The position numbers and the translations under genes are program-made. This document shows, piece after piece, positions 1 to 39,702 of a stretch of 39,702 bases of DNA. This DNA is from Hysterium pulicare CBS 123377. Its lineage: Eukaryota > Ascomycota > Dothideomycetes > Hysteriales > Hysteriaceae. The stretch's first letter is position 1. Each line of letters begins with the position of its first letter. Below the pieces are notes generated by a model. It made no database searches. It saw nothing but the letters and a program-made list of their open reading frames with translations, and was not told the DNA's origin. The stretch is taken from assembly GCA_000467715.1 (NCBI GenBank), contig AJFK01001057.1:1-39702 (forward strand). The letters are read 5' to 3'.

Positions 1-1052
1 TGGTTTCGTGAACATCATGATTCGACAAGAAGCGCATGGACGGTCCGTACCACGACCATAGCAAGACCAATGAATCCAAATCAGCCTCATTCGAGATGCA
101 GCCGTTCGGTAAAAAAATTGCGAGGAGACCAATCTTTATCAACTTTTCATAGCCTCTCTCAGATTCGTCCACGAGGTGTAGAAGATGCGGTGGCACAACC
201 CGTTTGTCTGGATACGTACCAACGAACATTCTCGTGTAACGTCGTGCTACCATACAACACGTGGAATCATTACACAAGGATTGACTACCATGCACAACAA
301 TTCTTGTTATATAATTCGCACTCCAGGTTGTAGTTGCGCTTGCAGAGTTTATCATGTCCTCAAACTTCACTTTTGTGGTGTCAGAGCTCGGGGATTTCCA
401 GTCAGGGTATTAACTTCCAAGGTTGCTAGCGCGTATTGTACCTGGGGGTAATGCATTCCATCTCTCATCACCATGATTCTCATTACAAAAGGGATGTGTT
501 GATAACCAGAAGTAGGCAAATGTAGTACACCCAGGTCTATCACCCAGCCTCGAACGACCTTTGTGCCATTCGCCAGCCAGGTTCCATGCAGATGCTTTTC
601 CATCTTTCGCCGCTGATTGAGAAGGATACAATGAGATCCAATCAAATCCATGTAACGCCGATGGGCGACCTTCAACAAAAGATATCCGCGAATGCCAGTG
701 CGATGCTCCATGACCCTGTACAGTACACTGATTGGGACCGCTAAACAAATGAAATAGTGTCAAAAGGAATGGGAAATTAAACGTAGGTCGTCGTGGGAAA
801 TCGGAGAACTCGTCAATGAGATAAGAGGTCTGTATAACTTATCGTGTGGGATTTCGGCCCAGGTATGTGCTCGACGATGCACCAGGATTCATTAATGGAT
901 TGGCATTTCGGAGGATATTGCGTTCTTGGTCGGCATGCTCCAAAAGGTTCCAGGGAGCTTACCAGACGCTGCGATAGGTAACGGATCTGTTCTGAACGAT
1001 CTCATCAGCCTTTAGTAAGATTTAACTGAGCCCACACCAGGATGACTCACGT
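1..1052. other. No confident gene; overlapping minus-strand ORFs at 367-763
   Basis: I see no gene here that I can support. On the minus strand two overlapping frames are open, 711-367 and 763-410, giving about 115 codons each. The first, starting at an ATG, contains a plausible-looking stretch (GTWLANGTKVVRGWVIDLG) but no motif I recognise. Because two frames are open together over the same 300 bases, the openness may be chance. The stretch could also hold the 3' end of a gene that starts left of the window. Confidence 0.3.
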
Positions 1053-1880
1053 TTAGAGATGGACAGACATAAAGTCTTCCTCGATTGTCGTATTTGCACC
1101 TATGATCATATCGAAATCCTCCACCTTCTTCTTGGACACATAGAAAGTTGTCTTGTGGAACTTTTGTTCTTTCTTAACTAGCCAAGCAGGAGCATCCGAC
1201 ATAGCCACAGGAGACCAACGGATTTCAATTATTCCGATGGCATAGAAGCGACCACCTCCTGGGCATGTGGAAAGAAGCAATGGTTTAGCAAACGTTGTTG
1301 TCATCTTAGCTTGAAGTTCCTTTTCAACAAGTTGACGGCTTATCATGTTATATTTGCCACCACAGTCGAGTCGAAAACGGGTATAACTACTATTCTCTCG
1401 ATTTTTCTTCCTCGCAGCTACCAAGGCGGTTCCGGTAAACGAGCTGTCCACATATGGGGCAAGACTATTGGCAGAATAGGAGGATTTCGTGTTCTGGTCA
1501 CGCACTAGGTCTGCGATTGTGGGTTGTAGAGTTTCTGGGCGATTGTAATCGTCAGTGGCTACTTTCATACGACATGGTGAAACATATCAGGTAGATCGCA
1601 AGAGAAATGGGGAATTACGTACTGATGAAAGCAGGTTCTTCGGAGACTGGATGCACTTTCCTATAGCCCCGCCAAGGTAGGTATCTGGATCCAGGCTTTT
1701 GAGTGCTATTGGCAGCACCCATGTTCCCGGGAAGACAACAGCCGTGGAGATTATTGCGATGATGAATATTTGTAGCGTGCGAGGTGACTTCGGTGAAGGT
1801 GATGCTGAGCTGGAGCTCTGGGCGTTGACGAGACGAGGATGTAGGTCAAACGAAGGAGTTGCCCCTGATGCTAGACGGTT
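1053..1880 (-). CDS. Membrane-anchored retropepsin-like domain protein (5' end unresolved)
   Basis: This is an unrecognised host protein with a retropepsin-like fold. The best model has two visible exons, 1880-1623 and 1493-1053, both in phase 0. They are joined by a 129-nt intron with a GTACGT donor and CTGAC branch-like site. The first exon encodes a Ser/Pro-rich segment, then one hydrophobic helix (FIIAIISTAVVFPGTWVLPI), which suggests a type II signal anchor. The second carries the Asp-centred motif in FRLDCGGKYNMIS and, about 80 residues on, the hydrophobic-hydrophobic-Gly motif in DFDMIIGANT, both typical of this fold. At least 232 residues are accounted for. The exon at 1880 follows an AG in a stop codon, so a first exon with the true ATG lies upstream and was not found. 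An alternative acceptor near 1564 would keep the domain but shift the anchor frame. No reverse transcriptase, integrase or terminal repeats are seen nearby. Activity is unknown. Confidence 0.5.
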
Positions 1881-3626
1881 CTAACGAGAGGCAGTAATGG
1901 GAGGTGAGGAGGGGTTTGGAGCACCCAACCAAACCCAACGTAGGGTGGAGAGGAGAATGGTGCAAGCAGGAGGGCTGAGTTGATTTCGATCGTGACGACA
2001 AGTTTCGAGAATATCACCGCCGAAAACCGCTGATGACCATTGGCAGGGTCGTATGCACCAAGCTTGTCCCGATTGGATAATGCGGGACCGGTACCTGAAT
2101 CCTATCAACAGTACTCCTTCAAACACTTGCCATCCCAATTACCGATGCACTCCATTTTTCGAACTTTTTAGTGTAACGATGCTATAGCATACATCCCATC
2201 CACAGTGTTAAATCTACCAGAGCCTGTCACTCTTCCCCGGTCTATGTGCAATCGCTGTATCGATGATCACCGTGCGGAAACTGTACCTATACCATACCAG
2301 CTTCGCAAGTGGTTAAACCCTCTTTCGAGCTGCTTCGGATCTTCGATCTTACTAATCAGCATCTCAAGATCATCCATATATGCTGCTCTGCAAGCTCCCT
2401 TTGGCACACGAGCATAAGTTGCTGCTCGCTGCTCCACCAGTGAAAGCTAAGCGCATTCGAACACCCCAGGCAGCAAGTCAGGTAAACAATACCAGATCTC
2501 TTGGAAGAGCTCAAGTCTGTTCTGATTTAGAGTCATGCTGACCATGACGCAGGGCATCGACTGGTTGGAGGACATCTGACTTGAGTCGTGAATGCCTCCA
2601 AGTTCCAACACCAGTCAAGGCCCATATCTTCCTAGCCGACAACTGGCCCCTACCGGACGTTCTCCCATTGTCAAAAGCGTTCCCAAGGTCGTATACCGAA
2701 AACCAAGACTGCAATCGATTACGTGCATTGATTGAGGAATACGATGGGAATACCAAGTATCATAAAAGGGTCGATGCTTGATCGAAGGCTTTGACGCATG
2801 CCGCCTTTACGAACCTCGCTTGAGCCATGGGAAACATGCTGACAAGATCGTGTACACATGGCTGCTTACAATTCCAAGGGCACGATGAGACAGCAATTTT
2901 GACGCTGCCGGCGTAGCTTAGATTGCAAAGGCCACATGTGGAAGTTGGACCCAGTTCAGAACACCACTACCCGACTGTTGGGGCATGATATCATTGGAAT
3001 AAATGAAGGATTAGATTGAGTTTTCGCTAACGAGTTTGAATTTTGGGGATTTATTCCAGTTTCCTGGTTCTGGGACAGAGCGTCCATGTTTCAAGTACGT
3101 CGCTTAGTACCGAGATACTCCTGGAAGTGATGATGGATTTCGATAAAGTGCTCTTCAGTATAGTACATTTATTCTTGTTCACCCTCTATATGAACTATGA
3201 ACTATGAAAAATGCGTAAATATGTACAGTAAATGTGATTAAATCGAGATGGTTCGAAGACTCCGCCAGATCGTCCTTCCTCGGCGTCCTATAGGCAACGC
3301 CAAGAAGCCAATGCAAAATCGAGGGTCATTCTCCAATCGGAGAAGAATCGAGATATACATGAAGTCTTGACATGCCTCATCGAAGATGCGCTTCGTTCAT
3401 TACATCTGTTTATATAACTAGGTGGACCTGTACCGAGTGGGCGCTCTGCGGGAAACTCTTTAAACCTTTCTGGGGCATCCAACAGTATTGCTTAGCCGCA
3501 ACGAGATAGCTTTCCAAATAGGCGATACTCTATCTGCACCAAAGCCCCAAAGCCCAGTGAGCTCTTCGATGATGTAGCATAGACATCTTCGTAGCTTTAT
3601 TCTTGTGCACTGGAATCTTCGAAAAG
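1881..3626. other. Gene-poor interval, 1.7 kb
   Basis: Only short ORFs (under 90 codons) in conflicting frames are present, with no recognisable domain. The left end probably holds the missing first exon and promoter of the retropepsin-like gene at 1053-1880. A trivial tandem repeat (ATGAACT units) lies near 3190-3210. Confidence 0.5.
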
Positions 3627-4310
3627 CTATGGCTTCCGCTGACTTTTTCCAGCTTGAGAGGCCCATGTTTGCCCCGCATTGGCATTTTGAGGCTTCTGGA
3701 GAAGCTTCGCACTCTCGTTCGCTTCCTGGTCCTCATGGTGTTTTGTCCAGTCGTGTTCAGAGACGATGCCTATAGTATTTTAGTTAGAAGCATAGACATG
3801 TTCATTGTCGAAGAAAAACAAACTTGTACGGGATGTATCAAAGGGCCGAAAACCTGGGTTGCGTCCGATTTTTGCAAAACCGCTGAAAGACAACTTGGGA
3901 CCAAATGCCTTCTGCACCGATGGTTTTCCAATAATGATGTCATATCTATGGTCCAAAAATTGAACGGGATGAAGTTTTATGCTGTGAAATTTAGGATCGA
4001 AGGATAGAAAGTCATCTTTGTCCAAATTGAGTCCCGCCCAGCGTGCGGGCACCGCTCCGCCATTGCGTGGAACTGTGATATTTTTCTTCCGTAAAAACTC
4101 CGCTGAGACCAAATCGTGTTTGATGCTGCTATCGAATTTGGCGCGCAGAGTGTGAAGATCTTCGCCGTTGCTGTTTTTGAATGCGCATTCGATCTTTCGT
4201 ATAGGTGCTTCCTCGCCGGCTTTGGCAGGTGGCGTTGAGGGGCAGGCGCTCCCTGGTTGCGACTGCGAGGTCTCGCTCTTGCGGAAGACGGAAGGCATGC
4301 GAAGCCTCAT
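3627..4310 (-). CDS. Retropepsin-like domain protein, second copy of the family
   Basis: Unrecognised protein of about 207 residues in two exons, 4310-3830 and 3769-3627. They are joined by a 60-nt phase-1 intron (donor GTACAAGT, branch TTCTAAC, acceptor CTATAG). Without splicing the frame would end at 3780; splicing replaces that tail with a hydrophilic C-terminus rich in Gln, Asn and Lys. The middle matches the same fold as the gene at 1053-1880: an Asp motif in LRAKFDSSIKHDLVS and, about 75 residues later, YDIIIGKPSV. I chose the ATG at 4310 because no earlier ATG is in frame, although the frame is open to 4535 and an upstream exon is possible. No transmembrane helix is visible in this model, unlike its relative. 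The two genes are in the same orientation about 2 kb apart, which suggests an old tandem duplication. Function unknown. Confidence 0.5.
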
Positions 4311-5943
4311 TTCCGGGCTTGTGATGGTGTCGTCGGGAGTGGACAGTGGGAAGTGGTTGTGCACGAGGAATCGAGCGTTGAAGAGAGTCGCAAAACCGTC
4401 GCTATTTATGAGCGTGGCAGCCGATGATGCAGGGTTCCGGCGGGAGAATGACAAGCACAGCGCAAGGATCGTTGCGCGTTCTGGTAGCTTTTTTTGGAAA
4501 GAGCAGGGCACAGTCCACCACAGCTCCTTTGTCACCTTGCGCGATTTCTATTCGACACTCACTCGCAGCGAAGTCAATCAAACGACTGGTTTGCGGGGGC
4601 AAGGTACTCCAAAATCTTCTTGAAGCTGAATTGCCCACACAAGCGGCATCGGCATCAAAAGAATCAAAGGCGCTGAGTGGGACGCCAGCCCTACTGCTGT
4701 TCCTGCGGTAGCTTGCGGGTGCCGATTGGTTTCTGCCACCAAGCTTAATAGCGCCGGGAAAGCCCAACCACGGCCGATGCGCGTCAGTCCTCTATCTGTG
4801 CAGCCCTGCAGGAAGTATGTGTGCGCTGGGCGAACCTGCGCTGTGTTGCACGCGACACAAACCGGTGGCATGTACCTGGACACTCGTGTTACAGGCAGCG
4901 GGCTAGCGCAGGTTCCTTATTAGTCCCGGGGGAAGTAACCTCTGGGCCCAGGAGATTACTGGAGCTCGCGGTCTAAAGCTACCCAACGCTGCGGCGCCGT
5001 TCCCTGCGAGGCGTGCATGTTGCAGCGCCGATCGTTCACCCTTCCCTAGTTACCGGGCTTGTTTGACGTGTTCGGCTAGGGTCCATGTCCATGTCTTTAA
5101 CGAATCACTTATATTCCCACCACCACCATTTGGACCTGGCCGAGGATGCGCGTCCACATTGAAGGATTCATGTGCACCTGCGGTAACGATCTTATTATTG
5201 CAGGCGCCTGCTCCGAAATCGGTGAGCCTCGGGACTGCTGGGCAGGTTACCCAGCACAATGCAGCCGCCAGATTGATGTCGTGCGTCGCCGTAAGCCGCA
5301 CATGCAGGCGCGAAGGAGGCCTCAAGCCAGGCTCTATATTCGACATAAGCAGGTGAAAGTTGCTGGAATGATATATGCACGAGCGGCGCAAGCTGATTCA
5401 TGAATCCCGGCCGCTGTCTATTCCAGTCCATCGTAAGGACGGTCACATCGCATTGACAAGCGAAAAAAAAGTGTTCTCGTAATTCACCTGTTCATTAGAG
5501 CCCCCAGAGAGTATGTGATCTAACAGGATGCTTTACTTTGTGGCGTCGTTCTTCCCTATGCATGAACTCCGCTCCACCCTTCTTCGCCCTCCACTTCAAC
5601 GGTTCGAGATTCAAAGTTATGGTTTTCGAACCTGCCTTAAAATATGTTCTGAAGCAAGCCTTGTCTCTATGTTCTTTTTCTTTATTTGCATGGATTCGGG
5701 TCGACAGCCTCGATACTCTTCCTGGTGCACAATGCGTTGTGCCGAACTTTCTTCTCTTTATTCCTGTACAGTATTATAGAATCCATACAATGTGAACTGC
5801 GCTACAATGCACAGTATACTCATATTGGAGATGTAAAAGCGACATCTTTTTCTATATAATCGTCCTTTGACCTCAGAATTTCTTCGTTTTTCTCTCACCA
5901 TTTCGAAACTGGTTTTCGCGGAAATACAACATTCAACGATACG
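4311..5943. other. Intergenic, partly GC-rich, 1.6 kb
   Basis: Several short ORFs overlap on both strands at 4400-5450, none with a recognisable domain. The part from 4560 to 5060 is GC-rich compared with its flanks, which explains open frames on both strands. An 11-bp inverted repeat (GAACCTGCGCT near 4831, AGCGCAGGTTC near 4905) lies inside it. The right end holds the promoter of the RING gene. Confidence 0.5.
5852..5860 (+). promoter_or_regulatory. TATA box of the RING-finger gene
   Basis: CTATATAAT lies about 85 bases before the ATG at 5944, with a pyrimidine-rich stretch after it, as expected for a fungal core promoter and short leader. Confidence 0.5.
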
Positions 5944-6879
5944 ATGTCCTCAAATGCTACGATGCTCTCTTCCTTACGTATACAGACCTTCCTGGATGAT
6001 TTACCCAAAATCGATATCTCTACAATAAGCCCAGATGACATGAAGTGTCCATTCTGCTGGGCCAACTACGACGAAGTCGAAAATGGATGTAAAGACCCAA
6101 TCAAGACTCCGTGTGGACATCTCTTCGGCAAGTCTTGCTTGCAGCAGCACATGGAGCAGGATGAGCGTTGTCCCATGTGTAGACAGAAGCTTATCTACCT
6201 AACTATCGAACACAAGCTGGCCGCAAATCGAGCCTACTATGAGCGTTTATTGTCTGGAGAGATTCAGTTTCCGTTGGATCATCGCAATGACGATCTTACG
6301 ACACCTGAGGGTTTTGTAAATTTCAAGTTCTTTGTCTTCCCGGGTCTGATGATCGATGTGCTTCCACAGATTCTGGAGGACCAAGTGAAGGCACGGATTC
6401 GAGGGGACGAGGATCGGGAGCTTTATGATCCGCATATGCAAAAGATGATTGAATTCATTGCCTCGAGTCTTCAAAAATTCGCATACAAACATCCCAATGA
6501 TGCAGGGCTCACACCAGAGCTGAGGTGGGAGGTGGTGTGTAGCTCAACGGCGCGGGAGCATTTCCCTACCTTCGAACCAGAATGTAGCGGTGCTGAACCC
6601 AGCGACGAAGAACTTGGTTATGCAATAACCTTACAAGGATTACTACACATTTGGGTGGCTGACACAATAACCAACCTTTTCACCGATTTTGCATTTCGGC
6701 AAAAGTTCATACCGGCTGCAGAATGGATAGAGCTTGAATCTTCCTCTCCCAACTCGTTCTTCCAGTTCGAAGGCTCTATCGACGAAGAAAAGAATCGACG
6801 TAAGGCCCTAGAGCAGGAGGTATATGGGCGGAACGACGCAGGCCTGTTGGACGCATCCGCTCTCTGGCCACCCGAATAA
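5944..6879 (+). CDS. RING-finger protein, probable E3 ubiquitin ligase
   Basis: Intronless gene for 311 residues. A RING-type zinc finger spans about residues 35-82: CPFC, then TPCGHLFGKSC, then CPMCRQ. RING domains recruit E2 ubiquitin-conjugating enzymes, so a ubiquitin ligase role is the family expectation. The rest, about 230 residues, is mostly charged and helical-looking and matches nothing I know. Its substrate cannot be guessed. In the C-x-H-x2-(C/H)-x2-C part of the finger, Gly sits where the fifth zinc ligand is usually Cys or His. I believe this CGHxFG form recurs in fungal RING proteins. The start is supported by a TATA box about 85 bases upstream and by lack of any earlier in-frame ATG close by. 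Confidence 0.85.
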   Translation: MSSNATMLSSLRIQTFLDDLPKIDISTISPDDMKCPFCWANYDEVENGCKDPIKTPCGHLFGKSCLQQHMEQDERCPMCRQKLIYLTIEHKLAANRAYYERLLSGEIQFPLDHRNDDLTTPEGFVNFKFFVFPGLMIDVLPQILEDQVKARIRGDEDRELYDPHMQKMIEFIASSLQKFAYKHPNDAGLTPELRWEVVCSSTAREHFPTFEPECSGAEPSDEELGYAITLQGLLHIWVADTITNLFTDFAFRQKFIPAAEWIELESSSPNSFFQFEGSIDEEKNRRKALEQEVYGRNDAGLLDASALWPPE

Positions 6880-7580
6880 TGAGGGGTTGACTGACTGACT
6901 GCCTTTCGAAAGAGTAAAGCATAATCTCGCATGGGCAACTATTAGACCTACTCAGATTTGAATTACTTCACTCAATTCAAAGGTTCCTCAAGATAATCTC
7001 CAGCAGGGCTCTCGGGTCTAAGCTACGGTTAGTTAAATCTCCTCCTGAATTGCTAAAACCTTTCTGCTTTTCCGCTTTAAATAGACTTTGAATAAAACCA
7101 CTTTCGCACCTCCATATACTTTTGATTCCACGACGTTGAGCTGCAGCCTTTCTGAGATTCCTAATCTTCATGGTATCTATCATCGATACCAAACGCGACA
7201 TATCTTTCATTCTCTTCCGTAGTTGCCCTTCAGACTGACCCTTTATTTAAGATGAGGGATCTTAAGACTATTTTGTAATCCGCTCCTCTGGTTTTGCGCC
7301 GTGGCGGTACGGTGGATTATTGGGTGGCTGACCCTGTGGCGTCCTGCCTCACCAATCCGGAACTGATCTACGTATGCGAGACCTTCACCGGAAAAGCCTT
7401 CGCTCAGAGTGTTGCATTGTGATGTCTACTTATAGGCTGCTAGATTGTCCCACATATGGAACCTCACATGTCCACTTTCTGATGTATTCATAAGTGACAT
7501 ATCTACGGATTCGAGGCATCGAGAAAACCTTCCGCAAGTCATATGTTTTAGTTGGTTGTTCAAATTCCAAGGAGCCTAAA
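6880..7580. other. Intergenic between RING and HET genes
   Basis: No gene supported. A 77-codon minus-strand ORF starting with ATG at 7210 is basic and unrecognised. A short run of GACT repeats follows the RING gene stop. The part before 7581 is open in the HET gene frame from 7494, but I treat it as leader. Confidence 0.45.
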
Positions 7581-9629
7581 ATGTCTATCCAATTCTCTGA
7601 AAATGACATAGACCCAGCAATTTCAGATGTGGAAATTTGCGAGAGCACCTTTTCCACCCTCGACCATCAGGATCGGTACTCCCTTCTACCTCTAGATCGA
7701 GCAAAGCGTGAGCTTCGACTCCTCCAGCTGCTGCCAGGCCAAAGCTCGGACCCTATCGCATGTAAACTCTACCTCGTTTCCCGCAATGATGGCCCGATAT
7801 ACTCTGCGCTTTCGTATACGTGGGGCGACAAAACGCAGGGGTCTCCAATCACTGTGAACGGCCAGGAATGGTTTGTGATGGAAAACCTGTTCTCAGCGCT
7901 TCTGCATCTGAGGGATGAGAAGGAGCCCCTCACACTTTTTGTGGATGCAATATGCATCGACCAGAGGAACGACGAGGAGAAGAGTTGGCACGTACAGCAG
8001 ATGCGAGAGACGTTCAAGGAAGCCCATCAAGTTCTTGCTTGGCTGGGGCCGAGCTCAGAGGGATCTGACGCTGCAATTCGCATGCTTCAACGCATCGGAG
8101 AAGCTGCTTCAGCCCTGGGTTCTCCGCGTGCCATCTGGGGTAATGACATTTCTGCAACAGTGGTGAAGTATTACGCGAAGGCCATGGAGGATGCAAACTC
8201 AGTTCCAGGGAGCATTCAGAGAGAGACAGCGCCCGGCGATACAAGCACCGGGGACAAGTTAAACGATCTATTCGGAGATATTGTCACAAAGAACGAACAA
8301 GGTCTTCATTTCCTCGAGCCTGCGACGCGTGACATCTTCAGCCGGCCATGGTGGAAGCGGGTGTGGGTCGTGCAAGAGCTAGCTGTCTCTAACAACATTG
8401 AGATGGTATGCGGACACGTCCGGATCCCTCAGGACATCATGGCTGTCGCTGCACAGCTGTACTACCAGTACCCACACGAGGCCAATGAAGAAAAGCAGTT
8501 GTCAAGCCAGAACCGGATATACGATCACATTACCTCACCAATCGCCATAATCCAGCAGGCCATGTATGCGCAATTCACTGTGCGATGGGGTCACCTTAAC
8601 TGGTCTAAAACCCCAGGCCTCCCGCTTGCGTTCCTGCTGTCTTCAACGTTCGCGTACGGAGGTACCCGAGTTCTAGAAGCATCGGATCCACGAGACTATG
8701 TATTCGCACTGCTGGGCTTAGCCACGGACTCGGACGAGTTAGGAGTGGCACCAGATTACTCGAGGTCGAATGCTGCAGTTTACATCGACATTGCCCGGGC
8801 CTTCATCAAGCACGGAGATAGCATCGTGTTGTCTTGGTGCAGATCACAAAACCGCGCTCTAGATTATCTGCCGTCCTGGGTGCCGGATCTCGCCCACAAG
8901 ATACATAGGCCTTTCCAATGGGTTGTGTACTCGGCCGCTACTGACAAATTCATTCTAGAGCCTGGATACAATGCCTCACGGGGACTTAAGCAGCTGGAGA
9001 CTATTTTGGCAGATGTTGGATCCGAAATAATCCTACACTTGCAGGGTGTTTTTATAGATTCAATCAAGATATGCGGTACTTCTTGGGAGGAGCTCTACCA
9101 AAGGAACATCCCGGAGCCCGAATTGCCCGCTCGAATCTGTGTCCGCTGGTTGAAGGAGCTGAAAATGACTGTCGAAGATATGGCCTCGAGCGAGATATGC
9201 GGAGATCAAGAGCAAAAGATGCAGGCTGTCTGGCGAACTTCGGTTGCCGACTTATCAATGACACCGGCGTGGGAGAAGTCTCGATGGCATGGCGATCTTC
9301 CCGATTCCTTTGTAGAGATGTACCACCGTGGTTTTCCGTACGATCGGATGTTGGAAGATGAAGGTTTCAAGGCACATTTCATGGTCATGGATGCGGTGAA
9401 TATCGCGAGGCGACCGTTTGTTACGTCAAAAGGGTATGTTGGTTTGGGTCCGATTGATTTACTTCCTTCTGATGATGTTGTTGTCTTCTGTGGAGTTGAG
9501 ATGCCTTTTATTGTTAGAAAAGGGGAAGATGGCAAACTGAGGCTTGTGGGAGATGCGTATGTCCATGGACTTATGGACGGAATCCCATCTATGCAAGATC
9601 AGGTTATCGAGAAGTTCGAACTGTATTAG
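7581..9629 (+). CDS. HET-domain protein (heterokaryon incompatibility family)
   Basis: Intronless gene for 682 residues. The N-terminal HET domain (PF06985 family) begins near residue 74 with YSALSYTWGD. It continues through the typical block with LFVDAICIDQ and the stretch around VLAWLGP, and a later RPWWKRVWVVQEL block closes the domain. The C-terminus (AYVHGLMDG, ending FELY) is also typical of fungal HET proteins. Members take part in nonself recognition between fungal individuals and in cell death after fusion; most copies have no known partner. I prefer the ATG at 7581 over 7494 because the 29 extra residues are basic and unlike the family. No NACHT, ankyrin or WD repeats follow, so it is a HET domain with a family-typical C-terminal region of unknown role. 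Confidence 0.92.
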   Translation: MSIQFSENDIDPAISDVEICESTFSTLDHQDRYSLLPLDRAKRELRLLQLLPGQSSDPIACKLYLVSRNDGPIYSALSYTWGDKTQGSPITVNGQEWFVMENLFSALLHLRDEKEPLTLFVDAICIDQRNDEEKSWHVQQMRETFKEAHQVLAWLGPSSEGSDAAIRMLQRIGEAASALGSPRAIWGNDISATVVKYYAKAMEDANSVPGSIQRETAPGDTSTGDKLNDLFGDIVTKNEQGLHFLEPATRDIFSRPWWKRVWVVQELAVSNNIEMVCGHVRIPQDIMAVAAQLYYQYPHEANEEKQLSSQNRIYDHITSPIAIIQQAMYAQFTVRWGHLNWSKTPGLPLAFLLSSTFAYGGTRVLEASDPRDYVFALLGLATDSDELGVAPDYSRSNAAVYIDIARAFIKHGDSIVLSWCRSQNRALDYLPSWVPDLAHKIHRPFQWVVYSAATDKFILEPGYNASRGLKQLETILADVGSEIILHLQGVFIDSIKICGTSWEELYQRNIPEPELPARICVRWLKELKMTVEDMASSEICGDQEQKMQAVWRTSVADLSMTPAWEKSRWHGDLPDSFVEMYHRGFPYDRMLEDEGFKAHFMVMDAVNIARRPFVTSKGYVGLGPIDLLPSDDVVVFCGVEMPFIVRKGEDGKLRLVGDAYVHGLMDGIPSMQDQVIEKFELY

Positions 9630-9992
9630 ACGAGAGATGAATGTAGATATTCAGTTTTCAAGAATTCGACCACTTACCACGGAGGTTTGTTGGCTTAGTA
9701 TTAGGAAGATGCGACAAGCCAAACTCCCACGAAGGTTGACTTTTTGAAGACGAACTTCTCATATACAATACAAGTAGTCTACTCCCGGAAGATACCAGAT
9801 CGAAATGGTTGACTACTCTTGGAATATCTTATATTGATGAAGACTACTAAGCCTTTGAGATAAGCAAATTCCCAGATACTTCCAAAGGCTCGTGACTGCC
9901 GTGAAGGTCATATCACAATAAGTCTTTTCCACTGCATCCTTAACCAATCTGCTGAGTACACAGCTCGCCTTATGTGCAACTGTAGTACCTCC
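9630..9992. other. Convergent 3' region
   Basis: A gap of about 360 bases between the stop of the HET gene (plus) and the stop of the secreted-protein gene (minus). It should contain both 3' UTRs. Nothing else seen. Confidence 0.5.
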
Positions 9993-10601
9993 CTACGCTG
10001 CCGCCTGACCAGTAAAGTTGGTGAAACCATTCGCCGTGAGAAGGTCCGCGACACTCTTGCCCGTGGCATCCAGAGGAGCCTTAGCAGTTTGAGCCGAAAG
10101 GGCATTCGCAACATCAGAATCACCGACAGCAGGATCGATAAGGGGAGTGATGCCCCTAAGTAGCGCATTGGCCGGGAGCGTAGCATCACTGCATATAGTG
10201 GGTATGCTCTGAGTAGAAGGGTTGAAGTTCTTCTCGGCCGCCACCAAACCAATAGCAGAAGCGACAGCATCGGCTCCAGTACCAAGCTCTTGGAGGATTT
10301 GGTCGGCGGTTGAGAGCTGAAGAGGCGTCAGAACTGGATTGAACATATCGGATGAGAAGTGTGGAATACTTTGTCGCAGGCATTGGCTCCGCCGAGGAGA
10401 GTGCTAATGGCAGCGCCACCAATGGTGGCAGCTTGACCAGGCTTTCCGCCACTGGTTACGGCGGAAATGGCTGCGATGGGGACGTTCTCTTGCCCAAAGC
10501 TAGGGTGAATTAGAAAAGTTCGCTTGCGATACGGTTCTGAACACATACCGGGCTTCTGCAATAGCCACAAGGACCGTGATCAGAATAGTGGAATAAAGCA
10601 T
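9993..10601 (-). CDS. Small secreted protein, two cysteines, 168 residues
   Basis: Three exons, 10601-10549, 10499-10370 and 10316-9993, joined by introns of 49 nt (GTATGT...CCCTAG) and 53 nt (GTATTC, CTGAC branch, TTCAG). All phases close correctly and give 168 residues. The first 17 or so (MLYSTILITVLVAIAEA) form a signal peptide, so the product should enter the secretory pathway. The mature part is Ala/Leu/Gly-rich with two Cys, in NACDK and TICSD, which could form one disulfide bond. There is no transmembrane helix and no recognisable catalytic motif. I believe similar secreted proteins of this size occur in other filamentous ascomycetes without known function. A cell-wall or host-interaction role is possible but unproven. 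Confidence 0.75.
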
Positions 10602-11488
10602 GGTGATGAGATTGAAAGGGTTTTGAGAAACCTAATAGCTGGGTATCAAAGAATGGTTCCAAAGAAAAGCGACCGACCGGCGGAAAAGAATCGATAACGA
10701 GTGACAAGAGGAAAGATTGATGCACAGAAGTCAGAGCTCTGCAAGCATAGTCGACAGCATACATGCTTATATAAATCCCAGATATGATGCAGATGCTCCT
10801 GCGCCTATGGTCCAAATCTTGGGCTCGTCCGGCTACGTTTTCGATCTCGTAACTATTCCTGGGTCAAGGCACCAAGGCTCCTGGATAATGCCATATTAGA
10901 TTAACCAGGACGGGGTTTTTAGAAATCCATTTTATGCTGATATACTAGCAACTGAGTATCGATACAGATGTGGTGATATGCAAGCCTAAATAAATACTTG
11001 GCGTTGTATCATGAGTTTCATGTTACTGTTTCAACCAACCTCGCGACACCAAAAACCGCGGTGAAGACGGAGCACGGCATCATGCATCCAAGGACCTCGA
11101 AAAATATCCTTGACCTTTTATGCTCGCTTCTTCAACGGCGAATACTCACACAAAGGGACCTAAAATTGATCAAGCGTAGGTCCCTTCGGAAGACATAGGA
11201 AGTAGTTACATTCGTTGAAAGTATCGAAAACTCAACATCGAATACTGCGATCCTGCGGAGCTCACTCGATTTAAATGAAAAGACGAGGATGAATATATGC
11301 CCTCTAACTCTTCTCGGGTATAAGTTGTATGTCGTCTATAAATATTGACAATCCAACAGGTCCAGTTGTTAATGCAGGATTCCAGGAATTATTTACATAC
11401 CAAGGACCGACGCCTTGCAAACAACCGGTTTACGTTTGAGGTTGAATGTCGCACTTCTGCATTCACAGATTCTTCACCAGGGGTATCA
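10602..11488. other. Promoter of the secreted gene and 3' region of Arp10
   Basis: About 890 bases between the start of the secreted-protein gene and the stop of the Arp10 gene, both on the minus strand. Short ORFs overlap without any domain. Apart from the TATA box listed separately I see nothing. Confidence 0.5.
10768..10777 (-). promoter_or_regulatory. TATA box of the secreted-protein gene
   Basis: On the minus strand the sequence reads TTTATATAAG about 170 bases before the ATG at 10601. This fits a well-expressed fungal promoter with a leader of some 130 bases. Confidence 0.45.
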
Positions 11489-13177
11489 TTATGCCCAAAC
11501 ACCAAGTGTCCAGCTGCCTCTATCCCCAGCCCCAGGCCGGACTCCAGGGCCCATACTCTGTCGTTGGGGTGCAACACTAATTTCTTTCTCTTTATTTGCG
11601 CCCTGTAAACCATGCTGTAAGAACTTTTCGCGCTCGATCTCGACAATACCACGAATACGTAATTGTGTGACAAGTGAGGCTCCAACCCAGGCACCTAAAG
11701 TCTCGACGCCACGAATGACACCGCCAACGGTGCAAGCCGCTGGAGGGCCGGATCTCAGAGCGAGGTGGGTAAGCTTCGCAGTAATGGGATCTTCTTCTGG
11801 ATCTGCGAGGCCTGCAGACTGAGGCTCAGAAGGTGCATCAATGTCGGTTGACTCGGTAATCTTCGCTGTGTCGGATTGCCTCAGTTCATAATTGCGCCTT
11901 TTCTGGCGAAGTAGATGCTCATGTCTGTCTGCCGCTGATCCATAGGATCGAACCGGATCCCAACCTCGCTGCTGAACGAGTGCTTCGAGCTCGCTGAGAA
12001 GGCGGGTTTTAAGACCAGGTAGATTGGACACTCCGCCAGTAATGACAATGCGGGCCATGCAGAGTTTTCGGACGTCCATAGGAAGGGAAAGAAGAGCGCG
12101 ATACATTAGATGATGAAGAGGAAGCTCATGGTCGTCAAAATCGGTAAGAGGGGTTCCAGAAGCAATGAGGGTATTTTCAGCGGGCACAGCAAGGGAGGCG
12201 AAGGGAATAGACAATGCCACTGGTAGTGTAGACTGAGGAAGCGGTACAGATATTGAAGGTTCTTTAGTTTCGTCCGAGGCATCAACAAACTCATCCTCAT
12301 CGATAGAAGTCCTGCGCGAAGCAAAGGCTTTATTCTCATAGGATTTACACCAACCAACTCTACAAAGTACCTGTTCAGCTTCTTCAAAGCTGATTGTTCC
12401 CGAGGTCGCCCCGGACAATCCACCTTTGTTGAGTTGTTCGTTCAAAACATTGGCCATCTCTTCAGTCAAGAGCTTTCCAGCACGTATGCTTTTCCTCTGG
12501 CAGACCTCCCGGTATTCGCATATGCCGGTGACCGTGGTTTCAGACCATCCAATATCGACGACCAAAGCAGAACGTAATCCGGCAGCGACGCTAGAAAGGA
12601 TCGGCGAGGACATGAGCGTGATGCTTGGCGCTTGGAAGTTGCCAAACAGTACTGAAAGTATAGTCGATAAAAGTTGTCGGGGCATTAGAGGAGGCAGAGC
12701 TAGCAGCACTCGGCGTGGTTTTGGATCCAGCAGAAAGTATTTATTGTAAGCCTCCCGCATTGCTCTCTCAAATTTATCTTCAACAAGGCCCAGATCAAGA
12801 TGGGTGAGATCCATTCGATATAACTCGTAATCCTGCCCCCAGTCCTGCCGTCTCTTCCGTTTCCGTCTTCTCTGGGCATACTCTGGATCCCATTGCCGGT
12901 AGTCTCCCACGCGCCGTTGCTCCTCTGGCCCAAAGCCCAGAGTGCATCTCGGTGTGCTCTCTCCTGGAAACCCACCACGTAAGAATCTTGACCCTAATTC
13001 AAGCACAACATATTCTTCTTCAGTCCGAAAGCTCCCGCCAGGCGAGCCATATACAGAAGAGGTGGATCGTAAAAGAGGTGTTCGAGGGCTCTCGGGAGTT
13101 GCGGCCAGGTCCTGAAGTCGGGGAGCAGCTCTGGGGCGGCCTGACGAGACCTTGCGATCTGAAGTGGTAGTCGACAT
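11489..13177 (-). CDS. arp10: Actin-related protein 10 (dynactin pointed-end subunit)
   Basis: Intronless gene for 562 residues, an actin-fold protein. The first 50 residues are Ser/Pro/Arg-rich and disordered. The fold starts at YVVLELGSRFLRGGFPGES (phosphate-1-like loop). It continues through RRVLLALPPLMPRQLLS and ALVVDIGWSETTVTGICEYR (the second, nucleotide-binding region), and ends with RIVITGGVSNLPGLKTRLL (adenosine-binding region). Arp10 (Arp11 in animals, RO-7 in Neurospora) caps the pointed end of the Arp1 filament in dynactin and supports dynein-driven transport of nuclei and vesicles in hyphae. The family is divergent from actin, and the loss of strict actin motifs, the N-terminal extension and the internal acidic insertion fit Arp10 best. 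A distant chromatin Arp is the main alternative. It is divergent from NOP58, 439 bases apart. Confidence 0.75.
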   Translation of the reverse strand: MSTTTSDRKVSSGRPRAAPRLQDLAATPESPRTPLLRSTSSVYGSPGGSFRTEEEYVVLELGSRFLRGGFPGESTPRCTLGFGPEEQRRVGDYRQWDPEYAQRRRKRKRRQDWGQDYELYRMDLTHLDLGLVEDKFERAMREAYNKYFLLDPKPRRVLLALPPLMPRQLLSTILSVLFGNFQAPSITLMSSPILSSVAAGLRSALVVDIGWSETTVTGICEYREVCQRKSIRAGKLLTEEMANVLNEQLNKGGLSGATSGTISFEEAEQVLCRVGWCKSYENKAFASRRTSIDEDEFVDASDETKEPSISVPLPQSTLPVALSIPFASLAVPAENTLIASGTPLTDFDDHELPLHHLMYRALLSLPMDVRKLCMARIVITGGVSNLPGLKTRLLSELEALVQQRGWDPVRSYGSAADRHEHLLRQKRRNYELRQSDTAKITESTDIDAPSEPQSAGLADPEEDPITAKLTHLALRSGPPAACTVGGVIRGVETLGAWVGASLVTQLRIRGIVEIEREKFLQHGLQGANKEKEISVAPQRQSMGPGVRPGAGDRGSWTLGVWA

Positions 13178-13616
13178 GGAGCAGGATTAATGTGGATGAG
13201 ATGAGGGCGAAGGCTTTGACATTGCGAGGAAGCTAAGCTGCTAATCTAGAATCATTCCAAGTCGAAATCGGGCGGAAAGCCCTAAATGCTTGGTCGAATT
13301 CGTGCTGAGAGTGAATGATAAAATGATGCGGCAATCCCCGTGACTGCGGACCAGGGAGCGGGCCTACTAGCGTCTTGGCGTCTTCAACTTCGAAATTTTC
13401 TGGAGCTCTCCCACCGAAATTGTGAAATACTCGACGTATCCCACCCCTACACCCACGAGCTTGTACAGCAATCCCAAATCATATCGCTCTGTATTAGGCA
13501 ACACAGAGCTTCAATTGGGGATCCTTACCCACAGATTATCCTACGGTGTAGCTGGAGCAAGAGCTCTGCACAGCAAGAACCAGCCATCTTAACGAAGGCA
13601 CGACTCTACCAACACC
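13178..13616. promoter_or_regulatory. Shared divergent promoter region, Arp10 and NOP58
   Basis: The 439 bases between the Arp10 ATG (minus) and the NOP58 ATG (plus) must contain both promoters. No clear TATA box on either side. A 114-codon ORF runs through on the plus strand but overlaps the NOP58 first exon in another frame, so I read it as chance. Confidence 0.5.
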
Positions 13617-15598
13617 ATGACGCTTTTCATCTTATCCGAGACCAGGTACTACTCAGCCTCTATTTGGAAAACCCGCATCTCTAATATCATCATCATAGCG
13701 CGGGGTATGCGCTATTCAAAGCCAAAGATAAGAAACTTCTCAAACGTGATACCCTCGTCGACGATTTAGCTACTCCAGAGGGCGCCGCGAGCTCGTTGAA
13801 GCTCAAGAAATTCATCGTACGTCCTTCCAACCATATAGCAATGCGTAGATGGACTAACCGATTCCTTCGCGTAGAAATACGAAAATGCAGCAACCGCCTT
13901 AAACGAGACAGCAGCGTTGGTCGAGGGCAAAGTCTCACCAATGCTCACGAACCTGCTGAATGAAATCAAAGATGAAACCAAAGCATCGCTGGCAGTTGCA
14001 GATCCAAAGTTGGGCAATGCCATCACTAAAATACCAGGGCTCACCCTCAAGCCAATCTCCGACTCCACGACCTCTGAAGTCTACCGAGCTATTCGCTCCC
14101 ACATGACCTCTCTTATCCCTGGTTTACTCCCCTCCGATGTCAACACAATGGCTCTCGGTCTATCACACTCTTTGTCCCGTCATAAATTGAAGTTTTCACC
14201 CGATAAAGTCGACACCATGATCGTACAGGCTATTACGCTTTTGGATGATATGGACAAGGAGCTGAACACTTATGCGATGCGAGTTAAGGAATGGTATGGG
14301 TGGCACTTCCCAGAGCTTGCGAAGCTACTGAATGACAATCTTGCCTACGCTCGTGTTGTCATGACCATGGGCCATCGTACGAAGGCCTCAAGCGCAGATC
14401 TCTCAGTAAGCCACCTCTTCCACGATCCCCTTATCACGATAACTGCTAACTAGCCCAAGACCATTCTTCCTGAAGAAATCGAAACTGCTGTTAAAGCCGC
14501 TGCGGAAGTCTCCATGGGTACCGAAATCACTGACGAAGATTTGGACACCATACAGCATCTGGCCGACCAAGTCGTAGAACTCACCGATTACCGAGCGCAG
14601 CTCTCGGAGTACCTAACGTCACGAATGAATGCTATCGCACCCAATCTTACATCCCTAGTGGGCGAGCTTGTAGGCGCTCGCCTCATCGCTCATGCAGGAT
14701 CCTTGATGAACCTTGCGAAATCGCCAGGTTCTACAATCCAGATCCTTGGAGCAGAGAAGGCTTTATTCAGAGCTTTGAAGACCAAACATGATACCCCCAA
14801 ATACGGAGTAAGTCTCCATCGAAATCTTTTTGTTGCAGATGGGAACTAATTCACTCAAAGCTCATCTACCACGCATCCCTTATCGGCCAAGCAACAGGCA
14901 AGAACAAAGGCAAGGTAGCCCGCATGCTCGCCTCTCGATCCGCCCTCGGTATCAGAATCGATTCGCTGGCCGACTGGGGCGCTGACCGCGAAGGTACTGG
15001 TGCCGAACCTACAGAAGAAGAGAAATCCGCATGGGGCCGTGGCGCACGAGCACGCCTAGAACAGAGACTACGTGGACTAGAAGGCAAACCGATTAGAATG
15101 AAGGAAACGGGTATCCCCGCACCAATGCCAACAGGCGCGAAATGGGAGGTCAAGGAGGCTAGGAAATACAATCCTGACGCGGATGGATTAACGGGCGATG
15201 AGCCAGCTGCCAAGAGAGTCAAGGTGAATGGTACTCTCGCTAGTACGAGCAAGAAACCCATGATCCAGGAAGTGCCGGATGAAGACGAGTCGGAGGACGA
15301 AGAAGCATCGGAGTCGGAAGATGAGATGGACGTGGATAAGAAGAATAATGGCGAGTTAAGTAAGGCTGAGCGCAAAGCATTGAAGAAAGTCGAGAAAGAA
15401 GCGAAGGCTGCGAGAAAGGCTGAACGGGCAGCAAAGAGGGATGCTAAGGCTGCGAAGAAAGCAGCAAAGGAGGCAAAGAGCGCTGCCAAGGAGGGGAAGA
15501 AGAGCAAAGAAGCGGACAGCCTGGAAGGCAAGAAGAGGAAGCGAGACGATAATGTCGAGAAGTCGGAGAAAAAGAAGAAGAAGAAGAGCAAGGCGTAG
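13617..15598 (+). CDS. NOP58: Nucleolar protein Nop58 (box C/D snoRNP core)
   Basis: Five exons: 13617-13645, 13699-13816, 13875-14405, 14460-14807 and 14861-15598. The introns are about 53-58 nt with GTACTA, GTACGT, GTAAGC and GTAAGT donors. All phases close, giving 587 residues, the usual length. The product starts [16 protein letters not shown], very like known Nop58. The NOP domain signature [13 protein letters not shown] and the block [14 protein letters not shown] are intact. The C-terminus (about residue 450 on) is an acidic patch followed by a Lys/Glu/Ala-rich tail with KKE-type repeats, as in yeast Nop58. Nop58 pairs with Nop56, fibrillarin and Snu13 to guide 2'-O-methylation and pre-rRNA processing in the nucleolus. 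The fourth exon may start six bases earlier (AG at 14453), which would add Pro-Lys. The first coding exon is only 29 nt. Convergent with RPC9. Confidence 0.95.
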
Positions 15599-16026
15599 AG
15601 GTGTTGTGACGGACAATACGCGATCGCATGTGTTACGGAACGATTTCTTGTTGTCTCATGGTCAATCATCTCAATTCATGTCAAAAAGGCGGTGGAGTTG
15701 TTTGGAGTAATTTGGTTGTCTGTTTCTTCCATCTGTCGATGATCTTGCCTGACGTAGGGGCAATTGGAAAAGGGAGGACTGCATAAGTTTACATTCTCTG
15801 TGTATCTTTTTTCCCGCGCTCTGTTAGAGAACGCCGGCTGTTTACGTTTGTATGTGGGGTAGATATCTGACAGGTTGATAATACCCGCAATTGAAAAAGC
15901 ACCGTTCAAATGATACTCGGACGTGCCTTTGATGCGAAAAAGTCTTTTTACTTTACCACGATGCATATATATAGTCACAACTCCATAAAATGCCCGAGGA
16001 TCCCGAACGCCAACGAAAAAGTAGAA
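15599..16026. other. Convergent 3' region between NOP58 and RPC9
   Basis: Some 430 bases between two stops facing each other. It is expected to hold both 3' UTRs and polyadenylation sites. No coding signal. Confidence 0.5.
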
Positions 16027-16623
16027 TCACTTCCCAGCCCCATTCCCATCCACATCTACCTCCCCCGGCCCCTGCACCACCCGAAGAATATGCTCGAGCT
16101 GCTCTTCTGTGAATCTCGACCCACCCTCCTCAATCACCACTTCTAACTCCGCCTGATTCTTCGGTCGCAGGTTGTAGAGTTGCAGGTACTCTGCTTTCGT
16201 GAGCTTGTAATGCGGTTTCAGTTGGAGGAAGAGGGAGTTCGGGCCGGTATAGATGGATCCTGCGGTGTTGGAAGTTGCGGCGGTGGGGATAGGTTGCATG
16301 GGGTGAGTCAGGTAGGATAGGCCCTATAAGGGTGAGACGGCGGTTAGGTGGGTGTAATCAATCGGAATTGTGAGAAGTGGGGAGAAGAAGGAGGAAGGAG
16401 GGAGTAGGGCTGAGTTACATCTCGTAAGACTACTTTTAAACCTGCGGGTTTCTTCCTCGCGCGCCCCGTGCCATCTGTTCCGGTGTATTCGGCTTCTTGC
16501 TCTTGAAGGTGCCGCAGAACTTCGTGGTTGGAGAGGAGGGCGGATTGCGTCTCTATGATCTGGATAGTGGTCGGGTGAGAACTGTGCTGGGAATGGACGG
16601 AGAAGGTAGAGACGGACCTGCAT
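16027..16623 (-). CDS. rpc9: RNA polymerase III subunit RPC9 (Rpc17)
   Basis: Three exons: 16623-16618 (only ATG CAG), 16559-16419 and 16323-16027, with introns of 58 nt (GTCCGT...CCAG) and 95 nt (GTAACT...TATAG). The model gives 147 residues. The N-terminus reads MQIIETQSALLSNHEVLRHL, matching the start of the Rpc9/CRCP family. The C-terminal HRDC-like half has LTKAEYLQLYNLRPKNQAEL and then RFTEEQLEHIL. This is the most conserved part of the family (Rpb4-like in Pol II, RpoF in archaea). Rpc9 pairs with Rpc8 (Rpc25) as the Pol III stalk and helps recruit TFIIIB at tRNA and 5S genes. A Lys/Arg/Gly insertion follows the first helix. The two-codon first exon is unusual, but the match of MQ-IIETQSA to the family supports it. 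Confidence 0.85.
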
Positions 16624-19600
16624 CTTAAAGTTTGGTGGGTGAGAACTGCTGGTGGGGGTAAAGAGGGCTTAGTTCGAAGAGTGTACGGCTATTTGAAGGA
16701 CTTGGAATAGCTGTATTCGTTTTTATGTTAGATGATGCATCTGGCGTGGTCTTCCAAGATGGAAAGTAACAAATTGACATACTTGGGATTTGACGGTAAG
16801 AAAACGTAGGGAATTCAGAAACTGGTGATATACGAAATATAAGAAGAGGCAGAAAAGAATAAATTCAGTTGAAAGGTAGAATAGCTACTAAGATGGAATA
16901 AGAAACGGAGATCTAGGATTTAAAGCAACCCGATAACTTGTTCGAATACCTTTATACGCAGTACCCAGAGCAGAAGAGAAGCACTTATTAGATTCAACTC
17001 ACTGGTAAGTTTAAGAATAGCCTTAAGCGGATGCCATAGCATTCAACAGCCCATATAAAGTGATATTGAATTCAAGGCCGGGCAAACCCGACAATGATGT
17101 GGAAAGCCCAAAGAAAGCGAGTCGAACCTGGCAAAGTTTGGGCGCGATATCTCTTGGCATTTCTCCGGCAAAAGTATATGTAGCCCGCGACATCCCCTAC
17201 ACCCACACCCGGCCAAAACACGACCGTCTAGCATTCATCCAGACCTCAACGACCTCCATACTTCATTCAAGCCATGGCATCACATCCTATATTGTGTCAA
17301 CCTTTTCCTTCGCACCTTTCTTCCCAGGTGCTCCCCAGTTCATGCTGAGGAGGCGCGCCAGCTCCGAAAGCTCAGTGCTTAGCCGTCCAAGGTCTGGCCT
17401 GACATCTCCTAGCAAAGGCCTACCGCTCAACTAGAAGATTCTCCGCGCTCTCGAAAGCTAGACATGCTCTTCCACTATGTCCGCGTCTCGAACATCCTCC
17501 CTGCGTTGGTCAAATCTCGGGCGATCGTAATAAGCCTATAGCATGCAAATTTATATTCAACAATGTGCATGCATTTCCCCAAGAGCTGGAGCGGCACACA
17601 TACAATGTTATTTGCGGGCACCGGTCAACATCAGCGTCGCTGAATGCTTAAAGGGTCGTAGAAAAGAGACGCGTTGTGGCGGAGCAGAATAAATGGGGCG
17701 GAATAAAGTAGATCAAGTCATTTCTCTTTGTCCGAGGAGAGGTAGAAGCCGAAAATAGAGTGCTTAGGGTTCTTCTCATCTATTTAAAAGATGAATTAAA
17801 TTGGCGCGGCTATTCCTTTCGCCAGCGCCAAGTACAAACATGAAAAAGACTTGGCGGGTTCCTCACAATCAAGGCCCGATACTGCGATTGTACATGCCAC
17901 ACGTAGCGACGCGGAGAATACGGTGCCTCCAAGTCAGACGGCTTTTACGTTAGATTTTGAGCGGCAGCTCTTAAAAGCTTGGATGTCGGTTGAATATCTT
18001 CTCATGTCGATGATAGGTACGAACTCATTGGGCCCATCTTACCTGCGCTTACGAGACTGCAGGTGTTGTCAGCTATATGTCAGATATTCTACTCTCGGGG
18101 CTCTTTTCTGGTTCTAAGGGGGTCAATTCTCGCTTGCGGGCGCACATTCACGTAACCTTGGAACTATCCGTATCGCATGTCCCGGTTCGATGCTTCAAGT
18201 TCCTCGTCCTTCATAACTATTCGTTACAGAATCCCAACAGGAGACTAATTCGTTTAAGATTGATACTCCTTGCTATCATCTTCTCAGTAACCTCAGCTAT
18301 TGACTGACTTCCACGACATATTTCCTTACTTTTGAATCGTTTGTGAGACACAGTCTATGCACACTGGTATGAATTGTAAGAGAGGTCCACGAGTCTATAC
18401 TGATGAACATTCATCACGAGAACCTCCGCGACCCAAGTAGCAACGAAGATGGTGAACTCGGATTACTAGTAAACCCAACCGATACTTCCGCTAAGCGCGC
18501 CCAGGCATCCGTGCCGTACTCAAAAGATCGCGGTGCATTACAGACGTAGACATGATGTAAAGTTAAAAGATTCGTGCACCTCCATTTCCTTTTTCCTTAA
18601 ACGCCACTGAGGTGTTAGTGGTGTTTGGTTTAACCCAGGACCATGAACCTAAGGAATGTGTCTCTGAATGTACATCTATACTCTCTAACGCCGATCTAGA
18701 CTAATCTCTGCTATTCGCGAATGTCGACGAGAACATACAACTGTGATAACGAGCATAGCGTGTGTTGGTCCTCTTCCTGTACAAGGTCCAGGTTATGGGT
18801 GTGGTACAAATTTCCATCCCTGAAACGAAAATTGCCAGGGGGAAAGAGACTTTGCACCATTATTTCCCAACTGATGTCCCCAAATCTACAGTACTCGTGG
18901 TTGGCAAGTCTCGGATAGAGGGCAGTCTTGATAAGGGAGCCCAGTGTCAATCTTACAAATACGTAACCCGCTTCTTCAGAATTCCATCCTTTCCCCCAAA
19001 TGTCCTCGGACCCATCTCTTTTTCCCTTTCATATCACGCCTTCATCCAAACCCTTTTCCACTGCCTGGCTCCTTCTTTCCTCCGTTATCAGGCACCAGCA
19101 TCCTTCACGAATCTATTTCCAAAAGTAGTGATCGATCTACGGTTCTCACTCCGCTTCATTGCGACTATTTTACCTTATCCTATCCTTCTCATCCGATCGG
19201 CCCTTCCTATGCTCCATTCTCATGCTATGCGGCTTGTCGTTCGACTTTTATACGCCTCAAGTGCTGCTAGTGATGCAGCTTTTTTCCTCGTATATGCAGC
19301 CGAAACCCTTGCCGTCACCATTTCTCCATATCTCTCAACATCAGTCTCCCTCTCAATAGCGATGGAAGAGACGATGCTTCTTAGGCACAGAACTCCCAAT
19401 GGCTAAACTGTCTGAGTAATTCGCTCTTGCATCTACATCTGCTGCTTTGATCAAATACCATTAGCAGGTCTACTTTGTGATCGGAGTGACCCATTGACGG
19501 GGTCCCTTGATGACACAATTATTCCCTCAAACTATCCACTAATTCCATTTCCAAAGTAGATGGGTATTTCGGCAAGACTGTGCAGTCATGCATCTTCCAG

Positions 19601-20093
19601 CATTGCCTCTTCCGACTTCGGGTACGCCGAATATCGAATGACTGGCTGGCGTTCTACAATTTCATTTCAATTTGTGTAGACCTCTGATCAGCTGAACAAC
19701 GCCGGAGCGGCGAAAGCGATGAATGTGGCTAGGAACTATGATGAGGGTACTTAGGCTTGTGAACGGTGAACGTATCATGCAGCCGCGTATCACGTAGCGG
19801 GTCTTCTCGTACAGCGATAGGATGGATAGAATTAATTTTGTCACCCTAGGTGCGACACAGTTCTATGCAAGAGATTTAGCGGAATCTTTTCTTTCCGGAT
19901 GATAAGAGTTGTTGCACTGTGCCGCACTGCAGGTGGAGGTTAAAAACTACGAAGTCTACCGCAAAATCTACAACTCAACAAACATTTACTCGTTCATATC
20001 CTTTACAACGTTGAACTACGCACCGCCCCTAAAACGATCAGCATTTTCTTATACGCAGAACAATCTTCGTCAAACCGACACCGGCATCTCAAA
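16624..20093. other. 3.5-kb interval without a supported gene
   Basis: The left part (16624-17000) should contain the RPC9 promoter. At 17800-18020 on the plus strand a frame is open and looks protein-like (QTAFTLDFERQLLKAWMSV) but has no ATG, and it matches no family I know. At 18930-19210 the plus strand is strongly pyrimidine-rich, as in fungal promoters, followed by ATGs opening short ORFs of about 65 codons that I cannot support. The rest shows only short conflicting ORFs. Confidence 0.5.
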
Positions 20094-20102
20094 ATGCATT
20101 AA
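20094..20102 (+). promoter_or_regulatory. Minimal upstream ORF (ATG CAT TAA)
   Basis: A two-codon upstream ORF lies 54 bases before, and in the same frame as, the ATG of the Cys-rich mini-peptide. It sits in an A/C-rich stretch that resembles a fungal 5' leader. If the leader is transcribed, this uORF could reduce or gate translation of the peptide. Confidence 0.3.
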
Positions 20103-20156
20103 TCCATCAACCCTCCTGTCCTCTACGACACTGATTGTGGAGGTTGTGGCGGAGAA

Positions 20157-20269
20157 ATGTCCAAGCCTCGTCCAAAGTGTAACTGCTGCTCAAACTGCTG
20201 TGGATGTGTAAGTGTGCAACAAGACCGATAAATACTCTAAGGCATGACTAACATGATCTCATGAAGATG
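20157..20269 (+). CDS. Candidate Cys-rich, metallothionein-like mini-peptide
   Basis: From the ATG at 20157 (context GGAGAAATG) the frame reads MSKPRPKCNCCSNCCGC, six Cys in 17 residues. At 20208 there is a perfect donor, GTAAGT, then a branch site GACTAAC and an acceptor at 20266. This 59-nt intron would end the peptide at residue 18. An acceptor at 20277 would instead add about 15 residues. Unspliced, the frame gives 24 residues. The CxCC..CC.C spacing recalls copper or zinc metallothioneins, which in fungi can be about 25 residues. The in-frame sequence just upstream also reads as Cys/Gly-rich (DCGGCGGE) but is cut off by a TAA. I cannot tell a tiny real gene from a decayed one. Confidence 0.35.
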
Positions 20270-20516
20270 TGAAGCAGCAATGGAATCCAGCTGTTCAATG
20301 GGATATAGTTTGGACTGAAACATGATAAACTGACTTTTTGGAAGATGGAGATTACAGAGTCGCTCGTTTATGTTATGCATCAGTTCTCCTGGACAACTTC
20401 GCTCTTTTAGATGGCAATATAAAATCATGTTCACAAGTGCAAATTTTATTTGCCACGTCAAAGGTTTTGCTGTGAATTGATTCTGCACTTTTCAAATTCG
20501 CTGTTCTATACATCCT

Positions 20517-23500
20517 TCAGAGGTCTCGTAGGTTCGCAAACTCAAACGAAGGTAAACCTGGTTCAGCCGAGACAGCAACCCTTGGAAGCTCCTCCACCTT
20601 CTCCTCCCTCTCGCTTTTGATTCTCCAGCCTGCCTTCGCGTCCTCTTCCACGACTACAATATCCACTTCTTTGAGCTTTGGCACTGCCGCCCTTAGCCCT
20701 GGCGCCAGCTCTCCCAACACTTTGACCTCATCAAACCCCAGGTCCCTCTCGAAAACCACGTTTGGCGGCTCCCCAGACTCTAACCTCCGTTTGACACCCT
20801 GAATGAACGGCATTGCTTTCTTCATATCGGCTTTATCAATCTTCTTGCTCACCATTTTGACATCCAGCGCAATGCCATCGAACATCTCACGTACGAGTTC
20901 GACGTACTTAACTTGCCAAGCAGGCCATGACTTTGCAACGAAGACGGTCAACCGCTTGGTTTGTTTTGGGTCGTAACGGACTTCTTTGCCCTTTGCGAGG
21001 CGTTTCTGTTGTACACTGTCCGCGGCACTAACAGCGGCTAAGGTCGAGCGGATATAATTTGATATTGCGGTGAGGGAAAGATCAGGTTCAGTTACTCGGG
21101 GGAAAGGAATGATTTGGATTGTTGATGGCTTGATAAATGATTGGTCAGTATTGTCTTTTGCTAGTGGGTGTAAAGATAGTCCACGTAGTCAATAAATCAG
21201 GGAGCTAGAACGTCATACCTTGTTCAAAACCTCTCTCCAGATGTGGTCTGCCCAGTGGGGGGCAATAACACAGATCATCTGTGCCTGAAGCTCAACATAG
21301 CGGCGCACACACTCATAGTGCATGCCGATAGATGCGGAGGCAGTAGATACACGGTAGCTATCGCGTGCTGCAGTGAAGTCATAGAATCCTGATTTAAGGG
21401 CGGCTTTATAGTTTGTCCTGTAGTAATATCAGCAAATGTGATCCCCCACTGACATAAATGCACTCACGCTTCGAATTGCTGAACTGTCTCTCGAACAAGA
21501 ACATTCAATTCGTTCTCAAATAGCTCATCCCAAAACAGTCTTGGTCCCGTCCTCTGGATGACCTCGGCATTCCTGACCCGCTCTGCCCCACGAACCTTGC
21601 TGTGTTCCTCACCACTTTTGAGAACACGTACTCCTGTATATACCTCTTCAATCCACTTTCGGAGCTCGTAGAGCTTCAGAATGATTGCATTCGCAACGGT
21701 TTCTTCAAAGTTCGCGTCTTCAACACCATCGCCTCCATCCGCAAGGGCAATTCTTGTTGCATCTGCTCCGAACTTTTTAATTGCAGCGTCTAGAGTAAGG
21801 AAATTGCCGGTGCTCTTGCTCATTTTGCTGCCGTTCAAGGTAACGTGGCCATTGATCCTGATCCCCTTGGGTAGAAATTGTGGTGCGGACTTGCCCCATA
21901 GAGCTTGATGGATATATAGAAAGAAAATCAAATGATTGGTAATCAAGTCCTTGCCGCTGATACGGACGTCCAGTGGATACCAATAAGTAAATTCTCTCCT
22001 CATGGCTTCCAAGACGTCTTTATCAATATCCGTCTCAACTTCGTTTTGGATAGCAAAGACGTAATCCCACACCCCATCAGTCATCTGCGATGCCTGAATG
22101 TTCCCAATCCCAGGCCGGGTTCCGTATATATTAGAATGGAGGTAGTGGGCAATGGTATAGTATGCCATGTAGATGGTAGAGTCGGATAAACCTTCCACTA
22201 GTTCAGATGGATCCCAGGGCAGCTTCGTACCAAGGCCATATTGTCGAGTGACGCACCACTGGGACAACCAGGCTAAAGTTTGCTCGATAGCATTCTTCGT
22301 CGCAGGGGTGAAGGAATTAAAGTTTTGCCCGTCTTCACCACGGACATGTCCGAGGACGTCGTCTCTCCATGCCTCATCAACATTACCATAGGTCAAAAAC
22401 CATTGGTCCAAGTACGCCGCAACGCATTCGTCACCAGATCTCGATATTGCCAAGCCATCAGGCTCGCAGTATATGATTGCATCGTTAGAGTCGAGCAGGC
22501 TCTGTCGGACGAGGTTTTTGGCATCCTGGACCAACTTGCCCGCGAAATCGCCGACTATTAGCCTTCCCTGGTAGAAACCCAATTTGTAGGCTTGCTCTTT
22601 CGCCTCTGCTAACTGCTGAACACTTTTCGGAGAAATGATGTTCATCTTCTTGACTAAGGTGGGAGCAATTAAATTACCGAAGCCAGGCGTTTCAATGATA
22701 GGTGAGAGATCCAGAGAAACCCATTCCGACTTAATCCCGTAGAAGTCCGCTTTTTTAGACAATTCTACTATCATGGCATAATCGTCTGGGCTGTCCGACG
22801 GTACAGAGGTAACGACACCGGTTCCCTTGGCTTCCTTGATGGTAGGCATTGGAACGACATAGACATCCCGCTGTCGGCTCATCGGAGCACCGACTATAGA
22901 TCCAATCACATCAGATCCACTCAGTTCTGCTATCTTGCGGAAAGTTCCCCACTGTGGGAAAATGCCCTGGAAAGCCATATTGCGAGCAGCTCTATCGGTG
23001 ACAAAGAAAAAGTCTTTGTCCGAAACATGGAAGATGCCGTAGACAATCTGAGGAGAGACAAAGAGATTGGTTTGTCCGTACATTGTTTCGGGCCGGAGAG
23101 TAGCCGGAACCATGTATACGTTGGCATCACTTGGGAGCTTTTCCGACAGAATCTGTTGTGCTTGTCTAGACCATTCCTTCACCTTGCATTTGAGAGCGGT
23201 GTATTCTTGCACTCGAACTGTCTCTCCCTCAGATCGGTCATGATCCAGACAAGGCTGACGGTCCTTTGGAGAATATATAGAATGTCGCTTTCCGAACTGA
23301 ATCTTTCCAAGCTCTTTCAGTCGTCTCATCTGCCATTGGATGAATGAGTCGTAATATGGATTCGCATCAGTAGTAATGAAGCTACGTCTCCAGTCAATTG
23401 CACAACCGAACTCAGTAAAGTGTTCTTGCCACAGTCGTGGGAAATAATGTAACCAATATTGAGAATCGGCAAATTTGTGTATCTCTGTTCGGGGGATACC

Positions 23501-24260
23501 TAACGACAGCATGACCTGGAATTGGTATTTGGTCTTGATGGTCTTCAGAGCGGCTTTTCCTGGGGCGGAGTTAAGTTTAAAGCCAAGACGTATACAAAGC
23601 ATTTCTACCTTTGCGGACATTGGTGAATTTGGTGACATCTTCCCTCGTCTGTGCTTGCGTTGGATTGGAAGGCGGAGCCTCGTCCTCGACGTTGGTCTCT
23701 TTGTAATCTTCAAAAGTTTTACCGAACATGGCGATTTCGTGAACAAGCTTATCCGCACACGCTTTTATTGGCATACCAGTGGCGTGATAACCTTGAGGGT
23801 ACAAAGTTCGTTTCCCTTGGGCTCTGGCAACACGACTCGCAAATTCTATTTTTGACATAGTGAAAGCATGACCTAAATGTGGGGACCCGTTAACGTATCT
23901 ATCTTGGTCAGCTCGTCCCCGGATTTAAGTAAAAAGGTTTCATTTACGGATATGCCATTGTCCCTTTCAAGATTAGCTGAACTCTGCAAAACCAAGTTTA
24001 AAACATACCGAAAAATTTGGGAAACTGAGCTCGCAACTCGTCATGGGTTATTGACCCCGGGGGATATTCTGAACACGACGGGGCATCAGACTCGAATATC
24101 CTCTCATCCTGCCACAACTTTTGATATATCTTTTCAGTCGACTGTAGGGTGTCTCTCTTCTCGGTCTGCACACCATCTATTAGCGGCCGTTGAAGGGCTC
24201 AGGAAAGGATACTACATTTTCAATTTTCATGGTACCGTGAGAACTGTGGTTTGGATCCAT
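20517..24260 (-). CDS. CDC60: Leucyl-tRNA synthetase, cytosolic
   Basis: Seven exons: 24260-24236, 24176-24009, 23963-23948, 23898-23609, 23559-21468, 21417-21219 and 21128-20517. Introns are 45-90 nt, all GT-AG. All phases close, giving 1133 residues, near the usual length of the archaeal/eukaryotic-type enzyme. It charges tRNA-Leu with leucine in the cytosol. The class I signature is PHLGH at residues 76-80, preceded by GTMAYPYVNGS. The substrate-site block [16 protein letters not shown] follows. The editing (CP1) insertion includes [17 protein letters not shown], and the second signature is KMSKS near residue 745. The C-terminal anticodon-binding part includes [20 protein letters not shown]. 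Exon 3 is a 16-nt micro-exon encoding part of GTMAYP in the active site. The N-terminus ([10 protein letters not shown]...) has no mitochondrial presequence, which supports a cytosolic role. The join of exons 1 and 2 is the least certain. Confidence 0.93.
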
Positions 24261-25040
24261 AGTCTCGGCCTGTTCCGGGCGTATGATGGGTGCGGTAGCT
24301 GCGTTGCGCTATTCGAATATTGGTGTTAGTTTAGTGAAGGTTTCGAGTCACATCTCGGAATAGATTTGGAGGGGCAGTCCGGACAAACTATTATCCGAAC
24401 ACACTGTTTTTTATCCATCAGAGCGACTCCTGTTTTGAAATTCTACTCACGACAATGAGGATGAGTGCAGTAGGACTTCGTGGCTTCACATCGTCTTTAT
24501 CCCTCATTGCTATCTTCTCAGTTGGCTCCACAATCGGATTGAATAGTAGCATCTGGTTGATTAGGCTTCTAACACGCCGCAGGAGATGCACTTGCTCCAA
24601 TCCGCTGCCACCCAGTTCAGTATCTAGGTCCAAGTCCGACTCAAGATTCAAGTTCTAAATTTAAATCTAGGATTGAGCTTGTGCATTAATGTCGGTGTAG
24701 CAACCGATTTGGGATATTCTTTAGATTAGTGGCCATGGTCAACATATTATATAGTAATAAGTAACTTTAGGAATATTCAAGCTCTTACTGTGTGGGCGAG
24801 GAGGAAGCTGTAGGAACCGGACGGGGTGGAAGCAGAAAGCAAGGTCTGAAACATGAAGTAGGTACCTACCTAGCAGAGACCTTTCCTCTCTAAATGCACT
24901 GCTAAACGGAACGCTCACCCTGCCTACCCAAAATCAAACCCTAAAGTGGACGTAACGCTCGTCTCATTATAATAGTCTATCTCTATTCGATTGCATGCCG
25001 CACAGCCAGAAGCATGACAGGCTCCCAAAGAGTTTGGACC
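24261..25040. other. Intergenic, with one unexplained minus-strand open frame
   Basis: This holds the LeuRS promoter and the 3' end of the phosphatase gene. On the minus strand, 24655-24418 is open and protein-like (LLRRVRSLINQMLLFNPIV) and starts right after an AG, but there is no ATG and no upstream exon that fits the phase. A perfect 12-bp palindrome, GTAGGTACCTAC, lies at 24858-24869. Confidence 0.45.
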
Positions 25041-26928
25041 TTAATAAATCTCATCGAAGCTCTTCCTCTCGGCCTCCTTCAACTTCTCGATATCTACCTG
25101 GCTTGCCATCGCTTCTCTGTCCGCGACATCGGATTCCTCTTCCGGCTCCTCAACCACCATATCACCCTTCAGGGCCTCCCTCAGAATGGGTCTTTCATCA
25201 CCCTTGGCACTGTGACTTCTACGGCCATCGTCACTAGTAACATCGTCGCCGTCACCCAAGGCATCGGCTCGGGCTCCGGATCCCATACCACTTGCAGCTT
25301 TCCATTCAGCCTCACTCATACGTCGCGTGATAGATTTACGTTCTTTAGACTGCGTGCGCTGCCTCGAGTTGGCTCTTTGTCGTAGTTTACTCGCTCCGGC
25401 AGAATAGCTTCCGGTTCCTGCTTTCAGTTGTTGGTTCATCCCAGGAAAATAATCGGAATCGTCCGACATCCCTTCGCCCGATACACCCGTACCAGGACGC
25501 AAATGACGCAGTATGGCTGTGGCTCTGGGTGCGGTGTGTTGGTTTGTACGGGGGATTGTAGGAGCACCTTCTTCAGCGTCACTACTAGCCTCTTCATCCG
25601 AGCACGTCGATGCATCATTCGAGGCGTCGTTTGGAGAAGCAGGCGTTTCTGCCAACGCTTTTGTGGCTGAGGTGGCTTTACGCTTGGGAGGACTAGGTTC
25701 GCCAATAGCTGGCGTGTGGTCTGCTTCTTGGGATGCAATGGGGTGGTCCTCCTTCTCTCCATCAAGTTTTGCCGTGGGCATAGCTGGCCCTCCCAGCCCG
25801 CCTCCAACGAAATCAGCTGTATTCTGACGACGAGCTTTGCGCGGCCATGGAACTTTATCATGGTTACACCCATTGGCGCAACCACCCCAACGTCTTACCG
25901 GAATGGTGGGGGAGGCCGTGTAAGGAGGTGGAGGGACAGCTTTACTTGGGCTGGCGGTTGTAGCCGAACTGGCACTATTTGTTTGGAGAGCAGCGGCGCG
26001 TCGTTTCAATTCGGACCATGTGCGAAGCTCATTTTGGAGAATGTACTTCCTGTTGGATGGATTCTGCTTCATGATAATAAATTCGCAGTGGTTAATGTTA
26101 CGGAGATCTTCGAAGTATTCGACCGACCAGTGGTACCTATACAATCATTAGTATAACATGTTCTAGAGCAGCTTTGCATATGTTCCCTCTCCTGGAAGTT
26201 TGACGATCGCTCACCATTTCATCAGGAATACTCGAGTCATCAGCCCATGGGTGACAAGCACACTAACACTGGGAAAATCCTCTTCGCCAAACTGTCTCCA
26301 TAGACTCTCATTGAAGCCACTTATCCGATCATACGCATCCGCAGCACTCTCACCGTTCGGGATCCTGTAGAAAAAATGTCCATAGTCGGCCCTCTCCTGC
26401 CACATTCTCTCCATTTCCGCCGAGCATGGCTGGAAGTTTCCAAAGTCTTGTTCTCGTAGTCTTGGCTCTTCAAACACTTTTATTTTATGGCGAGGAAAGG
26501 GCGAAGGTGTAGGATCGTCGGACGTCAATGAGCGGAGGATGCCCTCAGTGGTCTCACGAGTTCGGCGGTAAGGAGATGTGAAGAATTGTAGTGTATCGTC
26601 TGGTTTTAGCAAGGATCGGAGACGACGGCCTGCCTCTTCTGCCTGTGAGAAAGTTAGCCAACTGATCTTAAACGTAGCCCCACCTCGTCAAAGTAGATCA
26701 CGTTCATTCAAGCATGGTATCTTTAGGAGCAAGAGAGGTGAAAGCCATACCTGATTCCAGCCATCGGCTGTTAACTTGACCCTATGATCGGGTATAAACT
26801 GGTGAATGTCTCTATTCTTGTTTCCCTCCGATTGCGCATGTCGCACCAGAATAATCATCTATCATCACGGTTGGCAATTGGATTGGAAATGGATCAACGG
26901 AAGCAGAACTTACCCGAGGTTTTCCCAT
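25041..26928 (-). CDS. Histidine phosphatase superfamily protein, DET1-like
   Basis: Four exons: 26928-26914 (15 nt), 26858-26751, 26642-26215 and 26136-25041, with introns of 55, 108 and 78 nt. The model gives 548 residues. The catalytic domain fills the first 230 or so. It has the RHG-type motif LVRHAQSEGN with the nucleophile His at about residue 12, FTSPYRRTRET, an acidic block around REQDFGNFQ, and the second catalytic His in VLVTHGLMTR. This set fits the phosphoglycerate mutase-like histidine phosphatases, close to yeast Det1 (YDR051C), an acid phosphatase linked to sterol transport. The C-terminal 300 residues are disordered, rich in Ser, Ala, Glu and Pro. They include a small Cys/His cluster (GGCANGCNHDK) and an acidic end. 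The tail is usual in filamentous fungi as far as I recall. Divergent from the PRKRIP1-like gene. Confidence 0.85.
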
Positions 26929-27360
26929 GGTAAGATTTTTATGACTCAAAGTTGAGAAAGGTTTCCTGTAGTTTGGCTATGGAAAACGCAAGATACTCGA
27001 AGAGCGAGGAGGGGTTTACAGGAAGAGGGGAGTCTGAAGCGTGAAACAATGTTTGGAGTAGCGTAGATCTGAGGGCGATTTCGGTTGTGCTTCTGGCCGC
27101 TGCAGTCCGCCGGAACATTTTGATAGGCTTGGCCCTGCAGGCATGTTGCCATCTTTCCGACCTCGAATTGACCTCAGAAAACTTCACCACTTGGCATACG
27201 CCCTCATCACTCGTCGCCCACAAGCCCATTCTTAATAGACCTCATCAAGCAATACGGCGACGTCACACTTTGCTACCTGCTGAGAACCATTACTTTTCCT
27301 CTGCTCCGCCCAGAGCCTTCTACGCTTACCAACACCTTACCCGCAACCTGCACACCCGCC
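26929..27360. promoter_or_regulatory. Shared divergent promoter region, phosphatase and PRKRIP1-like genes
   Basis: The 432 bases between two outward-facing ATGs must serve both genes. ORFs in it are short and overlap on both strands. No clear TATA box; the plus side just before 27361 is C/A-rich like a leader. Confidence 0.5.
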
Positions 27361-27972
27361 ATGTCTGAACCCATTCCGGAATCGATACCCACATCAGCAG
27401 ACCCGCGCTCAAAACGACCTACCAAGAAACGCGCTCTGACCCCCCGCTCCGCCCAGTCCGCACAAGTCGAAGCCCTCTTCGCGAAACCCGACCGCGACAT
27501 CCAGCTCCCTGCCGGTCCTAAGTCCAAATCACTCGCGCCTCCCCCAGAAATTGTCGCAAATGTGCAAGGAAGCAGCGCTGGTGCGGGAAGCGGGGAGTTT
27601 CACGTGTACAAAGCGAGTCGGAGGCGGGAGTATGAGCGGTTGCGGATGATGGATGAGGAGGTGAAGAAGGAGGAAGCAGAGAAGATGTTCCTAGAGAAGA
27701 AGGAGGAGTTGGAAAGGAAGGACAAGGAGAAGACGGAGAAGAATAAGGCGAGGAGGGAGAAGGCGAAACAGAGGAAGGCTAAAAAAGCCAAGGGAGAGAA
27801 GATGGATACCGACGATAATGAGAAGGAGACGGCTACGAAGATCAAGAAGCCAGGTCCGAATCCAGGAATAAGGATTGATGAAGATGAAGGAGAGAATGGG
27901 ACTGTGACAAATGGAGATGGCGAGATCAAAAATTCAGATGAGATCGGTCTCGTCATTCATGATGATGATTGA
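27361..27972 (+). CDS. PRKRIP1-like / DUF1168 spliceosome-associated protein
   Basis: Intronless gene for 203 residues. The family signature is seen at about residues 68-95: VQGSSAGAGSGEFHVYKASR followed by RREYERLR. A long, very basic and acidic helix follows (about 95-150, rich in Lys and Glu), then a disordered acidic C-terminus. In animals PRKRIP1 is a nuclear protein found in activated spliceosomes, where its long helix bridges parts of the particle. The fungal proteins share the core, so a splicing role is the reasonable expectation. The ATG at 27361 is the first in frame after a C-rich leader. Divergent from the DET1-like gene. Confidence 0.88.
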   Translation: MSEPIPESIPTSADPRSKRPTKKRALTPRSAQSAQVEALFAKPDRDIQLPAGPKSKSLAPPPEIVANVQGSSAGAGSGEFHVYKASRRREYERLRMMDEEVKKEEAEKMFLEKKEELERKDKEKTEKNKARREKAKQRKAKKAKGEKMDTDDNEKETATKIKKPGPNPGIRIDEDEGENGTVTNGDGEIKNSDEIGLVIHDDD

Positions 27973-28498
27973 GTGCAATGCGCCAGTCTACGTGCACGTA
28001 GATGGAGCCAGTCATGGCTCTTATGAGACCTTTCCCCTACTACCCTAGATCAGGTATATGCGAAAGACAGGATAATAGTAAGCCCTCACGGTATGTCAAT
28101 CCATCCAAAGGATAGTGGAGACTAGATCGCGTGGTATGTGGTGACAACTCTAAAATGCACAGGTATACACGGCGGTCACCATTATTCTCTCTCATTTCGA
28201 TCGTTCAATTGTTCAAGACAGAATGAATGTGAAAGGCGAATGTCACTGGTTAATTGGCAATCCACAAGTTGTATTGCGACCAAGTGCTGAAAGGCTTTGC
28301 GACTGAGATCTTTCCGCGTGTTGCGAAGACTCATTCGACTTCATAGTATGTCCACCCTGCTAGGTAACTGATATCTGATTCAAGCAATCCTTAATGTCAC
28401 AGTGACACCATTGAAAGCCGCCTGCTTGGTATCTAGTGTGTTGTCAAGTCAAAAGAAAGTACCATAGGTATTCATAACACCCCTACGAGAGTTGCACA

Positions 28499-28703
28499 AT
28501 GGGTGTCATTATTCGTCATACTATGAACCCTTTTGCCGGTACAAGTCTGAAAGGTCCTATTCCATATACTGTTTTCTGACTAACCTTAAGGATGTTAACT
28601 TGCTTTTATGCTCCTCCCATAGTCTAAATTAGCTGTGTAGGCTGGTGGTAAAGAAAATAGTAGATGCAGACCCATAGTCCGGAACGACAAATTCTGACAC
28701 CCG
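28499..28703 (+). repeat. Dispersed repeat, copy 1
   Basis: About 205 bp that align along their whole length, in the same orientation, with 34771-34976. Shared words include ATGGGTGTC, AAGTCT, CTTAAGGAT, TTTGCTTTT-like, CCATAGTCTA, AAGCTGGT/AGGCTGGT with GTAAAGAA, and AACGACAAA. Identity is near 70% by eye. It carries no ORF and no terminal inverted repeats. It ends about 320 bases before the F-box gene at 29026. Confidence 0.75.
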
Positions 28704-28890
28704 TGTGGTGTACCTTGCCAACTTTAGATTAGTATGGCTGATGTTGTTGTCCATGATTGCTCCTTAAAAGGCCCCACTGAAAGTAGAAGAGGAGGTCTGA
28801 AGAAGGGAGGATGTGAAGTTGAAAGGCCGAGGTCAGAAACTAGCGCGGAGTGCTGGTATTAATGAAGTTCAGATGAAGGTGAAACTCGAG

Positions 28891-28907
28891 GGTGAAATTA
28901 TTTCACC
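28891..28907. promoter_or_regulatory. Near-perfect dyad in the F-box gene promoter
   Basis: GGTGAAAT and ATTTCACC form 8-bp arms around a single T, about 120 bases before the ATG at 29026. Such dyads can bind dimeric regulators, but no known consensus is recognised and chance is possible. Confidence 0.3.
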
Positions 28908-29025
28908 AGTCTCATTTGACCGGAAGAGATGGAGTATTTCTTTCCGCGTTGAACCTCACACCCACAATCCATAAAGTCTACCACCTCTTGACTTTCTAAC
29001 ACTGATTTCGTCCAAGCTATACAAC

Positions 29026-29838
29026 ATGACCAAACCAAATTGCCCTCACCTGCCGGTCGAACTCTGGGGTCGCATTCTCGAACTCGTACCTGATACCTAT
29101 CTTCTATGGACAGCCTGTCGACGAGTGTCACAAACCTTTCGAAACGAAGTTGATCGAGTCCTTGTCAGTCAATGCCGCATTAAAGACATTTGCATTCACC
29201 TCAAAGCTGACGGTCCACTGGATCGGGACATTCTTTGCGGACTAGACCTTAAGTTTCATCGATTCTCCGAAGATGGAGCCCGAGCTTACTTCAAATGCCA
29301 CAATGATTGTGAAGCGCCAAAATCGGAGGATTGCACTCCGACATGGAAGTCCCTTTGGGAAAAATCTCAATGGGGCTCTTACCTGCCTAATCCCATTCAC
29401 TACAAAAGTGGTCAAAAACCAAACGAAAAACCCAACGGGCTCTACAGTATCGGAGACAAAGGATCAATGACCTCAACGAACGATACGGAACTTCCAGGCC
29501 TCAAAGCCTATGGCGAGGAACTCGAGATTTCATTCTATTGGCGAGAGATGCTCAACCTCTACTACCGGGAGGAGGAGTATGTGGCACGAATGAAAGCAAG
29601 GAATCCTCCCGTGGAAGATGTTCTCGAAGAGCCTTGGGCATTCCCGGATCATGCGAACACTTCTTCGATGTGGCGACAGGGTAAGCAATACGACGGCTAT
29701 CGACTTCAGGCACGTAAAGCTCGTATTCGAAATTGGTACAAAGAGTATCACGACTTCGACATCAACTTTGACGATGATGGATTGGCACAAATTTTGAAGA
29801 AGCGTGTCGAGGAGTTGAGAGAGACTACGCTCTACTAG
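29026..29838 (+). CDS. F-box-like protein, 270 residues
   Basis: Intronless gene. Residues 7-45 (HLPVELWGRILELV, then LLWTACRRVSQTFRNEVDR) fit an F-box, the motif that binds Skp1 and brings targets to SCF ubiquitin ligases. After that come about 220 residues with no repeats I recognise, rich in Trp, Tyr and charged residues, e.g. WREMLNLYYREEEYVARMKA. Filamentous ascomycetes carry many such lineage-specific F-box proteins, and their targets are mostly unknown. The start is supported by the F-box beginning right after it. A diverged repeat and a dyad lie upstream. Confidence 0.75.
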   Translation: MTKPNCPHLPVELWGRILELVPDTYLLWTACRRVSQTFRNEVDRVLVSQCRIKDICIHLKADGPLDRDILCGLDLKFHRFSEDGARAYFKCHNDCEAPKSEDCTPTWKSLWEKSQWGSYLPNPIHYKSGQKPNEKPNGLYSIGDKGSMTSTNDTELPGLKAYGEELEISFYWREMLNLYYREEEYVARMKARNPPVEDVLEEPWAFPDHANTSSMWRQGKQYDGYRLQARKARIRNWYKEYHDFDINFDDDGLAQILKKRVEELRETTLY

Positions 29839-30927
29839 TGGGCCCAACTTTTCGGGAATCGGCATGAAAACGAAACTCATTCCATTTTCAAGGCTTGGTT
29901 TCCCTTAATATTTGACATCCCAAGAGCAGTGCTATGTACTATGGGGGGCTCTCCAGGTATGCTCGTATTCCGAGATCTGGTGGCACTCATTAAGCATGAT
30001 GACTATGAGCATCGCTAGGAAGGGCAGGCTCGAGTGAAGTTATGGAGGCGGAACCGTTTTGTGGTCTTCCTTGATTTCAATGGTAAATAGAGAATACATC
30101 TGGCATCCAGGCATTTGCCGTGACCTTACCTCGTGACTCAGGTCAAAAGTACCACTCTTAATGATCGGACTCCGTCTCAATCCAATGACACGCATCTTCG
30201 GTTAGGAGTCTTTGGGAATAAGTTTTAAAAACGTGGCCTAACTACAGGGGCGTAAGATAGTTTAAATCTACAACACTAACATCCAGATCGCTAGGCCATT
30301 ATGTTCCCGTGTTTCGCATGGGTGAAGGAAAGCCTGTCTAGTCTTCGCATGAAGTCTGATTAGTCTTGGGGTACATGAGGAATAGAACATACCCAGTTGA
30401 AGGCGTGCTCAGCTATTTCATAATCCATCAACCTGATAGAGTATACACTACCCAATTATCGACATCAATACCAGGCTCGAATCACCTCCCCATAGCCGCT
30501 TCGCTCCATCAATATGTATAAGCTATTCGTTCCGCATTCTCTCCAGTCGCAATCGCCTGGGGGTTTTTTTTCGTTCACGAGATGTACCAGCCAAAATCTC
30601 GTATGCAGCGTCTGCAAATCAATGATCCGCCATGTTATAGCATGACAGGGAGGTTAATTGGCCATGGTTGTTGAATGAACGTCGGTTGTAGAGAGTAGAA
30701 TAAAGAGTAAGAAGTAAGAACCATGTCGGTCTGGTTGCGGATGGTGGGTAGTTGTGCGCGATTGTCTTGATATAGCTAGTTGTCTCTTGTGCCTGGATTA
30801 TGCACCCTTGCGATGCTTCTGATGTCTGACAAAGAATAAAGATGGGTTGAGGGATAATCTTGGTTGTTTAGATTTACTCGAGCGTGGAAACTTAGCGTTG
30901 CGTTTCTAGCGACGCGATCTGGCATTC
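29839..30927. other. Intergenic, 1.1 kb
   Basis: No supported gene. Only short ORFs; an 8-T run near 30563 is isolated and no RNA gene fits before it. Confidence 0.5.
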
Positions 30928-31437
30928 TTAGTTGCACCCACGTCCCCACAGTGTTCCCATATAATAAATCACTGATATATAAATTCTTTCAAAAGTATCT
31001 TCAACATATTGATTTAAAATGCTATGTCCAACAACAATATCTCCAAAGCATTGTTGGTCTAGGTTTCTCCGGTGCTTGCACTCTCCTCCTCTTGCCCTCG
31101 TGGGGCCCAATGTAGCTTTTGGTTCTGCGGAGGGGGACGAACTCATAGAGACACCGCTGTTTCGGGAAAGAGGATATGTGTCATTGAAACCGGCCGAGCC
31201 ATAGTGTTCGATTGCGATGCCAATGCAATCGATATCTTTGTGTATGAGATCCCCCTTATCGCCAACAACGCCTTCCTCTTTGGCCCAAGCTTCGGCCAGC
31301 TCGTCTTCTGAATTCCCCCATGCTGCCCCTACTGTCAGAGTTGTTTGCGGGACTGGTGTGATCAAACTCGTGTGAAGAGCGGGGTGTTAACGGGGGAGTG
31401 GTACAAGGATCGTCGACTCGTAGGTATTCGAGGTCAT
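30928..31437 (-). CDS. Hypothetical protein, tentative two-exon model
   Basis: Unrecognised. An ATG at 31437 in a good context (CAACACCATGACC), after a C/T-rich leader-like stretch, opens a 15-codon frame. A 39-nt intron (31391-31353, GTTAAC...CCAG) would join it in phase to a 141-codon frame ending at 30928, giving 156 residues. The middle is acidic (DELAEAWAKEEGVVGDKGDL). There are no domains, signal peptide or membrane helix. The donor is weak and the intron shorter than others in this window. The C-terminal third looks less protein-like, so another intron or a wrong model is possible. Confidence 0.3.
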
Positions 31438-32009
31438 GGTGTTGAAGAATAGGTCGAGACTCGAGGGACGTCGGCGATGTGAGGAATTCGGGCGGTAAGT
31501 GGGTTTTTGCGGAGGAGAGGACGTGGTGGTGAGTGTATGGTTTCCTCTATCTGTGTGGATGCGACTTTATGATGTGGTAGCAATTTAGTAAAGCAAGAAA
31601 GCTGTGCATTTCCCAGACATAGAACTCCGACTACTCATTCATGGCCTCCGGATGATCTGCGTTGGCACCTCGAGGTGCGAATTGCGAGTTGTGGAGGTGA
31701 TCCTTCATCCCAGTTGATTCCTTGAAAGTGTAGGTTCACTCAAAAGATACGGGACAATTGAGACAATCATCTAGAACACTGTTCTTCGAGTATTTTAATC
31801 GCCCTTTCACTTTCCAGCTTAGCTCATAGAAGGTTCGCCATGGAATTAATTTTTAATGATGACCAGGCTGGCAAGCTGCGTTTTGGGGATTACGAGGTGG
31901 GTGAATGTGTACATCTGAGTTTAGAACAAATGTTGGTGGAGAAGAGAGAAGAGTAGATGATCAAAATGAATATCCCCCTCACCGTCGGATTTAGGTGTTC
32001 AAAATTCGT

Positions 32010-32185
32010 AGATCACCCCAACATACTTTTAATTATGCTCTAGCACAACTATAACTTACCAATAAGTTATAAAATTAATTAAGTAGATAGTTTTAAATCT
32101 AAATATTTTATATATAAAGTTTTATTTATTTTTATAATTAAATAAAGGCTCTTTATTGTTCTTAAGTTAAAGGTAAATAAGAAGT
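32010..32185. repeat. AT-rich, TpA-rich island
   Basis: About 175 bases made almost only of A and T, rich in TA steps and poor in C and G, in sharp contrast to both sides. This is what old repeat-induced point mutation or a decayed mobile element leaves behind in many ascomycetes. No coding remnant can be recognised. Confidence 0.5.
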
Positions 32186-32412
32186 TTACTTAGGTCGCTT
32201 ATTTGAAGCTAAACCAAATCGAACACCTCGACGGTGAGAGGGATATGTGAAAAGAGAACAAACAAAATCATACACCTTGGGTTGCAGAGGCGACGGATGC
32301 TTAGAATTGGGGATCGACGTGAGCAGTGTAGAAATTGTGTAACGGAAATTCGGGGTTGCTTTCTTGGCAGCGACACGGTCTAAGTTTAGCGTAAATCTAG
32401 TGATTTCTGGAG

Positions 32413-32426
32413 TATATATATATAAT
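32413..32426 (+). promoter_or_regulatory. TATA element upstream of the tRNA gene
   Basis: A run of TA repeats ending TATAAT lies about 31 bases before the first base of the tRNA. Some fungi use such upstream TATA elements, together with the internal boxes, to place TFIIIB on tRNA genes. Confidence 0.5.
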
Positions 32427-32493
32427 AGTGCACAATAATCCTCAATCAGCATTACAGCATTGTTAGTTCAGTGGTAGAATATTTGCCTTCCAA

Positions 32494-32519
32494 ACGTTTG
32501 GATCTTCCCAACGTCGATA
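32494..32519 (+). other. Canonical tRNA intron in the anticodon loop, 26 nt
   Basis: It sits after position 37 or 38 of the tRNA (the border slides by one base), the standard site cut by the tRNA splicing endonuclease. Its TTTGGA word can pair with TCCAA of the anticodon loop, the usual anticodon-intron helix. Confidence 0.8.
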
Positions 32520-32527
32520 GCAAATGG

Positions 32528-32575
32528 GTACGTCGCACGATATCAGAGTTTAAGAATCTTGCTAACAAACAACAG
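32528..32575 (+). other. 48-nt GT-AG insertion in the tRNA variable loop
   Basis: It starts GTACGTCG, has GCTAAC with the branch A at 32565, and ends AACAG ten bases later. These features match the spliceosomal introns of neighbouring genes: NOP58 intron 2 also starts GTACGT, and lengths near 50 nt are usual here. Its removal rebuilds TGGC and a perfect T arm. The site is not one used by tRNA introns in fungi. Confidence 0.7.
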
Positions 32576-32603
32576 CTCGGGTTCGATTCCCGGACAATGC
32601 AAA

Positions 32604-32897
32604 ATGGTTTTTTTTGCACTCGTACTTGATATGGCCGCCGAATCTCATGTGCGACAATTATTTTGGGACTGGCTCAACTGGGACCGGAAATTGTACAAGA
32701 CATTGCTCGAAGCAAGCAATTTTAGGATCTTAGTGATGTCCGGGCCAACAGCCGAAGAGAGGATCCTGAAAGTATTTAGGATCGAGCTCCAGGATTTGAT
32801 TTTAAACTGTATTTCGGCTTGTGGTGACAGCCGCATTGATAAACGTTTATATCCGATCTTCAGTACTTCCGATGGGAGAAGACCTCGGAGACATTGA
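32604..32897 (+). CDS. Doubtful ORF downstream of the tRNA gene
   Basis: An ATG at 32604 opens 97 codons that look protein-like (VRQLFWDWLNWDRKLYKTLL) but match no family I can name. Its start overlaps the Pol III terminator, so a real gene would need another start, e.g. the ATG at 32631. It may be a gene fragment. Confidence 0.2.
   Translation: MVFFALVLDMAAESHVRQLFWDWLNWDRKLYKTLLEASNFRILVMSGPTAEERILKVFRIELQDLILNCISACGDSRIDKRLYPIFSTSDGRRPRRH
32608..32615 (+). terminator. RNA polymerase III terminator (T8)
   Basis: Eight T in a row on the coding strand, seven bases after the tRNA discriminator base, long enough for efficient Pol III release. Confidence 0.8.
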
Positions 32898-33200
32898 ACA
32901 CGCTGTAAAGATTAGCGGCACTTGAAATACGCCACATCATTACCAAACCTTGAAGACATCAGGCCTTTTCACCTCGAGTCCAGTTCAGCCACGACAACAC
33001 TTGCCCGTCAAGCTGCGCAAGGAAAGCGAGGAGAATCAAAGATGACGGTAGAGACGCTTTCGCTAGGGCTACAGGTATGGCTCATTCGGAAGGGCTCTAC
33101 AGACGTCGAAGACGTGAAGTAGCTAGAAGAGACTGCTGGGTCGCTTTCGCAATGACTGCTAATGTTACTGCAATGCCCTCGAGGCGCCCGGCAAACGATA
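32898..33200. other. Short interval, possible upstream exon
   Basis: A 66-codon plus-strand ORF at 32922-33122 is the only open frame. It could belong to the gene ending at 33702, but no convincing splice join was found. Confidence 0.3.
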
Positions 33201-33702
33201 TTGAAGACATTTACCCCGTCTAAATCCATCTAATGGAGCAAAACACAAATACGATTCCTTTGACAAAGACACTTTCGAAGCAACCAAGCGCTACTGTGAT
33301 AGGCTACTTGCTAAACATCAAGCAATGTTCGGTACGCAGAAGGATAATATAGTGACTGCGGAGATGGAGTCGCCCTTGGCTTCCACGCGTGGCCCCACGC
33401 CTCTAGGATTAGGCCACCATTTTCCTTCGTTATTACCCAACGGCCAGTCAAAGCTGACCCCTGCAAAGAACTCTCGCAAAGACTCGCAGATCACGCAAGT
33501 GAAGTGGAAAATGGAGAGTAAGAAATTTGAAGGCAAAAAGTACTCATTCATTGTGCCAAATGGTGCAACTAAATTGCATCTCAGACATATTTTAGTTAGG
33601 ACATGCCGAATATCATTCCCAAATGATCGTGATACCGGAAACGATGGAGTGTTCATCATGATCGAGACAGGGGTCGAGACAGGCGATGACGGACTGTGCT
33701 GA
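33201..33702 (+). CDS. Hypothetical protein, 5' end unresolved
   Basis: Unrecognised. A frame is open from about 33203 to the stop at 33702, giving about 165 codons; the first ATG is at 33325 (125 codons). The codons before that ATG look coding too (FDKDTFEATKRYCDRLLAKH), so an upstream exon is likely. An AG near 33206 could be its acceptor. The product is hydrophilic, with a basic middle (VKWKMESKKFEGKKYSFIVP) and no signal peptide or membrane helix. Function cannot be guessed. Confidence 0.35.
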
Positions 33703-34043
33703 GGTATGATGAGGTCGGTGAAGAGGGTGATGACCATCAACATTCAAGTTTGCGGTGTGCATGTATGGCTGCGATGTAGGAAAGGCAGTCACGCTCACAG
33801 GAAGTCTGTGTGTTGTCAGGTAAGATGACGGGTGACAAATGTAGATAGAATGGTTTTCATGAATGGAATGGGAAAGACCATCTCTTAGTTTGCCGTACCA
33901 GTTGTACGTGAAAACTACAGATATTAGCAAAGTTTCAACAAACGTGCTTTCATACCACAGATAAGAATGCGGAGACATCTCTTTCAACCGATGCAGTACC
34001 AGATCTCAGGTTCTCTTTAGAGAACACTCCACCCCATATTGTC
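33703..34043. other. Intergenic, 340 bases
   Basis: It holds the 3' side of the hypothetical ORF and the leader of the coiled-coil gene. Nothing specific seen. Confidence 0.5.
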
Positions 34044-34676
34044 ATGTCTCACAAACTCAACCCCCAAGCCGAATCCTTTACTCCGCAGTCACTGGATAAG
34101 ACATATCCCATACTGCCTAATGCTCAACTTGAGTCCACGCAAGGAGAATCCTCTGTCGCATCACCAAGTAAGGAGATACACGACTCTGCAAATCAACGCA
34201 CTCAACGCACAGTTGAAGAAGAACGCCAATACCAGGCCACGCTCGATCGAGTTCTCTTCGACCAACCGTCTACATCCGATACGGAAAGACATACCTCTGT
34301 TATTCCTAACGGTGAATCAACATTATTGGATTCAGTACCTTCGTATCAGCAGCTTGTTGAAGGAGATGTCGAGGTTTCCGCCACTGAGCTGGGCAATGTT
34401 CCAAATGATTCTGCGACGGACTTCAACGCGGAGATTGCGAGACTATTGGCGGCTAAGGATAAGGCTAAGGACAAGGAATGTGAAGAGGAGAAGAAGAAGT
34501 TGATGGAAAAGATCGGAGAACTAGAAGATGAGGTGAAAAAGAAGCAAAAGCAGCTTGAGGATGTGACCGATAAGTTGGAGGCGCTCAAGCGTCGAGTTGA
34601 CAATAAAATCGATCGTATTATTTCAGAAATCGATGTGAACATGGAGATCAATCGCGGTAGGTATAAGGGTCTATGA
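34044..34676 (+). CDS. Coiled-coil protein of unknown function, 210 residues
   Basis: Intronless ORF starting at an ATG after a C/A-rich leader (CCATATTGTCATG). The first 125 residues are hydrophilic, rich in Ser, Gln, Thr and Pro, and probably disordered. Residues about 128-200 form a long charged helix (KKKLMEKIGELEDEVKKKQK, then QLEDVTDKLEALKRRV) with leucine/isoleucine heptads, so a coiled coil and a dimer or oligomer are likely. No nuclear localisation, zinc or enzyme motif stands out. The second copy of the dispersed repeat begins 95 bases after its stop and may be part of its 3' UTR. Confidence 0.5.
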   Translation: MSHKLNPQAESFTPQSLDKTYPILPNAQLESTQGESSVASPSKEIHDSANQRTQRTVEEERQYQATLDRVLFDQPSTSDTERHTSVIPNGESTLLDSVPSYQQLVEGDVEVSATELGNVPNDSATDFNAEIARLLAAKDKAKDKECEEEKKKLMEKIGELEDEVKKKQKQLEDVTDKLEALKRRVDNKIDRIISEIDVNMEINRGRYKGL

Positions 34677-35281
34677 AGAGTAAATGGGGAAGAAGATGAT
34701 GGGAGTTGTTGGAGTGGGTAGAGGTATCAATGATGACGAAGGTGTTGACTGGAGGAGGCAATAGGTCACGATGGGTGTCGTTATTTGTTGTACCGTGACC
34801 TCTTTTGACAATATAAGTCTAAAAGAATTTTGTTTTGTTTATCATTTTGCGACTAATCTTAAGGATAGGGATTTGCTTTTGTACTCTTTCCATAGTCTAC
34901 TCAGTTTTGTAAGCTGGTAGTAAAGAAGTTGGTAGGGAAGACCCACTCTCCGAAAACGACAAAATATGATACCCCTTGTAGTACAAACTTGAGCAATATT
35001 CTTTCAAGCGATAATCATATTAACGGCGAAATTGTGCTTCTTCAAGATTGCGAAGCCATTGGAAGTGGATTCAAGAAGGGGACGAGGTTTGATGGTGTTC
35101 TTTCGCGTAGTCCACCTACCTATATCTAACCACTTGAGGTGGAGCATTACCAGTTGCAGAGTAAATTACCAATAAAACAGCATTTGCCACGCCGGCAGCC
35201 CACGCTTCCATCACCCACTACCCTGCCTCACGACTTGCATCTCACTTTCTTTTGAAAGTATTCCGCATCCGAACAAGCTTG
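34677..35281. other. Intergenic, 600 bases, with repeat copy 2
   Basis: Contains the second repeat copy and then the promoter side of the F-box/LRR gene. A 66-codon ORF at 34929-35129 is taken as chance. Confidence 0.5.
34771..34976 (+). repeat. Dispersed repeat, copy 2
   Basis: Aligns end to end with 28499-28703, same strand, 6.3 kb apart. It ends about 305 bases before the F-box/LRR gene at 35282. It is more AT-rich than copy 1, with several differences of the C-to-T kind but others too, so directional mutation is not proven. Confidence 0.75.
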
Positions 35282-36806
35282 ATGGCGACTGAAACTCCCT
35301 CCAGCCTCCTTTTGTTGGCGGACGAGCTTCTTCTTGCAATCATCGAACAAATTGACTCAACGTCATCTCTATGTTCTCTCGCACGCGCCTGCTCACGTTT
35401 ACAGGGCCTTGCTGAAGCATTCATCTACAAATCAGTTTTTGTCAGGACGGGAGATACTGCTCAAAGCTTACTCAAAGCTGTATTGGGGCGGCCGGAACGC
35501 CTTTGCTCCATCCATTCTCTGGCGGTTCGATACGTTTACGAGCATGAGGATGGAATCGAATGCTTGAACTGCGTCATGGAAGATTTACGAAATCTACGCC
35601 ATCTCATTGTCGAGTCTCCATGTCCTAACAACAGCCCATGGAGGGGCAGAGAGATTGCTTGGCATAGCGAGTGTAGGGTTGACTATAATTCGCTGTTTAT
35701 AGATGCTATAGGGAGTTTGTCCAAGAATCCTTTGGTGCTCCCAATGCTCCAATCTTGTAGGTGTCTTGATGACCAGATTAGGTGAACACACTGACTCTTA
35801 AACAGTAACGCTACATGCTCATGGTGATGAAAACGATAAATTTGGCTTCGGCCGCACTTCATTCGTGTTCCTTCATCCAACGCTCCGGCATCTCACCATA
35901 TCTTGTGCCGATATTACGGACGACTTCTTCACTGTAGCGGCAAATGAGCTTAGAACGGTCGAATCAACGCCCTTGACTTCACTGACATTTGTCGAATGTA
36001 ATATCTCACCATGGGCACTCGTCGCCATCATGAGCATTCCCAAGGCACTGGAGAGGGTTTCCATTGGCGAACGACTCTATGATTTCCACCCTTCTCCAAC
36101 TGATCCGCTGGGAGACTATCCAAATGTTTTTATGTTGGCGCTTCAAAAGCAGCAGCATTCCCTCGAGTACATCAAACATGTTAAAAGTGTATTCAGGACC
36201 ACAGATGTAGGCCCTCTGTCGGGCGATGTCCGACTCACTTCCTTCAGCAAGCTTCGAGTCCTGCATCTAGCGTTTAGTTCCGTTCTTCAGAACTATCTGG
36301 ACTGGACGGACTCCTCGGATTCTGTGGATACTGTAATCCTAGAGTCTTTTTACGGACTTTTCACATCGACAATGCTGCAGGGCACACCCTTCGATGTAAA
36401 AAGCTTGGAATGGAATAGAATAAGAGAGCTCGCGCTCAACAACATTCCAAGAAGATGTGAGCTTGAGATAATTCTTACTCACATTAGCGGTTGCCTTAGT
36501 CTATCATATTTCCCGATGCTATACAACACACGCGAGCAACGGGACCAAGTCTATGCCATTGCGCAACCACTCGAGCAGCGAGGCTCACATCTCCGCATCT
36601 ACGCCGAGTATTTCCCGCAAGCCACATACATTCCTCCATACCTCTACGGCGAGCAGGAACCACAGCAGGTGAAGGTATATGATTCAGAGAGGTTTTATCA
36701 TTTCTACAATACCAACTACCAGGCCCAAGATGACGATAACTACGGAAAAGAGGAGAAGCATCTAGTCGACGATGGGAATGCAATACCTGGTGATTTCCAG
36801 TTTTAA
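35282..36806 (+). CDS. F-box protein with LRR-like region, 491 residues
   Basis: Two exons, 35282-35756 and 35806-36806, joined by a 49-nt phase-1 intron (GTAGGT donor, CTGAC branch, AACAG acceptor). The join yields LQS-LTLHAHGDENDKFGFG, a natural continuation, whereas reading through gives a stop after eight codons. The F-box is at about residues 9-50 (LLLADELLLAIIEQI, then LCSLARACSRLQGLAEAFIY). The rest has irregular leucine-rich repeats of the fungal type, such as LHPTLRHLTISCADI, TSLTFVECNIS and LRVLHLAFSSV. These F-box/LRR proteins are thought to be SCF ubiquitin ligase adaptors; the target is unknown. The start at 35282 is the first ATG in frame and directly precedes the F-box. Confidence 0.85.
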
Positions 36807-36985
36807 ACGAATGACCAAAGCTAAAATCCTTTCTCGGACTTGTAGCTCATGAACGAGTCATCGAGAGAACTTCGCGTGTGGAAAATTGCCGCTCGACTAA
36901 CCGCCAAAGAGCACCTCACCAGCCTTTTTTTTTACCTTGTTTCCAACCTCCCATCTTATTACCAAACTCATCTTTCCCACTTCTC

Positions 36986-37372
36986 TCACCGCTCATCCGG
37001 GCTCCTCCTTGTCCGCCTTCGCCTCGGGGTCCCCATCTTTTCACTCCTCAGTGGAATTAGATCCTTTAGAAACATCTTCATAGAACCCCCCAGAGTCGTA
37101 AACATATTCGTTATCCATTTAGTCTCTCTTTCGAGTTCCTCGATACGTTCCTCGAGCTCTTCCACTCTTTGTCTCAAGGAGCTGTTCATCTCATCGTGGC
37201 ATCCACTCTTTGCGTCCTTCCATTTCCGATTTCCTCGATAGTTGGGCTGCTGTTGGGGGTATGGCGCATCTTGAAAGTCTTCATAATAAGCGTTGTGGGG
37301 TTCGGCGTACTCGTTCATGGGTTGGAAGGGGATCATACTCGATTCTACGAGGTAGGCGTTTGGGTGGTACAT
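36986..37372 (-). CDS. Small coiled-coil protein, 128 residues, hypothetical
   Basis: Unrecognised. The N-terminal half is rich in Tyr, Pro, Gln and Asn (PYPQQQPNYRGNRKW). The middle is a short coiled coil (LRQRVEELEERIEELERETK), and the end is very basic (RRRRTRRSP). An upstream C/T-rich stretch looks like a leader, and an AG just before the ATG leaves open that this is a second exon. The regular heptads and good start make it more likely than chance. Confidence 0.4.
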   Translation of the reverse strand: MYHPNAYLVESSMIPFQPMNEYAEPHNAYYEDFQDAPYPQQQPNYRGNRKWKDAKSGCHDEMNSSLRQRVEELEERIEELERETKWITNMFTTLGGSMKMFLKDLIPLRSEKMGTPRRRRTRRSPDER

Positions 37373-37890
37373 CTTGCTTTGGGTTGGAAAAGGGAGGCAA
37401 GGGAAGAGATGGAGAGTGGTGCATTTTTAGAGAGGTTACATTAGTGCAATTGTTTGCTCGAACGCGGGTTTGATGTGTCACGCGTCTCGGTGATCGGGAA
37501 ATACGCGTGATCTCTGCTCCTCATGTGCTAATGCTTCTTTGAAGGATTTGAGCAATCATGTTTCAGTATTCTCACTAACATATATCCGTCTACAGAAATA
37601 CTGGTGTCACAATTTTTCGTTTCCCGAAGTTCGGTCTAGGTCTTCCAACTTCGTTACTATTAACCCACAAAGCCGATTTGGACTTGGGGAAAGGCAACAA
37701 AGCAAGTTTCGCTCCTCAAGGTAAATGGAAACTAGCCAATAAGACTTATCTTGACATTGATGAGACTTGTACAACCTATCTTGTCCTAGCCTAGCGCTCA
37801 TCATGCTCTGGCTGGGGCAATAACCTTTTCGTCTACTCAGACTCTCCTTCATACCCCAGCATGTCACCATTAGACCTTTTCTACCCTCTA
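37373..37890. other. Intergenic, about 520 bases
   Basis: Promoter side of the small coiled-coil gene and 3' side of the next minus-strand gene. Short ORFs only. Confidence 0.5.
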
Positions 37891-39003
37891 TTATCCATCA
37901 TCTTCCTTAAGTACACTTTCCGCTACACTAGCACTCAAAATTTCACCTTTCGCTTCCTGATCCCGTCTCCGTTTCGCAGTTTGATGGCGTCTATCAACGC
38001 CGAACCTATCCAGACGAACTTTTCTATGCCGACGAGTAGCACCTGAACCTCCTTTCTTACTCTGAGGCACTGTTTCAATGAGGAGATTGGTCGGCGTCCT
38101 GTAACTACCATTTACAAATGAGTTGTTGCTTGCAGGTAGCTTTGGTCTAGCAGCGTGCTGGAGATACGAGGAGGGCGAAAGTTGTTGAGATGCTTGGAAA
38201 GAGGTAGCTTCATTCTTGTTGAATGGGTACGGTACCGTATTCGGCATATTGCGTCCCATAACTGTCTCTTCCCTCGGCGGAACAGGAGGTAGCTTGTCTT
38301 CCGACCACAATTCCCTGAATCTGCTCTTCTTGGGCGAGATGGGGCGGGAATATCTGCTGAAGGGAGAAAGTTCCTCTTTGTTAAGTGAAGAGTGAATGTG
38401 GTAGTTAATGGCGTGACTAGCCTTTGCTGTTGGTGTTGGTGGCTGCTGCTGTATATGCCTTGACATATCACTCACATGAACTAATCCTTCCAGTCTCTCC
38501 TCCATATTTCTGGCGTCTTCATCGTCTCCCTTACTCTGCTTCATCAGATGCCCACGAGTCATTTTGGCGGAATCAGAGCTTACTTCTCCAGCCATCTTCT
38601 TGGGATCTGCAGCAGTAAAGTTGGGACCACTGTGATATGAGCGAGATGAAAACATATGCCGCGCCTTGAGTTCTCCACCCAGAAGCCCAGGGTATTCCGG
38701 AAGTGAGGAGTTTACGCCCGGGGACACGGTAAGAGCTGGTTCTATTCTAGAATTATCGGCTTCTTGAATCCCCGTATAGACTTTGTTAGCGCGCCATGTT
38801 GCATGAAAGTGCCGTTCACGAAGTTCCTGGATTCTCTCTATCTCTCGAGACTCTTCCGATCTTGAGGATAGTAGTGTCTGTGTCGAAGATAGCGGATGAG
38901 GGGCTTTGAAGTTGGGATATGGCTTCCTCATCATAGCATTTGCTGGAAAGAAAGTCGGGTGCTGGGAAGGTTGCGGGCCGGGGGGCGAACCGTCTTCGTT
39001 CAT
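37891..39003 (-). CDS. Disordered hypothetical protein, 370 residues
   Basis: Intronless ORF, not recognised. It is rich in Pro, Ser, Arg and Lys, with short motifs such as KLPPVPPREE (a class of proline motif that SH3 domains bind) and FSRYSRPISPKKSRFRELW. Near the C-terminus is a strongly basic stretch (RRHRKVRLDRFGVDRRHQTA) that could be a nuclear localisation signal. There is no signal peptide, membrane helix or enzyme motif. A single long frame with an ATG at 39003 and no competing long frame supports it being real. Intrinsically disordered scaffold or regulator would be a guess. Confidence 0.55.
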   Translation of the reverse strand: MNEDGSPPGPQPSQHPTFFPANAMMRKPYPNFKAPHPLSSTQTLLSSRSEESREIERIQELRERHFHATWRANKVYTGIQEADNSRIEPALTVSPGVNSSLPEYPGLLGGELKARHMFSSRSYHSGPNFTAADPKKMAGEVSSDSAKMTRGHLMKQSKGDDEDARNMEERLEGLVHVSDMSRHIQQQPPTPTAKASHAINYHIHSSLNKEELSPFSRYSRPISPKKSRFRELWSEDKLPPVPPREETVMGRNMPNTVPYPFNKNEATSFQASQQLSPSSYLQHAARPKLPASNNSFVNGSYRTPTNLLIETVPQSKKGGSGATRRHRKVRLDRFGVDRRHQTAKRRRDQEAKGEILSASVAESVLKEDDG

Positions 39004-39702
39004 GTTTTGAGAATTGGGTTGTAGTTGTAGCCCAGTTCGGCGGTTGGCAACGACAAATTTATGAAGTATTTGTGGCGTTTGGTACTCTCTATGCTCTTTA
39101 AAGGCCTTGCTACCCGGACTGCGCAGGTGAATAGCTCAGGACTAAATCCTTCGAAGAAGTTCTACCTGTGACCTCCGTTCACTTTCACGTGACATCCACG
39201 GAGCTTCTCCATTCCAAAATTCTCTGCGTGTGTTTGGATAATATCTCATCTATCCAGAGGATTGGAGCTACTGTCGCCACTACAGAAGAGAGAAGAAAGC
39301 TCAGCGGCTCCGGGAAAGAAGTTACAAGATAAACGGGGTTGAATTAGTCTTGAGGGAACATACATTCAGGGATAAGGTAATGATATATTTCCCATTTTCT
39401 AACATGCCGAATCAGACAAATAAGCTCCTGACACCAGGAACTATTCTCCAAGCTGAAGCATACTTCAACCGAATCTCTGATGGCAACTGAAAAAGCCCAG
39501 CTATACATACCATCTGCATACTAAGGTATAGATATCCCCCTGTATTGTACCGTATCCTTATACACCTCTAATAATCCACTAACGATGTCTTTGATCCATA
39601 CCATCTTACCACCCAGTTATCCAACAGCTTAGAACCCTCTCACCTCCATCCCCTACCCCTACCCCTACCCCTTCCACCCCTCCCAACACTCCTCCCCCTC
39701 CC
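39004..39702. other. Intergenic to window edge
   Basis: Promoter side of the disordered-protein gene, no other ORF of note. The last 60 bases are C-rich and contain the CCCCTA repeat listed separately. Confidence 0.5.
39650..39671. repeat. (CCCCTA)n short tandem repeat, G-quadruplex candidate on minus strand
   Basis: Three CCCCTA units and a final CCCC. On the minus strand there are four G4 runs separated by TA, a textbook intramolecular G-quadruplex pattern. It resembles but is not the usual fungal telomere unit (TTAGGG). Confidence 0.7.

Follow-up and report, generated by a model that had tools for sequence, protein, structure and literature searches.

In the genome of the ascomycete Hysterium pulicare CBS 123377, the genes for tRNA-Gly(UCC) and tRNA-Leu(AAG) each carry an extra insert in addition to a canonical tRNA intron, and we conclude from the signals within these inserts that they are probably spliceosomal-type introns in tRNA genes transcribed by RNA polymerase III (Pol III), with at least two such cases in this one genome. 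We consider it quite likely that tRNA-Gly(UCC) is a working, probably single-copy nuclear Pol III gene exhibiting both a spliceosomal and an endonuclease-type intron, and that tRNA-Leu(AAG) likewise carries both kinds. The glycine gene lies in the window, by which we mean the whole stretch of 39,702 nucleotides that was analysed (contig AJFK01001057.1).

Structure of the tRNA-Gly(UCC) gene

The Rfam model RF00005 matches the window at positions 32457-32601 of the forward strand with 46.5 bits (cut-off 29), and its alignment displays a 49-nt insertion downstream of the anticodon arm and upstream of the T arm. The parts of the gene and its flanking signals are the following (window positions):

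32413..32424, + strand: TATA-like box at -44/-38 (motif)
32457..32601, + strand: tRNA-Gly(UCC) gene, whole (RF00005, 46.5 bits; ARAGORN after removal of the insert)
32457..32492, + strand: exon 1, acceptor 5' strand to nucleotide 37, anticodon UCC (deletion enumeration)
32493..32518, + strand: canonical 26-nt tRNA intron after position 37 (ARAGORN, enumeration)
32519..32527, + strand: exon 2, nucleotide 38, 3' strand of the anticodon stem and variable-loop nucleotides 1-3 (enumeration)
32528..32575, + strand: putative 48-nt spliceosomal-type intron GTACGT...GCTAAC...CAG in the variable loop (enumeration, intron model)
32561..32566, + strand: predicted branch site GCTAAC, its branch A (32565) lying 10 nt from the intron end (intron model)
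32576..32601, + strand: exon 3, last variable nucleotide, T arm with the B box GGTTCGATTCC, acceptor 3' strand and A73
32608..32615, + strand: T8 run, Pol III terminator (motif)

When positions 32528-32575 are taken out, ARAGORN reads the remainder as tRNA-Gly(tcc) with complete stems of 7/4/5/5 pairs, some of them G-U, and with a variable loop of four nucleotides, TGGC, which equals in size the AGCC of the Gly-GCC gene of the same genome (L006). It also reads the same 26-nt anticodon-loop intron that the first-pass annotation of this DNA had described. With both pieces out, the features of a nuclear tRNA gene are all present: a UCC anticodon, A and B boxes and a complete cloverleaf. Within the canonical intron, C32 can form the A-I pair with the G at intron position -3; the leucine gene described below likewise has a canonical 37/38 intron, of 16 nt as compared to 26 nt, with the pair U32:A-3.

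The first-pass annotation had further claimed that the stems are complete only once two segments are removed. An enumeration of deletions in the 145-nt gene bears this out: the rule was that 7/7, 4/4, 5/5 and 5/5 pairs, T33 and a variable loop of 4-5 nt had to result, and none of the single deletions of 8-99 nt yielded a class I tRNA with complete stems. Removal of the canonical intron together with a second deletion (30-80 nt tried) gave 17 working placements of the latter; those listed (12 of the 17) are 47-48 nt in length and lie in the same neighbourhood, and exactly one of the 17 starts with GT and ends with AG. The tRNA structure fixes the presence and the size of the insert, and its edges only roughly, because the variable loop is unpaired and all these placements are available before the GT..AG rule is applied; the first-pass annotation did not mention this caveat.

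Intron character of the 48-nt insert

According to the first-pass annotation, the insert begins with GTACGT, contains GCTAAC and ends in CAG 10 nt after the branch A, as was confirmed on the sequence, and it was said to resemble the protein-gene introns of around 50 nt in the same window. For this comparison eight reference introns were measured, with in-frame protein across all of them, in NOP58 (a 587-aa reading frame; introns of 53, 58, 54 and 53 nt) and in the gene for the cytosolic leucyl-tRNA synthetase (LARS; introns A-D of 45, 49, 49 and 50 nt):

13646..13698, + strand: NOP58 intron 1, GTACTA..CTAAT..TAG
13817..13874, + strand: NOP58 intron 2, GTACGT..CTAAC..TAG
14406..14459, + strand: NOP58 intron 3
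14808..14860, + strand: NOP58 intron 4
23964..24008, - strand: LARS intron A
23899..23947, - strand: LARS intron B
23560..23608, - strand: LARS intron C
21418..21467, - strand: LARS intron D

The lengths of these introns range from 45 to 58 nt, the distance from the branch A to the intron end from 9 to 17 nt, and their 5' sites are GTACTA, GTACGT, GTAAGC, GTAAGT, GTATGT, GTAAAT, GTAGAA and GTGAGT. The glycine insert falls within the reference range (48 nt, GTACGT, GCTAAC, 10 nt, CAG), which upholds the claimed resemblance, and its 5' site is identical to that of NOP58 intron 2, whose GTACGT start had been correctly noted. Of the 8,000 matches scored for NOP58 itself, the top ones in the listed best 120 come from Zopfia rhizophila (80%, covering 79% of the query) and from Delitschia confertaspora, which we both take to be Dothideomycetes. 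The window also contains a HET (heterokaryon-incompatibility) domain gene at 7494-9629 (+); this gene and the NOP58 matches mark the organism as a filamentous ascomycete.

A small, position-specific intron model, made from only the eight protein-gene introns, assigns the glycine insert a score of 19.2, compared to 12.0-19.3 for the eight training introns. Amongst 557,856 segments of 48 nt, taken from both strands of approximately 283 kb of genome, a single one scores at least as high as the insert, and this is the insert itself; the chance of such a match, multiplied by the 17 registers, is at most about 3e-5. The fold of the insert is no more stable than that of its shuffles (z +0.37). In 5' site, branch spacing and length, both this insert (48 nt) and that of the leucine gene (51 nt) agree with U2-type introns. 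A plain count of GT..branch..AG arrangements by length in the same DNA proved too noisy to use: there is a modest excess at 50-59 nt (37, compared to 23 in the reversed control) and none at 45-49 nt (11, compared to 12).

The tRNA-Leu(AAG) gene

The leucine gene is located on contig C244 (L052:861-1009; a 149-nt tRNA match of 38.0 bits) and was discovered by a B-box and tRNA scan that did not make use of any intron signal. Since it was the B box and the tRNA fold that led to this gene, its intron signals serve as an independent check. Removal of 51 nt, GTCAGT...TTTCTAAC...CACAG, leaves a textbook tRNA-Leu(AAG): its anticodon stem is CCAGG/CCTGG, its variable arm is of class II and its canonical intron measures 16 nt. 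The insert is located inside the anticodon stem, between positions 28 and 29, and enumeration with two deletions affords four placements of the second deletion, only the 51-nt one of which is GT..AG. Its signals comprise GTCAGT, a TCTAAC branch site with the branch A 12 nt before the end, and a terminal CAG. The 5' site is weak, having a C at +3 that is found in none of the eight reference introns, and the model score is 14.4, which the insert itself and 23 others, or 24 of the 557,364 segments of 51 nt, attain. As for the glycine gene, the insert does not fold better than shuffles (z +1.05). In the minimum-energy fold of the gene lacking the insert and retaining the canonical intron, the D and anticodon arms are absent. 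Of the tRNA loci retrieved from the genome, 17 stretches, one of them (in L020) doubtful, pass a strict test on the T stem, the acceptor stem and the A box; this test misses some real tRNAs (e.g. L011, L014 and L017). In 15 of these 17 stretches, G53 lies 50-87 nt from the first nucleotide, and only Gly-UCC (124 nt) and Leu-AAG (128 nt) have longer distances.

Both genes could also be read as exhibiting one long anticodon-loop intron each, of 67 nt in the glycine and 71 nt in the leucine gene. This is how ARAGORN, which permits one intron only, interprets the raw sequences when introns are allowed (with its bacterial default settings, it reports no tRNA in the window). With the 67-nt intron, however, the anticodon stem of the glycine tRNA has a T-T mismatch, its variable loop grows to 11 nt, and position -3 of the intron holds a T that cannot pair with C32; in case of the leucine gene, the 71-nt intron also leaves a mismatched stem, and the result is labelled Arg(CCU), at odds with the rest of the molecule, which is that of a class II Leu tRNA. 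With no single deletion completing the stems in either gene (enumeration on Leu-AAG gave no solutions), we find one long intron barely credible. Two introns per gene, one canonical and one putatively spliceosomal, remain the preferred reading.

The endonuclease might nonetheless be responsible for both introns, were the extra inserts non-canonical tRNA introns of the bulge-helix-bulge (BHB) kind, comparable to those of archaea and some algae. In archaea, introns are found at many positions, including 29/30 and 45/46, and further examples exist in nucleomorphs and Cyanidioschyzon, as stated in the excerpted text of a review (PMC4090602). The BHB motif was taken as a central helix of 4 bp, flanked on either side by a bulge of 3 nt at the splice site, plus an outer helix. 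For the glycine insert no such motif was found, the central helix being 0/4 in both registers and the outer helix 2/4. The leucine insert reached 2/4 in the central helix, which equals the canonical introns of these genes (2/4 each) and hence separates the classes poorly, and only 1/4 in the outer helix, compared to 4/4 in both canonical introns. Neither insert has structure beyond that of shuffles, and both possess splice-site and branch signals, for which the BHB class has no need. Endonuclease cutting of the extra inserts thus appears to be argued against, clearly in the glycine and only partly in the leucine gene, and we hold BHB introns to be very unlikely; spliceosomal-type introns are probably the better description of both inserts.

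A further possibility concerns origin and would be compatible with spliceosomal removal: the inserts could be introner-like elements, as have been described in fungi, in which case members of a multiplying family of introns would have landed in the tRNA genes by chance. The first 24 nt of the glycine insert, with up to three mismatches allowed, match only themselves in the 37.2 Mb of the assembly; having no near genomic copy of its start, the insert is not a recent introner. By eye, the glycine and leucine inserts share splice signals only. We attach very little probability to such an origin, although that of an old and diverged introner is conceivable.

Survey of tRNA genes in the assembly

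A search of the assembly (37.2 Mb, 596 contigs) with RF00005, in which 63 of 1,229 candidates were scored, returned 20 matches. The B-box pattern GGTTCGANTCC matched 55 places, compared to 73 in the control; each of these places was either a tRNA known beforehand or was analysed by means of ARAGORN or cmscan. Searches for CTAAC..AG..GTTCRANTC showed no excess (58 and 49 rows, with 70 and 78 in the controls): each list contains one of the two known genes, nine places are common to both, and the other 105 rows were judged as strings, save for two (L044 and L055), in which no tRNA was found. Patterns combining A box and B box gave 23 and 84 rows, compared to 10 and 103 in the controls, with some tRNA-like matches. 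A search of a plasmid collection, where fungal records are not expected, gave no match.

Altogether, around 20 tRNA genes were assigned, some by eye against the ARAGORN label; each isoacceptor was encountered once and approximately 14 genes have an anticodon-loop intron, which suggests, from this part of the set, a small and intron-rich tRNA complement for a 37-Mb genome. Two Val-AAC-like matches (C44 and C465) were seen as strings only. In the tRNA-Thr(CGU) gene at L012:1501-1608, the anticodon-loop intron is about 36 nt by our own reading, compared to 16 nt by ARAGORN. Five matches (L019, L033, L096, L105 and L113) are tRNA-Asp-like; their anticodon arms vary or are broken, their upstream flanks are similar in part, and in L113 a long hairpin replaces the anticodon arm. 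L019 and L033 have neither a TATA-like box nor a T run nearby. These copies look like a tRNA-derived (SINE-like) repeat rather than working genes. Two related tRNA-like genes of ambiguous anticodon lie about 500 bp apart on contig C95 (L018, C95:48875-48961; L112, C95:49300-49500), and in the latter an additional inverted repeat extends the anticodon arm. Five U6 snRNA matches (L057-L061) differ from one another in their 5' and 3' parts, and the two lowest-scoring ones, L060 and L061, may be degenerate to judge from their sequences.

Copies, promoters and codons

A genome-wide listing of Gly-UCC genes had been proposed in the first-pass annotation, and two patterns with fixed spacing found no other such gene in the 37.2-Mb assembly of 596 contigs with gaps. 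The first pattern, from A box to anticodon with up to three mismatches, gave five matches (control: two), namely the window gene with no mismatch and four with three mismatches, Gly-CCC and Gly-GCC among them. The looser pattern gave 66 matches, including the window gene, and 66 in the control; of the remaining 65, 30 lie in loci without an ARAGORN tRNA and 35 were judged by the matched strings only. An uninterrupted Leu-AAG gene was not found by a pattern with one fixed D-loop spacing in the same gapped 37.2-Mb assembly: there were two matches with three mismatches, neither of which keeps the anticodon, compared to four in the control. A DNA search with the spliced glycine tRNA returned its own first exon only and missed Gly-GCC, rendering it unusable as evidence of absence.

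Upstream and downstream signals are present in both genes: TATATA lies at -44/-38 and T8 at +7 in Gly-UCC, whose counterparts in Leu-AAG are ATATA at -38 and T9 at +39. Amongst 17 other tRNA genes examined, 11 possess a TATA-like box at -32 to -51 (there is no chance rate for such short motifs) and all 17 a run of at least five T within 60 nt downstream; three doubtful or Asp-like copies include no TATA-like box and one T run. Decoding of GGA needs a UCC anticodon under standard wobble rules, and GGA accounts for 5 of the 35 glycine codons in NOP58 and, in the portion of LARS that was counted, for 15 of 48. A Leu-AAG tRNA normally reads CUU, CUC and CUA via inosine.

That the glycine locus is a pseudogene appears unlikely because no other Gly-UCC gene was found, its TATA box and T8 run are intact and GGA codons are in use. 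The wider form of this explanation is that both genes are tRNA pseudogenes with random insertions, intact Gly-UCC and Leu-AAG genes being situated in unassembled gaps. With an assembly of 596 contigs, a gap could conceal an intact copy; the same genome does contain degenerate tRNA-like copies; and, according to the excerpted review (PMC4090602), short insertions in eukaryotic tRNA genes mostly affect one of many synonymous copies and are regarded as marking pseudogenes. On the other hand, all stems of Gly-UCC and Leu-AAG are intact apart from the insert, the patterns revealed no other copy of either gene, and both inserts carry 5', branch and 3' signals in the right order and spacing; furthermore, a TATA-like box and a T run accompany both genes and neither of the Asp-like L019 and L033, again with no chance rate for these motifs. 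We judge a pair of pseudogenes to be improbable, and the fallbacks named at the outset, pseudogene or assembly error, are disfavoured relative to two working genes with spliceosomal-type introns.

Proposed processing of the two precursors

In case of tRNA-Gly(UCC), the TATA box, the A and B boxes and the T8 run point to transcription of one precursor by Pol III. From its signals, the 48-nt insert would be a U2-type intron that leaves as a lariat via the spliceosome, joining TGG|CTC, whilst the position of the 26-nt intron after nucleotide 37 and the A-I pair suggest that it would be cut by the tRNA endonuclease and sealed by ligase. The first-pass annotation had proposed that this tRNA may need both endonuclease and spliceosome, a proposal that gains support from the failure to find another Gly-UCC gene with the two patterns, from the promoter and terminator, which resemble those of other tRNA genes, and from the leucine gene with its insert of the same kind at another position. 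In tRNA-Leu(AAG), the 51-nt insert would likewise be removed by the spliceosome, with CC|AGG as the predicted junction, and this step would presumably precede the tRNA endonuclease, since the anticodon stem is absent until the insert leaves.

It is rather probable, as judged from the gene sequences, that the spliceosome would here be an obligatory tRNA-processing machine: tRNA-Leu(AAG) and the tRNA that apparently alone is able to read GGA would be unable to fold before splicing, and the decoding of entire codon classes would depend on it. Other tRNAs of the lineage may also need the spliceosome. If true, two splicing systems would act on one precursor, and it could be examined directly whether Pol II, a cap or a long transcript is something the spliceosome depends on. 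It would also mean that tRNA finders permitting one anticodon-loop intron misread such genes, as seen in the Arg(CCU) label and the 67-nt glycine intron, and isoacceptors reported missing from fungal genomes might have the same cause.

Comparison with known systems

To our knowledge, the introns of eukaryotic tRNAs are taken to be the domain of tRNA endonuclease and ligase. Both Gly-UCC and Leu-AAG have one canonical intron at 37/38 too; the extra inserts differ from it in their positions, 46/48 in the glycine and 28/29 in the leucine gene, and in having splice-site and branch signals. A close parallel in kind is found in fungal U6 snRNA genes, in which Tani and Ohshima reportedly described a spliceosomal intron in 1989 and Canzler et al. 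are said to have described spliceosomal introns in 2016. As proposed here for the tRNA genes, these are mRNA-type introns within a short, structured RNA gene transcribed by Pol III; unlike the tRNA genes, the host is a spliceosomal RNA and has no second, endonuclease-type intron. No U6 intron was detected in the same genome, where five U6 matches span the full model in 97-107 nt (47 of 2,278 candidates scored).

Fungal U3 snoRNA genes contain normal spliceosomal introns, almost exclusively in the most-5' stem-loop, and U3 and U6 are described as the only small structured RNAs so far known to be often interrupted by introns, both according to the excerpt of PMC5832005. U3 resembles the present genes in being a small structured RNA host, but it is a snoRNA and not a tRNA (PMC5832005, same excerpt). 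Spliceosomal introns are also carried by the rDNA of ascomycetes, lichen fungi included, as stated in the excerpts of PMC11889510 and PMC8527467, and yeast removed such lichen introns from Pol I rRNA transcripts (PMC8527467, excerpt), so that, as far as this excerpt goes, Pol II is not required for splicing. These rDNA introns share a non-mRNA host with the inserts described here, whereas theirs is a Pol I transcript of a repeated host gene.

More than one intron per tRNA gene, at positions that are in part similar, is known from archaea, nucleomorphs and Cyanidioschyzon; these non-canonical introns, however, are of the BHB type in archaea and apparently in Cyanidioschyzon, those of the Guillardia nucleomorph measure 3-24 nt, and GT-branch-AG signals are not mentioned in the excerpted text (PMC4090602). 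Among the open-licence PubMed Central matches listed, consisting mostly of titles and beginnings of abstracts, there is no report of a spliceosomal intron in a nuclear tRNA gene. Compared to these systems, what we rate as new is the class of host RNA in which mRNA-type introns probably occur, and their combination there with a tRNA intron.
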